Positions 1 through 64,000 of a DNA stretch of 64,000 nucleotides are shown here, one piece after another; the first letter of the stretch is position 1; each line of letters starts with the position of its first letter. Source of the stretch: Flavobacterium restrictum. GTDB taxonomy: Bacteria > Bacteroidota > Bacteroidia > Flavobacteriales > Flavobacteriaceae. Under the pieces are notes generated by a model, which saw only the letters and a program-made list of their open reading frames with translations, searched no databases and was not told the DNA's origin. The stretch covers positions 1 through 64,000 of the forward strand of contig NZ_VJZT01000006.1 of NCBI RefSeq assembly GCF_007097245.1. The letters are read 5' to 3'. The translations under genes were made by a program, and so were the position numbers.

Positions 1-73
1 CTAATCATCCCAAAAAAATATCCCGAAAATTTATTGTGCAAGAAACTCCGTAGTCTAATGCCAATTGCGCCCA

Positions 74-200
74 ACGTCTTGGCACTACAGCGGGTTTGGG
101 ACTAAATTAAGCTCTATTTTCGGATTTGCTAAATTATCCAAATACAAAACCATATTTCCATTAAGCTCAATGCCCAAATCCGTTGTAGTGGCTGTTATGC
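74..200. repeat. attC-like imperfect inverted repeat
   Basis: Arms at 83-100 and 173-190 are 18 bp and nearly perfectly complementary (16 of 18). They are flanked outside by GCCCAAC-like and GTTATGC boxes, with short spacers between box and arm. That order (box, spacer, arm, loop, arm, spacer, box) is the layout of integron attC sites. The right-hand box GTTATGC does not fully match the classical GTTRRRY consensus and no integrase is in the window, so this is a structural resemblance only. A related sequence in opposite orientation lies at 644-659. Confidence 0.4.
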
Positions 201-364
201 GGGGGTTATTTTGTCGGAATTACAATTAAACCGCCAATTTTCACGCTTGTGCTTTTCGTTAGCAATTTTCAATTGTTGTTTTAATTTTTCGTTTCAATTT
301 CTCCTAAAAGCTTATTAAGTTTGCTTCGCCTGTTCGCTGTCTCTCGAGTCTGTCGGCAGATTTT

Positions 365-584
365 AACTTTCACGCTTTTGCTTTTCAAGTTTCTACTTTT
401 CACACTTCAGTTTTTCGTTTGTCAATTGTCAGATTCCAACTTTCCAACTTCTTTTGGCGATTCCAACTTTCACGCTTTCGCTTTTCAAGTTTCTACTTTT
501 CACACTTCAGTTTTTCTTCTGTCAATTGTCAGATTCCAACTTTCTGACTTCTCTTGGCGATTCCAATTTTCACGCTTCTGCTTT
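365..584. repeat. Tandem repeat, 100-bp period, about 2.2 copies
   Basis: The unit starting at 365 is repeated at 465 with only scattered substitutions, and a third partial copy starts at 565 and is lost by about 584. The period is exactly 100 bp. The sequence is pyrimidine-rich on the plus strand and produces spurious open frames because 100 is not a multiple of three. Confidence 0.8.
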
Positions 585-643
585 GTATACTTCTTGCGGA
601 AACAAATATTTTTTCAAATTGGATTTACTTGCGTAATTTCGGC

Positions 644-659
644 ATAACTCCCGCATAAC
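644..659 (-). repeat. Inverted partner of the GTTATGCGGG box at 194-209
   Basis: Positions 644-659 are the reverse complement of 194-209 with one mismatch in 16 bases. The two copies bracket the 100-bp tandem repeat. They could be the ends of a small cassette or element of about 465 bp. Confidence 0.5.
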
Positions 660-799
660 TAGTTTATACCCCTGACAACATCCGACTTATCAACCCAAAA
701 TTGGGTTGCTTTGTCTGACAAGTGTCAGTGTTTATTTCTTTTCAAATATAAGATATTTATTTCATAAATCAACATAATGACTTTTATTAAAACAACAAC

Positions 800-1459
800 T
801 TAAAGACTCATTTTCAATTGCTCGGGTAACAACCGGAAACTCATTCTATGGTATTTGGTGACCCCATATTTCTGTATGGCTTGGCGATGTTCATGAGTAG
901 GATAACCTTTGTTTTTTTTCCAATTGTACATGGGGTATTCCTCATGAATGGCGTTCATGTACTCATCCCGATAGGTCTTGGCCAGTACCGAAGCGGCTGC
1001 AATACTCAAGTAAGTAGCATCTCCTTTTATGATGCTTTGATTGGGAATGGATTGTAGTAATGTGATCTCGGCTTTCGAAAATTGTTTGCCATAAGTGTGT
1101 GGCAAACCCAGTTTTGCGTTCAAGGCTCGATTGCCGTCTACGATAATAAATTCTGGTGTTGGGCGTAATTTTAAGATACTTTCCTGCATGGCTTTCATGG
1201 ATGCGTTTAGGATATTGATTTCGTCAATTTCTTGGGGATACACATGGGTTACGGCAAACGAAAGTGCTTTTTGCTCAATTAGGGGGCGTAATTTCTCTCT
1301 GATTTTCTCGGATAATTGCTTGCTGTCGTTTAGGATTTCATTCTCGAAATCCGGCGGGAGGAGCACGGCAGCTGCGGTTACTGGGCCAGCGAGACAGCCA
1401 CGACCTGCTTCATCGGTGCCTGTTTCTAGGAGGTAATGCGAAAAATGGGTTAGCAACAT
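800..1459 (-). CDS. rnhB: Ribonuclease HII
   Basis: This enzyme cleaves the RNA strand of RNA-DNA hybrids and removes single ribonucleotides misincorporated into DNA. The product from this start is 219 residues, close to the usual length of the family. The metal-binding [15 protein letters not shown] motif lies at residues 13-27, with Asp16 and Glu17 as catalytic acids. Further family blocks are [17 protein letters not shown] and the [15 protein letters not shown] helix. The open frame extends upstream to 1552, but the extra 31 residues are low-complexity and run toward a dispersed repeat. The ATG at 1457-1459, just before the conserved core, is therefore the better start. The gene stands alone, divergent from the porin gene. 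Confidence 0.93.
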
Positions 1460-1526
1460 ATTCTGGTGGTTTGTGGAGGCAAATATTGTGATTTTTTTTG
1501 GATGTGGCGATTTTTTTGGGATACTG

Positions 1527-1633
1527 TTTTGCGTTAGGGATGGAAGCGGCATCCTTTTGTGCAGCGGTAGCGGAATAAAAGATATAGCGTACAGCCCGAC
1601 CCGTAGTTTTTACGGAGGGTAACGCCCAAGGAA
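1527..1633 (-). repeat. Dispersed flavobacterial repeat, copy 1
   Basis: This lies between rnhB and the porin gene. Read on the minus strand it shows a GGGCG-type start, a GGTCGGGCTGTACG block, a variable middle and a CCATCCCTnACGC block. The same ordered blocks occur on the plus strand at 9473-9612. The short open frame over it (1410-1640, minus) is translated repeat, not a gene. Confidence 0.6.
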
Positions 1634-1669
1634 TTCTCATTGTTTTTTTAATTATATGGTTTTATCATT

Positions 1670-1677
1670 TACCTTTG
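1670..1677 (+). promoter_or_regulatory. Flavobacterial -7 box for the porin gene
   Basis: TACCTTTG matches the TAnnTTTG consensus of the Bacteroidota primary sigma factor, 21 bases before the ATG at 1699. No well-placed TTG -33 element is seen. Confidence 0.5.
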
Positions 1678-1698
1678 CTTTCTTGAAACTGTATCTAA

Positions 1699-3678
1699 AT
1701 GCCTAATCATATACTACTCCAAATGAGGATTTTCTTTTATTTAATTTGTTTGTCGTTTTCGGCTACCCTTTTTTCGCAAAATAGAAGTGCCAAAGAAATG
1801 GATTACAATACCAAATACAATAGCTCCGATTCGATAAAAAAGAAAAATCAGCCCATTGCTACGTATGATATGTATCGCTTTATTACTTTGGATCGGGATA
1901 CGACGTATATTGATACTTCATTGACTATAAAAAAGGAGTACAGCCATAACTTTTTGCGCAAAGATACCTTTGGACTCTTGGCTTTTCCTAACGAAGGGCA
2001 AACCTACAACACGTTGCAATACAGCTTGACCGATTTTTCGCCCTTGCCAGAAATTGGGTTTCAAGCCAAGCATTTTAATTTCCTAGAAGCCAATCAAATT
2101 AGGTACAGCTCTGTGGCTACACCTGTTACCGAGTTGTATTTTAAATCGACCCTAAAGCAAGGGCAATCCGTTGATTCGTTTTTTGCCATAAATATTACCG
2201 AAAACCTTAATTTTTCTATAGCTTACCGGGGTTTGCGTTCCTTGGGGCAATACATTAATCAGCTTTCGAGCACTGGAAATTTTAGATTTACAACGAGTTA
2301 TAACACCAAGAATAAACGCTATTTTGCCAATATGCATTACACGTATCAAGATATTTTGAATGAAGAAAACGGCGGTATTACCACAATTGATGATTTTGAG
2401 AGTCAAGATCCTAATTATGATAATCGGGCGCGATTTGAAGTGTATTTAACGGATGCCAAGTCTTTTTTGAAAGGAAAAAGAGTGTTTCTAGACCATTCGT
2501 TTCGAGTAAATCCAACCAAAGGCAGTAATAATTTATATGTTACCCACCAGTTTAATTACGAAAATAAATTCTTTGAATACAACCAAGCCACAGTAGCTTC
2601 TAGTGTAGGTGGCAACTCGATATATCGTTTTGGGGATTCGTACCTCACCTCTGGTATTAATGATCAAACACATTATAACAAAATGTACAATAAAGTGGGG
2701 TTGGAGTATGAAAATACGACTTTGGGGAAATTTCAGTTTTTTGTAGATGATTTTAGAAGCAATTATTACTACAACCAAATATTGATTTTTGATGATAAAA
2801 TCATTCCAAGTGCCTTGAATTTAAAAATCAATAGCGCGGGTGGTCAATATGAATATCAACAAAACAAATGGAACGGTAAATTTCTCTATGCTAGATCCCT
2901 AACCAATCAATCCTTGTCGAATTTAGACGCCAGACTAAAGTACGATTTCAACAACGATAATCAAGTCTCTTTTGAGTACCAAAACATCAATAAGTTGCCT
3001 AATAATAATTATAATTTGTACCAAAGTAGTTATGTAAACTACAACTGGTCAAACGATTTTAAGAACGAAAAAATAAATTCTCTGGCGGTTAATGCCACTA
3101 CACAATGGGTAACGGCATCGATGCAATACACTATTTTGAAGGATCATTTGTATTTTTCGGATGAAGCAAATGCCACCCAAAAGCTAAATTTGCAGCAAAT
3201 AATTGCGCCAAAACAGTATGGTAACGCCATTAATTATTTGTCGGTTAAAGTGGGTAGGGAATTTAGGTTTGGCAAATTTGGATTGGATAATACTTTCCTG
3301 TATCAAAAAGTAACGCAAAGCGAATTGGTCTTGAATGTGCCGGAACTTGTAGCGAGAAACTCGGTGTATTATACCAATTATTTTTTCAAAAAAGCCTTGT
3401 ATTTGCAAACAGGATTCGTGTTTAATTATTTCACAAAATTTTATGCCAACGATTACAATCCCGTAATTGGAGAGTTTTTTGTACAAAAAGAAAAAGAAAT
3501 AGGTGGTTTCCCGAATTTAGATTTTTTTATAAATGCTAAAATTCAGCGCACCCGAATCTATTTCAAAGTAGAACATTTCAACTCCTCGTTTTCGGGGAAC
3601 ACATTCTACTCGGCTCCTAATACGCCGTATCGCGATTTTACATTGCGTTTTGGATTGATTTGGAATTTCTTTAATTAA
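1699..3678 (+). CDS. Putative outer-membrane porin (Porin_10-like)
   Basis: A 659-residue exported protein. An N-terminal signal peptide (hydrophobic ICLSFSATLFSQ, cleavage near residue 27) precedes a long region of alternating aromatic/polar residues typical of beta-barrel strands, and the chain ends in Phe-Asn after LRFGLIWNFFN. The arrangement matches the large Bacteroidota family usually annotated as putative porin. It probably sits in the outer membrane as a channel; the solute is not predictable. The start at 1699 leaves eight residues before the signal peptide, so the ATG at 1723 is an alternative. A good -7 box precedes 1699. It is monocistronic, followed by a long palindrome. Confidence 0.75.
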   Translation: MPNHILLQMRIFFYLICLSFSATLFSQNRSAKEMDYNTKYNSSDSIKKKNQPIATYDMYRFITLDRDTTYIDTSLTIKKEYSHNFLRKDTFGLLAFPNEGQTYNTLQYSLTDFSPLPEIGFQAKHFNFLEANQIRYSSVATPVTELYFKSTLKQGQSVDSFFAINITENLNFSIAYRGLRSLGQYINQLSSTGNFRFTTSYNTKNKRYFANMHYTYQDILNEENGGITTIDDFESQDPNYDNRARFEVYLTDAKSFLKGKRVFLDHSFRVNPTKGSNNLYVTHQFNYENKFFEYNQATVASSVGGNSIYRFGDSYLTSGINDQTHYNKMYNKVGLEYENTTLGKFQFFVDDFRSNYYYNQILIFDDKIIPSALNLKINSAGGQYEYQQNKWNGKFLYARSLTNQSLSNLDARLKYDFNNDNQVSFEYQNINKLPNNNYNLYQSSYVNYNWSNDFKNEKINSLAVNATTQWVTASMQYTILKDHLYFSDEANATQKLNLQQIIAPKQYGNAINYLSVKVGREFRFGKFGLDNTFLYQKVTQSELVLNVPELVARNSVYYTNYFFKKALYLQTGFVFNYFTKFYANDYNPVIGEFFVQKEKEIGGFPNLDFFINAKIQRTRIYFKVEHFNSSFSGNTFYSAPNTPYRDFTLRFGLIWNFFN

Positions 3679-3684
3679 ATCCAA

Positions 3685-3895
3685 AAGGTGAGAAATAGTG
3701 ACAATGAATTGATTTAGACTTTTTGCATTTAAGCGAAAATTTAGGATTTTGTGCCCAATTTTAGTCTTTTTCAAGATGCATAGCTGGGCTACGGAACGAA
3801 AAAAAGGCTGAAATTGGGTGCAAAAGACAAATTTTTTAGCAAATGAAAAAGTCTAAATCACTTCAATTAGAGTGAAACTATTTGTCTCCTTGATT
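3685..3895. repeat. Long imperfect inverted repeat (~210 bp)
   Basis: The best-matching arms run from 3709 inward and from 3860 inward: TGATTTAGACTTTTT on one side and its complement on the other. Similarity continues both outward to about 3685/3895 and inward across roughly 70 bases per arm. It separates the porin gene from the convergent PUL regulator gene. It may be a MITE-like element or an intergenic hairpin ending both transcripts; there is no open frame. Confidence 0.7.
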
Positions 3896-3961
3896 TTGGG
3901 AATAATCTATAATTTAGGGGATTAATAAGTGGAGTGGTTTATCAAATGAATGTGTCTTATC

Positions 3962-6900
3962 CTAATTTCTAGTATTAATAAATTCCGACGGAGACATTGC
4001 AAAACTCTTTTGAAAATTTCTACTGAAGCTGGATTGCGAGTTGTAGCCTACAATTTCGGAAATTTCATATACTTTGTATTTGCCTGAAAGCAACAATTCG
4101 GCTGCTTTTTTTAAACGGGCATTATTGATGAGTTCATTAGGACTAAGATTGGATATGTCTTTTATTTTGCGATATAAAGTGGAACGACTCATACTCAAAA
4201 TATCGGCTAATGATTCCACACTTAAATTGGTATCTGCCATATTTTGATCTATAATTTCATCTAGTTTTTTTATAAATTCTTCGTCAATTTTATTGTGAGC
4301 AATGGTTTTCAAGTGCGATAATGGCGAACTTGCATAATATTCCATAACATGGCGTCTGTTGGACAATAAATTATCGATTTGCGCCAATATAAAATCCATC
4401 GAAAATGGTTTGGATACATAGGCGTCGGCACCTGATTCCAATCCCTGAATTCTGGATTGAATGGCACTTAAGGCGGTTAACAAAATTACTGGAATATGAC
4501 TCGATTCGATATTTGATTTGATACGGTCGCATAATTCGATTCCGTCCATAATGGGCATCGTAATATCGCTAATGACAAGTTGTATGCTTTGGTTGTGAAT
4601 TACTTTTAAGGCCTCTTCTCCATTAGTAGCTTTAAAAACTTTATATTCTTTTGCAAGTTCTTTGCTCATAAAGTTAAGTAACTCCAAGTTGTCCTCTACA
4701 ACAAGCAATTGTGTTTTGGTGTTTTTGGCTACAATCTCATTTTCAAATTCTTCATTACTTTCTTTTTCAGTTGTTTCGGAGGTGTTTTTATACAAGTGGA
4801 ATTCACTTTCCTGACGCAATGGTAACTGCAAAACAAAAGTATTTAGGGTATCGTCCAGAAATTGCAATTTTAAAGTCCCCTTATGCAATTCGGTCAATGA
4901 GTGTGCGAGAGACAAGCCAATTCCAGTACCTGTTTGCGTCTCGGAGCTTACTATTCTGAAAAAAGGTTCAAAAATTTTGTTTTTAAGAGCTTTCGGAATC
5001 AAATTTCCATCATTCTTAACTATAAATTCCAACGAATTTTCGTCTCTAAACATTGTAATTATCACTTCGCTTTTGGCGTATTTTATAGCATTACTAATTA
5101 AATTACTTAAAATTTTTCTAAAAGCCTCTTCGTCTACAAAAGCATAAATGTCTTTTTCGCCTAATTCTAATTCCAAATGAATGTTTTTTTCTTCAATTAG
5201 CGGCGTAAATTGTGACTGCAAATGTCTAACCAACACGGATAGGTTTGTTTCTACAAAAGTCAATCTCAAGTCTTCCATTTCGGTCTTTCTAAAATCAAGT
5301 AACTCATTGACCAAATTCAATAAACGAGAGGTATTTTTTTCCATTATTGATAAATTCTCCAAAATTTCTGGTGACTCATACGTCCTTTTTAGTAAACTCT
5401 CTAACGGACTCTTGATTAAAGTCAATGGAGTTCGGATCTCATGAGCAACATTGGTAAAAAATTCAATTTTTGCGTGATAAATTTCTTTCTCTTTCTCGTT
5501 ATTAAGATGGGTAATCTTTCGATTATTTTCCTTAATATTCATATTATGATACCTGCGTAAAAGCCAATAGAGAACACCCGTTATTAGTAAAAAATAGCAA
5601 AAAAAGGCATAACTACTAGCCCAAAAAGGCGGTAAAATGGTAATAGCAATACTAGCTTCTTGGCTCCAAATTCCATTTACACTTACTGATTTTACTCTGA
5701 ATTTATAGTTTCCAGAAGGAAGCTCCGTAAAAAAAACTTTATTGTTTTTGTTCAAAGAAACCCAATCATCGTTGATGCCATCTAGTTTATACCAGTATTG
5801 CGTGAGTTCTGGAGCTGTGTAACTTAATGATGCAAAATCAATATTAAAATTGGATTGATGATTATTTAAAGTTATTTTCTCGATGTATGAAATAGATTCG
5901 TCCAATGGGGAGTCCTCATCATTGACTACTACATCTTGATTGTTTATTTGAAGCCCAGTAATAAATATGGGAGGATTGTATTTATTTGTACTGAAATTTT
6001 TAGGGTTAAAACTAATCATACCATTAAGGTTCCCAAAATACATATCGCCATTGGAATCCTTAAAAGCCGAATTGTAATTAAACTGATCACTCAATAAGCC
6101 GTTAGCGGTAGTGAAAATTTTAACTGATTTTGTTTTATAATTAAACCTGACTAATCCTTTTGAAGTTGTAATACATAAATTCTGGTTTGCATCCTGCAAA
6201 ATAGAATATATTACGTTACTAGGAAACCCATCCTTGGTGGTAAATTTACGGAACTCTTTTTTTCGGGTGTCCAATACATTCAAGCCATTTTCGGTTGCAA
6301 TCCACAAATTATTTTGTTGGTCTTGAAAAATAGAAGTTATAAAGTCGTTACTGATAGTGTTATCATTTTTAAAATCATGCCTGTAAACAATTTTTTCTTT
6401 CGTTTTTGAATTGTAGTAAAACAAGCCGTCACGATACGATCCAGCCCATAAATTTCCGACCTTATCTTTGAACATACAGGTATAATGCGTAGTTTCCGAA
6501 AAACTATCACAAATTTTAAAACTATCATTTTCTTCGTCATATAAATAGATTCCCAAAGAAGTCACTACATATAATTTTTTTTCGGGAGTTTCATAAAAAG
6601 TAACAATAAAATCACTTTTCAAGTTGCTCGAAGTATGGTCATAATGTTTTACAACTTTCCCCGAGGTAGCATCCATGATGTCCAATCCGTGCTCAAAAGT
6701 TCCTATCCAAATTTTATTCCCTCTTGGCAAAACGGCGTGTATATTATAGAACGAAAGCCCCGATTTTGTTCCGTTGGGCTGGTAGTTTACAAACTTTTTT
6801 GTTTGTAAATTGAATTTATTAATCCCAGCATCTTCGGTGCCAATCCAGAGATTGCCCTGATTGTCTTTATGAATTTCACGAACCGCACTTCCAACAATTG

Positions 6901-7915
6901 CATTTTCGCTCTTGCGAGGAAAGTATTTTTTGAACTGATCGTATTGTTTTTGATGGTAATTTACGCCCCCAAAATAAGTGCCAATCCAGACACCATTTTC
7001 CTTGTCTATGGTTATACAATAGGCGGCATTATCCGAAATAGCATAAGGGTCACTTGGGCTCTTACGGAGGTTTTTGATGGTTTTATTTTTTAAATTATAA
7101 ATCGAAACTCCTGATTCGCTGGCAATCCACAATTCATTTCGATTGTTTTTTCTGAATTGTCTAACAAAAATAGGGCGTTCAGCACCATTTATAAAAGGTG
7201 CTGTTTTTCCAGTTAAAACATCATATTTGTAAACGCCATGGTCTTTGGTACCTATTAAAACCGAATTGCTATCCAATGCGTAAATGACGGAAATAGAAAA
7301 AGTACTACTAGGTAACTGGACTTTAATTTTATCAAAACTTTGAGTAGCCTCGGAATAGCGATATAAATCATCATAGGATGATGCCCAAATTACTCCATTT
7401 TTGTCACAAGTAATAGAGGTGGCATAAAAGGAATTGCTGCCTTCAAACAATTTAGTCTCTTTGGTGTCCACATTATATTTGACCAATGTTCCAATAGAAA
7501 TAAACCATAAATTGTTCTTCAAATCATTTTCAATAGCATTGATACGGTTATTAATTGCTTCGTTCAAAAAAGTAAATTTCTCTAACTTTTTGTCATACCA
7601 ATACAATCCTTTGTCCGTCCCTACCCAGATATAATTTTTGAATTCATGTAACGATTGAATGTAGTTGATTCCTAATGACGTTTTAGGATTTGCCCCACTG
7701 CGAAATGTTTTGAAATGATACCCATCAAAACGATTCAATCCATCCTTGGTACCAAACCACAAAAATCCATCTTTGTCTTGAATGGAAGCCAAAACAGAAT
7801 TGTTGGACATCCCATTTTCTACCTTATAATGTTTAAAATAATATTCCTGACTAAAAATGGTAGTTGACAAAAATAAGAGACAAACTAATGCCCCTTTTTT
7901 GATAAAACTTTGCAT
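3962..7915 (-). CDS. Hybrid two-component sensor/AraC regulator (HTCS) of the PUL
   Basis: A one-protein two-component system that senses a glycan fragment in the periplasm and activates the neighbouring PUL. Order in the 1317 residues: signal peptide (1-22); two-component-regulator propeller repeats with recurring LWIGT/GLNRF-type motifs (about 30-690); Y_Y_Y domain (about 705-755); transmembrane helix (about 767-790); HisKA with phospho-accepting His825 in NVAHEIRTPL; HATPase with N box near 941 and GTGIGLSLAHSL near 997; receiver domain with Asp1117 in VISDITMP; AraC-type DNA-binding domain from about 1218 to the end. All catalytic residues expected are visible. It is divergent from the enzyme genes, with a 380-bp gap. 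Confidence 0.95.
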   Translation of the reverse strand: MQSFIKKGALVCLLFLSTTIFSQEYYFKHYKVENGMSNNSVLASIQDKDGFLWFGTKDGLNRFDGYHFKTFRSGANPKTSLGINYIQSLHEFKNYIWVGTDKGLYWYDKKLEKFTFLNEAINNRINAIENDLKNNLWFISIGTLVKYNVDTKETKLFEGSNSFYATSITCDKNGVIWASSYDDLYRYSEATQSFDKIKVQLPSSTFSISVIYALDSNSVLIGTKDHGVYKYDVLTGKTAPFINGAERPIFVRQFRKNNRNELWIASESGVSIYNLKNKTIKNLRKSPSDPYAISDNAAYCITIDKENGVWIGTYFGGVNYHQKQYDQFKKYFPRKSENAIVGSAVREIHKDNQGNLWIGTEDAGINKFNLQTKKFVNYQPNGTKSGLSFYNIHAVLPRGNKIWIGTFEHGLDIMDATSGKVVKHYDHTSSNLKSDFIVTFYETPEKKLYVVTSLGIYLYDEENDSFKICDSFSETTHYTCMFKDKVGNLWAGSYRDGLFYYNSKTKEKIVYRHDFKNDNTISNDFITSIFQDQQNNLWIATENGLNVLDTRKKEFRKFTTKDGFPSNVIYSILQDANQNLCITTSKGLVRFNYKTKSVKIFTTANGLLSDQFNYNSAFKDSNGDMYFGNLNGMISFNPKNFSTNKYNPPIFITGLQINNQDVVVNDEDSPLDESISYIEKITLNNHQSNFNIDFASLSYTAPELTQYWYKLDGINDDWVSLNKNNKVFFTELPSGNYKFRVKSVSVNGIWSQEASIAITILPPFWASSYAFFCYFLLITGVLYWLLRRYHNMNIKENNRKITHLNNEKEKEIYHAKIEFFTNVAHEIRTPLTLIKSPLESLLKRTYESPEILENLSIMEKNTSRLLNLVNELLDFRKTEMEDLRLTFVETNLSVLVRHLQSQFTPLIEEKNIHLELELGEKDIYAFVDEEAFRKILSNLISNAIKYAKSEVIITMFRDENSLEFIVKNDGNLIPKALKNKIFEPFFRIVSSETQTGTGIGLSLAHSLTELHKGTLKLQFLDDTLNTFVLQLPLRQESEFHLYKNTSETTEKESNEEFENEIVAKNTKTQLLVVEDNLELLNFMSKELAKEYKVFKATNGEEALKVIHNQSIQLVISDITMPIMDGIELCDRIKSNIESSHIPVILLTALSAIQSRIQGLESGADAYVSKPFSMDFILAQIDNLLSNRRHVMEYYASSPLSHLKTIAHNKIDEEFIKKLDEIIDQNMADTNLSVESLADILSMSRSTLYRKIKDISNLSPNELINNARLKKAAELLLSGKYKVYEISEIVGYNSQSSFSRNFQKSFAMSPSEFINTRN

Positions 7916-8020
7916 GGTACTGTTTTTATTAATTTTTTTATAAAAATAACTTTTTCAATTGTGTCATAAGCATTCATTTTGATTCGAAATGCATATTTTC
8001 AAAGTTTTTATAGATCAAAT

Positions 8021-8181
8021 GAATCATTTGAGCATAATTGTGAAACAAAATGGGCTTAAAATTAGGCTATCAATGCCTTAATTTCGTCAGGAAATAAAAT
8101 GATATTTTTTTGACGTATAAATTATGGTATTCGTAAAAAAAATCATAAATATATCAACAAGCTTTAAAATAAGTACCTTTG
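8021..8181 (+). promoter_or_regulatory. Candidate HTCS-controlled promoter region, copy 1
   Basis: The rest of the 7916-8295 gap holds no gene. This block aligns, with few gaps, to 12301-12462 upstream of susC. Shared parts include GAATCATTTG, CATAATT, TGAAACAAAATG and a TAAATTAT(A/G)GTATT stretch before an A-run. It ends in TACCTTTG (8174-8181), a consensus -7 box, without a clear TTG -33 element, as expected of an activator-dependent promoter. The first open frame starts at 8296. Confidence 0.65.
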
Positions 8182-8295
8182 AATCGTTGCAATAGTACTC
8201 ATATTTTTATAAATACAATATGAAATCATCAAAATTTGACTTTATTAATCTTGATGTAGTTAGTTTCTAAATTTTAATTCTCAAAATCTTTTATA

Positions 8296-9456
8296 ATGAA
8301 AAATAAGAATAAATTAATAGCGATTGCTTTATTTTCGCTACTAACAATTGGCTGTAACAAAATCAAAAACGAAGCAAAAATCGAGCAAATTCCAACAGGA
8401 ATTTCAGCTGCCAAAAGAACTATTTGGACTAAAGAAAAAGCGAATGAATGGTATGTAAAACAACCTTGGTTAGTAGGAGCCAATTTTACGCCCAGCAACG
8501 CCATTAACCAGCTAGAAATGTGGCAAGCAGACACCTTTGACCCTAAAAAAATAGATCAAGAATTGGGTTGGGCAGAGGGTATAGGTATGAATGTAATGCG
8601 TGTTTATCTGCATGATTTGTTGCACAAAGAGGATCCAAAGGGATTTTACAAAAGAATGGATGATTATTTGACCATTGCAAATAAGCACCATATCAAAACA
8701 TTGTTTGTGTTATTTGATTCGTGTTGGGATCCGTTTCCTGTATCTGGAAAACAAAGAACTCCCCAGCCTTTTGTTCACAATTCGGGTTGGGTGCAGTCGC
8801 CAGGGCAAAAAGCACTTTTGGATGAAAAACAAACGCCACGGTTAGAGAAATACATCAAAGAAACGGTGGCACACTTTAAAGATGACAATCGAATTTTGGG
8901 TTGGGATGTTTGGAATGAGCCAGATAATACAAACAGACCTGCTTATGACAAAGTAGAAACTACCAATAAAGAAGCACTGGTGTACAAACTCTTGGCAAAA
9001 ACCTTTGAATGGGCACGTTCCAGCAACCCTTCGCAACCGTTGACCTCGGGAGTTTGGGCTGGCGATTGGTCAGAAAAAGGTATGAAACCTATCCTGAAAT
9101 TACAATTAGAAAAATCCGACGTGATTTCGTTTCACTGTTATGACAAACCAGCAGATTTTATAAATCGTATAAAAGAACTCCAACGCTATGGCAAACCCAT
9201 GTTGTGCACCGAATATATGGCAAGACCCAACGGTAGCACCTTTGAAGGTTTTTTGCCAATTGCCAAAGAATACAAAATTGCAATTATCAATTGGGGATTG
9301 GTTGACGGAAAAACACAAACCAAATTTCCTTGGGACAGTTGGACCAAAAAATATACGGCCGCACCGCTGGTATGGTTTCATGAAGTATTCAACGCCGATG
9401 GAACACCTTATATAAAATCTGAAACCGATTTTATCACAAAAATCACTGCCCAATAA
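8296..9456 (+). CDS. GH5-like (clan GH-A) glycoside hydrolase lipoprotein
   Basis: A 386-residue lipoprotein with a lipobox ending at Cys20 (LLTIGC). The body resembles the (beta/alpha)8 glycosidases often annotated as cellulase-family or 1,4-beta-xylanase in Bacteroidota. GWDVWNEPDN carries the likely acid/base Glu208, and LCTEYMARPNG the likely nucleophile Glu306. Aromatic residues such as those in FDSCWDPFP probably line the active site. It is probably attached to a periplasmic or outer-membrane leaflet and acts on oligosaccharides released by the PUL endo-enzymes. First gene of the first PUL unit. The bond cleaved cannot be read from sequence; a beta-linked mannose, glucose or xylose are all possible. 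Confidence 0.75.
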   Translation: MKNKNKLIAIALFSLLTIGCNKIKNEAKIEQIPTGISAAKRTIWTKEKANEWYVKQPWLVGANFTPSNAINQLEMWQADTFDPKKIDQELGWAEGIGMNVMRVYLHDLLHKEDPKGFYKRMDDYLTIANKHHIKTLFVLFDSCWDPFPVSGKQRTPQPFVHNSGWVQSPGQKALLDEKQTPRLEKYIKETVAHFKDDNRILGWDVWNEPDNTNRPAYDKVETTNKEALVYKLLAKTFEWARSSNPSQPLTSGVWAGDWSEKGMKPILKLQLEKSDVISFHCYDKPADFINRIKELQRYGKPMLCTEYMARPNGSTFEGFLPIAKEYKIAIINWGLVDGKTQTKFPWDSWTKKYTAAPLVWFHEVFNADGTPYIKSETDFITKITAQ

Positions 9457-9472
9457 ATACCCTTATTCGTAT

Positions 9473-9612
9473 CATTTGGGCGTGGCGCTCCCAAAAAGGT
9501 CGGGTCGGGCTGTACGTTTCCGCTTTTTTTCTTTTCAATTGCCACGGGTTTAAACCCGTGGCAATTGAAAAGAAAAAAGAGCTCCACTGCCATCCCTCAC
9601 GCGAAACAACTG
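9473..9612 (+). repeat. Dispersed flavobacterial repeat, copy 2, with a 54-bp perfect palindrome
   Basis: The element fills the gap between the GH5-like and epimerase genes. It starts with a TTGGGCGTGGCGCTCCC block, passes GGTCGGGCTGTACG and ends with CCATCCCTCACGCGAAAC, matching 1527-1633 in reverse. Its centre, 9525-9578, is a perfect palindrome with 27-bp arms and no loop. It could fold as a strong hairpin in the mRNA and reduce read-through. The open frame of the next gene runs back into it. Confidence 0.75.
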
Positions 9613-9630
9613 CACCAAAAAAACATTGAA

Positions 9631-10809
9631 ATGAAAAACACACCATTAGTAATCCTTCTTTTTTTAGGATTGTTACTTCAGACTTCTTGTCAAAAAAGAC
9701 AGCAAAACAACATTCAGACCTCAAGTAAAACCCTAACAGAAACTAAAAAAATGCAATCAAAAGTTCTTGATTCAAGCAATTTTGCAACAGAAATCGGAGG
9801 TAAAAAAGTAAGCCTTTATTGGATAAAAAACGAAAACATACAGGTCGCTTTTACCAATTACGGAGGTCGTTTAGTTAGTTTATTAGTACGAAACAAAAAC
9901 AACGAATTTGTAGATGTAGTGGTGGGTTTAGGAAGCATCAAAGACTATCAAAATTCAACAGAACCTTATTTTGGAGCTACAATAGGTCGTGTAGGCAACA
10001 GATTTGCCAAAGGAAAATTTAGTTTGAACGGCAAACAGTATAGTATTCCCGTTAACAACGGCGAGAATGCTTTGCACGGTGGCACAAATGGATATCAAAA
10101 TGTGGTTTGGGATGCCAAAAAAACAAACGATCAAACTTTGGTTTTTACCTATCTATCGCCAGATATGGAAATGGGATTTCCTGGAAACTTGAACGTAAAA
10201 GTTACGTATAGCGTAATGACCGACAACGAAGTACGAATGGAATACGAAGCTACAACCGACAAAACAACGATTGTCAATTTGACCAATCATGCCTTTTTTA
10301 ATTTGAATGGAGAAGGAAATGGGACAATATTGAATCATCTTGCACAATTCAATGCCAAAGAATATACGCCTGTTGACAAAGGTTTGATTCCAACAGGAAA
10401 AATTGAAACAGTTGTGGGTACGCCATTCGATTTCACGTCACCTCACACCCTTGGGGAACGCATCAATTCCAAAAACATTCAATTAGAAAATGGAGGCGGA
10501 TACGATCATAATTTTGTGTTATCGAATACAAAAGTAAACGGTATGATTCACGTAGGCTCCATAACAGGCGATTTATCGGGAGTGGTAATGAATGTATATA
10601 CCCAAGAACCCGGTTTTCAGTTTTATAGTGGCAATTTTATGCAGGGCAAAAACACATTCAAATCGGGTGCAAAAGACGATTATAGAACAGCCTTTGCACT
10701 AGAAACACAACATTTTCCGGATGCTCCAAATCAAGCCAATTTTCCATCAATAATAGTAGAACCAAAAGCCGTTTATCATACGGTTTCGGTGTATAAATTT
10801 TCAAAATAG
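9631..10809 (+). CDS. Aldose 1-epimerase (galactose mutarotase) lipoprotein
   Basis: This enzyme interconverts alpha and beta anomers of free aldoses and would speed use of sugars freed by the PUL enzymes. The 392-residue product has a signal peptide and lipobox (LLLQTSC, Cys20), so it acts in the cell envelope, not the cytoplasm. GalM hallmarks are NALHGGTNGYQNVVW with His149, LTNHAFFNL with catalytic His220, YDHNFVL, and YTQEPGFQFYSGNF with catalytic base Glu326. The open frame starts at 9565, but the first 22 residues come from the upstream repeat element. The ATG at 9631, directly before the signal peptide, is chosen. Confidence 0.93.
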   Translation: MKNTPLVILLFLGLLLQTSCQKRQQNNIQTSSKTLTETKKMQSKVLDSSNFATEIGGKKVSLYWIKNENIQVAFTNYGGRLVSLLVRNKNNEFVDVVVGLGSIKDYQNSTEPYFGATIGRVGNRFAKGKFSLNGKQYSIPVNNGENALHGGTNGYQNVVWDAKKTNDQTLVFTYLSPDMEMGFPGNLNVKVTYSVMTDNEVRMEYEATTDKTTIVNLTNHAFFNLNGEGNGTILNHLAQFNAKEYTPVDKGLIPTGKIETVVGTPFDFTSPHTLGERINSKNIQLENGGGYDHNFVLSNTKVNGMIHVGSITGDLSGVVMNVYTQEPGFQFYSGNFMQGKNTFKSGAKDDYRTAFALETQHFPDAPNQANFPSIIVEPKAVYHTVSVYKFSK

Positions 10810-10873
10810 TTGTACCAATTCTAATGGGTTGAATCGGGATTGTTTATTTTTTTGTAAAACCTAAAATCTAAAA

Positions 10874-11860
10874 ATGATGAAGAACGTTTTGTTTTTTCTT
10901 ATTCTTATTGTTTGCTCAAAAACAACTGCACAAACAGTAGTTTCGGGTAGTACAAAAAACAATAACCCTATATTCAGTGGTTGGTACGCCGATCCCGAGG
11001 GAACTATTTTTGACAAAACCTATTGGGTTTACCCCACTTTTTCGGCGATTTATGATAAACAGGTTTTTCTAGACGCATTTTCTTCAAGAGATTTAACACA
11101 CTGGACAAAGCACCCCAGAATTTTGGACACTATCGCTATCAAATGGGCAAAGAGAGCGATTTGGTCTCCTTCCATCATAAAAAACAAAAACAATTATTTC
11201 TTATTTTTTGGAGCAAATGATATTCAGAATGACAATGAAATAGGAGGAATTGGTATTGCAATAGCATCCAAACCCGAAGGGCCCTACAAAGATTATTTGG
11301 GAAAACCATTGGTAGATAAATTTTATAATGGTGCGCAACCCATTGATCAGTTTGTGTTTAGAGACAAAGATGGACAGCATTATTTGATATATGGAGGATG
11401 GAAACATTGTAATATTGGAAAATTAAAGCCTGATTTTACAGGATTTGTTCCTTTTGAAGACCAAACCGTTTTTAAAGAAATTACACCCGAAAACTATGTA
11501 GAAGGGCCTTTTATGTTTATTAGAAACAACAAATATTACTTTATGTGGTCCGAAGGCGGTTGGGGTGGACCCGATTATTGCGTGGCTTACGCTATTGCAG
11601 ATTCTCCATTGGGACCTTTCAAAAGAATTGGAAAAATTCTAGAACAAGACCCTGAAATTGCTACTGGAGCGGGTCATCATTCAGTTATAAAAGTACCCAA
11701 TTCTGACACGTATTACATTGTTTACCACAGAAGACCACTCACTCAAACCGATGCAAACTCTAGAGAAACTTGTATTGAAGAAATGAATTTTGATGAAAAG
11801 GGTTTTATAAAACCAATTGTTATAACCAACGAAGGCGTTAAAGAACATTGGATTAAATGA
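10874..11860 (+). CDS. Secreted or periplasmic GH43 glycosidase
   Basis: A 328-residue five-bladed beta-propeller glycosidase. A signal peptide (ILIVCSKTTAQ, cleavage near 20) is followed by the three GH43 acids: base Asp40 in WYADPEG, pKa modulator Asp158 in PIDQFVF, and acid Glu210 in VEGPFMF. GAGHHSVIK near the end is also typical. It lacks extra modules and a T9SS domain, so it is probably periplasmic. GH43 enzymes usually release arabinofuranose, xylose, or galactose including galactofuranose; the sequence does not decide which. It is the last gene of the first unit, followed by a strong terminator, and is a distant paralogue of the GH43 at 26056. Confidence 0.88.
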   Translation: MMKNVLFFLILIVCSKTTAQTVVSGSTKNNNPIFSGWYADPEGTIFDKTYWVYPTFSAIYDKQVFLDAFSSRDLTHWTKHPRILDTIAIKWAKRAIWSPSIIKNKNNYFLFFGANDIQNDNEIGGIGIAIASKPEGPYKDYLGKPLVDKFYNGAQPIDQFVFRDKDGQHYLIYGGWKHCNIGKLKPDFTGFVPFEDQTVFKEITPENYVEGPFMFIRNNKYYFMWSEGGWGGPDYCVAYAIADSPLGPFKRIGKILEQDPEIATGAGHHSVIKVPNSDTYYIVYHRRPLTQTDANSRETCIEEMNFDEKGFIKPIVITNEGVKEHWIK

Positions 11861-11897
11861 TTTGAACATTAGTCAAATCAATAAATTATAGTATTAA

Positions 11898-11936
11898 GGG
11901 CCGTTTCAAAATGTATTTGAAACAGCCTTTTTTTTT
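11898..11936 (+). terminator. Rho-independent terminator after the first PUL unit
   Basis: The stem GGCCGTTTCAAA / TTTGAAACAGCC has one mismatch and a 5-base loop, followed by at least nine T residues. It lies 37 bases after the GH43 stop codon. Confidence 0.9.
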
Positions 11937-12300
11937 GGAAACAATTGGATTTAAGGCGATCGCAACAATCATCAGTACCTTAAAAATAGGTACACCAAAC
12001 ATAGATTTAGTGTAACCCAATAGCTCATCTCGACTTCCAAGCGAGGCAAGTGGTTAGGTCAAAACAATTCGACTATGGAACTGTGTTTGGTATTATTTTA
12101 TAAACCATCTTCACTTTGAACTATTTAAAATAGTATTCTCGTCCAAGAATAGTTGAGGTTTGAGCAAATGAACAAACCAATGTCTTTGCGTTGAAAACAC
12201 TTGCTTATTAATCGTTTTAGAAAAAATATTTTTCATTTATGACCGGTCACGTATTTATTTGGTTCACATTAGGCAATTACAACGATTTAGTTGGTGTTTT
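11937..12300. other. Intergenic stretch without recognisable genes
   Basis: There is no open frame with coding character between the first PUL unit and the regulatory block before susC. The composition is AT-rich, and I find no repeat shared with the rest of the window here. Confidence 0.6.
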
Positions 12301-12462
12301 GAATCATTTGAACATAATTATGAAACAAAATGAGACTAAAATCAGGTCTTCAATATCCTAATTTTGACAAAGATTAAAATATCTTTTTAAGATTTAAATT
12401 ATAGTATTGATAAAAAAAAGGGCTACTATTTAAACTAGCTTTAAAAATGAGTCGGTATTTGT
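12301..12462 (+). promoter_or_regulatory. Candidate HTCS-controlled promoter region, copy 2
   Basis: This aligns to 8021-8181, starting at the same GAATCATTTG. The right end is GGTATTTG, a weaker match to the -7 consensus than TACCTTTG of copy 1. It lies 84 bases before the susC start. The two copies are the only long sequence shared by the leaders of the two PUL units, which makes them the best candidates for the regulator binding site. Confidence 0.65.
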
Positions 12463-12545
12463 AAACTATTACTATCTAAAAGCAAAAAATCCTCAAACAA
12501 TATATTTTAATTAAAGTAACCAGCCAATTAATCAAAAAACAAAAA

Positions 12546-15500
12546 ATGAAAACTAAAATGACTTGGACGATGTCGTCAAAACGACAGGATTTATTTACCT
12601 TAAGTAGATTAAAGTGTAGCATATCTGGGTTAATTTGTTTGTTATTTCTAATGCCTAGCATTGGAAAAGGATATGCAAAAACCAGCAATTTTCAGCAAGT
12701 TATACATCAGGCTCTGACCATCTCTGGAAAAGTAACGGATAGCAAAGGAAGTCCGCTTGCTGGAGTAAATGTATATGAAAAGGACACAAAAAATTATGCT
12801 ACAACGGATTTTGATGGCACCTTCTCAATTACAGTTACCTCAACACAATCGGTTCTGGTGTTTGAGTTTATTGGAATGAAAAAAGTCGAAAGACTCGTAA
12901 ACGATTCGAAAACCATGACCATAACCATGCAAGACGAAGCTGGCGAACTTAAAGAAGTTGTAGTTGTGGGATATGGCACCCAAAAAAAAGCCTCGGTGGT
13001 GGGGGCAATCAGCACTTTGAAACCTTCCTTGTTACGGGTAGGAACCTCTCGTACACTTGGAAACAACTTGGGAGGGCAAATTGCAGGAGTTATTGCAGTA
13101 CAAAGATCTGGAGAACCAGGATATGATGCCTCGGATATAAAAATTCGCGGTATCTCTACTTTTGCTGGAGGAACCAATCCACTGGTATTGGTGGATGGAA
13201 TTGAAAGAAACCTAAACGACCTTGATGCAGCAGAAATAGAATCATTCTCTGTTTTGAAAGATGCAGCGGCTAGTGCAGTTTATGGAGTGAGAGGAGCAAA
13301 TGGGGTTATTTTGATAAATACCAAAAGAGGTTTTGTGGGCGCACCAAGAATACAAATAAGAACCGAGCAATCAATACAACATCCCACTAAATTGCCTGAA
13401 TTTATTGGTGCGGTGCCGTATATGAATTTGATTAATGAATTGACAGATGATGCGCAAAGTGCCACTCCAAGACCGTTTTCAGAAGACCGTATTGCTAAAA
13501 CAGCTAGTGGCTATGATCGTGATTTATATCCCGATGTCAACTGGCTCGATGCTATAACCAAAGATTATGCTACGACCTCAAGAACCAATTTGAATGTAGC
13601 TGGTGGGTCAGAAATTTTGAGATACGCATTGACTGCTTCGCATTATAGTGAACGAGGTATTTTGGCAAGAGATCCAGAACAATCGTATAACTCGGAAACA
13701 CGACTAAACAGAGCTAATGTTAGAACCAATGTGGATATCAACGTGTCTAAAACAACCTTATTACGAGTAAATATTGGAGGCTTCTTGCAAAAACTCCAAA
13801 AAGGGAATAGTAGTACCGATGACTTATTTAACAAAGCTTTTGAAACAACTCCTTATGCACATCCTGCAATTTATTCGGACGGAACTATTCCAAGGGTTAT
13901 TGAACGAATAAATCCATGGGCGATGAGTACGCAACAAGGTTATTACATAGAAGGAGATAGTAAGATAGAAAGTTTGGTTTCATTGGAACAAGACTTTAAA
14001 GCAATTACCCCTGGTTTAAAAGCAAAATTCATGTACTCCTTTGATTCTTTTTCTAGAAACAGAATTACTCGTGGCAAATCACCTGATTATTATAATGTAG
14101 CTACCAGTAGGGATCTCGAAGGAAATTTAATACACACTCTTGATAGGTCTGGTCAAGAGTTTCTGGGTCATAACTATGGTGGAGAGTTTGGTGAGCGACG
14201 TACTTATCTAGAAGCAAGCACAACATACAATAGAACCTTTGGCAAACATGATGTTACGGGTTTGTTATTGTATAATCAAAACAGCCTAGACATTGGTGAT
14301 GTTCAGCCTTATAGACACCAAGGATTTGCAGGGAGAACCTCTTATAGTTTTGATCGAAGATATGTAGGAGAGTTTAATTTTGGCTACAATGGTTCCGAAA
14401 ATTTTCAAAAAGGAAGACGTTTTGGGTTTTTTCCCTCTGTCGCTTTAGGCTGGATTGTAACCGAGGAAAAATTTATGGAGCCCTATAAAGACATTGTTAA
14501 TAAACTCAAATTTCGCGGTTCCTATGGTTTGGTAGGAAGTGATGAACTCGAAGGATATAAAAATTTAAGAGACAGAAGACGGTTTGCTTATCTAACAACA
14601 ATTGACACAAATGGAGGAGGTTATAGTTGGGGTACTGGAACAGGTAATGGAGTTGGAGGCATTCAAGAAGGTCAAATAGGAGTAGCTGATTTGACTTGGG
14701 AAAAAGCAGCAAAAGCTGATATTGGTCTAGAATTAGGGTTATTGAATATGATTGATTTGACAGTAGATATCTTCAAAGAAAAAAGAAAAGATATTCTTAT
14801 TCAACGAACCATTATTCCAACTCAAGCGGGTATTATTAATCCTCCTTTTGCCAATTTTGGAAAAATGGAAAACAAAGGAATTGAAATTGGGTTAGCCATA
14901 AACAAACAAATAACCTCTGATTTCTTTATGAACTGGCGTGCCAATTTTACGTACGTTGAAAATAAAGTAACCGAAAGAGACGAAGCGCCAGGTAAAATAG
15001 GAACGTATCGTTCTGCAACAGGTATTTCAAATAATACCATGTGGGGGTACACCGCAACAGGCTTATACACCGATGCTGATTTTGACGGTACAGGTGTATT
15101 ACTAACGAGTTTACCAATACCTCAATTTGGCACAAAAGTACGTCCAGGAGATATCAAGTATGTAGATAGAAATGCTGATGGTATTATAAATGGATTAGAC
15201 CAAGGAAGTCTTGGTGGGACAAGAGACCCTCAAATTATTTTTGGTTTTGGAAGCACTTCAAAATACAAACAATTCGATTTAAGCTTTTTCTTTCAAGGTG
15301 TAGGCAAAACATACGAAATGATAGGACAAGGCGGCGACACATCTCGATTTATACCAGGAAGCGGACAAGGTACGCTAGGAAACATTTATACTAATTACAC
15401 TGATCGTTGGACACCAGAAAACCCAAGTCAAGATGTGTTTTGGCCAAGATTGAGTTATGGCACGAATATAAACAATTCGCAAGCTTCAAGTTGGTGGGTA

Positions 15501-15725
15501 AAGGACATGAGCTTTATGCGTTTGAAATCACTTGAAGTGGGATACTCCTTGAAAAAAAGTATAACAGATAAAATCAAATTAGGAGGGTTAAGAGTCTATG
15601 CTAGTGGGAATAATTTATTTTATATCTCCAAATTTAAACTTTGGGATCCAGAATTGGACACTAGAACTGGATTGAAATACCCAGGTACAAAATCAATCCT
15701 TTTTGGTTTAGAAATCAGTTTGTAA
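12546..15725 (+). CDS. susC: SusC-like TonB-dependent glycan transporter
   Basis: The outer-membrane beta-barrel that imports oligosaccharides together with the SusD lid. In 1059 residues: a long signal region (hydrophobic CSISGLICLLFLMP, about 25-45), a carboxypeptidase-regulatory-like domain (about 57-130, SGKVTDSKGSPLAGVNVYE), a TonB-box-like EVVVVGYGTQKK near 137-148, a plug with IKIRGISTF and the SusC signature LKDAAASAVYGVRGANGVI, then the barrel to a C-terminal strand ending LFGLEISL. Energy would come from ExbB/ExbD/TonB. susD starts ten bases after the stop. Confidence 0.96.
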   Translation: MKTKMTWTMSSKRQDLFTLSRLKCSISGLICLLFLMPSIGKGYAKTSNFQQVIHQALTISGKVTDSKGSPLAGVNVYEKDTKNYATTDFDGTFSITVTSTQSVLVFEFIGMKKVERLVNDSKTMTITMQDEAGELKEVVVVGYGTQKKASVVGAISTLKPSLLRVGTSRTLGNNLGGQIAGVIAVQRSGEPGYDASDIKIRGISTFAGGTNPLVLVDGIERNLNDLDAAEIESFSVLKDAAASAVYGVRGANGVILINTKRGFVGAPRIQIRTEQSIQHPTKLPEFIGAVPYMNLINELTDDAQSATPRPFSEDRIAKTASGYDRDLYPDVNWLDAITKDYATTSRTNLNVAGGSEILRYALTASHYSERGILARDPEQSYNSETRLNRANVRTNVDINVSKTTLLRVNIGGFLQKLQKGNSSTDDLFNKAFETTPYAHPAIYSDGTIPRVIERINPWAMSTQQGYYIEGDSKIESLVSLEQDFKAITPGLKAKFMYSFDSFSRNRITRGKSPDYYNVATSRDLEGNLIHTLDRSGQEFLGHNYGGEFGERRTYLEASTTYNRTFGKHDVTGLLLYNQNSLDIGDVQPYRHQGFAGRTSYSFDRRYVGEFNFGYNGSENFQKGRRFGFFPSVALGWIVTEEKFMEPYKDIVNKLKFRGSYGLVGSDELEGYKNLRDRRRFAYLTTIDTNGGGYSWGTGTGNGVGGIQEGQIGVADLTWEKAAKADIGLELGLLNMIDLTVDIFKEKRKDILIQRTIIPTQAGIINPPFANFGKMENKGIEIGLAINKQITSDFFMNWRANFTYVENKVTERDEAPGKIGTYRSATGISNNTMWGYTATGLYTDADFDGTGVLLTSLPIPQFGTKVRPGDIKYVDRNADGIINGLDQGSLGGTRDPQIIFGFGSTSKYKQFDLSFFFQGVGKTYEMIGQGGDTSRFIPGSGQGTLGNIYTNYTDRWTPENPSQDVFWPRLSYGTNINNSQASSWWVKDMSFMRLKSLEVGYSLKKSITDKIKLGGLRVYASGNNLFYISKFKLWDPELDTRTGLKYPGTKSILFGLEISL

Positions 15726-15735
15726 TTTAAAAAAA

Positions 15736-17619
15736 ATGAAAATGAAAAATGTATATATTAGGTCAATATTCCTTTTTTTAGGATTAACATTGTCGTATTC
15801 CTGTTCTGATTATTTAGATAAAGAATCGGATACTGAACTTTCTTTGGATGGTGTTTTTCAGAGTAAAGCCAGAACCGAGCAATGGTTGGCAGGTTGCTAC
15901 TCGATGATTCCTGACCCCATTTGGGGAACTACTCGTAATCTGGGATGGGAAATTTTAGGTGACGATATCACTCCATCGGAGAGATGGCGAAACTATGGTT
16001 GGGATGTAATACCACTTGCTTTGGGCAACTGGACTACAAACACGCCATGGAGCCCTGGTTATTGGTCAGGACTCCCTCAAAAAATACGACAATGCAACAT
16101 ACTGATGAAAAATGTTAAAGCACTGCCTGACCAACAATTTTCACAAGATGAAGTAAACACTATGATTGCTGAATGTCGTTTTTTGAGAGCCTACTACTAC
16201 GCACTGTTAGTAAACACCTATGGACCAGTACCATTTAACCCAGAAGAAATTACACCAACAGATTTCAATCTTCCAGATTTGTTAGTAGGGCAAACTCCGT
16301 TTGATGAAATTGTAAGTTGGATTGATAAAGAGTTGGATGATGTGTCCAAAATTTTGCCTGCATCTTATCCAGATGCTAGAAAATATGGTCGTGCTACTTC
16401 TATTATGTGTAAGGCCGTTCGGGCTAGAATGTTGCTTTTTGCCGCAAGCCCATTGGTCAATGGGAATACAGATTACGCAAATCACAAAACCAGAGACGGC
16501 AAAAATTTATTTAGCACTACCTATGATGTCAATAAATGGAAAATTGCATCCGATGCTAGCAAAGACTTGATTCAAAGTGCAGAAGCTGTGGGGCATAAGT
16601 TGTATGTAGAATACAATGCTGCTGGAAAAATAGATCCTTTTATGTCATGTCAAAACTTATTTCTTCGAGAAGCAGATAAAGGAAATACCGAAGTATTATT
16701 TGCCCGACCAAGTTCTGATTATAGTGCCTACGATAGGCATTCGGCTCCCAGCGGAAGTGGAGGAAATGGAGGACTGGGTGTTACACAGTCTTTAGTAGAT
16801 GCTTTTTTTACAGCAAACGGGTTGCCGATAAATGCAACAGGATCAGGATATGTAGAGAATGGTTTTTCTAGCGAAGAAGGGTATTGGACTACTAATGGTG
16901 GAACAAAATGGAAAGAAGTAGCAAATCATGAAGGACAAGTTACTTTGGCAGGTACTTATAATATGTATTGCAATAGAGAACCAAGATTTTATCTAGCTGT
17001 TAATTTTAATGGGCAATGGTATGGCAAAGCCGAAAAAGCTAGAAAATTAGAGTTCTTTAACGGTCAAAAAGACAACAACAACACACACGATGCTCCTCAA
17101 AATGGCTATTTGGTACGAAAAAGAACAGATCCAGCACGTGACCCAGTTACGGGTTTCTACACGCCACGTCCCGGAATGGTATATCGATTAGGTGAGGTGT
17201 ATCTCAACTATGCCGAAGCCCTTAACGAATCGGATCCAGGCAATGTGGATATTTTGATTTATCTCAATAAAATCAGGGAACGTGCAGGAGTGAGAACATA
17301 TACAACAGCAGGAACAGATGCTAACAATATACATGTAGACAACAACCAATCCAAAATAAGAGAAATCATTAGGATGGAACGAAGAGTAGAATTGTGTACG
17401 GAAGGGATTCGTTATGATGATTTAAGAAGATGGAAGTTAGCAGAAACTACGTTAAACGGTTCTGCTTATGGGATGAATTTTTTCGGTAAAAATGCCACCG
17501 ATTTTTATAAAAGAACCGCTTATCAAACTAGGGTATATCGAAAAGCATTTTATTGGTTTCCAGTATATCTCGATGAAATTGATAAAAATCCAAATTTAAT
17601 ACAAGCTCCTTTTTGGTAG
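15736..17619 (+). CDS. susD: SusD-like glycan-binding lipoprotein
   Basis: A surface lipoprotein that closes over SusC and captures oligosaccharide. It has 627 residues, with a lipobox at Cys23 followed by SDYLDKESD, an acidic stretch of the kind that directs lipoproteins to the cell surface. SusD-family features are the early W/Y-rich segment, AECRFLRAYYYALLVNTYGPVP (TPR helix region), RPGMVYRLGEVYLNYAEALNE and IRMERRVELCTEGIRYDDLRRW near the C-terminus. It is slightly longer than many SusDs. The ATG at 15742 is an equally good start. Confidence 0.95.
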   Translation: MKMKNVYIRSIFLFLGLTLSYSCSDYLDKESDTELSLDGVFQSKARTEQWLAGCYSMIPDPIWGTTRNLGWEILGDDITPSERWRNYGWDVIPLALGNWTTNTPWSPGYWSGLPQKIRQCNILMKNVKALPDQQFSQDEVNTMIAECRFLRAYYYALLVNTYGPVPFNPEEITPTDFNLPDLLVGQTPFDEIVSWIDKELDDVSKILPASYPDARKYGRATSIMCKAVRARMLLFAASPLVNGNTDYANHKTRDGKNLFSTTYDVNKWKIASDASKDLIQSAEAVGHKLYVEYNAAGKIDPFMSCQNLFLREADKGNTEVLFARPSSDYSAYDRHSAPSGSGGNGGLGVTQSLVDAFFTANGLPINATGSGYVENGFSSEEGYWTTNGGTKWKEVANHEGQVTLAGTYNMYCNREPRFYLAVNFNGQWYGKAEKARKLEFFNGQKDNNNTHDAPQNGYLVRKRTDPARDPVTGFYTPRPGMVYRLGEVYLNYAEALNESDPGNVDILIYLNKIRERAGVRTYTTAGTDANNIHVDNNQSKIREIIRMERRVELCTEGIRYDDLRRWKLAETTLNGSAYGMNFFGKNATDFYKRTAYQTRVYRKAFYWFPVYLDEIDKNPNLIQAPFW

Positions 17620-17726
17620 AATACTAACAAGGAATAAAAAAGTGAAATTGTTTTTGAATTTGTTTGTGAAAGCAAATCTCAACAAGCGATAGCATATATG
17701 ATTACTAACAAATAAAATTCACATAT

Positions 17727-18881
17727 ATGAAAAAGTTAAAAAAAATAATCTCATTTATTACAATGAGTATCGTGCTAGTATCTTGTTCAGACACAGCACT
17801 CGAAAATCGAGATTGGCTGCAAAAACCAAGTTTCGAAACCCCGATGACTTTAACCCCATCTAGTGAGAATATTGAAATGATAGCTGGCAATGATACCACA
17901 ACAGCTATAACATTTACTTGGTCTCCAGGAAATGATCGAGGAGCAGGAACTACCCTGAAATATTTCCTTCGTATGGATATTTTAGGAAATAATTTTAAAG
18001 GTAAAACAGAATTAGGAGAGCCAACTGTACTTGTAGAAGAAATTCCAGCAGGGGTATTTACCAAATCCTATACCGTAGGAGCGTTAAATGATTTGTTGAT
18101 AGAAAGATGGGGATACCCCGGTAGCTCTATTCCAAAATTAGAAGTTGAAATAATTGCTCAAGTAGAGGGAGGGGCTCAATTTCAAACGCCCGAATACGCT
18201 AGAACTTCATTTTCAGCCAAAATTTTTAGTCCAGGACCACTGCCATTATTTATGGTTGGTGATGCCGTAGGAAGTGGTTGGAATTATAACGCGGGTGTAA
18301 AACTAAATGAGGTAATTGAAAGATCACAATATACCTATTCTGGAGAGTTTTCTGCGGGATCATTCAAAATCATTGATTCCCCAGGTAGCGAATGGCCTTC
18401 TTACAACCCTAAAGATGCTAGCACACTCGTTTATAACAAAACAGACCCTGGAACAGTTAGCAATTTTGAAATAACCAAGGCAGGTCGTTATTCTTTGTAC
18501 ATCAATAGGAAAAAATTGATTTATGCCCTTGCCTACACTCCTTACGAAAAAGTGTTTATGGTTGGGAATGCAACACCAGCAGGATGGGATGCGGGTAAAG
18601 CCGTACCGATGATATGGGATCCTAAAAATCCAGAAGTATTCACTTATACCGGAATCCTGAAAGTTGGTGAGATGAAACTGCATCTTGATTTTGGTAACTG
18701 GAATGGTAGAAATTTGATGCCTGAAGTGGGTGGCACCAAAATTAGTGGTAATACAACTGATGATACAAGAGTCAAACTTACGCACGGTCAGCCAGATGAT
18801 AAATGGGTTATTCAAACGGAGGGGAATTATGAAATCACTCTTAATCCAGCAAAAATGACAATTGTATTCAAAAAACTGTAG
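17727..18881 (+). CDS. SusE-like surface glycan-binding lipoprotein
   Basis: A 384-residue lipoprotein (lipobox Cys20, VLVSCSDTALENRD, again with nearby acidic residues). A SusE-type N-terminal domain (about 30-165, with FTWSPGND and the ALNDLLIERWG segment) is followed by two tandem SusE/SusF glycan-binding domains. The first starts at FMVGDAVGSGWN (about 172) and the second at FMVGNATPAGWDAGK (about 279), ending DDKWVIQTEGNYEITLNP. It probably holds the target polysaccharide at the cell surface. It lies 107 bp after susD. A MITE-like element starts six bases after its stop codon. Confidence 0.85.
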   Translation: MKKLKKIISFITMSIVLVSCSDTALENRDWLQKPSFETPMTLTPSSENIEMIAGNDTTTAITFTWSPGNDRGAGTTLKYFLRMDILGNNFKGKTELGEPTVLVEEIPAGVFTKSYTVGALNDLLIERWGYPGSSIPKLEVEIIAQVEGGAQFQTPEYARTSFSAKIFSPGPLPLFMVGDAVGSGWNYNAGVKLNEVIERSQYTYSGEFSAGSFKIIDSPGSEWPSYNPKDASTLVYNKTDPGTVSNFEITKAGRYSLYINRKKLIYALAYTPYEKVFMVGNATPAGWDAGKAVPMIWDPKNPEVFTYTGILKVGEMKLHLDFGNWNGRNLMPEVGGTKISGNTTDDTRVKLTHGQPDDKWVIQTEGNYEITLNPAKMTIVFKKL

Positions 18882-18886
18882 TAGTT

Positions 18887-19092
18887 AGGGCATTCGCTTT
18901 TAAACCAATTGTAAATAAAAAAAGAAAGTACACCACTGATTGCTTCGCCTGTTCGCTTCGCTCGGGTCACAGATTTTAAAACCAAAATAATGCTGTTTGA
19001 TTGCACAAATTCAAAAATCAGTGTCAATTTAATTCATTTTAAGTTATTGAAATCTGTGAATCTGTGGCAGTTTTTTTAAATGCGAATGCCCT
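18887..19092 (+). mobile_element. MITE-like element, copy A
   Basis: 206 bp with terminal inverted repeats: the left end AGGGCATTCGCTTTTAA matches the complement of the right end at 16 of 17 positions. The interior has no coding capacity. A second copy with only scattered differences lies in opposite orientation at 45147-45353. No clear target-site duplication is visible. It sits between the SusE-like gene and the GH31 gene, so the PUL operon is either transcribed through it or partly restarted within it. Confidence 0.85.
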
Positions 19093-19159
19093 GAATCTAG
19101 TTGAGGTTTTTTTACTTTTTGAATTAAAGTTTTTGAACACTATTAAATTAAATAAGACT

Positions 19160-22100
19160 ATGGATTATTTCTACTCCAAAAAAATAGGGAAAACAAAGCA
19201 ATACCAACTACTAACCAAAAGAGATAAGTTGAAAATCGTATTGATAAGTTTCTTTGGTATGCTTTGTTTCAACACAATTACGGCACAGCAAAATGTTGTA
19301 ATTGATGGCAATGCCAAATTTATAGTACTTAGCCCAATTCTTATTAGAACAGAATATGCTGGAGATGGCGTGTTTGAAACCAAAAAAAGTTTCAATATTA
19401 CCAATCTAGATTTGCCAGTACCTACTTATACTTCTCAAGTCAATAATGGCTGGCTCGAAATTCAAACCGATAAGATTCTTTTGCGTTACAAACAAAATTC
19501 GGGACGCTTCGACCCGTCTAATCTCAAAATCAGTCTAAATCTCAACGGTCAATCTATAGAAGCTACACCGTGGTCATTGAACCTTTCTGGCTATAAAACC
19601 GAAACCGAAGAAATGGCCTTATTTGGAGGAGCCAATCTGGCTACCGACCACGTAAACTATACAGGGACTGGGTTTGTGGCAGGTCTTACAAATATTGGAG
19701 CAGGGATGGAGTGGAATTTGAACACAAATGTTTTGGTCGGCGATTATGTATTATCCTTAAAATATGCCAACGGAATGGGCAATGCCCGAACCATCAGTTT
19801 GTATATAGACAATGTAAAAACACAGATAACATTGCCCCAAACAACAAATTGGGATTCGTGGAATGTTTTCAACAAAAACATCTCTTTGACAACAGGTGCT
19901 CATATTCTAAAAGTGGTTTGCGAAACGGGAGATACTTATAATGTAAATGTAGATTGGCTTTCATTGAGTCCTGTGTCGAAATTTAATGAAATTTGCGAAG
20001 CCGAAAACGCAACGCTAGCAGGAAATGCCATTTCTCTTTCGGATCATATAGGTTATACAGGAACGGGTTTTGTTTCTGGATTGGATAATGTAGGTACTCG
20101 TATTAGTTGGGGGCTCAACAATACCGTTGCTAGTGGTACTTACACGGTTTCGTTGCGGTATGCCAATGGTTATGGTGGCGATGGTCAACAAATTAACCGT
20201 ACTGTAAGTTTGTATATCGATGGTGTAAAAACACAAATAGCCTTGCCAGCAACTGCCAATTGGGACACTTGGAACGTTTTTCAAAAAGATGTTTCGCTGG
20301 CTATGGGGTTTCATACCATTCAAGTTTCGTGTGATTCTGGAGATACTTTTAATGTAAATGTAGATTGGCTTGCCGTGAGTCCTGTTGGTGCGTCTGTACC
20401 CAATCCTATCCCAAAAACACCAAACAAAAATTTGGGGGGTGGTGCACGTTCATTAGATACCAAAGGAGGTAAAATACCCTTATGGGATGGGCTTATGAGT
20501 CAAGACGGATGGTATCTAATAGAGGATAGTAAAACCGCATTGAGAGAAGCTGATGGGTGGGTTTCTAATCGACCTGTGCATCAAGGCGGATACCAAGATG
20601 GGTACTTCTTTGGGTATGGAACCGATTATCAAACCGCTTTGAAAGACTTTTATAAAATAACAGGAAACCCTCCCTTATTGCCCAAATGGGCGTTTGGTGT
20701 TTGGTATTCAAAATACGAAAAATATACTAGTTCTTATTATCAAAACACCTTGTTGCCTAAATTTCGATTAGAAAAAGTGCCAATAGATGCTTTGGTAGTT
20801 GATACCGATTGGAAATCACCAAACCAATGGAATGGTTGGAACTGGAACAATACCTTGTTTCCAGATCCACAAAGTTTTATTGATTGGGGAAAACAAGAAG
20901 GGCTAGCCATTGGTCTGAATATACATCCTTCTATACAAACCAATGACCCTAAATATGCCACTGCAAACGCAACCGCAGGAGGATTGCAGGGTACGGGTTG
21001 GCGACTTTTTGATTTCAGTAATAAAAATCACGCACAGGCATATTTTGATTTGCACACCCCTTTTAATGCACAAGGAATTCGTTTTTGGTGGTTGGATTGG
21101 GTCGATGGAAACATAAGTATGGCCGTAAAAGGGTTGCCACAAGAAGCTTGGTTGAGTCATCTTTATACTCAAAATAGGATAGAACGTGGCTTGAGAGGTT
21201 TTGCTTTCTCCCGTATTGGAGGAGGGTATAACGGTTATGGCAATACTGGTGTGCCCGATTTGGCTTGGTCAGATCACCGCTACACGCTTCACTTTACAGG
21301 AGATACATTTGATGAATGGGATTTGCTCAAATTTGCATCAACCTTTACTATTTCTGAGGGAAACCTTGGGATACCGTATGTGTCACATGACCTAGGTAGT
21401 TTCAAGGGCAGAACCTTAACGGATGACAAATACATGCGTTGGTTGCAGTTTGGAACCTTTCAACCCATTTTTCGTTTGCATTCAGACGACAATACCGATA
21501 GTTATCGTTTGCCTTGGCAGTACCCCAATGTGGTACAACAAGCCAAAGACTTTATTCGGTTGCGTCACGCCTTGGTGCCTTATACGTATTCTTTGGCTTA
21601 CGAATCCTCAACGGGCGGTTTGCCTATAGTGAGGGGAATGTATTTTTATAATCCCGAAGCTCCCGAAGCCTACACCTTTGACAAGCAATATTTTTTTGGA
21701 AAAAACATACTCGTTTCGCCAATTGTATCAGGAGGTCAAGTTGCCTCTACGCAAGTTTGGTTTCCAGAGGGCAAATGGATCAATTATTTTACCAACGAAA
21801 TTGTAACTGGGCCTACTACAAAAACAGTATCTGCCAATTATAATACCATGCCAGCGTATGTCAAAGCGGGAGGAATTATTCCATTAAAACCCTATTCTGA
21901 TTATGTGAGTCAAAAAACAGATGATATGCTGACTATAAAAGTGTATGCTGGTGCCGATGGTGATTTTGCATTATATGAAGATGAAGGAGAGAATTTGAAC
22001 TACCAACAGGGAAGCCATGCGATAACGAATATCTCGTATCTCGAAAATCAAAGAAAACTTACAATAACAGCACAACAAGGCAATTATACTGGAGCACCAC

Positions 22101-22540
22101 AAACACGTACTTATGATATTGTGTTGTACAATGCCACAACGCCTGTTCAGGCCCTTTTGAACGGTGTTGCTCTCAACAACATTGCTCCCAATTCTGGTCA
22201 AGGTTGGTGGGTTGCAAACACTATTGTTTATGTTCACCTCAACGAGTCTTCGGTTCTAGAAGATAAAGTAATCTCTTTTGACGGAACACTATCGGTTGCA
22301 GACCAATCTAACAAACAAGGTATAAATGTATATCCAAACCCAGTAACAAACACACTTTTCTTTAGCACCGAAATGAAAGGGTCTAATGTGAGTGTTTATT
22401 CGCTAACAGGAAGTTTGGTTTTAAAACAAAAGATGGAAAACAATAATGGTCTGGATGTTTCTAAATTAAAAACAGGAACCTATCTGGTAAGCATAACCAA
22501 AGGAGGAGAAAAAACGGTTAAAAAAATTGTTAAAAAATAA
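19160..22540 (+). CDS. T9SS-secreted GH31 glycosidase with two inserted CBM6/35-like modules
   Basis: A 1126-residue retaining alpha-glycosidase. Order: signal peptide (about 22-42), GH31 N-terminal beta-sandwich (about 45-150), two tandem galactose-binding-like modules (about 151-273 and 277-411, each ending NVDWL(S/A)(L/V)SPV), the resumed N-domain (NLGGGARSLD), the catalytic barrel with nucleophile Asp646 in FWWLDWVDG and acid/base Asp715 in FTGDTFDEWD, C-terminal sheets, and a T9SS type A sorting domain (about 1050-1126). The open frame starts at 19064, but its first 32 codons overlap or adjoin the MITE; ATG at 19160 fits the signal peptide. Specificity (glucose, xylose, galactose) is undetermined. 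Confidence 0.88.
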   Translation: MDYFYSKKIGKTKQYQLLTKRDKLKIVLISFFGMLCFNTITAQQNVVIDGNAKFIVLSPILIRTEYAGDGVFETKKSFNITNLDLPVPTYTSQVNNGWLEIQTDKILLRYKQNSGRFDPSNLKISLNLNGQSIEATPWSLNLSGYKTETEEMALFGGANLATDHVNYTGTGFVAGLTNIGAGMEWNLNTNVLVGDYVLSLKYANGMGNARTISLYIDNVKTQITLPQTTNWDSWNVFNKNISLTTGAHILKVVCETGDTYNVNVDWLSLSPVSKFNEICEAENATLAGNAISLSDHIGYTGTGFVSGLDNVGTRISWGLNNTVASGTYTVSLRYANGYGGDGQQINRTVSLYIDGVKTQIALPATANWDTWNVFQKDVSLAMGFHTIQVSCDSGDTFNVNVDWLAVSPVGASVPNPIPKTPNKNLGGGARSLDTKGGKIPLWDGLMSQDGWYLIEDSKTALREADGWVSNRPVHQGGYQDGYFFGYGTDYQTALKDFYKITGNPPLLPKWAFGVWYSKYEKYTSSYYQNTLLPKFRLEKVPIDALVVDTDWKSPNQWNGWNWNNTLFPDPQSFIDWGKQEGLAIGLNIHPSIQTNDPKYATANATAGGLQGTGWRLFDFSNKNHAQAYFDLHTPFNAQGIRFWWLDWVDGNISMAVKGLPQEAWLSHLYTQNRIERGLRGFAFSRIGGGYNGYGNTGVPDLAWSDHRYTLHFTGDTFDEWDLLKFASTFTISEGNLGIPYVSHDLGSFKGRTLTDDKYMRWLQFGTFQPIFRLHSDDNTDSYRLPWQYPNVVQQAKDFIRLRHALVPYTYSLAYESSTGGLPIVRGMYFYNPEAPEAYTFDKQYFFGKNILVSPIVSGGQVASTQVWFPEGKWINYFTNEIVTGPTTKTVSANYNTMPAYVKAGGIIPLKPYSDYVSQKTDDMLTIKVYAGADGDFALYEDEGENLNYQQGSHAITNISYLENQRKLTITAQQGNYTGAPQTRTYDIVLYNATTPVQALLNGVALNNIAPNSGQGWWVANTIVYVHLNESSVLEDKVISFDGTLSVADQSNKQGINVYPNPVTNTLFFSTEMKGSNVSVYSLTGSLVLKQKMENNNGLDVSKLKTGTYLVSITKGGEKTVKKIVKK

Positions 22541-22543
22541 ACA

Positions 22544-24862
22544 ATGAAAACTGGATACATAAAATGGATTCTATTTTTTATGCTGTGTGTCAGTAATTTG
22601 TTTTCACAAACAGCAGATCAAAGAGCAGAAAAGATACAAAACGGAACTAATGAAAGTTTCATGTTTGCAGATGGGAGTTATTATAAGCTTAACAATGCTT
22701 CTGATAATAACCCATACGGCTATGGATACTGGATACAAGCACACACGCTCGAAACACTTGCCGATGCGTATCAAAGAACTCGTAATGTGATTTATAAAAC
22801 TCGAATGAAAAGTATTCTTGCAGGAATTCGAAAATACAACAATTATGGTGCAGGAACGTATCATAACGATTACTACGATGATTTGGATTGGTTGTGTTTA
22901 GCCAGTTTTAATTGCTACAATGCTACCAAAGACATGGAGTTTCTAGACGCCGTACACGATATATGGACCGAAATAAAAACAGGATATACAAATGGATCAA
23001 TGTCGTGGAAAAAAGGGTGTAACACTCCTTGCAGAAATTCTATAGCGAATAGTCCAGCAATTGTTATCGCTGTCAAATTGTATCAATTAGAAGGGGATAA
23101 TACCAACTTACAAATGGCAAAGGATATTCATGCTTGGATGAAAAACAACGTGTTCAATACAGATGGAGGTATCTGGGATAGTCCAATTAATTTCAATCCA
23201 GATTGGCAATTTTCATACAACTCGGGTATGTTTATCGCAGCTTGTTTGGAACTCAATCTGGTTACAGGAGAACAGTCTTATTTAGATGATGGGGTCAAAG
23301 CTTGTGATTTTATGATGAATTTTACAAGAAATGGCGGTGGGGCATTTTATCTGAATGAAACTGGACAAGGTGATGGGGGTTTGTTTAAAGGAATATTTGC
23401 AAAATGGTTCATTGAGTTTGTCCGTATTGCCAATTTACCTAAAGCCAAAAAAGAGCATTACTTGCAAACGATTAATTATACTGCCGATTATGTATGGAAC
23501 CACGCAGTAGATAAAACTACTTTTTTGACGAATTCGGATTGGAAAAAATTGCCAACAGGAGCGATAGATTTATCTACCCAAACCTCGAGTCTCCATTTGT
23601 TCGAATCGGTAGCTAGTCTAAACAAGGTGCATATTTATCAAGACAGCAATTATGCTGGATCTTATGCGCAACTTTCACCAGGCAAATATACAACAGCACA
23701 ACTTTTTTCAAGTGGTATTCCAGACAATTATATTACTTCTATAACTATTCCTCAAGGGTATGAAGTTACTGTTTATGAAAATGACAATTTCATAGGAGTT
23801 TCCAAAACGTTTTCAACAAACACAGCTTGGCTAGCCGATTGGAACGATCGAATTTCTTCTATACAAATAGCAGATACCAATAGTCCAGCTGTTACTCCTG
23901 TGTCTGCTGACACATCGGTAATAAATGTTTTTCAAGAAATAAACTATACGGGTTACAATGTAGCACTTGATATTGGAGATTATACTTTAACACAATTGCA
24001 AGCCAAAGGTATATTGGATAACGATATTAGTTCTTTTAAGATTTTAAAAGGTTTTAAAATGACACTCTACGATGGGGATAATTTTTCAGGACAATCCATA
24101 GACTTAACTTCCAACGGTGCTTGGCTTGCTGATTGGAATGACAAAACAACTTCATTGCGTGTTCGTGCCAATGGCGATCCTACTTTGGGAGGTGTGTACA
24201 GTATCCAAAATAAAAACAGTAGCTTGAATATGGATGTTTGGGGTTCTAGCCAAGCATACGGTGGTAATATAGTACAAGGAACGGTTGGGACAGGAGACAA
24301 TCAAAAATTTATCTTGACTCATTTGGGGGATGGTTTGTATCAAATTATTGCCAAGCACAGCGGTCAGGCAGTAACCGTTGCCGATTGCAACTCAGACAAT
24401 GGTGTCAATATGATTCAATCCCCCTATACTGGTGCGTCAAATCAACAGTTTGTGTTGGCATCAATTGGCGAATATTACAAAATTATACCTAGAATTAGTG
24501 GTAAACTAGTTGAAGTTTCCAACTTTAGTAGTGCCAATGGTGCCAATGTACAACAATGGACAGATGTGGGTAGTCAAGCCAGCGGACAATGGAAATTAAT
24601 TTCAGTAGCATCTTTGGGACTAGAAAAAAAAGAATTAGCCTCAACTGTATACGTTTATCCAAATCCAGTGGATAACACTGTATTTTTTAATACAGAAATG
24701 GAAGGAAAAAATATAAGTATTTTTTCTTCAACAGGAAGTTTGGTTTCGGAACAAAAAGTAAGTAGCAATAATAGTGTTGATGTTTCCAAATTAAGTACGG
24801 GTACCTATTTTATTGGTACGACGAAAAGTGGCGACCCAACTGTAAAATTCTTAAAAAAATAA
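22544..24862 (+). CDS. T9SS-secreted GH76 alpha-1,6-mannanase-type enzyme with crystallin-like and ricin domains
   Basis: GH76 enzymes are mostly endo-alpha-1,6-mannanases that cut the backbone of fungal mannan. In 772 residues: signal peptide (about 1-21), (alpha/alpha)6 catalytic domain (about 25-350) with the signature Asp112-Asp113 in YYDDLDW, two beta/gamma-crystallin-like domains (about 362-445 and 460-543, both containing the block AWLADWND), a ricin-type beta-trefoil (about 546-686) and a T9SS sorting domain (about 699-772, VYPNPVDNTVFFNTEMEG). It starts three bases after the GH31 stop, so the two are co-transcribed. It is the best clue to the PUL substrate. Confidence 0.87.
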   Translation: MKTGYIKWILFFMLCVSNLFSQTADQRAEKIQNGTNESFMFADGSYYKLNNASDNNPYGYGYWIQAHTLETLADAYQRTRNVIYKTRMKSILAGIRKYNNYGAGTYHNDYYDDLDWLCLASFNCYNATKDMEFLDAVHDIWTEIKTGYTNGSMSWKKGCNTPCRNSIANSPAIVIAVKLYQLEGDNTNLQMAKDIHAWMKNNVFNTDGGIWDSPINFNPDWQFSYNSGMFIAACLELNLVTGEQSYLDDGVKACDFMMNFTRNGGGAFYLNETGQGDGGLFKGIFAKWFIEFVRIANLPKAKKEHYLQTINYTADYVWNHAVDKTTFLTNSDWKKLPTGAIDLSTQTSSLHLFESVASLNKVHIYQDSNYAGSYAQLSPGKYTTAQLFSSGIPDNYITSITIPQGYEVTVYENDNFIGVSKTFSTNTAWLADWNDRISSIQIADTNSPAVTPVSADTSVINVFQEINYTGYNVALDIGDYTLTQLQAKGILDNDISSFKILKGFKMTLYDGDNFSGQSIDLTSNGAWLADWNDKTTSLRVRANGDPTLGGVYSIQNKNSSLNMDVWGSSQAYGGNIVQGTVGTGDNQKFILTHLGDGLYQIIAKHSGQAVTVADCNSDNGVNMIQSPYTGASNQQFVLASIGEYYKIIPRISGKLVEVSNFSSANGANVQQWTDVGSQASGQWKLISVASLGLEKKELASTVYVYPNPVDNTVFFNTEMEGKNISIFSSTGSLVSEQKVSSNNSVDVSKLSTGTYFIGTTKSGDPTVKFLKK

Positions 24863-24897
24863 TAACACTTAACAAATAACCTTAAAAATTAACAATT

Positions 24898-25914
24898 ATG
24901 AAAAATCGTTTTAAATTACTCGTAACCGCTCTAATCATGACATTAAGTCTGTCATCATGGAGCCAATTCAACTCAATTGGTGTTGTAGGTAATGCCACTG
25001 CTAGAGGATGGCAGTCTTGGGGAAACCCAATGGTTCAATCTCCGGATAATCCCAATATTTTTACTTGGATAGGTAACTTATATGCAGGAGAATTAAAATT
25101 TCATGCTGATCGTGATGGTGACTGGAATGCTAATAAATGGCTATATGCACCTGCTGCAAATAGTGCTATACTCACAGCATCAACCGACAAAATAGGTATA
25201 AACAATGACCCTAATCAACCTGATGATAAATGGGTAGTACAAGCTGGAGAAGAAGGGCTGTATAAAATTACTATAAATGTTTTAGAAAACACAATCCAAG
25301 TAGTGCCAACTGCACCAATAGCTACTATAGTAGGCGACGCATGTACAGCTGGTTGGAATCCTACAGAGGGACTTCCATTTACACCTACAACAGATCCAAA
25401 CATTTTGACTTGGACTGGAGCCTTGGGTGCAGGACAATTCAAAATCAATTTAGGTACAGGAGAATGGGTTGATAATGAATGGTTTGGTTCAGTACTAGAC
25501 GGTACTTCTATAATGAACGGTGGTCAAATATTGACTAATGATCCAGCTTTAAAATCAAGAGGAGGTAACCCTGATAACAAATGGAAGGTGTCAGCTACAG
25601 AAGCCGGGACATACAAAATAAGTATCAACCTAACGGATAATACAATTACGATACTAGACAGTGCGCATTTGGGGCTTGTTAACCTAGCTGTAGAAAAAGT
25701 AGCTGTTTATCCAAATCCGGTAACCAACACACTTTTCTTTAACACAGAGATGAAAGGAACCAATGCGAGTATTTATTCTATATCAGGAAAATCGGTTTCT
25801 AAACAAAAAATTACTGGAAATTCCATAGATGTTTCGTGTCTAAATTCGGGAGTTTACATCATAGTTTTTGATAAAGATGGTGAAAAAATAACAAAACGAT
25901 TTATTAAAAAATAA
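24898..25914 (+). CDS. T9SS-secreted SusE/SusF-like glycan-binding protein
   Basis: A 338-residue protein with a signal peptide (LSLSSWSQF, no lipobox cysteine), two SusE/SusF-type domains (about 25-140, starting IGVVGNATARGW; about 143-250, starting ATIVGDACTAGWN) and a T9SS sorting domain (about 257-338). The domains resemble those of the SusE-like lipoprotein at 17727, including the DDKWVV/DNKWKV strand. It has no enzyme motif. It is probably delivered through the T9SS and attached to the surface or released, where it could bind the polysaccharide away from the SusCD complex. It sits 35 bp after the GH76 gene. Confidence 0.8.
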   Translation: MKNRFKLLVTALIMTLSLSSWSQFNSIGVVGNATARGWQSWGNPMVQSPDNPNIFTWIGNLYAGELKFHADRDGDWNANKWLYAPAANSAILTASTDKIGINNDPNQPDDKWVVQAGEEGLYKITINVLENTIQVVPTAPIATIVGDACTAGWNPTEGLPFTPTTDPNILTWTGALGAGQFKINLGTGEWVDNEWFGSVLDGTSIMNGGQILTNDPALKSRGGNPDNKWKVSATEAGTYKISINLTDNTITILDSAHLGLVNLAVEKVAVYPNPVTNTLFFNTEMKGTNASIYSISGKSVSKQKITGNSIDVSCLNSGVYIIVFDKDGEKITKRFIKK

Positions 25915-25964
25915 TAGCAAACACTATTTTCTTGTTTTTTTAAACCAAGAATTAATTTAATTGG

Positions 25965-26038
25965 CATTTCTAAAAACTCACTTTTTTTTGCGGGTTAAAA
26001 ATTATAAATAATTGTAAAAAATATAGTTTTTAGAAATG
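25965..26038. repeat. Intra-operon inverted repeat before the second GH43 gene
   Basis: CATTTCTAAAAACT at 25965-25978 is perfectly complementary to 26025-26038, with a 46-base loop. It lies in the 141-bp gap before the GH43 gene and has no T-run after the second arm, so it looks more like an RNA-processing or stability hairpin than a terminator. Confidence 0.5.
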
Positions 26039-26055
26039 TTTTAAAAATAGAAATC

Positions 26056-28605
26056 ATGATGCGAATTACAAAAAGCAGTTATACAATATTTAACCCAACA
26101 AGATTTCGCTTTACATTATTTTTAGTATTGATGAGTTTTGCTTATTCCGTTCAAGCACAAACAAGTGGTAATCCTTTGTTTACTGGAGCAGACCCAGAGA
26201 TTCACTATTTTAACAATAAATATTACATCTATACTACGGCCACCTACGGCACACAGTTTCATGCTTATTCCTCAATAGATTTGACCAACTGGAAAGACGA
26301 AGGTGTTATTATGGATCTTTATCCAGATTGTCTTTGGGCACAAAATAATGGTTGGGCACCAGCAGTTGTTTTCCGTAACAATAAATATTATTTTTATTAT
26401 ACTGCCGAAACCAAAATAGGAGTGGCAGTGGGCGATACTCCCATTGGTCCTTTTAAGGATTCTAATGCTGCACCGCTTATTGCAACAGACCCTGTAATGA
26501 CAGATATAATTGATGCCATGGTATTTACAGATGACGATGGTCAAAACTACATGTATTATGGAGGATCGGGTCAAAGCAAATTGTCGGTACGCATATTGGG
26601 TGCCGATATGGTTTCAGTTGGTGCACCTACAGATATAACTCCTCAAAATTATACCGAAGGCCCCTTTATGATTAAGCGAAATGGTATTTATTACATGACT
26701 TATTCTAATGGCTATTGGGGTGATCAAAGTTATAACGTACAATATTCAACTTCCAATACGCCAATAGGGCCTTGGACATACAGAGGTTCTATACTTAGCT
26801 CAAATAGCGAAGACAAAGGGCCAGGACATCACTCGGTTATAAAAATAGGCGATTGTGATGAGTATTATATTGTATATCATCGATACGAAAACGCATCAAA
26901 CGGAGACAGAAAAATTGCCATCGACCACCTTTATTTTAATGCGGCTGGATTGATAGATCCTGTAAACATGACCAATTATGGCGTAAAACCCAGAGTACCC
27001 GATAATTCTTGTTCTTCTACAGCCGTAGCCCCAATTGTTTCTGGAGGGGTTTTTAAAGTAACGCACAAAGGTACCAATCAATATTTGGAAGTTGCGGGCA
27101 GTAGTAGTCAAGCTAATGCCAATGTTCAACAAAATACCGATAGTGGCAATGATGCACAACGTTGGATTATTACCCTAGAATCGGATGGGTTTTATAAAAT
27201 GACGCACAAGGGAACCAATCAGGTTTTGGATGTAGCAAATGCAAGCAACCTACCCGATGCCAATGTGCAACAAAACGCAGACAACGGTAGCGATGCACAA
27301 CGTTGGAATTTGGAAGCTATGACTGATGGTTATTTTAAGATAACCCACAAAGGAACCCATCAATGTTTGGATGTAGATCAAAACAGTACTGCTCCTCTTG
27401 CCAATGTAAAACAATACACCGATAGTGGCAATGATGGACAGCGTTGGAAATTGGAATTGGTTCAAGCCCCAATTCTTTCAGGAGGATTGTATCGATTAAC
27501 GCACAAAGGAACCAATCAGGTCATCAGTGTAAATGGCGATAGCACCACCGCAGGAGCCAATGTACATCAATGGACAGACAGTGGCAATGTTGATGCACAA
27601 CGCTGGTATATTACGCTAGAAAGTGATGGGTTTTATCAATTGAAACACAAGGGAACCAACCAAGTTTTGGATGTGGATAATAATAGCAGTAACGATGGTG
27701 CCAATATACACCAATACAATGATACGGATAATGATGCCCAACGTTGGAAACTGGATTTGATGCCCGACGGCTATTATAAACTAACCCATAAAGGCACCAA
27801 TAAATGCCTTGATGTCAACAATAATCTTGCAGAACCAGGTACTAATATTCAGCAATGGACAGATCTTGGCAACGATGCTCAGCGCTGGAAATTGGATTTA
27901 ATGCCAGACGTAAATCCAGTAATTGGCAACGGAACAGGTGTTTATGGAAACTATTTCAACGGAATGAATTTTGAAACGTCTGTATTCAATAGAGTAGATC
28001 CAACTATTAATTTTGATTGGGCATTTGCTTCTCCAAACCCTAGCGTCAATGCCGATCAGTTCTCCATACGTTGGACAGGTCAAATACAACCCAAGTATAG
28101 TGGCGAATATACTTTTTATGCAACCAGTAATAACGGAAGACGATTATGGATCAATAACCAACTTATTATTGATGGGTGGATAGATGATTTAGGAGAATAC
28201 AGGGGCAAAATTTTTCTTGTGGCGGGGCAAAAATACGATATCAAATTAGAATATTTTGACAACAGTAGTGCCGCTAATTGCAAACTAGAATGGTCTAATT
28301 TTCTACTAGGAAGAGAAATAATACCAATGACCCAATTGTATGCCAGTAGTTTGTCTATTAATGACAACCAACAATTAAGTAACAAAATCACTATACCAAA
28401 TCCTGTTGATGAAATTTTGCATATTATGTCTGATATTAATCTCTCGTTTGCAGATATCAAAATATTTGATATTCAAGGCAGACTTTTGAGTAATCCAAAA
28501 AAATTTGGCAATGAATTGTATGTGGGAAATTTGACGAAAGGGATGTATGTGCTTCAAATTCAAATTGATGGTGCTAAATGTATTAAAAAATTTATTAAAA
28601 AATAA
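26056..28605 (+). CDS. T9SS-secreted GH43 with two ricin-type trefoils and a PA14 domain
   Basis: An 849-residue modular glycosidase. Signal peptide (about 16-34), GH43 propeller (about 38-320) with Asp46 (GADPEIH), Asp153 (IIDAMVF) and Glu201 (TEGPFMI), two ricin-type beta-trefoils (about 329-468 and 472-617) containing six QRW repeats and recurrent THKGTNQ motifs, a PA14 domain (about 629-752, YTFYATSNNGRRLWINNQ), and a T9SS sorting domain (about 775-849) unlike those of the three preceding genes. The trefoils could bind mannose or galactose side chains. Likely released sugars are furanosides or beta-xylose, but this is not resolved. The first codons ATGATG leave the exact start open by one residue. 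Confidence 0.87.
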   Translation: MMRITKSSYTIFNPTRFRFTLFLVLMSFAYSVQAQTSGNPLFTGADPEIHYFNNKYYIYTTATYGTQFHAYSSIDLTNWKDEGVIMDLYPDCLWAQNNGWAPAVVFRNNKYYFYYTAETKIGVAVGDTPIGPFKDSNAAPLIATDPVMTDIIDAMVFTDDDGQNYMYYGGSGQSKLSVRILGADMVSVGAPTDITPQNYTEGPFMIKRNGIYYMTYSNGYWGDQSYNVQYSTSNTPIGPWTYRGSILSSNSEDKGPGHHSVIKIGDCDEYYIVYHRYENASNGDRKIAIDHLYFNAAGLIDPVNMTNYGVKPRVPDNSCSSTAVAPIVSGGVFKVTHKGTNQYLEVAGSSSQANANVQQNTDSGNDAQRWIITLESDGFYKMTHKGTNQVLDVANASNLPDANVQQNADNGSDAQRWNLEAMTDGYFKITHKGTHQCLDVDQNSTAPLANVKQYTDSGNDGQRWKLELVQAPILSGGLYRLTHKGTNQVISVNGDSTTAGANVHQWTDSGNVDAQRWYITLESDGFYQLKHKGTNQVLDVDNNSSNDGANIHQYNDTDNDAQRWKLDLMPDGYYKLTHKGTNKCLDVNNNLAEPGTNIQQWTDLGNDAQRWKLDLMPDVNPVIGNGTGVYGNYFNGMNFETSVFNRVDPTINFDWAFASPNPSVNADQFSIRWTGQIQPKYSGEYTFYATSNNGRRLWINNQLIIDGWIDDLGEYRGKIFLVAGQKYDIKLEYFDNSSAANCKLEWSNFLLGREIIPMTQLYASSLSINDNQQLSNKITIPNPVDEILHIMSDINLSFADIKIFDIQGRLLSNPKKFGNELYVGNLTKGMYVLQIQIDGAKCIKKFIKK

Positions 28606-28622
28606 ACTCAAAATAACAAATT

Positions 28623-28684
28623 CACTTCAAATAAAAGGGTTCAAATTTTAAAACAGCATTGTTTTGATGGTATTATTTGAAGTG
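28623..28684. repeat. Intra-operon inverted repeat before the last GH31 gene
   Basis: CACTTCAAATAA at 28623-28634 is a perfect complement of 28673-28684, with a small AAAACA...TGTTTT hairpin inside. It lies in the 102-bp gap between the GH43 and GH31 genes; no terminal T-run follows. Confidence 0.5.
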
Positions 28685-28707
28685 TTTATTCAAGATTAAT
28701 TTTAAAA

Positions 28708-31700
28708 ATGAAAATGAAAACCAAACAATTTTTGATTATCCTTTTTTTTCTTGCTTCGGCAACTCTTTTTGCCCAAGAAAACAACCCTGTTGCCAATCCA
28801 GCGGCAATCGTAGTGTCTGGCAATGCACGCTTTACAGTGCTTTCGCCACGCGTTATCCGTATGGAATGGAGCGCTGATGCAAAATTTACAGACAATGCTT
28901 CTTTAACCATTGTAAATAGAAACCTTCCTGTACCTGCTTTTACTCAAAAAGAAACTAATGGTATGCTAGAAATTACTACCGATCTAGTAAAACTAAAATA
29001 CAAAACGGGCTCTGGCAAGTTTACCCAAAACAACCTAAGTGTAGATTTTATGGCTAACGGAAAGTCAACTACTTGGACAATAGGATTGCAAAACAAAGGA
29101 AACCTTATGGGTACAACACGCACATTAGATAATGTTGATGGCGAAAGTAAAGAACTGGAACAAGGTATTATTTCCCGTGACGGCTGGTATGCGATAGACG
29201 ACAGCGGACGTCCGCTTTTTGACAATTCCAATTGGGCTTGGGTAATGGCTCGTCCTGGATACAAGCCACAAGATATTTACCTTTTTGCGTATGATTCAGA
29301 TTATAAGATGGCTCTTAAAGAGTACACCAACATTGCAGGCAAAATTGCGATGCCTCCCCGTTTTGCCTTTGGGGCATGGTGGTCAAAATACAGGGAATAC
29401 ACTGATACTGAATTTCGGGAACTGGTAGGCGAGTTCAAGACCCACGATGTGCCACTGGATGTGTTTGTAATAGATATAGACTGGCATATAAAATCGTTAC
29501 CTAGCTTTTTTAAAAACGGTCAGCGACAACGTGATCAAGCAGGAGAAGATGCGGGATGGACTGGATTTACATGGAATAAAAATTTCTTCCCTTCGCCAGA
29601 AAAATTTTTAAAATGGACCGATGAGCAACATCTCAAAACCTGCTTGAATCTGCATCCAGCTTCTGGAATACAACCCTTTGAGGATGTATATCCCGAAATG
29701 GCAAAAGCCATGGGAATAGATCCTGCTACAAAAAAGTTTGTCCCTTTTGACATTACCGACAAAAAATTTGCAACCAATTATATGGATCTTGTGTTGCATC
29801 CTGTCGAAAAAATGGGGGTCGATTTTTGGTGGCTCGATTGGCAACAATGGGGCAATACCAAAATTCCGGGTGTAAACCCTACTTTCTATCTCAATTATGT
29901 ACATTATAGCGATATGGAACGCCAAAACAAAGTGCGTCCATTAATATTTCACCGTTGGGGAGGATTAGGAAATCACAGATACCAAATAGGTTTTTCTGGC
30001 GATACTTATGTGACATGGAAAACACTAGACTATCAACCTTATTTCACGGCTACAGCCGCAAATGTTGGCTTTGGGTATTGGAGTCATGATATTGGAGGAC
30101 ACCAAGGAGGGGCAGGCACACCTGAACTTTATACCCGATGGATTCAGTGGGGTGTTTTTAGTCCTATATTTAGAACTCATGCTACGGCTATGCCTTGGCA
30201 CGAACGTAGAATATGGGTATATCCGTTAGAAAATTTTGAAATCATGCGAGAAGCTTATAAGTTGCGATATTCGTTGGTGCCTTATCTGTATAACGAAGCA
30301 CGTAATACTTATGAAACAGGTGTTTCTACAGTTCATCCTATGTATTATGAGTATCCCAAGAACGAAAACGCTTATACTATTGCCAACCAATATATGTTTG
30401 GTAGAGATATGATGGCACACCCTATTACCAAACCTATTGAAGAGGGAAGTCTTTTTCTTTCGCACGAAACGTGGTTGCCAGAAGGCAAGTGGTATGAGAC
30501 CAGTAAAGGAAGTATTGTTGACGGAAACAAAAAAGTTACAATGCCATTTACATTAGGAGATATTCCTGTTTTTGTAAAAGAAGGTGCTATTATCCCGATG
30601 CAACCAAAGGTAGAAAGAACCGATGAGAAACCATTGAACCCGCTTATTCTTTCTTTTTATCCTGGTAAAAAAGGTGCATTAAGGCTGTATGAAGACGAAG
30701 GAAATAACAACAATTTCAAAAAAGGAGCTTTTACCTACACCCCAGTAACTTCAGAACGCATTGGAAACACTATGAATATTACCATAGCACCTGTTGAAGG
30801 TTCATTTCCTGGAATGTTGTCTTCAAGAGGATACGAACTTCGTTTTCCTTGTTCTTTTCCTCCAGTAACGGTAACGGTTAACGGTCAAAATAGCATTTAT
30901 AATGCAGCCGCTAAAGTGGGTAGTTGGTCTTATACCGGAAACGATTTTGAAACGCATATTTACTTACCAGAATTGCCAACAAACAAAGCCGTTGCTATCA
31001 AAGTACAATTTCCTGATTATGACCAACAGCTTCTTTCTGGTAAGAAAGCACAGCTTAAATATTTGAAGAAATTTGAAACATTTAGGGTTCTAAATGACTG
31101 GAATAATAGCTTGTATGATGCTTCTGGAATCATATCACTTTCGCAATTTGGTCAAAACCTAGAGTACAATCTGGGAGATATAAAATCGGAAATTAATACG
31201 TTTAATGATAGATGGAACAACGCACTTTTGACAATTCAAACCGTTAGCGCAACCAATAAAGCCTTCAAGCCATACTACGAATTGCTCAAACAATACGGGA
31301 GTATTGCCGAAAGACCAGAATTTAAAACCGCATCAAGCAACCTAGACCTTGAAACCAAAACAAAGGTGGAGTTTGTAACAAAAGGAACCGACAAAATATA
31401 TTGTACCACCAATGGAACTACGCCAACACGCAGTTCACAATTGTACGCAAAAGCGATAGAAGTAACCCTGCCTGCACGTGTAAACGCAATTGCCTGTCCT
31501 GCGGCAAATGGTGTTTGTAGTGCTGTTGCTTCCAAAGTATTTTATAATAACAAAACAGGATTAAAGTATAGTTTATACAAAGGAACTTGGGAAAAAATGC
31601 CCGATTTCAAAACGCTTACTCCCGTTGACAAAGGAGCTGTTCCTGATTTTGATTTGAGTAAAATCAAACATGATGATACCAATTATGGCATAGTATATAA

Positions 31701-31962
31701 CGGATTTATAACCATTCCTGCTGACGGAAAATACACTTTTTATATCACTTCAGACGATGGTAGCACCTTTTACATCAATAACCAATTGCTTATTGATAAT
31801 GACGGACTGCATGCTTTTGATGAAAAAAGTGGCGAAACAACCTTAAAGAAAGGGCAATATCCAATTCGGGTAGAATTTTTTCAAGGCAATTATGGGCAAG
31901 GGCTTTCGGTTGATTTTTCGTCAGATAAAATGGCTAAAACCAGCCTTTTTCCATCACTTTAG
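28708..31962 (+). CDS. GH31 glycosidase with a C-terminal PA14 domain
   Basis: A 1084-residue retaining alpha-glycosidase with a cleavable signal peptide (LASATLFAQ) but neither lipobox nor T9SS domain, so probably periplasmic. The GH31 N-domain leads without insertions through GTTRTLDNVDG and ISRDGWYAIDDS to the barrel, with nucleophile Asp377 in FWWLDWQQWG and acid/base Asp432 in FSGDTYVTWK. After the C-terminal sheets comes a chitobiase-like segment (about 890-945, YCTTNGTTPTRSS) and a PA14 domain (about 951-1084, YTFYITSDDGSTFYINNQ). It shares the WWLDW variant with the other GH31, so both belong to the same broad GH31 branch. Last gene of the PUL. Confidence 0.88.
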   Translation: MKMKTKQFLIILFFLASATLFAQENNPVANPAAIVVSGNARFTVLSPRVIRMEWSADAKFTDNASLTIVNRNLPVPAFTQKETNGMLEITTDLVKLKYKTGSGKFTQNNLSVDFMANGKSTTWTIGLQNKGNLMGTTRTLDNVDGESKELEQGIISRDGWYAIDDSGRPLFDNSNWAWVMARPGYKPQDIYLFAYDSDYKMALKEYTNIAGKIAMPPRFAFGAWWSKYREYTDTEFRELVGEFKTHDVPLDVFVIDIDWHIKSLPSFFKNGQRQRDQAGEDAGWTGFTWNKNFFPSPEKFLKWTDEQHLKTCLNLHPASGIQPFEDVYPEMAKAMGIDPATKKFVPFDITDKKFATNYMDLVLHPVEKMGVDFWWLDWQQWGNTKIPGVNPTFYLNYVHYSDMERQNKVRPLIFHRWGGLGNHRYQIGFSGDTYVTWKTLDYQPYFTATAANVGFGYWSHDIGGHQGGAGTPELYTRWIQWGVFSPIFRTHATAMPWHERRIWVYPLENFEIMREAYKLRYSLVPYLYNEARNTYETGVSTVHPMYYEYPKNENAYTIANQYMFGRDMMAHPITKPIEEGSLFLSHETWLPEGKWYETSKGSIVDGNKKVTMPFTLGDIPVFVKEGAIIPMQPKVERTDEKPLNPLILSFYPGKKGALRLYEDEGNNNNFKKGAFTYTPVTSERIGNTMNITIAPVEGSFPGMLSSRGYELRFPCSFPPVTVTVNGQNSIYNAAAKVGSWSYTGNDFETHIYLPELPTNKAVAIKVQFPDYDQQLLSGKKAQLKYLKKFETFRVLNDWNNSLYDASGIISLSQFGQNLEYNLGDIKSEINTFNDRWNNALLTIQTVSATNKAFKPYYELLKQYGSIAERPEFKTASSNLDLETKTKVEFVTKGTDKIYCTTNGTTPTRSSQLYAKAIEVTLPARVNAIACPAANGVCSAVASKVFYNNKTGLKYSLYKGTWEKMPDFKTLTPVDKGAVPDFDLSKIKHDDTNYGIVYNGFITIPADGKYTFYITSDDGSTFYINNQLLIDNDGLHAFDEKSGETTLKKGQYPIRVEFFQGNYGQGLSVDFSSDKMAKTSLFPSL

Positions 31963-32003
31963 AAGAGTTGTATTGATCCTCAATAATTCAAAAACGTCTA
32001 AAA

Positions 32004-32043
32004 TAAAAATCCTTTAAATCATAAGATTTAAAGGATTTTTTTG
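32004..32043. terminator. Terminator at the end of the PUL
   Basis: AAAAATCCTTTAAATC pairs with GATTTAAAGGATTTTT around a 4-base loop, flanked by A-rich and T-rich runs. It can end the PUL transcript on the plus strand and also the tRNA-Val transcript on the minus strand. Confidence 0.9.
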
Positions 32044-32044
32044 T

Positions 32045-32118
32045 GGGCGATGAGGGGTTCGAACCCCCGACCCCCTCGGTGTAAACGAGGTGCTCTGAAC
32101 CAGCTGAGCTAATCGCCC
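32045..32118 (-). tRNA. tRNA-Val (anticodon UAC)
   Basis: A 74-base cloverleaf on the minus strand. Acceptor GGGCGAT pairs with ATCGCCC, the D arm is AGCTCAGCTGGTTCAGAGC, the anticodon stem CCTCG/CGAGG encloses TTTACAC (anticodon at 32081-32083), and the T arm GGGGGTTCGAACCCC is perfect. CCA is not encoded. It borders the PUL; I saw no truncated 3' duplicate of it that would suggest an integration event. Confidence 0.97.
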
Positions 32119-32200
32119 TTTCGGGCTGCAATGTCTTTCGTTATTGCGAGTGCAAATATAGACTACTTTTCTTGATTTGCAAGCGAATTATCAAAAATAT

Positions 32201-33421
32201 TTATAAAATTTCTGCCACGACAAAGGTGCTGCCACCAATGTAAATAAAGTCGGTGGATTGTGCTTTTGCGCAAGCTTCTTGATAGGCATCTGAAACAGAG
32301 TGAAATATAGTGCCGTTTAAGTTGAATTCAGTAGCTTTTTTTGCTAAAACAGCAACATCTAATCCACGGAAAATACTGGGTCTGCAAAAATAATAAATGG
32401 CTTTTTTGGGAAATAAAGGTAGAATTTCGTCTAAATCTTTATCGTTTACCACACCCAAGACAATGTGTAGCGTATCGAATTTTTCTTTTTGAACTTGATT
32501 CATCACGATGGTTAAACCGTGTTTGTTGTGGGCTGTGTCACAAATTATTTTGGGAGATTTTCCTAATTGTTGCCATCTGCCTAACAAGCCGGTGTTTTTA
32601 ACCACATGCAACAATCCCAAGTTAATATTGGTTGGAGCCACATTATATTGTTTTTGAGCCATCAAAACTGCAATTGTTTGAAGTACTGTTTTTTTGTTGT
32701 GTGCTTGATAATCGCCTTGTAAATCCGAGGGTGGTGTTTGGGCAATTAACTCGGATGCAAAATAAATGGGAGCTTGGTTTTCTTTGGCTTTGGCCAAAAA
32801 AATAGGTTTAGTTTCGGGGGTGTATTCGCCTATAACGACAGGAATATTCGGTTTGATAATTCCAGCTTTTTCACCAGCAATTGCCTCGAGCGTTGTGCCT
32901 AGAAACTGTGTGTGGTCAATGCCTATATTGGTAATGACAGAAATTAGGGGGGTGATAATATTTGTTGCGTCCAATCGTCCGCCTAAACCCACTTCGATTA
33001 TATTGATATCCGTAGCTTCTTTGACAAAATAATCAAAAGCCAAACCAACCGTCATTTCAAAGAAACTCATCTCGTTCGCTTCAAGGAACGTTTTGTTTTT
33101 TTGGATAAAATCACAAACAAAGTCCTCCGAAATTGCAATGCCATTTATTTTGATACGTTCTCTAAAATCCTTGAGATGTGGAGAGGTATACAAACCCACT
33201 TTGTATCCTGCTTCTTGCAAAATAGAGGCGAGCATGTGTGAGGTCGAGCCTTTACCATTGGTGCCTGCTACATGAATGCACTTTATTTTTTGCTCGGGAT
33301 GCTCTAAATGTTTGGCGAGTAATTGAGCATTGGTCAAATCCTCTTTATAGGCCGATGCGCCTTGCAATTGGTACATGGGGAGCTGGTTAAACATCCAATT
33401 GGTGGTTTCTTGGTAATTCAT
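32201..33421 (-). CDS. folC: Bifunctional dihydrofolate synthase / folylpolyglutamate synthase
   Basis: This cytoplasmic Mur-ligase-fold enzyme adds glutamate to dihydropteroate and to folates. The 406-residue length is typical. The P-loop GTNGKGST is at residues 53-60, followed by YTSPHLKDFRERI, FFEMTVGLAFDYF, EVGLGGRLDATN and the C-terminal GRWQ...DTAHNKHG block. Near the 5' end, SAYKEDLTNAQ matches the N-terminal family segment. It is divergent from exbB with a 129-bp gap. In many flavobacteria as I recall them, folC follows exbB-exbD-tonB; here it is adjacent but divergent and tonB is elsewhere. Confidence 0.96.
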   Translation of the reverse strand: MNYQETTNWMFNQLPMYQLQGASAYKEDLTNAQLLAKHLEHPEQKIKCIHVAGTNGKGSTSHMLASILQEAGYKVGLYTSPHLKDFRERIKINGIAISEDFVCDFIQKNKTFLEANEMSFFEMTVGLAFDYFVKEATDINIIEVGLGGRLDATNIITPLISVITNIGIDHTQFLGTTLEAIAGEKAGIIKPNIPVVIGEYTPETKPIFLAKAKENQAPIYFASELIAQTPPSDLQGDYQAHNKKTVLQTIAVLMAQKQYNVAPTNINLGLLHVVKNTGLLGRWQQLGKSPKIICDTAHNKHGLTIVMNQVQKEKFDTLHIVLGVVNDKDLDEILPLFPKKAIYYFCRPSIFRGLDVAVLAKKATEFNLNGTIFHSVSDAYQEACAKAQSTDFIYIGGSTFVVAEIL

Positions 33422-33550
33422 TTTTTTAATTATGCGATCGAAAAATAAAATATTTCTCTATTTTTTTTGTTTACTACTACACTGCAAAGTATCTTTAGTG
33501 CAAAATTGAAATATTTTTTATAAATAACACCCAAAATACACTGTTAATAT

Positions 33551-34246
33551 ATGTTTAGTTTTATACAATTACAAGCTGACACGCTTACAACCGCTGCTTC
33601 TAGCGTAGTTATTGAGAAAATTGCTCCCAATACTGAAATCTCTGTTCTTGGATTTATCTTAAAAGGGGGATTCTTTTTGATTCCAATTGCTATTTTATTG
33701 TTCTATACTTTTTATGTCATTATTGAGCGCTACAGGTACATTAACAAAGTTTCAAAAATTGATCCTCGCTTGATGGGTGACGTTCGGGACAATTTGGTTT
33801 CAGGTAATTTGGATATGGCGCGTGCTATAGCAGAGCGAAGCAACTCGGCATCGGGGAATATTATCAAAGAGGGAATTCTGGTTATTGGAAGACCAATTGC
33901 CGAGATTGAGTCGAATATGGATCGTGCTGCCGATATAGAAATTGGTGAAATGGAAAAACAGTTGAGCCACCTAGGACTCATTGCAGGAATTGCGCCCACA
34001 TTAGGATTTATAGGTACAATATCAGGTGTTATAAAAATTTTTTATAGCATATCCGTAACCGAGGACATCAGTATTGGCAACATATCGGGTGGTTTGTACG
34101 AAAAAATGATTAGTAGTGGATCTGGATTATTAGTAGGCATAATTGCCTATAGTGCGTATCACTTATTGAACGGAAAAATAGATAATTTTGCCTTGAAAAT
34201 CCAAAAACAAATTCTAGAATTCGTAAATATTATTCAAAGATCTTAA
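33551..34246 (+). CDS. exbB: ExbB/MotA/TolQ proton-channel protein
   Basis: An inner-membrane proton channel subunit that energizes TonB-dependent transport such as SusC. Of 231 residues, the first transmembrane helix is about 35-60 (FFLIPIAILLFYTFYVIIE), a cytoplasmic domain contains RAIAERSNSASGNIIKEGI, and two further helices lie at about 135-165 (LGLIAGIAPTLGFIGTISGV, the conserved MotA/ExbB signature) and 185-205 (SGLLVGIIAYSAYHLL). exbD follows after 3 bp. Confidence 0.93.
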   Translation: MFSFIQLQADTLTTAASSVVIEKIAPNTEISVLGFILKGGFFLIPIAILLFYTFYVIIERYRYINKVSKIDPRLMGDVRDNLVSGNLDMARAIAERSNSASGNIIKEGILVIGRPIAEIESNMDRAADIEIGEMEKQLSHLGLIAGIAPTLGFIGTISGVIKIFYSISVTEDISIGNISGGLYEKMISSGSGLLVGIIAYSAYHLLNGKIDNFALKIQKQILEFVNIIQRS

Positions 34247-34249
34247 GTC

Positions 34250-34645
34250 ATGTCTATCAAAAGAAAAAGAAGATTTCATGCCGAAGTGGCGACCTCGTCC
34301 TTGAGTGATATTATGTTTTTTTTGCTGTTGTTTTTTCTAATTATCTCAACTTTGGCAAATCCAAATGTTATCAAAATGACTTTGCCAAAAGCCAAAGCCA
34401 ATGAAAAAACTAACAAGCAATTCATTAGTTTATCCGTAACCGAAGATAAAAAATTCTTTATTGATAAGGAACCAGTACCTTTTGAAGCTCTTGAAACCAC
34501 ATTAATGTCTAAAATGAATGCGCAAAAAGACCAAACCGTAGTGGTCCGAATTCCATTCAATTTACAAGTGCAAGATTTAGTCGATGTGTTGCAAATAGGA
34601 GTCAAGAACAACTTGAAATTTGTAATTGCTACAAGTCCCAAGTAA
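34250..34645 (+). CDS. exbD: ExbD/TolR biopolymer transport protein
   Basis: Partner of ExbB. The 131-residue protein has a short basic cytoplasmic tail, one transmembrane helix (about 20-40, LSDIMFFLLLFFLIISTLA) with the conserved proton-carrying Asp in SDIMF, and a periplasmic domain. The helix is the ExbD hallmark. It is followed by a terminator. No tonB gene lies next to it; a TonB-type protein is encoded at 47805. Confidence 0.93.
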   Translation: MSIKRKRRFHAEVATSSLSDIMFFLLLFFLIISTLANPNVIKMTLPKAKANEKTNKQFISLSVTEDKKFFIDKEPVPFEALETTLMSKMNAQKDQTVVVRIPFNLQVQDLVDVLQIGVKNNLKFVIATSPK

Positions 34646-34701
34646 GGACAATAATCATCAAAAGCGGAAGAAAAATGATTAGATAATAATTTTATTTAAT
34701 C

Positions 34702-34747
34702 ATAAAAAAAGGCTTAAAGTATACACCACTTTAAGCCTTTTTTTTAT
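34702..34747. terminator. Bidirectional terminator between exbD and the mannose-1-phosphate guanylyltransferase gene
   Basis: AAAAAAAGGCTTAAAGT pairs with ACTTTAAGCCTTTTTTTT around a short loop. The A-run and T-run on either side fit termination of both convergent genes. Confidence 0.92.
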
Positions 34748-34764
34748 GAAAAATTGTAGCGTAT

Positions 34765-35823
34765 TTATTTTTTTAATTTGGCGGCAATCCCTTTGATTTC
34801 TTGCTCTTTACTTTTTGGGTAAATCAACAATACATCCTCTTTGTCGACTACTATAAAATCATTCAAACCATCAATAACGACTAGTTTTTTTCCTGCCGTT
34901 CGGATGATGTTATTAGAAGCGTTTTCTAAAATTACCGTTGCATTTACAACCGCGTTATCCTGACTGTCTTTGGGTAATTTATCATACAAAGAACCCCAAG
35001 TTCCCAAATCATTCCAATCGAAAGTTGCGGGAAGCACAAAGGTATTTTTTGCTTTTTCCATAATGGCATAATCGATAGAAATATTAGCTGCCAATGGATA
35101 ATTTTCTTGAATAAATGCTTTTTCACTTTCGGAGTTGTAACTAGCGTAACCGTTCATAAAATGGGCAAACATCTCGGGTTGAAATTCTTCGAAAGCCTTC
35201 AAAATGGAGCGAACACTCCAAATAAAAATACCGGCATTCCATAAATAATTCCGACTCTGTATGAACTTTCTAGCAGTAGCATAATCCGGTTTTTCACGAA
35301 ATTGAACAACCTTTTTTATAGGACGACTGTCTAATTTATCAAACTCGATGTAGCCGTAACCCGTATTAGGAAACGTAGGTAAAATCCCCAAAGTCATAAG
35401 TGTGTCCTCACGTTCGCACAAATCAAAAGAGCGTTGCAAATTAGCAATAAACTGCAATTCGTCTTCAATCCAGTGGTCGCTTGGTGCCACAACCATTACT
35501 GCGTCAGGGTTTTCTTTTTTTATTTTCAAGGAAGAAAATAAAATACACGGAGCCGTATTTCGCATGGCTGGCTCCAGGACAATTTGCTCTTGTTTCACCA
35601 TTGGCAATTGCTCCAGAATGATGGCATTGTAGCTCTCATTGGTCAAAATCAAAATATTTTCTTGCGGAATTAATTGTGACAATCGGCTAAAAGTTTTTTG
35701 AATAAGTGTTTCGCCAGTTCCCAACATATCGTGAAATTGTTTTGGAAATTCGGTGGTACTTACTGGCCAAAATCGCGATCCTACGCCACCTGCCATTAAA
35801 ATTGCATAATAATTTTTATTCAT
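34765..35823 (-). CDS. Mannose-1-phosphate guanylyltransferase
   Basis: This makes GDP-mannose from mannose-1-phosphate and GTP for surface glycans. The 352-residue protein is the short form without the isomerase domain. The nucleotidyltransferase signature LMAGGVGSRFWPVS is at residues 9-22, followed by EFPKQF, LEPAMRNTAPCI, VAPSDHWI, GYGYIEF, REKPD and WNAGIFIW, all typical of the family. WNDLGTWGSLY is near the C-terminus. First assigned from motifs; functional name is secure, a gene symbol (manC) is by analogy. It may share a transcript with the SprT-like and SDR genes upstream. Confidence 0.93.
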   Translation of the reverse strand: MNKNYYAILMAGGVGSRFWPVSTTEFPKQFHDMLGTGETLIQKTFSRLSQLIPQENILILTNESYNAIILEQLPMVKQEQIVLEPAMRNTAPCILFSSLKIKKENPDAVMVVAPSDHWIEDELQFIANLQRSFDLCEREDTLMTLGILPTFPNTGYGYIEFDKLDSRPIKKVVQFREKPDYATARKFIQSRNYLWNAGIFIWSVRSILKAFEEFQPEMFAHFMNGYASYNSESEKAFIQENYPLAANISIDYAIMEKAKNTFVLPATFDWNDLGTWGSLYDKLPKDSQDNAVVNATVILENASNNIIRTAGKKLVVIDGLNDFIVVDKEDVLLIYPKSKEQEIKGIAAKLKK

Positions 35824-35860
35824 CTTTATCGTTTTTATAGCCCAAAAAGCTAGTTGTTAT

Positions 35861-36469
35861 TTATTGATTTGAACTCGGTATCACTTCTACTTCTGCGTTG
35901 GGATTAAACAAATACAATCGGTTGGAACTCAATTCAAGGCATTCAAATCGTTTGGTTCTAATGGCTATTTTCTTGAAAATTTTTCCGTTTTGTATTCGAA
36001 AAACGCTTCCATACGGAATTTCAAAGATATAGTTTTTGTCGTTTTGTTGGTCAAATTGTTTTAAGGCCAATGCCAAAGTGGCATCGGTGTCGCTACTTGC
36101 CGTAGGATTTTTGAAATGTCTGGCCAGTAACGGCAGCAATTGATTGGGAAAAATTTCGGGACGTATAAACGGGATCATCAACCGTTGAAAGGAATATTTC
36201 CATTCGTTACCATGCGGTTTGATGTTGCGACCAAATTTTTCGAATGCGACCAAATGCGAAATTTCATGAATCAAAGTTATCAAAAACTTGTACTTATTAA
36301 GGTTCGAATTAACCGTAATTTCGTGTTTGCCGCTCAACCCTTTCCTGTAATCTCCATGACGGGTTTGCCGCTCGTTCACAATTTTAAGATGCACTTGATT
36401 AGCGACAATCAGTTCAAAAACTGGTTTCACGGCCTGTTCAGGGATATATTTTGATAAGGTTTCGGACAA
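35861..36469 (-). CDS. SprT-like zinc metalloprotease-fold protein
   Basis: A 202-residue cytoplasmic protein with HEISH at residues 68-72, the zinc-metalloprotease HExxH signature, and HGNEWK about 20 residues on, giving the third ligand position of the SprT/SprT-like group. The C-terminal part (IPYGSVFRIQNGKIFKKIAIRTKR) lacks the four-cysteine zinc ribbon of some SprT proteins. Related eukaryotic Spartan proteins cut DNA-protein cross-links, but the bacterial role is unclear. The start is TTG (36467-36469); there is no ATG in the following conserved part, so the TTG is probably real. Confidence 0.8.
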   Translation of the reverse strand: MSETLSKYIPEQAVKPVFELIVANQVHLKIVNERQTRHGDYRKGLSGKHEITVNSNLNKYKFLITLIHEISHLVAFEKFGRNIKPHGNEWKYSFQRLMIPFIRPEIFPNQLLPLLARHFKNPTASSDTDATLALALKQFDQQNDKNYIFEIPYGSVFRIQNGKIFKKIAIRTKRFECLELSSNRLYLFNPNAEVEVIPSSNQ

Positions 36470-36544
36470 TAGTTATGAGTTATAGATTATGAGTTATGAG
36501 GCAATAGACACTTAACAAAGCACATTTACCTCTATCACTTTTGA

Positions 36545-37222
36545 TTAAGGATTTGTAGAGGAAACCTCTAGCACTTTTCCGTTATAATAGGTGTTTCCTG
36601 TAAGGGTAAAATCGTAAATATAATGTGCCATTGCTGCTGCCGAAAGTGGTGCTTCATAACCAGGAAACGCTTCTTGCAGCATCTCGGTATTTACGGAACC
36701 AAGCGCCAAAACATTAAACGCTATTCCTTGTTCCTTATATTCTTCGGCTAATAATTCGGACAACGTAATTACTGCTCCTTTGCTGGAGCTATATGCCGCC
36801 AAACCAGAAAATTTAAGGCTTCCTTGTATGCCACCCATAGAACTAATCGTAACTACATGACTTCCTTTTTGCAAAAAGGGCAAACAAATTCGGGTGAGAT
36901 TTGCTACGCCAAAAACGTTGACTTTATAAATAGTTTCGAAATCAATTTGGGTTGTTTCCTCAAATGGTTTGAGTAATAGAGCACCTGCATTATGAACAAC
37001 TGCATCCACTTTTTGCCAAGATGTAGCGAGAAAATCAGTTACTTTTTGCAACTCTGATTCCTTGGATAAATCGACCGAAAGACAGCTTATGTTTTTGTTT
37101 TCTAAAAGGGTTTGCGGTATTTTTCGAGAAAGAGCCAGCACTTGATGACCAGCTGCAGCAAATTCTAATGCCAATTCGTATCCAATTCCTCTACTTGTTC
37201 CAGTAATAATGATGTTTTTCAT
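36545..37222 (-). CDS. Short-chain dehydrogenase/reductase
   Basis: A 225-residue Rossmann-fold oxidoreductase. The coenzyme motif TGTSRGIG is at residues 7-14, the structural NAGA motif at about 78-81, and the catalytic Tyr144 and Lys148 are in YSSSKGA after the VTISSMGG serine strand. It is an NAD(P)H-dependent enzyme with unknown substrate; the short C-terminus is at the low end for SDRs. A TATTTTTG box ends four bases before the ATG, suggesting a leaderless mRNA. Confidence 0.88.
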   Translation of the reverse strand: MKNIIITGTSRGIGYELALEFAAAGHQVLALSRKIPQTLLENKNISCLSVDLSKESELQKVTDFLATSWQKVDAVVHNAGALLLKPFEETTQIDFETIYKVNVFGVANLTRICLPFLQKGSHVVTISSMGGIQGSLKFSGLAAYSSSKGAVITLSELLAEEYKEQGIAFNVLALGSVNTEMLQEAFPGYEAPLSAAAMAHYIYDFTLTGNTYYNGKVLEVSSTNP

Positions 37223-37226
37223 AAAG

Positions 37227-37234
37227 CAAAAATA
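37227..37234 (-). promoter_or_regulatory. -7 box directly before the SDR start codon
   Basis: On the minus strand TATTTTTG is followed by only four bases (CTTT) and then ATG. This spacing puts the transcription start at or very near the A of the ATG. Confidence 0.4.
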
Positions 37235-37345
37235 AACAAAAACCCCAAAACAAGCCGCTTTTAACGTAAAGGATTCTTTATCATTTGTCCTTAAACTTCC
37301 AGTATTTTATCTAATTTTACCCCAAAAAAATTCAAACCGCAAAAA

Positions 37346-37918
37346 ATGATTCAAAATACACACTTTAAAGTTGCTGAAATCGAAGATATTCCGGGTGTTC
37401 TAGCACTTCAAGACCTTTATTTAGTGTCTAATTTATCTGATGAGGAAAAAAAAGAGGGTTTTGTAACCACTCCTTTCTCCATAGAACAACTCACCGAGGT
37501 GATTAGGCAAGAAGGATTGTTTCTGGCTATTGACAACAGTTGTATTGTTGCTTATATTTTTGGAGCGAGTTGGGAATTTTTTAGCCAATGGCCTATTTTC
37601 AATTATATGATCTCCCTTTTTCCAGAATTGAGTTTTAAAAATTTTGAAATCACGACAACCAATAGTTTTCAGTATGGTCCCATTTGCATTGCTAAAAAAT
37701 ACCGCGGTCAAGGTTTGATTCAGCCTTTTTTTGAATTTATGAGGATTCATTTGCTCAAAAAATATCCGTTGAGCATCACTTTTATCAATACCACCAATAT
37801 GCCTTCGCAAAAAGCGCATATTAACAAATTAAAATGGGAGGTAATTACCGAATTTACGTTTAACAACAATACGTATCTGGCGTTGGCTTATGATATGAAT
37901 GTACCCGTTATGGTTTAA
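37346..37918 (+). CDS. GNAT-family N-acetyltransferase
   Basis: A 190-residue protein with the GNAT fold order: an N-terminal strand (FKVAEIEDIPGVLALQ), a central acceptor-binding part, the acetyl-CoA pyrophosphate-binding segment IAKKYRGQGLIQPFFEF (the R-G-Q-G motif), and a later strand with FINTTNMPSQKAHINKLKWE typical of the family end. The acceptor is unknown. The 3' end overlaps the convergent LysE-like gene by four bases. Confidence 0.85.
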   Translation: MIQNTHFKVAEIEDIPGVLALQDLYLVSNLSDEEKKEGFVTTPFSIEQLTEVIRQEGLFLAIDNSCIVAYIFGASWEFFSQWPIFNYMISLFPELSFKNFEITTTNSFQYGPICIAKKYRGQGLIQPFFEFMRIHLLKKYPLSITFINTTNMPSQKAHINKLKWEVITEFTFNNNTYLALAYDMNVPVMV

Positions 37919-38550
37919 CGCAAGTATTTTTTATACACTTTGAACGCTTGAAAAATGGCCAAAACGATAAAAAATAGCGGCAACAGAATGGGCAAATAGT
38001 TAGAAAAAAATTGGGTTTGTTGCGATACGGAATGCAACAAAACTATGGCGGACAACATCCCTAAAAAAGTGCCTACCAAAGTTCCAGATAGGTAATAAAA
38101 TTTTCCTTTTTGAACGAGCGAAACATAATTAGCATTCGTCAAATACATGTTCCAGCCCATCCAAAAAGGGATTTGAAGAAAATTTAAGGCACACAAAACC
38201 ATACCAATCATAAACGGAGAATACTGGATATAATCGTGAAGATAATCCTGATTTTGAGTTGTAGAACCTGTATGGGCATAAAATAAATAAGCGACTAACA
38301 AAAGAAAAAATACCGCAAAAAAATCGATACTTTTCATTAATTTGGTATTGTTGGTCAAATAATTTACGAAAATAACGGTGCAATAAATCACAATAGATTC
38401 AACAGAAATTACGCCTAATAAATAAATAATCAAGGCTTTGGTTCCAAGTTGTGTAAAAATAGTTACCCCAATTAAATTCAAATATCCTACTGGCAACGAG
38501 CCCAAAAAGCTGACCAAAAACCCGAAGAATAAATTTTTTGATTGCTGCAT
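37915..38550 (-). CDS. LysE-family-like membrane transporter
   Basis: A 211-residue protein with about six hydrophobic segments. The N-terminal FGFLVSFLGSLPVGYLNLIGV motif, with its G-x-x-P-G core, is that of LysE/RhtB amino-acid exporters. It is the last gene of a compact six-gene minus-strand operon, starting 3 bp after the ATP-grasp gene. That placement suggests export of the ligase product or a related metabolite, but this is inference. Confidence 0.7.
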   Translation of the reverse strand: MQQSKNLFFGFLVSFLGSLPVGYLNLIGVTIFTQLGTKALIIYLLGVISVESIVIYCTVIFVNYLTNNTKLMKSIDFFAVFFLLLVAYLFYAHTGSTTQNQDYLHDYIQYSPFMIGMVLCALNFLQIPFWMGWNMYLTNANYVSLVQKGKFYYLSGTLVGTFLGMLSAIVLLHSVSQQTQFFSNYLPILLPLFFIVLAIFQAFKVYKKYLR

Positions 38551-38553
38551 GGA

Positions 38554-39588
38554 TTAGAAATTTACAATTTTTTTGCTCTGCGCCAAATGCAATTTATATT
38601 CACTCATACCCGTTTTGTGGGACAAATATGGGAACCCTTTTTGATGATTTTCAACACTAATTTTGTACATATAGGTAATATGCCGCGCCAATTCTTTCCA
38701 AGCAAACCACAAGGAATGTTTGGGATCGTAAATATGTGTAGGTTCACTCGCAGCACCGTTTAACTCCACAACCAAAAAGTTTTTTCCGTTCTCTAATTCC
38801 TCCCAAGTATGGTACATCACGTCCAATCTTCCGAAATAAAATTCTGGAATTTGCAGGCACATTGCGTTCATTGTTTGGGTTAATTTGGGTGTAATCCAGT
38901 GGCTGGCATCTATAAATTTGGCTCCACGAGCATGATTGCCGTATGGGACTAGATTTACTCTTTGGCCTTGAGCCAAAATATCCTGCAATTGCAATCCATA
39001 TTCTTGTTGTAAAACGGGTAATTGCAATTCATAACGAGGATTTTGTTTGATCAATTCGGCTATGGTTGCTGTACCATTTCCTTGAACAATCAAGAATTCT
39101 TTGGCAACGATTCCGGTTATTCGACCTGTTTTTTCGTGTGGGAAACGAACATAAAAAATGCCAATTTCGTTCTCATAAGGAATTAGGTTTTGCACCACAT
39201 AATCAAAATTAGCTTGCTTGGCGTAAGTTATTAAATCTTCAATTCCATTTATTTTTTTTACCGCCGATCCGCGCAATCCAATGTCTGGCTTGGCTATAAA
39301 TGGGTATTTTATTTTTGCTTTTTCGATAATTTTAACCACCTTATCAACGGATGTTGCTTCTAAAACTAATGCCGTTTCGGGATAAAACTGTTTTGGAATC
39401 AAATCGTAAATCGCCATTTTGGATTCCATTATAAAACCACCATTTTTGATAGACGGATTCGAAGCATTAAAGAAAAAAATCGATCTGGCTCGCAGTGCAT
39501 AATACGCCCACAAAAAATAAATGGGAATATAAACAATCTGGAAAGGCCAATATTCCCAATGAAAAAGTTTGTGAAAAAATAATCGCAT
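38554..39588 (-). CDS. ATP-grasp ligase-like protein with an N-terminal hydrophobic segment
   Basis: A 344-residue protein. An N-terminal aromatic-rich hydrophobic stretch (about 10-30) may tether it to the membrane. The ATP-grasp core follows: YPFIAKPDIGLRGSAVKKI (nucleotide-binding strand and glycine loop), a YVVQNLIPYENEIGIFYVR block, and a metal/ATP site around GRLDVMYHTWEELENGKNFLVVELNGAASEPTHIYDP. Such enzymes join a carboxylate to an amine or thiol through an acyl phosphate. Database annotations of relatives as D-Ala-D-Ala ligase are unreliable because the peptide-ligase-specific parts are not obvious. It is tightly spaced in the six-gene operon. Confidence 0.72.
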   Translation of the reverse strand: MRLFFHKLFHWEYWPFQIVYIPIYFLWAYYALRARSIFFFNASNPSIKNGGFIMESKMAIYDLIPKQFYPETALVLEATSVDKVVKIIEKAKIKYPFIAKPDIGLRGSAVKKINGIEDLITYAKQANFDYVVQNLIPYENEIGIFYVRFPHEKTGRITGIVAKEFLIVQGNGTATIAELIKQNPRYELQLPVLQQEYGLQLQDILAQGQRVNLVPYGNHARGAKFIDASHWITPKLTQTMNAMCLQIPEFYFGRLDVMYHTWEELENGKNFLVVELNGAASEPTHIYDPKHSLWFAWKELARHITYMYKISVENHQKGFPYLSHKTGMSEYKLHLAQSKKIVNF

Positions 39589-39597
39589 TTTTGCTTT

Positions 39598-40308
39598 TTA
39601 AACGGTTATGAAAGTGGTTGCAAAATCCTCTTTGGCAATCAAATCGCAATGCAAGATAGCGACTTTATTGTGTTGCATAACGGATTGGGTGATGCTCATG
39701 GTTTTTAATCCATTTTCTCTGTCAATAACCAATCCGTTTTGGGAATTTTGACTTTCGGTATTCCTATGAAAATGGAGCATTTCTGAAGCGGAAATAGTTG
39801 GGTTTTGTTCCAAAAAACGATAAAACCAATCCGAACGCTGATCCCGAATTGCAGCTGCATACAATGTGGCTGAAGACCAAATGTGTTTTTCGGTAACGGA
39901 TAATACAGTGGTTTCTTTTTCAAATCCGTTCCAGCGCAACTGAAAAAGCTGCTTGTTTTGAAACAAAACTAGGGTAAAAGGGGCAATGTTTTCTAGGTCA
40001 ATTTGTTTCCAAAAATCCTTTGGCGATGCGCTACTAATGATATCCAAAACAATTAATCCACGGCTTTTACGGTAGTGAAGTTGCTCTTCGTGTTTTTCGG
40101 CAGCACCGTTTAGCAAGACCAAAACTGTTCCGTCAGCCGTTATGGCATACCATGTTCCGCCTGCTTTGGGATCTTTAGGAAAAATAATATTTTTACCATT
40201 AATGGTATAATTTTGAGGAGGAATCGCACGCAACCGAATTGTTTTTTCGTCCCGATTGGAGGTAATAACTACGCCTTCACTAGTTGGAACAAAACTTACT
40301 GTACACAT
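39598..40308 (-). CDS. NRDE-family (TANGO2-like) protein
   Basis: A 236-residue protein that begins with MCTVSF and carries ITSNRDEK at about residues 16-23, the NRDE motif naming the family, then AGGTWYAITADGTVLVLLNGA. Cys2 would become the N-terminal nucleophile after Met removal, as in Ntn-hydrolase folds. Eukaryotic TANGO2 has been linked to haem or lipid handling; the bacterial role is unsettled. The gene overlaps the DinB-like gene upstream by 13 bp and lies in the six-gene operon. Confidence 0.87.
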   Translation of the reverse strand: MCTVSFVPTSEGVVITSNRDEKTIRLRAIPPQNYTINGKNIIFPKDPKAGGTWYAITADGTVLVLLNGAAEKHEEQLHYRKSRGLIVLDIISSASPKDFWKQIDLENIAPFTLVLFQNKQLFQLRWNGFEKETTVLSVTEKHIWSSATLYAAAIRDQRSDWFYRFLEQNPTISASEMLHFHRNTESQNSQNGLVIDRENGLKTMSITQSVMQHNKVAILHCDLIAKEDFATTFITV

Positions 40309-40784
40309 TGTTTTCTATATTCGATTGTAGAGCGGGCAACGCCAAAATTGACATCAATGCTAATGTTCTTGCATTGCAAAAGCGCCACTTTTATTAAGGC
40401 TTGGTGGTGTATGCAATGTTCTAAATTGTAAAGTAATTCTCGGTTATAATTGCTTTGAATTGTAATTTTTTCGCCATCAATTAGTTGTTGCAACTCAATA
40501 TGTTTATTCTCTTTTACAAGATTTTGTTGAATTTCTAGCAGTTGTTGAACCGCATAATGCGTATTGGTTTGGATTTGAATGTTGCGCGCTCTAGCATCAT
40601 AATTTACAATCCCCAATTCGTAATTAGTAGCTAAACATTGAAACATTTCGATGATATGTCTCGTGTGTTCTCCAATGGTGGCGTGACTCAACTCGGTACA
40701 AGGCCGCGCATAATCCTCGTTAGAAATTTGATTTAACAAGAGGGTCAATTCGGTAAGACTTTTATGGATAGACGGAATTAGCAT
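40296..40784 (-). CDS. DinB-superfamily-like protein
   Basis: A 162-residue predicted four-helix-bundle protein. ATIGEHTRHIIEMF (about 50-63) and LYNLEHCIHHQALIKVAL (about 119-136) supply the histidines expected for the metal site of DinB/YfiT-like proteins. Members include metal-dependent hydrolases and thiol transferases; the activity here is not known. It overlaps the NRDE gene by 13 bp, so they are translationally coupled. Confidence 0.75.
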   Translation of the reverse strand: MLIPSIHKSLTELTLLLNQISNEDYARPCTELSHATIGEHTRHIIEMFQCLATNYELGIVNYDARARNIQIQTNTHYAVQQLLEIQQNLVKENKHIELQQLIDGEKITIQSNYNRELLYNLEHCIHHQALIKVALLQCKNISIDVNFGVARSTIEYRKQCVQ

Positions 40785-40785
40785 A

Positions 40786-41175
40786 TTAAAATTTTAAATG
40801 TAACAAATTGGGAATTCGCTTTTTATTCAAAAAAACTAAAATTGCACAACAAAGAAAGGTAATTACCGCTAAAATAAAAAGTTCTCCACCATCATTTTGC
40901 ACTTCGATACCCAAAACAAATACATGCGATGCAATAGCCCCAATCATAACGCCACATCCCATGAGCGCACCGAGCAAAGTTGTTCGAGGAATCAAAATTA
41001 AAATTGCCGCAATTAATTCGCCAATTCCAGAGCCAATTCGGCCAAAAGGTTCGATGCCAAGTGTTGCAAATATATACACACTTTCTGGGGCAGCAGTAAA
41101 TTTAAAATACAGTGTTTGCAGTAAAATTACAGCTGCTACAATTCGTAAAGACCAAGGTAAAATAGTTGTTTTCAT
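40786..41175 (-). CDS. DoxX-family membrane protein
   Basis: A 129-residue protein with four predicted transmembrane helices. LRIVAAVILLQTLYFKFTAAP at the N-terminus and the GIGELIAAILILIPR helix match DoxX/DoxD-type proteins. The function is unclear in general. It starts seven bases after the YHS gene stop and ends one base before the DinB-like gene start. Confidence 0.8.
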   Translation of the reverse strand: MKTTILPWSLRIVAAVILLQTLYFKFTAAPESVYIFATLGIEPFGRIGSGIGELIAAILILIPRTTLLGALMGCGVMIGAIASHVFVLGIEVQNDGGELFILAVITFLCCAILVFLNKKRIPNLLHLKF

Positions 41176-41182
41176 GTTCGTT

Positions 41183-41641
41183 TTATTTATTAATTTTTTT
41201 CCAATTTAAGTCTGCTTTTGCTTTCAAACTCGTTTCGTCTTTGTTCCAAATTTTTAATGTATTGTTAAAAAAAGCATTGTAAAACAAATAGAGTTTACCG
41301 TTAACAATCTTGAAAGTTTCGGGATTTATTTCCACTTTTTCGCCAGCACTGCCCATGGCATAAGCACACCAGCCACCATATTCTGGTTCGAAATTGTCTG
41401 GACTTTTTATGAAAATATCCTTATTTATTTGCGACGAGAATTGATAAACAACGCCTTCAAAGGTTGTCGTTAAGGCCTCTTTTCCTTTTACAGCTTTATT
41501 TTGTTTGAAATAAGCCACGGGGTCATAGCCTTGAATGGCTACTTTTTTTTCTAAATTGAATGCTGCAACTCTTTTGCTAGCGTTTTGTCCAAAGGTTGTT
41601 GTTGCAAGAGCGACCAACAGGAGTAAAATTGTTTTTTTCAT
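41183..41641 (-). CDS. Exported YHS-domain protein
   Basis: A 152-residue protein with a signal peptide (LLLLVALATTTFGQ) and a YHS domain: IQGYDPVAYF (about 37-46) and YGGWCAYAMGSAGEKVEINPETF (about 88-110). YHS domains have been proposed to bind metal through the conserved cysteine. Its promoter has a consensus -7 box at 41682-41689. It is the first gene of the six-gene operon YHS, DoxX, DinB-like, NRDE, ATP-grasp, LysE-like. In other flavobacteria, YHS-DoxX pairs are often next to an araC gene, and an araC fragment is present 1.5 kb away here. Confidence 0.85.
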   Translation of the reverse strand: MKKTILLLLVALATTTFGQNASKRVAAFNLEKKVAIQGYDPVAYFKQNKAVKGKEALTTTFEGVVYQFSSQINKDIFIKSPDNFEPEYGGWCAYAMGSAGEKVEINPETFKIVNGKLYLFYNAFFNNTLKIWNKDETSLKAKADLNWKKINK

Positions 41642-41681
41642 GATTTTTATTTTAAATTAGGATAACTGATTTTTTCTAATA

Positions 41682-41689
41682 CAAAGATA
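41682..41689 (-). promoter_or_regulatory. -7 box for the six-gene operon
   Basis: TATCTTTG on the minus strand matches TAnnTTTG, 40 bases before the YHS start codon at 41641. No TTG at suitable spacing is seen upstream. Confidence 0.5.
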
Positions 41690-41774
41690 GAACTACCCAT
41701 AAAAACGGTTTGTCCGCTAGTTTACATTGCTTGCAAAAAAAATATTTATTTATGATTTGCTTTTATTTAAGTTT

Positions 41775-42674
41775 CTAAAATAAGATTTTATACTGTACCC
41801 CTAAAACGAAACTTCTAGTTAAACCGTCAGGGCGAATGTCTCTAACTACAAATGGAGTAGCCAACGAAATTTCGATGCTGTTCCTAGTATTTATAGCATA
41901 TGACGAGATTAAATTTCCGTTAATGGTTAACCCATCAGAACCCAAAATAGTTTCACGTTGACCAAAAGTATTTTCGAAAGTATCTTCGCCAAGATGATAA
42001 ATAAATAAGACATTAGGCTTGAATGTAAACTTCTGATTTGGCGTTTTTAAAGTATACGTAGCTCTCAACAAAGCATCCGATTTACGTTCGAATAAATTTG
42101 TTGACGGAAAATCATTGGTCCCAGAAAATTCCTTGAAATACGAATTCTTATTGTTGTTGAAAACTGGAATTTGAATCGCCGCATTAAAATTCCATTTTTT
42201 ATAATTTAGATTCGTCCCCAAAAACAAATCAAATGTTCCTAAACTGGCTTGATAATCTAATGGCAGTGAATAGCCATTAATTTTTAAATTGGCAGTTGTA
42301 AAAGGAATTTTCCATCCAGAAGTAAGGCTCCATTGCGTATTTTTTTTGGCTCGAAAGCTGTAATTCCCAATCAAAAAAGCGTCGCCAAAACTAGCACGAG
42401 TACCAAAACTGCCATTTGCCGCAGAAAAGGATACTTTACTGCTCCAAGAAAAACGTTCATTTACTTTTCTGGCATAAGAAACGTAGGGCGAAAAATAGGT
42501 CACATCTGCTTCTCCAGCTCCAAAAACAGTGGCAATTTCTATACTGTTTTTAAGCTCTTTTTTGTTTGAATCAAAACCGTGATGTATAGAACATATTCCA
42601 GCGTCGCTGCACCCTTGAGCCGCAGCAATTGTAACACTAAAAACGGTCGTAAGTATAAAAAGTATCTTTTTCAT
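41775..42674 (-). CDS. Outer-membrane beta-barrel protein, transporter-like
   Basis: A 299-residue exported protein. After the signal peptide (ILTTVFSVTIAAAQ) the mature N-terminus is GCSDAGICSIHHGF, a Cys/His-rich segment that could bind metal. The rest shows alternating beta-strand pattern and ends VLGVQYKILF, a barrel-type C-terminal strand. It follows the DM13 lipoprotein gene by 8 bp and is probably co-transcribed with it. The solute is unknown; metal or thiol chemistry is a guess from the Cys/His segment. Confidence 0.65.
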   Translation of the reverse strand: MKKILFILTTVFSVTIAAAQGCSDAGICSIHHGFDSNKKELKNSIEIATVFGAGEADVTYFSPYVSYARKVNERFSWSSKVSFSAANGSFGTRASFGDAFLIGNYSFRAKKNTQWSLTSGWKIPFTTANLKINGYSLPLDYQASLGTFDLFLGTNLNYKKWNFNAAIQIPVFNNNKNSYFKEFSGTNDFPSTNLFERKSDALLRATYTLKTPNQKFTFKPNVLFIYHLGEDTFENTFGQRETILGSDGLTINGNLISSYAINTRNSIEISLATPFVVRDIRPDGLTRSFVLGVQYKILF

Positions 42675-42682
42675 AGGTAGTA

Positions 42683-43096
42683 TTATTTAAGTTCCGCAAC
42701 AGCAAACAAATGATTGTATTGCTGGCAATGGATTAATACATATTTATAGTTAGAAACCGCTACGTTTGCAGGAATAGCATAAACCTTTGAAGTGGTTAAA
42801 TTGCCCAGATTTACAAAATCGCTTGGCGAATTGGTTTTGGATAAATAGACTTTTAAATCTGGACCACTAGAAATATTAAAATTGTCTAAAACCACTTTGA
42901 AACTAGTTCCGTCCTGAACCACTTTTGCAGTTCCCGAAACCGTAATCCCTGAAGTAGGTTGAAATTGTCCCTCAATAACCGTTGGCATAGTTATGGGATC
43001 AACAATTATTTTCATAGGATCTTTTGTGAGATTGCATTCCACTTCGCAGGAGCAAAATAAGGCTAGTAATGGAAGTAGTAAAAAATTTGTTTTCAT
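42683..43096 (-). CDS. DM13-domain lipoprotein
   Basis: A 137-residue lipoprotein (lipobox near Cys15/Cys17, LALFCSC). The mature part is a small beta-sandwich with GTAKVVQDGTSFKVVLDNF and LKVYLSKTN, and YKYVLIHCQQYNHLFAVAEL at the end, as in DM13 domains, which are related to cytochrome-b561-linked DOMON proteins and have been proposed to be redox-active. The conserved Cys in IHCQQ is in place. Its immediate partner is the barrel protein. Confidence 0.8.
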   Translation of the reverse strand: MKTNFLLLPLLALFCSCEVECNLTKDPMKIIVDPITMPTVIEGQFQPTSGITVSGTAKVVQDGTSFKVVLDNFNISSGPDLKVYLSKTNSPSDFVNLGNLTTSKVYAIPANVAVSNYKYVLIHCQQYNHLFAVAELK

Positions 43097-43184
43097 AAAG
43101 ATTACTTTTTTAATGAATCAAAAGTAAATCGATATAAAAAATGGAAATGTCGGGAAGTTTACATTTCGAGTAAAATAGTTGGAA

Positions 43185-43441
43185 TTAACTCATTCCCCTA
43201 GCAAAACCTACCGTATCACGATACATTTGTGGAGAAACATTGGCATTGTTTTTAAAAAACCGACTGAAATAATGTTCGTCATCATACCCCAATTCGTAGG
43301 CGATTTCTTTTACGGCTTTGTTGGTTAAATACAACTCTCTTTTGGCTTCAATGATAATTCGCTCCAAGATTAAATCGGTTGGAGTTTTGGCTCGTCCTAA
43401 AATGGGTTGACTAAAAATTTTTGTCTGGATGAAACGATAAA
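43185..43441 (-). pseudogene. 5'-truncated AraC-family regulator
   Basis: Reading the minus strand from the DinB stop gives an open frame that carries only the C-terminal helix-turn-helix of an AraC regulator: TPTDLILERIIIEAKREL, VKEIAYELGYDDEHYFSRFFK, SPQMYRDT. The first helix-turn-helix and the sensor domain are missing. The open part starts (as TTG) at 43367, but the AraC-like reading extends upstream to about 43441, where it meets the stop of the DinB gene in another frame. It looks like the remainder of a regulator whose 5' half was lost. Confidence 0.8.
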
Positions 43442-43888
43442 TTACTCGTCTAAAAGTCGTCTGTGGTAATTAATTTGTCCTAAATGATAGGCTAAATGCG
43501 TGGTTAAATGAATCAACAAAAATTCCGTAGTGGTTGGTTTTTCCCATACTAGCATTGGGAATTCGTTTTCTAAATCACTTGTTTCTAATTGCATCAAACT
43601 TGTTTGCACAACTTTTTGAGTTGCTTCTATTTTGGATAGTAATTCGGATTTAGAAATCCCTTTACTAGAAAACTCTACTTCCCGATTTCTAACATAATCC
43701 ACCTTTCCTATACCTAATCCAACATACGTATTGAGATTTCCTATCAAATGCAAGCAAAGGTTACCAGCTGAATTGGCTATTCCTTTATCAATAACCCAAA
43801 TAATATTTTCGTTTTTATAGGATTCCATTTCACTCTTTAATCTACTCAAATCGCGATCAAAAAGGAAAATGATGTTTTGAATATTCAT
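43442..43888 (-). CDS. DinB-family protein (DUF1572-like)
   Basis: A 148-residue helical protein with GNLCLHLIGNLNTYVGLGIG (first helix with metal-ligand His, about 42-61), FLLIHLTTHLAYHLGQINYHRRLL (the HLxxHxxYHLGQ metal site, about 123-146). These three histidine positions are the DinB hallmark. Activity unknown. It probably shares a transcript with the DUF1348 gene 19 bp upstream. Its stop coincides with the start of the araC remnant, suggesting that its arrival disrupted that gene. Confidence 0.82.
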   Translation of the reverse strand: MNIQNIIFLFDRDLSRLKSEMESYKNENIIWVIDKGIANSAGNLCLHLIGNLNTYVGLGIGKVDYVRNREVEFSSKGISKSELLSKIEATQKVVQTSLMQLETSDLENEFPMLVWEKPTTTEFLLIHLTTHLAYHLGQINYHRRLLDE

Positions 43889-43907
43889 ATTGGTTTAATT
43901 CTAGTTG

Positions 43908-44327
43908 TTATAATCTTCTGTCTTTTTCGTCAATTGGCAAATCATTGATACTGGCAAAACGCTTGCGCATCAAACCGTTTTCGTCAAACTCCCAATTTTC
44001 GTTTCCGTAAGCACGAAACCATTGGCCTTGCGCATTTCTATATTCATATTCAAACCGAACCGCCATGCGATTTTCACGAAAACCCCACAACTCTTTTTTG
44101 AGTTTGTAGTCGAGTTCTTTTTCCCATTTGCCTTTTAAAAAAGCTATTACCGCTTCACGACCATTGATAAAATCAGTACGGTTACGCCATTCGGTATCAA
44201 TGGTGTATGCCAAGGCTATGCGCTCGGGATCTTTACTGTTCCAAGCATCTTCGGCAAGTTGTACTTTTTGTAGAGCGGTTTCCAAAGTAAATGGAGGCAG
44301 AGGTAGTTTTTTTTCTATTGGATTCAT
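43908..44327 (-). CDS. DUF1348 protein (SnoaL/NTF2-like fold)
   Basis: A 139-residue protein (start chosen at the ATG at 44327; the open frame runs to 44348). The segments [42 protein letters not shown] and [21 protein letters not shown] follow the small-protein DUF1348 family with its NTF2-like cone fold. No catalytic assignment is established. It lies between DinB and the Crp/Fnr gene, in the same direction. Confidence 0.85.
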
Positions 44328-44415
44328 AGTTTTAAAATTAAAATCCAAGTCGATTCAAGACGAATTGACTTGCTAGATTAGGAATTAATACGATGTATGA
44401 TTTTTAAAGTGAATG

Positions 44416-45093
44416 CTATAATTTAGTAATATCATCAATCAAAATGAGTTTTCTGGAATAAAAAATCAGTTGGTTTTCCTCCATTTCATTGAGTAATTGC
44501 GTAGTAGTTTGCCGTGAAGTTCCTATGATTTGAGCAATATCAGCTTGGGTTAAATAGTTTTCAATGGTGACTTTATTGCCTTCTATTTTTCCTTCTTTTT
44601 CAGCCCATTCTTTGATAAAAGTATTCAAGCGGGTTTTGGCATCTTTTGACATCAAATTAGAATAATTGTTTTTGATGCGTTTCATTTTGAGTCCTACAAA
44701 TTTAGTATAGGTCAAAGCCAAATTAGGATTTTGAAGCATTAAATTCTCAAAATCGGACATTAAGAAACTACAAATAGCTACTTCATCGGTCAAGGCTTTG
44801 GCATATTCATTAGAAGTGGTATCATTTTCCAATGTCAATTCGCCAAACAAATCCCCTTTTTGAATTATATCTTTAATGGTTTCGTTTCCATCTTCATCCA
44901 TAGATACGATTTTGATATTTCCTTTTTTGAGCAAAAAAATTCGAGGCACATCGGACGACGAAAAATAGATAATTTCCCCTTTTTTGGCTTTTTTAAAACC
45001 TGTAATGATGCACAATTGCTTGATTTGTGACATGCTTAATGTCCAAAACAGCTTGTGATCCCGCAAGTACCAGTATTTTAATTCTTCAGACAT
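44416..45093 (-). CDS. Crp/Fnr-family transcription regulator
   Basis: A 225-residue cytoplasmic regulator. The cyclic-nucleotide-binding beta-barrel (about 20-135) shows KKAKKGEIIYFSS, IFLLKKGNIKI and GDLFGELTL, but lacks the arginine-based phosphate cassette of true cAMP binders at an obvious place. The C-terminal winged helix-turn-helix (about 150-220) has ADIAQIIGTSRQTTTQLLNEM. There is no N-terminal cysteine cluster, so it is not an Fe-S Fnr. Its targets may include the DUF1348-DinB genes downstream, which is only a position-based guess. Confidence 0.88.
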   Translation of the reverse strand: MSEELKYWYLRDHKLFWTLSMSQIKQLCIITGFKKAKKGEIIYFSSSDVPRIFLLKKGNIKIVSMDEDGNETIKDIIQKGDLFGELTLENDTTSNEYAKALTDEVAICSFLMSDFENLMLQNPNLALTYTKFVGLKMKRIKNNYSNLMSKDAKTRLNTFIKEWAEKEGKIEGNKVTIENYLTQADIAQIIGTSRQTTTQLLNEMEENQLIFYSRKLILIDDITKL

Positions 45094-45146
45094 GAAAGTA
45101 AAATGTTTTTGTAAATGTATAGAAATTTATGTTTGAAAATAAAAAC

Positions 45147-45353
45147 AGGGCGTTCGCTTTTAAAAAGACTGCCACAGATTCACAGATTTCAATAACTTAA
45201 AAGGAATGAAATTGACACTGATTTTTGAATTTGTGCAATCAAAAAGCATTATTTTGGTTTTAAAATCTGTGACTCGAGCGAGAGTAAACAGGCGAAGCAA
45301 TCAGTGGTGTATTTTCTTTTTTTATTTACAATTATTTTAAAAGCGAATGCCCT
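45147..45353 (-). mobile_element. MITE-like element, copy B
   Basis: 207 bp, the inverted copy of 18887-19092. Left end AGGGCGTTCGCTTTTAA and right end TTTAAAAGCGAATGCCCT are terminal inverted repeats with one or two mismatches. Differences from copy A are scattered substitutions and a rearranged CTCGCTCGAG segment. The 45094-45415 gap is otherwise gene-free. Confidence 0.85.
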
Positions 45354-45355
45354 GA

Positions 45356-45393
45356 AATAAAAACCCTTTCAGAATTTAAAAACTGAAAGGGTC
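45356..45393 (-). terminator. Terminator of the acyl-CoA dehydrogenase gene
   Basis: On the minus strand, GACCCTTTCAG pairs with CTGAAAGGGTT around a 10-base loop, followed by a T-run. It lies 22 bases after the stop codon. Confidence 0.85.
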
Positions 45394-45415
45394 AATTGGT
45401 ATGAAATAATTTATT

Positions 45416-46555
45416 TTACGAAACCAAAGTTCTCGAAATCACAATGCGTTGTATCTCCGATGTTCCTTCATAAATTTGGGTTATTTTGGCATCGCGCATC
45501 ATTCGTTCCACATGATATTCAGCCACATAACCGTTGCCACCATGAATTTGAACGGCCTCGATTGTGGTATCCATAGCGACTTGCGACGCATACAATTTGG
45601 CCATAGCACCGGATTGCGAAATGTCTTTTCCCTCATCTTTTTCGGATGCTGCTTTCAAGCAAAGCATTTTGGCCGCCATAATACTCGTAGCCATATCAAC
45701 TAATTTGAATGCAATAGCTTGATGTTTGAAAATTTCTTTGCCAAAAGCTTTGCGCTGTTGTGCGTAATTCAAAGCCAGTTCGTAAGCTCCTGTTGCAATA
45801 CCTAGTGCTTGTGAGGCAATCCCAATGCGCCCACCATTGAGGACATTCATGGCAAAGGTAAAACCAAAGCCTTCCTCGCCAATTCTATTTTCTTTTGGGA
45901 CAATCACATCCGTAAATAGTAGCGAATGGGTGTCGCTACCCCGAATACCCATTTTCTTTTCTTTAGGGCCAATAGCAAAACCAGCCCAGCCTTTTTCGAC
46001 AATAAAAGCGCTGATGCCCTTGTGTCCTTTTTCGACATTGGTTTGCGCTATTACCACATAAGTCGATGCCGATGATCCATTTGTAATCCAGTTTTTGGTG
46101 CCGTTCAACACATAATGATCGCCTTTGTCGATGGCGGTTGTTTTTTGCGAAGTCGCATCCGAGCCCGCTTCTGGTTCTGATAGGCAAAATGCGCCCAAAA
46201 CTTCCCCTTTGGCCAAGGGCACTAAATATTTCATTTTTTGTTCCTCGTTGCAATATTTTTGCAATCCAGCACACACCAACGAATTATTTACGGACATAAT
46301 TACGGCTGCCGAAGCATCAATTTTGGCAATTTCGGTCAAGGCCAAAACATACGAAATGCTGTCTAAACCCGCACCACCATATTTAGGATCGACCACCATG
46401 CCTAGAAAACCAAGATCGGCCATCATTTTTACTTGTTCGGTTGGAAATTTAGAGTGTTCATCACGTTCGATTACTCCGGGTAACAATTCGGTTTGAGCAA
46501 AATCTCTTGCCGCTTGTTGAATCATTAGATGTTCTTCGGTTAGGTTAAAATCCAT
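45416..46555 (-). CDS. Acyl-CoA dehydrogenase (probably short/medium chain)
   Basis: An FAD enzyme that oxidizes acyl-CoA to enoyl-CoA in beta-oxidation or branched-chain amino-acid breakdown. The 379-residue length is normal. Signatures: LGAFCLSEPEAGSD (FAD/substrate, about 124-137), GTKNWITNGSSAS, MGIRGSDTHSL, QRKAFGKEIF, and QIHGGNGYVAEYHVERMMRDAKI followed by QIYEGTSEIQR, where Glu363 is the expected catalytic base. A consensus -7 box lies at 46599-46606. Divergent from anmK. Confidence 0.95.
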   Translation of the reverse strand: MDFNLTEEHLMIQQAARDFAQTELLPGVIERDEHSKFPTEQVKMMADLGFLGMVVDPKYGGAGLDSISYVLALTEIAKIDASAAVIMSVNNSLVCAGLQKYCNEEQKMKYLVPLAKGEVLGAFCLSEPEAGSDATSQKTTAIDKGDHYVLNGTKNWITNGSSASTYVVIAQTNVEKGHKGISAFIVEKGWAGFAIGPKEKKMGIRGSDTHSLLFTDVIVPKENRIGEEGFGFTFAMNVLNGGRIGIASQALGIATGAYELALNYAQQRKAFGKEIFKHQAIAFKLVDMATSIMAAKMLCLKAASEKDEGKDISQSGAMAKLYASQVAMDTTIEAVQIHGGNGYVAEYHVERMMRDAKITQIYEGTSEIQRIVISRTLVS

Positions 46556-46598
46556 ATTTATATAAAATAAAAGTTGCTTTTTGTTTAAAAATTAAAGC

Positions 46599-46606
46599 CA
46601 AAGGTA
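46599..46606 (-). promoter_or_regulatory. -7 box of the acyl-CoA dehydrogenase gene
   Basis: TACCTTTG on the minus strand, 43 bases before the start codon at 46555; it matches the flavobacterial consensus exactly. Confidence 0.5.
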
Positions 46607-46639
46607 CTTTTTTATACGCAAATTATCCATTTTGAATCG

Positions 46640-46647
46640 TAAATTTG
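46640..46647 (+). promoter_or_regulatory. -7 box directly before anmK
   Basis: TAAATTTG followed by four bases (GCAC) and the ATG at 46652. This close spacing suggests a leaderless anmK mRNA. Confidence 0.4.
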
Positions 46648-46651
46648 GCAC

Positions 46652-47716
46652 ATGAAAAAAGAGTACTACAACGTTATCGGAGTTATGTCAGGAACGTCTC
46701 TTGATGGAGTCGATTTAGCGCACATTTTGTTCAGTATAAAAAACGGCAAATGGACTTTTGAAATGCTTGAAAGTGAAACCATTGGCTATAGTCAAAGCTG
46801 GATTATAATTTTGAAAACAGCTGTTGATTTTTCTAAAAAACAACTGCAAGAAGTTAACGAATCCTACACAGTGCTACTGGCTGGGATTATTGATGCTTTT
46901 ATTCAAAAATACAATATCAAGAATTTAGATGCCGTTTGCTCTCACGGACATACCATTTTGCACCAACCTCAAAACGGATTTACGTTACAAATTGGTAATT
47001 TACCTCAAATAGCTATTTTGCTGCGACAAAAAGTGGTTTGCGATTTTAGAGTTCATGACGTGCAACTGGGTGGTCAAGGCGCGCCATTGGTACCTATAGG
47101 CGATCGGATTTTGTTTTCGGATTATGATTATTGTATGAATCTTGGCGGATTTTCTAACGTTTCTTTCGAAAAAAATAATCAACGAGTGGCTTTTGATATT
47201 TCGCCTGTCAATACCGTTCTTAATTTTTATGCCAATCAATTGGGTTTGGATTATGATGATAAAGGAGCCATTTCGAGTACAGGAAGTTGCAACCAAACGC
47301 TTTTGACGCAATTAAACGCTTTGGATTTCTATACCCAATTACCCCCTAAATCATTGGGTTTTGAGTATGTAAAAGAAACTGTTTTGCCACTCATCGAAAA
47401 TTTTGAAATCCCCATTAACGATAAATTAAATACCTTTACCGAGCATGTTGCCATCCAAATTGCTTTGGCTTTGCCTACCCAAACAGGGAATCTTTTCATT
47501 ACTGGTGGCGGCGCTTACAATGATTTTCTAATCGCCCGAATCCAATTTTATTTGCCTAAAATGACACTTATTATCCCCGAAAAAAAGATACTTGAATTCA
47601 AAGAAGCGTTGATTTTTGCCCTATTGGGTGTTTTGAAATTGCGAGGAGAAATTAATGTTTTAAGTAGTGTTACGGGAGTAAAATGGGATCATAGCTCGGG
47701 GAATATTTATCTATAA
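46652..47716 (+). CDS. anmK: Anhydro-N-acetylmuramic acid kinase
   Basis: This phosphorylates 1,6-anhydro-MurNAc from peptidoglycan turnover to MurNAc-6-phosphate. The 354-residue length matches the family. MSGTSLDGVDLA is at residues 12-23, followed by SHGHTILHQP, FRVHDVQLGGQGAPLVPIGD, LNLGGFSN-type NLGGFSNVSFE and GGGAYNDFLI near the C-terminus. Start next to a -7 box; the sequence after the TAAATTTG contains no other candidate ATG nearby. It is followed by a TonB-type gene 88 bp on. Confidence 0.95.
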   Translation: MKKEYYNVIGVMSGTSLDGVDLAHILFSIKNGKWTFEMLESETIGYSQSWIIILKTAVDFSKKQLQEVNESYTVLLAGIIDAFIQKYNIKNLDAVCSHGHTILHQPQNGFTLQIGNLPQIAILLRQKVVCDFRVHDVQLGGQGAPLVPIGDRILFSDYDYCMNLGGFSNVSFEKNNQRVAFDISPVNTVLNFYANQLGLDYDDKGAISSTGSCNQTLLTQLNALDFYTQLPPKSLGFEYVKETVLPLIENFEIPINDKLNTFTEHVAIQIALALPTQTGNLFITGGGAYNDFLIARIQFYLPKMTLIIPEKKILEFKEALIFALLGVLKLRGEINVLSSVTGVKWDHSSGNIYL

Positions 47717-47804
47717 AAGGAATGCCTCTTCCTTTCAACTCTTAACAATTTTTAGTACTTTTCAGCGTTTTCTACTAACAGCTTTTTTAATTCAAAAAAA
47801 CCAA

Positions 47805-48698
47805 ATGAATGCTACTTTTTCATCTGACCAAAAAAAATCAATTGGATACGCTTTGCTTTTGTATACCATACTGTTATTGATTTTATTCTTCGTTCGCTTT
47901 TGGCCACCGTCTAATTTGGTCGAATTAACTGGTGGCGGAGGTGGTGGCGGTGTGACCGTAAATTTTGGAGACAGTGAGCTAGGTTCTGGCGATAATTATA
48001 AAAGTGAAGTACTCGAAGTAAAAAATCAAGCCCAACAAACGCCTTCTAAAGTTGCTCCCGAAGAAGCCATCCTAACGCAAGAAAACACCACCGAGGAAAG
48101 TGTGGTTGTAGCACCAAAAGAAAAACCAAAAAAGCCAGTAGTTGTAATCAAAGAAGAACTAAAACCTACTGTAACCAAACCCAAAGTGGCTACAAATACG
48201 AATGATGCCTTATCCAGTATCCTAAAAGGTTCCAACAAAGGAGGCGATGGCGATGATAAAATAGCAGGCAATAAAGGAAAATCGAACGGAAGCTTAACAG
48301 CAACTGGTTATTACGGAACTGGTGGTTCTGGAGGTGGCACAGGTGGCGGTAATGGAACTGGAAACGGCATAGGAACTGGCAGCGGTTATGGCGCAGGAAG
48401 TGGCGGTGGGTCAGGGAATGGCTCGGGTGGTGGGTACTCGTTAGGAAATCGAAAAGCGCTCTCCAAACCCGCACCAAAATACACTTGCAACGAACAAGGA
48501 AAAGTAGTTGTAGAAGTTACAGTTGATCGAAACGGGAATACAACTAGCGCAATTCCAGGTATAAAAGGTTCTACCAATACTGCAAAATGCCTTTTGGATC
48601 AAGCCAAAATAGCCGCAATGAGCACTAAATGGGATGCTAGCAGCGATGCTCCCGAAAAACAAGTAGGTAAAATTGTATATAACTTCAACTTGAATTGA
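47805..48698 (+). CDS. TonB-family energy transducer
   Basis: A 297-residue protein with an N-terminal cytoplasmic tail, a single transmembrane helix (about 14-30, YALLLYTILLLILFFVR), a Pro/Lys/Glu-rich linker with repeated PKEKPKKPVV, a Gly/Ser-rich stretch (about 170-215) and a C-terminal domain (about 220-297) with KVVVEVTVDRNG and a conserved TonB-like ending. It would couple ExbB/ExbD to SusC-type receptors. The gly-rich stretch is longer than in classical TonB. In many flavobacteria a TonB of this type lies directly after exbD; here it is 13 kb away. Confidence 0.85.
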   Translation: MNATFSSDQKKSIGYALLLYTILLLILFFVRFWPPSNLVELTGGGGGGGVTVNFGDSELGSGDNYKSEVLEVKNQAQQTPSKVAPEEAILTQENTTEESVVVAPKEKPKKPVVVIKEELKPTVTKPKVATNTNDALSSILKGSNKGGDGDDKIAGNKGKSNGSLTATGYYGTGGSGGGTGGGNGTGNGIGTGSGYGAGSGGGSGNGSGGGYSLGNRKALSKPAPKYTCNEQGKVVVEVTVDRNGNTTSAIPGIKGSTNTAKCLLDQAKIAAMSTKWDASSDAPEKQVGKIVYNFNLN

Positions 48699-48743
48699 AA
48701 TTTTAGGGTCTAAAATTGTGTAGCTATTTATCCAAAGCCTTCT

Positions 48744-49505
48744 TTATCCCTTTAAATAGGCTTCTCGGACTTTTTTGAATAAATTGGAGGAATATACAAA
48801 TTCGATGATTGCTTCATTGTCAGTTCTAAAAATTTCTTCCTTGGTGCCTTCCCAAGCTTTCACACCGTTTTTTAGAAATAAAATTCGCTCGCCAATTTCC
48901 ATTACCGAGTTCATATCGTGGGTATTGATTACCGTTGTAATGTTGTATTCTTCGGTGATTTCTTCGATGAGGTTGTCAATTAAAGTCGCCGTGTTTGGGT
49001 CTAAACCAGAGTTGGGTTCGTCACAAAATAAGTATTTTGGATTGTTTACAATGGCACGAGCAATGGCAACCCTTTTTTGCATTCCACCTGAAATTTCCGA
49101 AGGTAATTTTGTATGAGCTCCCACAAGATTGACTCTTTGTAATACAAAATCAACGCGATCTTTTATTTCTGATCGGTTGTTTTTGGTGAACATTTTTAGC
49201 GGAAACGCAACATTCTCGGCAACTGTCATCGAGTCAAATAAAGCACTTCCTTGAAATACCATACCAATTTCGGTGCGTAATTCTCTTTTTTGATCGGGAT
49301 CCAAATCGGCATAAATGCGTCCGTCAAAGGAAATTGTTCCTACTTCAGGCGTATGAATTCCGAGTAACGATTTCAATAAAACCGTTTTTCCAGAACCAGA
49401 TTGTCCAATTATCAGATTGGTTTTACCTGTTTCAAAAACCGTAGATACGCCTTTGAGCACTTTGCTATCACCAAATGATTTTTCTATGTTTTTTACTTCT
49501 ATCAT
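48744..49505 (-). CDS. MlaF-like ABC transporter ATPase
   Basis: ATPase of a phospholipid/lipid-transport ABC system (MCE-type). From the chosen ATG at 49505 the product is 253 residues. Walker A GQSGSGKT, Q-loop region IGMVFQGSALFDSMTV, signature SGGMQKRVAIARAI, Walker B YLFCDEP and a D-loop SGLDPNTA are intact. The open frame extends to 49565, but the extra 20 residues are not family-like. The ATG overlaps the stop of mlaE by one base (TAATG), so translation is coupled. Confidence 0.92.
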   Translation of the reverse strand: MIEVKNIEKSFGDSKVLKGVSTVFETGKTNLIIGQSGSGKTVLLKSLLGIHTPEVGTISFDGRIYADLDPDQKRELRTEIGMVFQGSALFDSMTVAENVAFPLKMFTKNNRSEIKDRVDFVLQRVNLVGAHTKLPSEISGGMQKRVAIARAIVNNPKYLFCDEPNSGLDPNTATLIDNLIEEITEEYNITTVINTHDMNSVMEIGERILFLKNGVKAWEGTKEEIFRTDNEAIIEFVYSSNLFKKVREAYLKG

Positions 49506-50251
49506 TAGGTCAAAAGCAATTGAGTTAATATATAATTGGTCAAAATAATCATAACCGAAGTCCAAACAAAAGCCACGGTACTCGCTTTTCCTACCTCAAG
49601 CGCGCCGCCTTTCATGTAATACCCGTGAAACGATGGGATAGAAGCCAGCAAAATACCGAATATAAACGTTTTGATAAATGCATAGGCAATGTGATAGGGA
49701 ATAAACTCTTGTTGTACACCTACTATAAAGTCAACGCTACTCCCAAAACCGCCGTAAACACAAGCTACATAGCCTCCCATAATGCCTAAAAACATACTGA
49801 TGCCTATGATAAAAGGATACAACATAATGGCTATTATTTTGGGAAATACCAAGTAATTTAAGGAGTTAACACCCATAACTTCGAGTGCGTCTATTTGTTC
49901 GGTAACACGCATGGTGCCTATGCTTGAGGTAATAAATGAGCCCATTTTACCCGCCATAATTACCGATATAAAGGTAGGTGCAAACTCTAATATCACGGAT
50001 TGTCTTGTGGCAAAGCCAATAAGGTATTTGGGAATCAAAGGATTGGATAAGTTCAAAGCCGTTTGTATGGCTACTACACCGCCAACAAAAAACGAGATAA
50101 ATGCTACAATTCCAAGAGAATTAATAATTATATCATCGATTTCCTTAAAGATAAGACCTTTCATAACCGACCATTTAGTTGGCTTGTTGAAAATTTCTTT
50201 CCACATCAAAAAATATTTTCCAATTTGAGATATATAGCGAATGAGCATCAT
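49505..50251 (-). CDS. MlaE-like ABC transporter permease
   Basis: A 248-residue permease with about five transmembrane helices and the MlaE-family VGGVVAIQTALNLSNPLIPKYLIG and ITSSIGTMRVTEQIDALEVMGVNSLNYLVFPKIIA segments, with the conserved EQIDALEVMG interface loop. It would pair with the MlaF-like ATPase; an MCE-domain (MlaD) partner is not in the window. MMLI start leaves one residue ambiguous. Confidence 0.92.
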   Translation of the reverse strand: MMLIRYISQIGKYFLMWKEIFNKPTKWSVMKGLIFKEIDDIIINSLGIVAFISFFVGGVVAIQTALNLSNPLIPKYLIGFATRQSVILEFAPTFISVIMAGKMGSFITSSIGTMRVTEQIDALEVMGVNSLNYLVFPKIIAIMLYPFIIGISMFLGIMGGYVACVYGGFGSSVDFIVGVQQEFIPYHIAYAFIKTFIFGILLASIPSFHGYYMKGGALEVGKASTVAFVWTSVMIILTNYILTQLLLT

Positions 50252-50267
50252 AGATTTAAAATATTGT

Positions 50268-50275
50268 CAAAAATA
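50268..50275 (-). promoter_or_regulatory. -7 box of the mlaE-mlaF unit
   Basis: TATTTTTG on the minus strand, 16 bases before the start codon at 50251. Confidence 0.4.
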
Positions 50276-50328
50276 GGTATAAGTTATGAGTTATGGCGTA
50301 TGAGTGGCGTCTTTTTCGAATGGCCAAA

Positions 50329-51180
50329 TTACCCAAAGAGCTTTTCCTTCATCTTCATCAAACGATAATTTTTAATAAATTTTGCTTGTTCTGGTGTAAC
50401 TAATAAAGGTGTTTTAGCCTTTTTTGCGTTCCAAAATCCTTTTATGTAATCAAAAAACAGGAATGGTTTTTTTTTCATCATCGCTAGTTTTGCCGATGAA
50501 ATCAAAGTGATGAAAAACCCGTAACCCAAGGTATAAAACGATTCGCCTTGTTTGTAACGAGCCGCTTTGTTGTAATTAGCCCCAGTTGGTTTTAAATGTT
50601 TGATAATTAAGGACGCATCTGTAACTACTTTCCATCCATTAAATTTAGCGAGTAATTCGTCAACGGTGTCCCAACCCATAGCGGGTTTTAGATTACCTAT
50701 TTGTAGGAAACAGGATTTTCTGTAGGCTTTAAAGGCGCCTCGAATGTGGTCTTTGTCGGTTAAATTTTCCAAAATCCATTCGCCATTTTTTTCAACATAA
50801 GCAAATCCGCCTGCCATCCCAACTTTTGGGTCGTTCTTAAAAATGGTTGCAATAGTTTCAAAATAATGGTTTGGAATAATTAAATCCCCGTCTAGTTTTA
50901 CAATTACATCGTAGTTGTCATCGATGGTTTCGAATCCTTTATGAAATGCTTGTATGACTTTACTTCCCGGCATGTGAATGGTTTGGGAGGTTTTGTTGAC
51001 TAAAGTGATAAACGGATTTTCTTTGGCAAAAGCCAATACAATTTGAGCCGTTGCATCCGTTGAATTATCATTTACAACGACTACCTTTTTGGGCAAAAGT
51101 GTTTGAGAAACCAGGGATTGCAAGGTCAATGCAATATAGGCTTCTTCGTTATATGCGGGGATGATGATGGAGTAGTTCAT
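50329..51180 (-). CDS. Family 2 glycosyltransferase
   Basis: A 283-residue GT-A fold protein. N-terminal SIIIPAYNEEAYIALTLQSL and VVVNDNSTDATAQI (nucleotide-binding) lead to the DxD motif in VIVKLDGDLIIP (about 92-103) and a catalytic-loop AMGWDTVDELLAKF. No transmembrane helix is obvious except a possible short one in GYGFFITLISSAKLA. It transfers a sugar from an activated donor to an unknown surface acceptor. It is next to a methyltransferase gene, 62 bp away, as often in cell-surface glycan clusters. Confidence 0.85.
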   Translation of the reverse strand: MNYSIIIPAYNEEAYIALTLQSLVSQTLLPKKVVVVNDNSTDATAQIVLAFAKENPFITLVNKTSQTIHMPGSKVIQAFHKGFETIDDNYDVIVKLDGDLIIPNHYFETIATIFKNDPKVGMAGGFAYVEKNGEWILENLTDKDHIRGAFKAYRKSCFLQIGNLKPAMGWDTVDELLAKFNGWKVVTDASLIIKHLKPTGANYNKAARYKQGESFYTLGYGFFITLISSAKLAMMKKKPFLFFDYIKGFWNAKKAKTPLLVTPEQAKFIKNYRLMKMKEKLFG

Positions 51181-51242
51181 TGAAAAATTTTAGATTTTAG
51201 ATTTTCTCTTGGTGTTGTCCAATAAATTTAAAATCGGTACAC

Positions 51243-51770
51243 TTAAATCTTAATTTTCTCTGCAAAAACAATATAATATCTTGGCGTAAAATAGCGCAAT
51301 AAGGGTCTGAAACCAATTTTTTTAACAGGATGTGTGAATTTTTCACGAGCGGTAATTTTCCAGCCTGTTTTTTCGAGTAGCCAGTCGAGTTGCCAATCCT
51401 CGAATTCGTGATAATGCCTGTCCCACATATCGGTTTTGCTGCGGTATGCTGGGGAAAACCATAGTCGCAACGGAATGGATATGAGTAATTTATCGCATTT
51501 TACGTTTTCCAGAATGGTATAGGGATTTAATAAATGTTCGAAAATTTCAAAAGCCGTAAAAACAGTATATTCTTGGGTTTGTAACGCGGTTTGGTTGTTG
51601 TCTAAATCTTCGCCAGTAGTGTTTTTTACGGCATATCCATTGGCTTCCATGATTTTGGAAAACGGATTGGGAACTCCTAAATCAAAAATTGTTTCGGATG
51701 TGGGAATGTGTTTTTGTAAAAATTCTAAAGTGTGTTTGAAGCGTTTATTTGGAAAGGTTTTCTCGTACAT
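51243..51770 (-). CDS. Class I SAM-dependent methyltransferase, small
   Basis: A 175-residue protein. Its TIFDLGVPNPFSKIMEANGYAV segment resembles motif I of Rossmann-like methyltransferases, and the VFTAFEIFEHLLNP segment resembles the post-I region of methyltransferases (FEHL). YHEFEDWQLDWLLEKTGW and FRPLLRYFTPRYYIVFAEK at the end are conserved in flavobacterial relatives as far as I recall. Its glycine pattern is weaker than usual, so the cofactor is plausible but not proven. Confidence 0.7.
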   Translation of the reverse strand: MYEKTFPNKRFKHTLEFLQKHIPTSETIFDLGVPNPFSKIMEANGYAVKNTTGEDLDNNQTALQTQEYTVFTAFEIFEHLLNPYTILENVKCDKLLISIPLRLWFSPAYRSKTDMWDRHYHEFEDWQLDWLLEKTGWKITAREKFTHPVKKIGFRPLLRYFTPRYYIVFAEKIKI

Positions 51771-51840
51771 TTTTTTTGTTTTTGCCTTAAGCTACTAAAG
51801 TGCAAATTTATAAATAAAATGGTAGGATTGGTATATTTTA

Positions 51841-51858
51841 AAGGGCATTCGCTTTAAA
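51841..51858 (+). repeat. Solo terminal repeat of the MITE-like family
   Basis: AAGGGCATTCGCTTTAAA matches the terminal inverted repeat of the elements at 18887 and 45147, but the adjacent sequence does not match their interior. A degenerate counterpart in the opposite orientation may lie at 52497-52515. The ParE-type toxin-antitoxin pair lies between them. Confidence 0.5.
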
Positions 51859-51949
51859 AAAGGAGTTTACACGAATTTTAAAACTTGTTTTCAATTTTTT
51901 TTTGAAAAGAACAAAATCGAAATTTATTGTTTTATTACTATTAGCATTG

Positions 51950-52258
51950 TTAAATTGAACTTCTGCGATTAAGGATTTCAGGGTCATTTGCGTCGTGAAA
52001 AACGCAAGAAATGAAAATTGTATTGTTGGGTTGGTCAAAATAATAATGAATTGTATAAGGAAAAGTACGTACTACGGCTACTCTTATGGCGTCGTATTTT
52101 ACAGGAAAAGCCAATAGAAAATCACTAATATAATTGACTGTTTTTCGAATCTCAACAGCAAATTCTTTGCCTAAACCTTTTCGTTTAGTGTTGTACCATA
52201 ATGTGTTTTCGATAATATCTAATTTGGCAGACTCTGAAATGACTTTTTTGCATTTCAT
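51950..52258 (-). CDS. RelE/ParE-family toxin
   Basis: A 102-residue basic protein of the RelE/ParE fold, with VISESAKLDIIENTLWYNTKRKGLGKEF near the N-terminus, VRTFPYTIHYYFDQPNNTIFISCVFH and the ending DPEILNRR. ParE-type toxins block gyrase and RelE-type toxins cleave mRNA; which applies is not clear. The gene overlaps the antitoxin gene by four bases (ATGA), which is the normal antitoxin-first arrangement. Confidence 0.85.
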   Translation of the reverse strand: MKCKKVISESAKLDIIENTLWYNTKRKGLGKEFAVEIRKTVNYISDFLLAFPVKYDAIRVAVVRTFPYTIHYYFDQPNNTIFISCVFHDANDPEILNRRSSI

Positions 52259-52485
52259 AAACCTTGATCAATTTTATCCATAACTTGATCAAAATCTAAT
52301 GCAGAATCAGGATTGTTTTTATAGATCTCTAATCTGCGTAAAGCTTCTATTTTTTGCCATTGCGGGACATCATCAAGTTCTGAAGGTATGACAATAACTT
52401 CAACTCTATTTGCTTTAAAATCATCGGGTAATAAAACATTAAACGAGTTGTTTTTTACGTCAATAAATTGTCTGATGGCGTTCAT
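52255..52485 (-). CDS. Antitoxin of the ParE-type pair
   Basis: A 76-residue acidic protein upstream of and overlapping the toxin gene. It begins MNAIRQFIDVKNNSFNVLLP, a possible DNA- or toxin-binding beta-hairpin, and ends with a helical, acidic tail of the kind that wraps toxins. A promoter with TTG (52563-52565), 19 bases and TATCTTTG (52536-52543) precedes it. The family is not one I can name with certainty. Confidence 0.8.
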   Translation of the reverse strand: MNAIRQFIDVKNNSFNVLLPDDFKANRVEVIVIPSELDDVPQWQKIEALRRLEIYKNNPDSALDFDQVMDKIDQGL

Positions 52486-52535
52486 AATAAGTTGATTTTA
52501 AAGTGTATTCGCCTGTTTTACTTAACAACGCTCTA

Positions 52536-52565
52536 CAAAGATAGGTGAAAAAGCCACATTCTCAA
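52536..52565 (-). promoter_or_regulatory. Complete -33/-7 promoter of the toxin-antitoxin unit
   Basis: On the minus strand TTG is followed by 19 bases and TATCTTTG, matching the Bacteroidota consensus in both boxes and spacing. The -7 box lies 50 bases before the antitoxin ATG. Confidence 0.6.
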
Positions 52566-52694
52566 GAAAAATAATTGCAAAAAAAACGTGCTTACTAGTA
52601 GAAGAAAGTAGCTATATTTCATAAAAAAAAGTGTGCTTTAATAGGCTTATGAATTTAGTTCCCTGGTTTTAAATCTAAATCTTTTTTGAAAACC

Positions 52695-52855
52695 GATGCT
52701 TTAGCCCTGATAGGTATGGAAAGCCCGGACTGAAAAAAACTAATTTTTTCTTGTCCTAAAAGAGCGACCAAAGGAAGCTCCTTTTAGGGCATAGAAAAAT
52801 AGTTTTTTGAGGGAGGACTTGTAATGTATAGCTGGATTAGCTCCTGAAAATACAA
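52695..52855. repeat. Long imperfect hairpin downstream of the KAS III-like gene
   Basis: The inner stem CCTAAAAGAGC / GCTCCTTTTAGG (52755-52788) is continued by complementary A/T-rich arms (AAAAAACTA.../...TAGTTTTTT) and further outward to AGCCCTGATAG at about 52700 and AGCTCC at about 52843. It starts right after the stop of the gene at 52856. The layout and outer boxes resemble a hairpin repeat I recall as common between flavobacterial genes. The remaining 52566-52694 stretch shows no gene. Confidence 0.55.
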
Positions 52856-53914
52856 TTAATAGCGGTAAACAAATGCGTTGACATTCATTCCTGCTCCCAC
52901 GGAGGCAAAGAGTAAAATATCGCCTTTTGAGATTTCTTGGTCTTCGATTTTGCCTTGAATCAGGAGGTCAAAAAGGGTTGGAACCGTGGCTACACTGCTG
53001 TTGCCAAGGTCGTGAATGCTCATGGGCATGACGTTTTTGGGCGGTGTTTTGCCGTATAATTTATAAAAACGATGCACGATGGCTTCGTCCATTTTTTCGT
53101 TGGCTTGATGAATCAGGATTTTCTTGACGTCATCGATGGCGATTCCGCTTTGATCGAGACAGCTTTTCATGGCAGCTGGTACTTGACTTAAGGCGAATTC
53201 GTAGATTTTGCGACCGTGCATTTTGATGTAACTGGTGTTGGGATCTAACTCGGGATTGTACGATTTACCGTAGAATAAATAGCCCGCTTCGTCGATGGCA
53301 AAAGTGGCGTTCTCGTAGGACAGCATTCCAGCATTGTCAGTGGAGGCCTCAATGATGGATGCGCCAGCTCCGTCCGAATAAATCATGGAATCCCTATCGT
53401 GTGGATCCACAACTCTCGAAAGGGTTTCGGCACCTATGACTAGGCATTTTTTGGCCATGCCGGATTTGATAAACGCATTGGCTTGCAACACGCCTTCGAT
53501 CCAACCAGGACATCCAAAAAGGATATCATAGGCGACACATTTTGGATTTTTTATGCCTAAATTATGCTTCACTCGAGTGGCAAGACTAGGTATCATATCC
53601 GATTGGGAATGACCATATTTTACATCGCCAAAATTATGGGCAAATATGATGTAATCAAGGGTTTCAGGATCTATTGCGGCATTTTCTATGGCGCGTTGAG
53701 AGGCAAAAAGTGCCAAATCCGATGCGGTATAATTATCCTCGGCGTAGCGTCTATTTTCGATGCCTGTGATGCCTTTAAATTTGTTGATTACGACTTCATT
53801 TGGGTAATGAAAAAGAGATCCATCTTCGTTTAAGAATACATGTTTATCGAAGTCTGTATTGCTTATTGTTTTCTCGGGAATATAACTTCCTATTCCAGTT
53901 ATTTTTATTTTCAT
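52856..53914 (-). CDS. Beta-ketoacyl-ACP synthase III-like enzyme
   Basis: A 352-residue thiolase-fold enzyme. Catalytic Cys135 is in LFGCPGWIEGV, His in LIHQANEKMDE, and Asn in LGNSSVATVP, giving the FabH-type Cys-His-Asn triad. INKFKGITGIENRRYAEDN and FASVGAGMNVNAFVYRY fit FabH. FabH would start fatty-acid synthesis, but Bacteroidota usually have several FabH-like paralogues, some making secondary metabolites, so the specific role is open. The start is the ATG at 53914; the open frame continues to a TTG at 53929. Confidence 0.88.
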   Translation of the reverse strand: MKIKITGIGSYIPEKTISNTDFDKHVFLNEDGSLFHYPNEVVINKFKGITGIENRRYAEDNYTASDLALFASQRAIENAAIDPETLDYIIFAHNFGDVKYGHSQSDMIPSLATRVKHNLGIKNPKCVAYDILFGCPGWIEGVLQANAFIKSGMAKKCLVIGAETLSRVVDPHDRDSMIYSDGAGASIIEASTDNAGMLSYENATFAIDEAGYLFYGKSYNPELDPNTSYIKMHGRKIYEFALSQVPAAMKSCLDQSGIAIDDVKKILIHQANEKMDEAIVHRFYKLYGKTPPKNVMPMSIHDLGNSSVATVPTLFDLLIQGKIEDQEISKGDILLFASVGAGMNVNAFVYRY

Positions 53915-54186
53915 CGGGCTGTTTTCCAAAAAATTTCTGCTAATTTAAAGATAAAAAAAATAGTAAAGCGCTACAATTTGCTATGCGTGCATATAATTAT
54001 CGAATTTTATCTTTTTGGCTAAATTACTGATAATTTTTTAATGAATTGTCAAAATGATTGCGTTTTTAATTTAGTAATTGTAGGGATTGATAATCAGCTG
54101 TTTTTTGATTGACATCGAATTGGAAAGTATTGTCCAAAAAAAATGCCTCGAAACTAGCGAGGCATTTTTAGGTATTTTAAAGCAAA

Positions 54187-57033
54187 CTAGTTTTCCATAT
54201 ACGCTTCAATTGGAGCGCAACTGCAAACTAAATTTCTATCACCATACGCTTCATCGGCACGACGAACGGTAGGCCAAAATTTGTTTTCGGCAATGTAATC
54301 CAACGGAAATGCGGCTTGTTCACGAGTGTATGGATAGACCCAATTGTCAGTCGTAACCATCATTAAAGTATGTGGTGCGTTTTTCAAAACATTGTTAGAA
54401 TCGTCAGCTGTAGCTGCTTCAATTTCTTTTCTAATAGCAATCATAGCATCACAAAAACGATCTAATTCTTCCAAGTTTTCACTTTCGGTAGGTTCAATCA
54501 TGAGCGTTCCAGCTACTGGAAATGATACTGTTGGGGCATGAAATCCATAATCCATTAATCGTTTGGCGATATCCGTTACTTCAATTCCTTTTTCTTTAAA
54601 GGGACGGCATTCTAAAATCATTTCGTGTGCTGCGCGACCCATTTCGCCAGAATACAACGTATCGTAATGTCCGTTTAATTTTTCTTTGATGTAATTGGCA
54701 TTCAAAATCGCATATTCAGTCGATTTTTTCAAACCTTCGGCACCCAACATGCAAATATATCCGTAAGAAATCAAGCAAACTAAAGCCGAACCCCAAGGTG
54801 CAGCAGAAATTGCCGTAATAGCATTTGAACCACCAGTAGGAATCACAGGATTGGTTGGTAAAAATGGAACCAATTGTGGTGCAACGCAAATAGGCCCAAC
54901 TCCTGGACCACCGCCTCCATGAGGAATAGCGAAGGTTTTGTGTAAGTTCAAGTGACACACATCTGCTCCAATTGTTGCTGGATTTGTTAATCCAACTTGA
55001 GCATTCATATTGGCACCATCCATGTAAACTTGTCCACCATTATCGTGAATAAGTTGCGTTATTTCTTTAATGGCACTTTCAAAAACACCGTGTGTTGATG
55101 GATAAGTCACCATTAAACAAGAAAGATTATCCTTGTGAAGAATTGCTTTCTCTCGCAAATCTTCTACATCAATATTTCCGTTTTCCAATGTTTTGGTAAC
55201 GATAACTTTCATCCCTGCCATCGCTGCCGAAGCTGGATTAGTTCCGTGAGCCGATGACGGAATCAAAGCAATATTCCTATGATAATCGCCGCGAGATTGG
55301 TGATAGGCACGAATAACCATTAATCCGGCATATTCCCCTTGCGCACCAGAATTGGGTTGTAATGTTGTTCCTGCAAAACCAGTAATTACGTTTAATTGTT
55401 GCTCTAATTTAGACAACATTTCTTGGTATCCTTGTGCTTGATCTAGCGGAGCAAATGGGTGAATGTTGTTCCATTGTGCCATACTTAAAGGTAACATTTC
55501 TGAAGCTGCATTCAATTTCATCGTGCAAGAACCCAATGAAATCATCGAGTGATTTAACGCTAAATCTTTACGTTCTAACATTTTGATATAGCGCATCAAA
55601 GCCGTTTCTGAATGGTATTTATTGAAAACATCATGTTGTAAAAAGGGGGATGTTCTAATCCCCTCCCCAGCCCTCCCCGAAGTGGAGGGAGCTGAAACTG
55701 GAAAAAATTCTTTATTACTTGCTTCTGCAAAAATTCCTGTTATTTTGTTTACATCCCCAATGCTTGTGGTTTCGTTCAACGAAATAGAAATCGTATTTTC
55801 ATCTATATAATAAAAATTAACTTCGTTTTGTTCGGCAATTTCTTTTACTTTTTGAGCATTAGCTTTAATCACAATGGTGTCAAAAAAAGCGGTATTGGTT
55901 TGTTCGAAACCTAATTTTTTTAATGCCTCTTCCAACGTTACAGCCATTGCATGCACTTTGTTAGCAATGTATTTTAAACCTTTTGAACCATGATATACGC
56001 CATACATTCCCGCCATTACGGACAATAAAACTTGTGCCGTACAAATATTTGAAGTCGCTTTATCTCGCTTAATGTGTTGTTCCCGTGTTTGTAACGCCAT
56101 ACGAAGTGCTCGGTTGCCATTGGTATCAACCGTTACACCAATAATACGTCCTGGCATCGAACGTTTGTAGTCGTTTTTGGTTGCAAAATAAGCGGCATGG
56201 GGTCCACCGTATCCTAACGGAATTCCAAAACGTTGTGTGGTTCCAAGTACTACTGCCGCTCCCATTTCTCCTGGAGGTGTCAGTTTGGTTAAACTCAAAA
56301 TATCGGCAGCAACGGCAACTTTTATCTCATTTGCGGCAGCTTTTGCGATAAAATCCGTATAGTCATTTACCTGCCCGTATTTGCCTGGATATTGTAGGAT
56401 TGCTCCATAAAAATCTTTTGAGAAATCAAATGTTTCGTGGTTTCCTAGTACTAATTCCACACCAATTGGTGTAGCCCGTGTTTGTAAAACAGATAGCGTT
56501 TGTGGTAAAATTTCTTCGGAAACGAAGAATTTATTTATATTATTTTTCTTTTGGTCACGAGAACGAACGTCAAATAATAGTGCCATTGCTTCGGCAGCTG
56601 CGGTTCCTTCGTCAAGAAGTGATGCATTGGCAATTTCCATTCCGGTTAACTCAATAACCATGGTTTGGAAATTCAAAATTGCTTCCAAACGCCCTTGTGC
56701 AATTTCGGCTTGATAAGGCGTGTAAGCCGTGTACCAACCCGGATTTTCGAATACATTGCGTTGAATTACAGCGGGAATAATGGCTTGATTGTAGCCTAAA
56801 CCGATGTAGGATTGAAACATTTTGTTTTTATTTCCTAATTTTTGAATGTGATTGGCAAACTCATATTCGGTCATGGCGGGATCTAGATCCAAATCAGATT
56901 TTAAGCGGATATCATTCGGAATCGTTTCGGAAATTAATTGGTCAAGTGTTGCTGCACCAATTGTTTGCAACATGTGTTGTAGGTCATTTTCTCTTGGCCC
57001 AATGTGTCTTAAAGCAAAAGCATCTGTTCTCAT
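54187..57033 (-). CDS. gcvP: Glycine dehydrogenase (decarboxylating), P-protein
   Basis: The PLP subunit of the glycine cleavage system. From the ATG at 57033 the product is 948 residues (the frame extends 11 codons upstream). N-terminal FALRHIGPRENDLQHML, MPGRIIGVTVDTNGNRALRM and TSNICTAQVLLSVMAG in the first half, NHSMISLGSCTMKLNAASEM, GANMNAQVGLTNPATIGADVC and HLNLHKTFAIPHGGGGPGVG (PLP lysine) in the second half are all present. At about residues 446-461, between the two halves, lies a foreign-looking APSTSGRAGEGIRTSP segment encoded by a palindromic repeat (55655-55696). It does not break the frame. Confidence 0.95.
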   Translation of the reverse strand: MRTDAFALRHIGPRENDLQHMLQTIGAATLDQLISETIPNDIRLKSDLDLDPAMTEYEFANHIQKLGNKNKMFQSYIGLGYNQAIIPAVIQRNVFENPGWYTAYTPYQAEIAQGRLEAILNFQTMVIELTGMEIANASLLDEGTAAAEAMALLFDVRSRDQKKNNINKFFVSEEILPQTLSVLQTRATPIGVELVLGNHETFDFSKDFYGAILQYPGKYGQVNDYTDFIAKAAANEIKVAVAADILSLTKLTPPGEMGAAVVLGTTQRFGIPLGYGGPHAAYFATKNDYKRSMPGRIIGVTVDTNGNRALRMALQTREQHIKRDKATSNICTAQVLLSVMAGMYGVYHGSKGLKYIANKVHAMAVTLEEALKKLGFEQTNTAFFDTIVIKANAQKVKEIAEQNEVNFYYIDENTISISLNETTSIGDVNKITGIFAEASNKEFFPVSAPSTSGRAGEGIRTSPFLQHDVFNKYHSETALMRYIKMLERKDLALNHSMISLGSCTMKLNAASEMLPLSMAQWNNIHPFAPLDQAQGYQEMLSKLEQQLNVITGFAGTTLQPNSGAQGEYAGLMVIRAYHQSRGDYHRNIALIPSSAHGTNPASAAMAGMKVIVTKTLENGNIDVEDLREKAILHKDNLSCLMVTYPSTHGVFESAIKEITQLIHDNGGQVYMDGANMNAQVGLTNPATIGADVCHLNLHKTFAIPHGGGGPGVGPICVAPQLVPFLPTNPVIPTGGSNAITAISAAPWGSALVCLISYGYICMLGAEGLKKSTEYAILNANYIKEKLNGHYDTLYSGEMGRAAHEMILECRPFKEKGIEVTDIAKRLMDYGFHAPTVSFPVAGTLMIEPTESENLEELDRFCDAMIAIRKEIEAATADDSNNVLKNAPHTLMMVTTDNWVYPYTREQAAFPLDYIAENKFWPTVRRADEAYGDRNLVCSCAPIEAYMEN
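55655..55696 (-). repeat. Coding palindromic repeat inside gcvP
   Basis: The plus-strand sequence CCCTCCCCAGCCCTCCCCG followed by AAGTGGAGGGAG is partly self-complementary (CTCC-rich arm against GGAGGGAG). A closely related sequence lies inside hutU at 59749-59791, in the same orientation and reading frame, giving SGRAGxGI in both proteins. Confidence 0.85.
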
Positions 57034-57063
57034 GGCAATGTAAAAGTATTGTTTTTTGAGGTG

Positions 57064-57071
57064 CAAAAATA
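57064..57071 (-). promoter_or_regulatory. -7 box of gcvP
   Basis: TATTTTTG on the minus strand, 30 bases upstream of the gcvP ATG at 57033. It lies inside the longer open frame, which supports the shorter start. Confidence 0.5.
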
Positions 57072-57155
57072 AATATTAATCTTCTAATAAAGGTGTTTTT
57101 TGGCTTCATTTTATATGAATTTTTCAACTAAATCGCTGATTTGTTCACAATTGAT

Positions 57156-57163
57156 TAATTTTG
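57156..57163 (+). promoter_or_regulatory. -7 box directly before the UbiA-like gene
   Basis: TAATTTTG followed by four bases (TCTA) and the ATG at 57168; spacing fits a leaderless mRNA. Confidence 0.4.
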
Positions 57164-57167
57164 TCTA

Positions 57168-58013
57168 ATGAAGATTTTTAAACATATTCTCGATTTTTAC
57201 ATCAATAGCAGCATTCATGTGGGTTTGTCTTGTTATGCCTTGGTGCGAATCACGCAAATGAAGTTCCACATTTTGGGGGATGAGTCGGTAGCTTATTTTG
57301 CTTTTTTTGGTACAATTGTGGGGTATAATTTTGTGAAGTACGATGCTTTGGCAAGAGCCAAAAAATTTGAAATGCGAAACCAATTAAAATTGATTGCCGT
57401 TTTTAGTTTTTGCGCGTTGTTGCTTGTGTGCTACTATTTTTGGGAGTTGCAACGAGCCACGCAACTAGTTTCTGTAGCTGTATTGGGAATTACGTTGTTG
57501 TACACGCTTTCTTTTTTTCCGAACAAAAAAAATGCCCGCAATTGGGCTGGTGTAAAAATTTATATCGTGGCGGTATGTTGGGCTGGGGTTACAGTAGTTT
57601 TGCCTTTTTTGAATTCCAAAAGCACGCTTTCGTATGGTTTTTATCTCGAATGTGTGCAACGCTTTGTCTTGATCTTTGTACTGATTCTTATTTTTGAAAT
57701 CATTGATTTGACCAAGGATGATCCCCATTTAAAAACAGTTCCGCAGCAAATAGGGGTGAAGAAAACCAAAACTCTTGGATTTGTTTTATTATTTGTATTT
57801 TGTGCACTAGCGTTTTGGACTGTTAATGCTAATGCTAATTTTGAAGTTTTACAATTGCAATTGGTTTTTATAATAACAATTGTTATTGCTTTTTTTCTGG
57901 CTTTTGCCAATACCCAACGCTCGAATTATTATACTGCTTTTTGGGTAGAAAGTATCCCTATTGTATGGTGGCTGTTGCTCTTCGTTTTAGTTAATTGCGT
58001 CCGGCGTTTCTAA
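57168..58013 (+). CDS. UbiA-like prenyltransferase-fold membrane protein
   Basis: A 281-residue protein with about eight transmembrane helices. In UbiA proteins an NDxxDxxxD motif follows helix 2 and a DxxxDxxxD motif follows helix 6. Here the first appears as GYNFVKYDALARAK (Asn and one Asp kept) and the second as EIIDLTKDDPHLKTVPQQIG (well preserved). It may therefore be a divergent or inactive UbiA-fold enzyme. Its 3' end overlaps the convergent haemoglobin gene by 23 bp. Confidence 0.65.
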   Translation: MKIFKHILDFYINSSIHVGLSCYALVRITQMKFHILGDESVAYFAFFGTIVGYNFVKYDALARAKKFEMRNQLKLIAVFSFCALLLVCYYFWELQRATQLVSVAVLGITLLYTLSFFPNKKNARNWAGVKIYIVAVCWAGVTVVLPFLNSKSTLSYGFYLECVQRFVLIFVLILIFEIIDLTKDDPHLKTVPQQIGVKKTKTLGFVLLFVFCALAFWTVNANANFEVLQLQLVFIITIVIAFFLAFANTQRSNYYTAFWVESIPIVWWLLLFVLVNCVRRF

Positions 58014-58377
58014 AATACTCGATTTTATAATTAAACATTTGCGCCATATTTTGGGCTCTTAATTTGGCATCATCGGCTAATTTTCCTGTAAATAAATGGT
58101 CTACGGTTTCCGTAAATAGCGCCATCCAACGGTCAAAATGTTGAGTGTTCACAGGCAACTGTTTGTGAGGTGGGAAAGGACTTCCTGTATATGTGTGTTC
58201 TTCTAATAAAATGGTTTGCCAAAAACGATACATTTTTTCTAAATGTTCAGGCCATCTTCCCATTATTTTTTCGTTAAAAATAGGACCAATAAGTGCGTCT
58301 TCTTGCACTTTGGAATAGAACGAATTTACTAATAATTTGATGTCTTCTAAACTGGTAATGTCTGTATTTGGAGTCAT
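57991..58377 (-). CDS. Group III truncated haemoglobin
   Basis: A 128-residue 2-over-2 globin. VNSFYSKVQEDALIGPIFNEKI (helix B-C/E region) and WPEHLEKMYRFWQTILL, followed by PHKQLPVNTQHFDRWMALFTETV, where the His in HFDRW is the expected proximal haem ligand. Length and the NTQHFDRW motif place it in group III. It may handle oxygen, nitric oxide or redox stress. Confidence 0.92.
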   Translation of the reverse strand: MTPNTDITSLEDIKLLVNSFYSKVQEDALIGPIFNEKIMGRWPEHLEKMYRFWQTILLEEHTYTGSPFPPHKQLPVNTQHFDRWMALFTETVDHLFTGKLADDAKLRAQNMAQMFNYKIEYFRNAGRN

Positions 58378-58387
58378 AATAGCGTGT

Positions 58388-58413
58388 AAAAAAGCCTACG
58401 CAAAGGTAGGCTA
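58388..58413 (-). terminator. Terminator between the haemoglobin and DUF4136 genes
   Basis: On the minus strand AGCCTAC pairs with GTAGGCT around a 6-base loop, followed by a run of T. It would end the DUF4136 transcript just before the haemoglobin gene. Confidence 0.8.
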
Positions 58414-58447
58414 TTTGTAATTGTTTTATAAAAATAAATGGATGATT

Positions 58448-58981
58448 CTATTTTTTAACTGGCGGATATTGCGCTAAAATTTTACTCACAAACTCGGCAA
58501 CACGTTCGTCTTTGTGTGCGGTGTTTTTGGTCAAAATACCACTTCCTTCGCCTTGCCAAATCATTTCTTTCTTTTTGGCATCGATTAAATCAATGTACAA
58601 AGTGCCTTCCGTCGATGTAGAAACGCTGGTTTGACCGCCCATCATGTAAGGATTCCAACCGTATCCCCAACCATAACCCCATCCGGCATTGAACTGGTTT
58701 ACGTTGACTTGTTGGCGGGATTTGGTGAAAATATTGATTAATAAATCGGGATTTTCACTTTTTGTAAATCCTTTTGCTGTCATTTGGTCGTCAATGGCGT
58801 GTAGAATTCTGCGTTTATCCAAATCCGAAATTTCTACTTTGTCAATCCCCGCTTTAAAAAAAGCATAGGTTTTATACGGTGCAAAATCCACGTTTTTATC
58901 GTAATCCGAGTTGACGCTTACGGAACTGCAAGAAGCCATAACAAAGAGGAATAATAGCGGTACTAATTTAATTGTTTTCAT
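58448..58981 (-). CDS. DUF4136 lipoprotein
   Basis: A 177-residue lipoprotein (lipobox LFVMASC, Cys18). The DUF4136 pattern is visible: VDFAPYKTYAFFKAGI, LDKRRILHAIDDQMTAKGFT, PDLLINIFTKS, a Gly/Trp/Tyr-rich AGWGYGWGYGWNPYM stretch, GTLYIDLIDAKKKEMIWQGEG, and the VAEFVSKILAQYPP end. Function unknown; probably periplasmic or outer-membrane. Confidence 0.9.
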   Translation of the reverse strand: MKTIKLVPLLFLFVMASCSSVSVNSDYDKNVDFAPYKTYAFFKAGIDKVEISDLDKRRILHAIDDQMTAKGFTKSENPDLLINIFTKSRQQVNVNQFNAGWGYGWGYGWNPYMMGGQTSVSTSTEGTLYIDLIDAKKKEMIWQGEGSGILTKNTAHKDERVAEFVSKILAQYPPVKK

Positions 58982-59021
58982 ATTTAGTCTTTTTTAAATT
59001 TTGGGTTCTATTCTTTTGTTT

Positions 59022-61037
59022 CTAAAATAACTGTTCATCGACACTATTTGGGAGAGTTACTTTCAATAATGGTTCTTTTTCCATGGCTCTTTTTATAGCA
59101 AAAATGGCTCCTTCGTTTCTGGCCCAACTGCGTCTGGAAATTCCGTTATTGACATCCCAAAAAAGCATAGATGCCAATCGTTTGGAAGCTGCTGTAGAAC
59201 CATCAAGAACCATACCAAAGCCACCGTTAATAACCTCGCCCCAGCCTACGCCGCCGCCATTGTGTATAGAAACCCAAGTAGCACCACGAAAGCTATCGCC
59301 AATCACGTTTTGTATCGCCATATCAGCTGTGAAGCGGGAACCATCATAAATATTCGAAGTTTCTCGGTAGGGCGAATCCGTTCCAGAAACATCGTGATGA
59401 TCCCGACCCAGGATAACGGTTTCTATCTCGCTTTTGGCAATAGCCTGATTGAATGCTTCGGCAATTTTTACACGACCTTCGGCATCGGCATAAAGGATTC
59501 GGGCTTGCGAACCTACGACCAATTTATTTTCTTGCGCGCCTTTTATCCATTGTATGTTATCTTGGATTTGCTGCTGTATTTCAATAGGAGCAGTTTTGGA
59601 CATTTCTTCCAAAACTTGACAAGCAATGGCATCTGTTTTGGCTAAATCTTCCAGTTTTCCTGAAGCACAAACCCAACGGAAAGGACCAAAACCATAATCA
59701 AAACACATAGGGCCCATAATGTCTTGCACATAACTTGGGTATCGGAAGTCAATCCCCACCCCAGCCCTCCCCGAAGGAGAGGGAGAAGCACCGTTTTCTT
59801 CTTTTAAAATATCAGCACTAGCACGAGAAGCTTCCAGCAAAAAAGCATTTCCGTAATCAAAGAAATACGTTCCTTTGACGGTATGTTTGTTGATGGCTAT
59901 GGTGTGGCGGCGCAAAGTTTCTTGTACTTTTTTCTTAAATAAAACTGGATTGTTCGCCATCATATCGTTGGCTTCCTCAAATGAAATTTCAACAGGATAA
60001 TAACCGCCAGCCCACGGATTGTGGAGTGAAGTTTGGTCAGAACCCAAATCAATATGAATGTTTTCTTCATCAAATCGTTCCCAGACATGAACTATATTCC
60101 CGAGGTAGGCAATAGAAACCGTTTCGTTATTGGCTTTCGCCAAAGTAACTCTTTTGACCAATTGGTCTAAATCTTCGATGACTTCGTTTATCCAACCTTG
60201 ACTGTGGCGAATGTGGGTGATTTTGGCATTTACCTCGGCACAAACCGTTATACAACCCGCAATATTTCCCGCTTTGGGTTGTGCACCACTCATTCCGCCA
60301 AGTCCAGAAGTTACAAACAAACCTCCTTTTGGGGAACGTTTTATTTTACGGAAACCATTCAAAACAGTTATGGTTGTTCCGTGTACAATGCCTTGTGGAC
60401 CAATGTACATATAACTTCCCGCAGTCATTTGCCCGTATTGGGAAACGCCCAAAGCATTCATCCTTTCCCAATCATCGGGTTGCGAATAATTAGGGATTAC
60501 CATTCCGTTGGTCACCACCACTCTCGGCGCTTCCTTGTGCGAAGGGAATAATCCCATGGGATGCCCGGAATACATCGTCAAGGTTTGCTCATCTGTCATT
60601 TCTGATAAGTATTGCATCGTTAACAGGTATTGCGCCCAGTTCGAGAAAACCGCTCCGTTCCCGCCATAGGTAATCAATTCGTGCGGATGTTGCGCCACGG
60701 CATAATCCAGATTGTTCTGAATCATCAGCATAATGGCTTTGGCTTGCTCACTTTTTCCAGGATATTCAGAGATTGGGCGGGCATACATTTTATAATCGGG
60801 ACGCAAACGGTACATGTAAATACGGCCGTAAGTGGCTAGTTCGTTGCGAAATTCAGGAATTAATTCGGCGTGATGCTGTGGTTCAAAATAACGCAAAGCA
60901 TTCTTAAGGGCCAGTTTTTTCTCATCGTTTGACAAGATGTCTTTTCGCTTGGGAGCGTGGTTAATGTTTGTTTCGTACGCTTTTGGTTGAGGTAATATAG
61001 CAGGAATTCCTTGTTGTATTTGTTCTTGAAAAGTCAT
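59022..61037 (-). CDS. hutU: Urocanate hydratase
   Basis: This NAD-dependent enzyme converts urocanate to imidazolonepropionate in histidine breakdown. Of 671 residues, LITYGGNGAVFSNWAQYLLTM, YSGHPMGLFPSHKEAPRVV, YMYIGPQGIVHGT and LFVTSGLGGMSGAQPKAGN are characteristic, as are SIHNGGGVGWGEVINGGFGMV and MGPMCFDYGFGPFRWVCASG. Around residues 416-430, a ASPSPSGRAGVGIDF segment derived from a palindromic repeat (59749-59791) sits next to the conserved DYGNAFLLEAS block. No other hut gene is in the window. Confidence 0.93.
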   Translation of the reverse strand: MTFQEQIQQGIPAILPQPKAYETNINHAPKRKDILSNDEKKLALKNALRYFEPQHHAELIPEFRNELATYGRIYMYRLRPDYKMYARPISEYPGKSEQAKAIMLMIQNNLDYAVAQHPHELITYGGNGAVFSNWAQYLLTMQYLSEMTDEQTLTMYSGHPMGLFPSHKEAPRVVVTNGMVIPNYSQPDDWERMNALGVSQYGQMTAGSYMYIGPQGIVHGTTITVLNGFRKIKRSPKGGLFVTSGLGGMSGAQPKAGNIAGCITVCAEVNAKITHIRHSQGWINEVIEDLDQLVKRVTLAKANNETVSIAYLGNIVHVWERFDEENIHIDLGSDQTSLHNPWAGGYYPVEISFEEANDMMANNPVLFKKKVQETLRRHTIAINKHTVKGTYFFDYGNAFLLEASRASADILKEENGASPSPSGRAGVGIDFRYPSYVQDIMGPMCFDYGFGPFRWVCASGKLEDLAKTDAIACQVLEEMSKTAPIEIQQQIQDNIQWIKGAQENKLVVGSQARILYADAEGRVKIAEAFNQAIAKSEIETVILGRDHHDVSGTDSPYRETSNIYDGSRFTADMAIQNVIGDSFRGATWVSIHNGGGVGWGEVINGGFGMVLDGSTAASKRLASMLFWDVNNGISRRSWARNEGAIFAIKRAMEKEPLLKVTLPNSVDEQLF
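59749..59791 (-). repeat. Coding palindromic repeat inside hutU
   Basis: AATCCCCACCCCAGCCC followed by TCCCCGAAGGAGAGGGAGAA on the plus strand, related to 55655-55696 inside gcvP with few differences. It is read in the same frame (SGRAGxGI) and leaves the gene open. Confidence 0.85.
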
Positions 61038-61238
61038 TTTTTTGGTTTTTAAAATCTAAAATTAAAGGGTATGTATTGTTTTTAAAAATGCTGAAAAACA
61101 ACATCCACTAGGGATATCGTATATCCGACCTGTGGTAGGATTTATGAATTTTTATTTTATATTTTAAAGAAAGAATGTCCATAAATAATAATGTAATACT
61201 GTTTTCTGAAAGTTGAATACTAAAAAAAGGAACACTGA

Positions 61239-61415
61239 TCACTTTTTCAAAAGCCCCGTTTTTTTATCAAATCCATACGGACAATGGCGGCAACCGCTTT
61301 TGCAACAATGACCTCTTTTTAAATGGTATTTCTCGGTGAAACACCTATAGCCTTCGGGGGTTAAATAAAAATCTTCGCCTTCTATTAATTTATTTTCGTT
61401 ATTTTGCTCCTTCAT
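61239..61415 (-). CDS. Small cysteine-rich protein (DUF5522-like)
   Basis: A 58-residue protein from the ATG at 61415. After LIEGEDFYLTPEGYRCFTEKYH comes KRGHCCKSGCRHCPYGFD, with Cys-Cys-x3-Cys-x2-Cys, a probable metal site. It matches short proteins annotated DUF5522. The open frame upstream to 61454 adds a non-conserved tail. A -7 box ends five bases before the ATG. Confidence 0.8.
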   Translation of the reverse strand: MKEQNNENKLIEGEDFYLTPEGYRCFTEKYHLKRGHCCKSGCRHCPYGFDKKTGLLKK

Positions 61416-61420
61416 AGCAA

Positions 61421-61428
61421 CAAATTTA
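61421..61428 (-). promoter_or_regulatory. -7 box directly before the DUF5522-like gene
   Basis: TAAATTTG on the minus strand, then five bases (TTGCT) and ATG. Confidence 0.4.
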
Positions 61429-61443
61429 TAAACTTTATAACGA

Positions 61444-61779
61444 ATGTACTTCATTGTTACGAAATATTTAATACCAAAAGGATATCGTGGTTTGGCGGCT
61501 TTTCCGTTTGTTTTTGTAAAATATCGGAGCGATATCGAGAATAAAACTTTTGTTACTCATGAGCGTATTCATTTGCGGCAGCAGCTGGAATTGTTAGTGA
61601 TTCCATTTTTTATTTGGTATGGTTTAGAATATCTTTTTCGGCTTATGCAGTACAAAAAAAAGGATTTAGCCTACCGAAATATTAGTTTCGAACGAGAAGC
61701 GTATGCCTATGAATTGGATTGTGACTATTTGAAAAAAAGATCTTTTTGGGGATTTTTACCCTTTTTACATTTAAAATAA
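61444..61779 (+). CDS. Conserved hypothetical protein with a THERIHLRQQLE motif
   Basis: A 111-residue protein. THERIHLRQQLELL (about 39-52) is HExxH-like in HERIH and resembles small peptidase-fold or regulatory membrane proteins. A hydrophobic helix (LLVIPFFIWYGLEYLF, about 51-66) and an EREAYAYELD segment (about 83-92) follow. HERIH...E could form a gluzincin-like zinc site, but I do not recognise the family. It is in the same direction as the desulfhydrase gene 10 bp later. Confidence 0.55.
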   Translation: MYFIVTKYLIPKGYRGLAAFPFVFVKYRSDIENKTFVTHERIHLRQQLELLVIPFFIWYGLEYLFRLMQYKKKDLAYRNISFEREAYAYELDCDYLKKRSFWGFLPFLHLK

Positions 61780-61788
61780 AAAACCATT

Positions 61789-62685
61789 TTGAACCAGAAA
61801 ATACCTTTACTTTTTCCTAATGCTATTTCTTTGACTATCAAAAGAGAGGATTTGCTTCATCCGTTTGTTTCAGGAAATAAATTCCGAAAATTAAAGTATA
61901 ATTTGCAGCAAGCCAAAATTCAAAACAAAGAGAAATTACTCACTTTTGGCGGTGCTTTTTCGAATCATATAGCGGCAGTGGCTTATGCGGGTGCGGCACG
62001 CGGTTTTCAAACCATTGGGATTATTCGGGGGGAAGAATTGCGCAATAAAATCAATGAAAATCCTACATTACAATTTGCTCAAGAATGCGGGATGCACTTT
62101 GAGTTTGTGACTAGAGCTGCGTATCGATTGAAAAATGAAACTTCATTTTTGGACGAATTAAAACAAAAACAGGGCGATTTCTATTGCATTCCCGAAGGTG
62201 GTACGAATGCTCTCGCAATACAAGGTTGCCAGGAAATACTAACTCACGAAGATGCTGTTTTTGATTTTGTATGTTGTGCGGTGGGAACTGGCGGTACGAT
62301 TTCGGGAATTATAAATAGTATTTTGCCACACCAAAAAGTTTTGGGATTTCCTGCCTTAAAAGGAGACTTTTTGAAAGATGAAATTCGTAATTTTGTGCAA
62401 AATGAACAATGGGAAATCATTTCCGATTATCATTTTGGCGGTTACGGAAAAGTGAATGAAGAATTAGTAGCTTTTATCAATCAGTTTTATGGCGAAACTC
62501 AAATCCCATTAGATCCTATTTATACTGGAAAAATGGTTTTTGGCGTTATGGATTTGATAAAAAAGGATTATTTCCCCAAAAATTCCAAAATTTTATTGAT
62601 TCATACCGGCGGTTTACAAGGAATTCAAGGCATGAATTTGAAATTAAAAAAGAAACAATTACCAACAATTGATACCCATGTTTAA
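61789..62685 (+). CDS. 1-aminocyclopropane-1-carboxylate deaminase / D-cysteine desulfhydrase homologue
   Basis: A 298-residue PLP enzyme of the tryptophan-synthase-beta fold. IKREDLLHPFVSGNKFRKLKYNL carries the Lys expected to bind PLP (SGNK), and FGGAFSNHIAAVAYAG, CIPEGGTNALAIQG and VGTGGTISGI are PLP-phosphate and substrate-pocket motifs. HTGGLQGIQG is the usual ending. It acts on D-cysteine or ACC; specificity needs the active-site Tyr/Leu pattern. The start is TTG (61789-61791); no ATG lies before the conserved part. Confidence 0.88.
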   Translation: MNQKIPLLFPNAISLTIKREDLLHPFVSGNKFRKLKYNLQQAKIQNKEKLLTFGGAFSNHIAAVAYAGAARGFQTIGIIRGEELRNKINENPTLQFAQECGMHFEFVTRAAYRLKNETSFLDELKQKQGDFYCIPEGGTNALAIQGCQEILTHEDAVFDFVCCAVGTGGTISGIINSILPHQKVLGFPALKGDFLKDEIRNFVQNEQWEIISDYHFGGYGKVNEELVAFINQFYGETQIPLDPIYTGKMVFGVMDLIKKDYFPKNSKILLIHTGGLQGIQGMNLKLKKKQLPTIDTHV

Positions 62686-63535
62686 AAAAAGTTTACTGCT
62701 ATTATCGTTTTTGTTATTGATACGTTGCGGCTCGTCAAAACCAGCTATTATTACCACTAAAGGCTCTCATTATAAGTCCAAAAATGAGGGGAGTTACAGT
62801 TCTAAAAAATCAAATTCTAGGTATCCCAAAAAATCCAATTCAGATACCGAAATTATCGAATCAACATCCAGAACACTCGTTACCAGCGATGTTGTTAATG
62901 GCTATGTTTTTCATTACAAAGATGTTGCTATGAAAAACATGAAAAAATATGGCATTCCAGCGAGCATTATTTTGGCTCAAGGTATTTTGGAATCGGGAGC
63001 GGGACAAGGCAATTTAGCCGTTACAGCGAACAATCATTTTGGGATTAAATGCTATAAAGATTGGACTGGCGAAACGGTCTATCATGACGATGATAGCAGC
63101 AACGAATGTTTTAGAAAATACAAAAATCCCGAAGAATCTTTTCAGGATCACGCCGAAATTGTATCCAAAAGAACCCGATACGCTTCCTTATTTAGTTTGC
63201 CAAAAGACGATTATGCGGCATGGGCCAAAGGACTACGTGCGGCAGGTTACGCAACGGATGCTAAATATCCCGAAAAATTAATTAGTTACATCGAGCGCTA
63301 CCATTTAGATCAATATGACAATCAGGTTTTAGGTAAAGAGTATGTAATTGACAAAAGTCAAAATGCAACCGTAATTCCCGTTACCAATACAGAAGGAAAG
63401 GTTTATGAAGTTCAAAAAGGGGATACGTTGTATTCTATTTCCAAAAAATTCAATATTTTGGTGGAGGATTTAAAACAAAAAAACAACCTTCCTGATTTTT
63501 CAATAGCGGTAGGGCAACAATTAATTGTAAAATAA
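62678..63535 (+). CDS. Glucosaminidase-LysM lipoprotein
   Basis: A 285-residue peptidoglycan-acting lipoprotein. Signal peptide with lipobox Cys17 (LLLIRC), a Ser/Lys-rich linker, a GH73-type glucosaminidase domain (about 80-225) with ILAQGILESGAGQGNLA (the Glu is the expected acid) and NHFGIKCYKDW, and one LysM repeat (about 237-285, VQKGDTLYSISKKFNILVEDL). The start at ATG 62678 overlaps the previous gene by eight bases; the open frame also has a TTG at 62669. Confidence 0.9.
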   Translation: MFKKSLLLLSFLLLIRCGSSKPAIITTKGSHYKSKNEGSYSSKKSNSRYPKKSNSDTEIIESTSRTLVTSDVVNGYVFHYKDVAMKNMKKYGIPASIILAQGILESGAGQGNLAVTANNHFGIKCYKDWTGETVYHDDDSSNECFRKYKNPEESFQDHAEIVSKRTRYASLFSLPKDDYAAWAKGLRAAGYATDAKYPEKLISYIERYHLDQYDNQVLGKEYVIDKSQNATVIPVTNTEGKVYEVQKGDTLYSISKKFNILVEDLKQKNNLPDFSIAVGQQLIVK

Positions 63536-63573
63536 AAAAAGCAGAGTTGCAAGACTCTTAAAACGAATATAAA

Positions 63574-64000
63574 ATGAAATACCAAAGAAGCAGTCAGTTA
63601 TTTGCAGCAGCAGAAAAAGTAATTCCGGGTGGTGTAAATTCACCAGTTAGAGCCTTCAAAGCAGTAGGTGGAACGCCAATATTTGTAAAAAGTGCCAAAG
63701 GAGCCTATTTATATGACGAAGACGGCAACCGATTAATCGATTATATCAATTCTTGGGGGCCAATGATTTTGGGTCATGCCTACGAGCCCGTGGTTCAAGC
63801 CGTAATCGAAAAGGCAAAACTAGGAACTTCTTTTGGAATGCCAACCGAATTAGAAACTCAAATTGCCGCCTTGGCAGTGGCGATGGTGCCTAATATTGAT
63901 AAAATTCGTTTTGTGAATTCGGGTACCGAAGCCTGTATGAGTGCGGTGCGTTTGGCTCGCGGATTCACCAAGAGAGATAAAATTATCAAATTCGCAGGCT
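63574..64000 (+). CDS. hemL: Glutamate-1-semialdehyde 2,1-aminomutase, 5' part
   Basis: The gene is cut off by the window end. The first 142 codons give [20 protein letters not shown], the N-terminal signature of HemL, followed by [19 protein letters not shown] and [18 protein letters not shown], the PLP-phosphate binding segment. The enzyme makes 5-aminolevulinate for haem from glutamate-1-semialdehyde. The ATG at 63574 lies 38 bp after the LysM gene. It was not called in simple open-frame lists because no stop is seen. Confidence 0.95.

Follow-up and report, generated by a model that had tools for sequence, protein, structure and literature searches.

In-frame palindromic repeats in gcvP and hutU of Flavobacterium restrictum are probable solo ends of a DUF559 nuclease-coding element

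Introduction

Rickettsia palindromic elements occur as in-frame insertions across many unrelated conserved genes. Descriptions of boxC/PIT repeats go back to the 1990s, and the related TM_ECO motif forms a triplex in vitro; in vivo footprinting gave no support for a stable triplex in cells (PMC4666352). According to the consulted text of that 2015 survey, TM_ECO is always intergenic in MG1655, mobility functions are absent from its surroundings and no mobility enzyme is named (PMC4666352). REPs that lie in frame within genes are known from other species, where tRNA synthetases and recB are also hit (PMC3733652).

The repeat analyzed here lies within two enzyme genes, gcvP and hutU, of a 64,000-nucleotide window of Flavobacterium restrictum (contig NZ_VJZT01000006.1, positions 1 to 64,000). 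The sequence-only reading of this window knew of no established description for such a repeat in flavobacteria. That view needs amending: the architecture was already described in Proteobacteria as boxC/PIT/TM_ECO (PMC4666352), and REPs belonging to other families have in-frame copies in other species (PMC3733652). The repeat has the boxC/PIT/TM layout of a pyrimidine arm, loop, purine arm, 3-nt turn and mirror third strand on one strand, and it shares with that family the inverted pairs and a copy number that varies between close genomes (PMC4666352). It differs from TM_ECO in its arms, which are 8 nt in the window and genus copies as against the strict 9 nt, in having some copies in frame in conserved enzymes and in bracketing DUF559 genes (PMC4666352). 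As with REPs and REPtrons, the palindromes are short and mostly intergenic, some are genic and in frame, and they bracket a dedicated enzyme (PMC3733652). The likeness to Rickettsia palindromic elements is one of behavior and consists in insertion in frame in conserved genes (cf. PMC3733652). This comparison, drawn in the sequence-only reading, stands insofar as the empty and filled hutU, ValS and RecB-like sites point to insertions that keep conserved genes open; unlike the Rickettsia elements, the ends found here belong to a nuclease-coding element, in another phylum. VsrA of Caulobacter is likewise a DUF559 protein of the PD-(D/E)XK superfamily, unlike the element described here in being proposed as a mismatch-repair nuclease, with palindromes unmentioned in the consulted text of that paper (PMC12907096). 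Searches of open-access full text with the repeat sequence, as DNA or as translated peptide, returned no related paper, and palindromes are not the topic of the titles and abstract openings of the DUF559/YcjD papers found there.

Results

The repeat in gcvP and hutU

The 18-mer CCCCAGCCCTCCCCGAAG has exactly two copies in the window, at 55665-55682 and 59759-59776 in plus-strand coordinates, and 0.01 copies are expected from shuffling. One lies in gcvP, encoding glycine dehydrogenase (P protein; 54187..57033, minus strand, from an ATG start and stop included), and the other in hutU, encoding urocanate hydratase (59022..61037, minus strand, stop included). The two copies have the same orientation and frame and both genes are open through the repeat, as had been read from the sequence. 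The 30-nt core in gcvP (55660..55689, minus strand) is CCCTCCAC-TTC-GGGGAGGG-CTG-GGGAGGGG and reads PSTSGRAGEG; it contains a single A.G mismatch within the stem. The corresponding core in hutU (59754..59783, minus strand) is CCCTCTCC-TTC-GGGGAGGG-CTG-GGGTGGGG and reads PSPSGRAGVG. The minus-strand reading continues into isoleucine in both proteins (PSTSGRAGEGI in GcvP, PSPSGRAGVGI in HutU), and the repeats are predicted from the open frames to be translated as parts of the two enzymes.

Each protein was compared with its 29 best-matching relatives drawn from 199 same-genus genomes. HutU shows a clean gain of 39 bp, or 13 codons (59754..59792, minus strand), relative to empty relatives. The insertion is absent in 28 of the 29 aligned relatives and common to one (G112). 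The urocanase alignment would place it in a loop; the AlphaFold model of HutU had a mean pLDDT of 40.6 and was left unused. The GcvP repeat follows the Pfam GDC-P domain (residues 10-435 of the 949 searched), in the linker behind the first half, the position between the GcvP halves that had been proposed for it. In all 29 aligned GcvP relatives the linker at that place consists of other, TIETLSETNHFPEELN-like residues and is one codon longer, which indicates that the repeat replaced the linker with no net gain in length. The earlier claim that both proteins gained an insert is therefore borne out for HutU and not for GcvP. Since the aligned relatives have different residues, no case was found among them of a protein that lacks the DNA repeat and still carries the same residues, and an ordinary conserved linker is ruled out. 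A consistent target duplication was not seen; ATTG flanks the G112 copy and not the window copy.

Chance or low complexity as the origin of the repeat is ruled out by the shuffling together with a reversed control pattern, which gave zero matches in every genus-genome row. The sequences of type B and of the gcvP and hutU copies contain a four-run G3+ motif, as in G-quadruplexes, and those of types A and C lack it. A G-quadruplex as the main explanation would leave the arm-tail covariation described below unexplained and is kept as a side possibility only.

Predicted triplex design of the repeat unit

The unit in 149 genus copies is CCCxyzCC-TTY-GGabcGGG-YYG-GGGnGrGG, an 8-3-8-3-8 nt arrangement. 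The variable arm positions pair as x-c (TA in 132 copies, CG in 14) and z-a (TA in 80, CG in 51, TG in 12). The purine arm recurs in mirror image in the 3' tail: r equals a in 138/147 and n agrees with c in 146/148 scored copies, where an A in one position is matched with A or T and G with G for n against c, and two and one of the 149 copies, respectively, fell outside the A/G classes and were left out. Covariation was calculated over 162 copies, and the six strongest of 1,653 column pairs are exactly the pairs of the two triads, a signal inflated by shared descent because about three subfamilies carry it. A purine-motif triplex of the antiparallel kind (G*G.C, A*A.T, T*A.T) requires just such an arm and mirrored tail, and the predicted fold of the unit is an intrastrand DNA triplex. 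An alternative in which the tail pairs with the 5' arm is disfavored, since in the copies with a T.G wobble (TCT/GGA, 11 genus copies) the tail tracks the purine arm.

Distribution and reading frames of the repeat family

The F. restrictum genome has six places with at most two mismatches from a 17-mer of the repeat, plus more degraded ones. A genome search for further copies had been proposed, and it located in-frame copies beyond gcvP and hutU in a GH3 beta-glucosidase, near the MoaE start and, as an inverted pair, in valS; the remaining copies are intergenic. Related copies occur in 49/199 same-genus genomes, with up to 24 per genome among the matches listed. A one-genome-per-species collection contained one exact form in 53 stretches, most of them titled as Bacteroidota and four as Gastranaerophilales, and exact copies were few among viral contigs (2 and 4 stretches).

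Reading frames were analyzed with the two window copies left out. The 129 genus sites examined among the matches listed divide into 88 intergenic sites and 41 in open frames. When genus and collection copies were combined (255), 151 were intergenic and 51 lay well inside open frames, defined as at least 20 residues within frames of at least 180 aa. These 51 copies are read in S0 (PSPSGRAGVG) in 27 cases, in A2 (TPALPEGEG) in 19 and otherwise in 5, so that 46 use two of the six frames. Merging by host site left S0 or A2 in 31/36 (P=9e-11). Named host genes include LeuS, AlaS, BshC, GuaA, PolA, TrpF, a P-type ATPase and ThiC. Gene assignments behind these counts follow a greedy, uncurated open-frame rule, and N-terminal copies (MoaE, TrpF, ArgG) may sit upstream of the true start.

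Empty and filled sites

The ValS site was aligned in the 30 best-matching loci from 30 genomes, with F. restrictum included. It is empty (KYKIEGSEDFLT-like) in 20 loci, holds an inverted left and right pair in 6 and a single copy in 1; the other three carry a related palindrome (two) or a different repeat (one), and all states are in frame. At a site in a RecB-like protein, the interval from KFL to NAYVQYF spans 171 residues in locus L080, where it contains DUF559 and both repeats, versus 5 residues in locus L374. The flanks of these two proteins are identical at 395/405 and 285/300 residues, about 96% identity overall. L080 thus carries a full 513-nt insertion relative to L374, which is without any repeat. 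Elsewhere, the same site holds a repeat pair without the nuclease (L385) or one antisense copy (L306); the L300 and L306 sequences end at contig ends. These sites, together with the many unrelated host genes, uphold the earlier proposal of a mobile palindromic repeat tolerated in frame inside genes. Movement itself is read from the empty and filled states.

DUF559 genes between inverted repeats

Complete elements, consisting of a left repeat, DUF559 and a right repeat, are located in frame inside MetH, LeuS and RecB-like proteins. Pfam places DUF559 as a nested domain within UvrD_C of the RecB-like protein and also within LeuS. A genus scan detected DUF559 in 105/199 genomes, 78 of them at E<1e-20, and 50 of these 78 have a listed match in an open frame of at least 400 aa; the hosts of embedded DUF559 in the loci examined are mainly MetH and LeuS. 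The bracketing of DUF559 by such repeats is absent from the sequence-only reading.

Occurrence of DUF559 is associated with the repeat across genomes. Matches at E<1e-20 are present in 38/49 repeat-bearing versus 40/150 repeat-free genomes (P=6e-10), and those in open frames of at least 400 aa in 33/49 versus 17/150 (P=1e-13), with the repeat-bearing, Y1, strong-DUF559 and embedded-DUF559 sets compiled by hand among the matches listed. The 11 repeat-bearing genomes without a strong DUF559 match and the 40 repeat-free ones with DUF559 (among the matches listed) make the co-occurrence imperfect, perhaps because a single repeat subfamily was counted. The junction frames are nearly invariant: in the 23 embedded DUF559 genes with both junctions, the left repeat is in A2 in 23/23 and the right repeat in S0 in 22/23, with the right repeat of L416 (in S1) as the exception; four loci (L411, L414, L421, L427) were read by eye. 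The end frames of embedded elements are the two frames that dominate among solo copies.

Triplex motifs were scored in windows of about 250-280 nt at each DUF559 end, with equal-sized distant controls 770-1,050 nt away. DUF559 loci were the best-scoring 30 of each scan, and a minimum length of 2,800 bases was required, which removed 3/30 genus, 4/30 phylum and 2/57 gcvP/hutU loci. Motifs lie near 21/26 Bacteroidota loci, on both sides in 18, versus 1 in the distant windows. A hand-picked set of 16 of 43 plasmid-borne DUF559 records from Alphaproteobacteria, Deinococcota and Cyanobacteriota, in which Synechocystis and Sphingomonas contribute two plasmids each, gave 14/16 near (11 on both sides) versus 0 distant. 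Only 6/27 genus loci passed the triplex finder (2 on both sides, 1 distant), because the genus repeats have shorter stems. An inverted-repeat score of at least 12 was reached by 15/27 genus loci versus 0/27 controls and by 11/26 Bacteroidota loci versus 0. The triplex-finder controls gave 0/35 for Y1 transposase loci and 0/55 for gcvP/hutU relatives.

By eye, the repeats at three DUF559 loci (L432, L434, L468) look like TM_ECO. In Escherichia coli K-12, the C terminus of the DUF559 protein YcjD (...RRSPSP, then stop) is encoded by a boxC-like arm, and a boxC copy with three mismatches from the strict pattern lies about 160 nt downstream of ycjD. Other genes occupy the place in the two ycjD-less E. 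coli strains examined, and there is hence no clean empty site.

The DUF559 protein

Seven residues (E38, D67, E78, D80, H84, D93, R96) are invariant in 26 DUF559 copies and are candidate active-site residues, which could presumably form an EDxHD active site. The best PDB match of the DUF559 profile is 3hrl, a DUF559-like structure, and the second is 3r3p (E=4.4e-6). The predicted DUF559 fold (mean pLDDT 78.7) gives the same order, with 3hrl best, 3r3p second (E=2.9e-5) and Vsr matched weakly. The 3r3p structure is I-Bth0305I, which we take to represent the EDxHD homing endonuclease family. The DUF559 copies are predicted to be active nucleases. Unlike I-Bth0305I, whose PDB molecule name is 'mobile intron protein', DUF559 here lies within host proteins and has its own palindromic ends.

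Intein and group I intron membership was also considered. No splicing (Hint) domain occurs in the Pfam matches of five DUF559-bearing host proteins. The reading frame runs open through the RecB-like element from one host flank to the other, and Rfam, run on window positions 54000-61500 only, returned no match.

Discussion

The gcvP and hutU repeats belong with those that bracket DUF559 genes in many bacteria, and they are therefore likely to be leftover ends of a mobile element. In genome G007, a RecB-like gene contains a DUF559 element whose right end shares 93% identity with the extended gcvP unit of 44 nt (55659..55702, minus strand), which makes the window repeats best seen as solo right ends. 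We conclude that they are probably the solo right ends of a small element in which a DUF559 gene sits within inverted palindromes predicted to form triplexes.

We infer that the repeats were moved by DUF559. The nuclease would recognize the folded ends and cut or nick donor and target, and repair would copy the element, or one end only, to a new place. Genic insertions that survive would mostly be those that keep the frame and place a mild peptide, rich in Pro, Ser and Gly, within a linker or a loop. Since the profile scan gave no DUF559 match in the F. restrictum genome among the matches listed, the copies there may be relics or may owe their movement to a nuclease that acted in trans and was later lost. 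The gcvP site, with its replaced linker and stem mismatch, sits less easily with a solo end.

Ordinary REPs that RAYT (Y1, HUH) transposases mobilize and that enter genes in a few cases would also be short, mainly intergenic palindromes with some inverted pairs. Y1_Tnp matches occur in 144/199 genus genomes among the matches listed, and in-frame REPs are known elsewhere (PMC3733652). The triplex motif lies at the ends of 0/35 Y1 loci from the F. restrictum and repeat-bearing genomes, the pattern search gave one weak, distant match, and the 16 repeat matches of one genome (G029) are accompanied by no Y1 match among the matches listed. Co-occurrence is not clear either, with Y1 in 40/49 repeat-bearing versus 104/150 repeat-free genomes among the matches listed (P=0.10). 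The element further departs from REP/RAYT in its Vsr-like DUF559 in place of a Y1/HUH transposase, its third-strand tail and the lack of a GTAG or CGTC tag, neither of which is conserved in the consensus of 142 genus copies. A RAYT origin is largely refuted and very improbable. The element behaves as a REPtron or a homing nuclease would, yet it lacks the marks of a RAYT-REP and, in the five host proteins examined, of an intein.

The relation between gene and repeat could be the reverse, with DUF559 genes inserting into existing triplex repeats that serve as their target and spread by other means. DUF559 resembles a homing endonuclease, whose cutting would be directed at a specific target, and this suits such an order of events, as do some genomes in which repeats are numerous and DUF559 genes rare or absent among the matches listed. 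A gene inserted into its target should split it, but DUF559 often lies between two complete inverted repeats; the near relative at the RecB-like site is without any repeat, and the constancy of the reading frame at each end is consistent with a single unit. We regard the repeat as mere target as unlikely. It has also to be asked whether an enzyme is needed at all, since template switching in replication might spread a self-folding G-rich sequence on which DUF559 hitchhikes. The replacement of nearby bases in gcvP and ValS, where no tidy insertion is seen, and the link of E. coli triplex motifs to instability (PMC4666352) accord with such a process, which leaves unaccounted for the two-sided bracketing of DUF559 across phyla, the genome-level association of DUF559 with the repeat and the full 513-nt insertion at the RecB-like site. 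We give this explanation hardly any chance.

A DUF559 element with mobile ends remains our preferred reading, and in its broader form it is one toward which we lean with some reserve. DUF559 with inverted triplex-forming ends would constitute a class of mobile elements that inserts in frame, tRNA synthetases included, and is translated unspliced. DUF559 would then be the long-missing mobilizer of boxC/PIT/TM repeats over a range that takes in Bacteroidota, Cyanobacteria and E. coli, and the solo copies in gcvP and hutU would be ends that it cast off. Little function has been assigned to the widespread DUF559 nuclease family, and linking it with boxC/PIT gives both a testable role. The link would also explain why genic solo copies mostly use two frames. 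It suggests that selfish DNA can live in conserved enzymes unspliced, as a tolerated read-through linker, nuclease included.

Insertion sites in valS and the RecB-like gene

The ValS loop accommodates more than one kind of short repeat. In one Flavobacterium genome (G078, locus L345) the loop of valS carries a different short tandem repeat built of CCCAACA units, and in two genomes (L340 and L342) a different short palindrome occupies the same loop. The presence of these various sequences marks the loop as an insertion-tolerant spot. The RecB-like gene of Flavobacterium genome G112 (L382) is not open in a single frame at the site of the repeat pair, whereas its relatives read through. Either the gene is disrupted there, or the sequence may have been misassembled at a run of G residues.

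Other repeats in Flavobacterium

A subset of the repeats in three genomes (L231-L235, L256, L261, L266 and L316) shares extended conserved flanks, AAATAATCCAAT... and ...TTAAACAAAAA...ACTATTTT, and these copies are perhaps parts of a bigger composite repeat. The F. restrictum genome (G000) also contains two copies of a different, CTCCCTCKCCTTGGGAGAGGGCGGGGGG-like palindrome at L333 (G000:C21), both outside long frames. Elsewhere in the same genome, a Y1-transposase-like segment (L007, G000:C7:13507-13704) lies within an open frame of 1,274 residues resembling a restriction-modification methylase.

DUF559 genes and their end repeats

The start of the E. coli DUF559 gene ycjD (L430), on its upstream side, is spanned by a 17-bp inverted repeat, TCACCTCATTCTGACAA / TTGTCAGAATGAGGTGA. 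At least 80% of the stretch from ycjD to the boxC repeat is present in 3,362 of 5,426 E. coli genomes, and in two strains that lack ycjD (L477 and L478) a TetR-type regulator gene and an RND adaptor gene adjoin fabI. On a Sphingomonas plasmid (L470), a DUF559 gene whose ends carry triplex motifs is flanked by sufB and sufC. A distinct repeat, TCTTCCCC-TTYG-GGGAAGG..., borders the left side of the DUF559 genes embedded in LeuS (L405, L408, L415 and L420), which suggests that DUF559 lineages each have their own end repeats.
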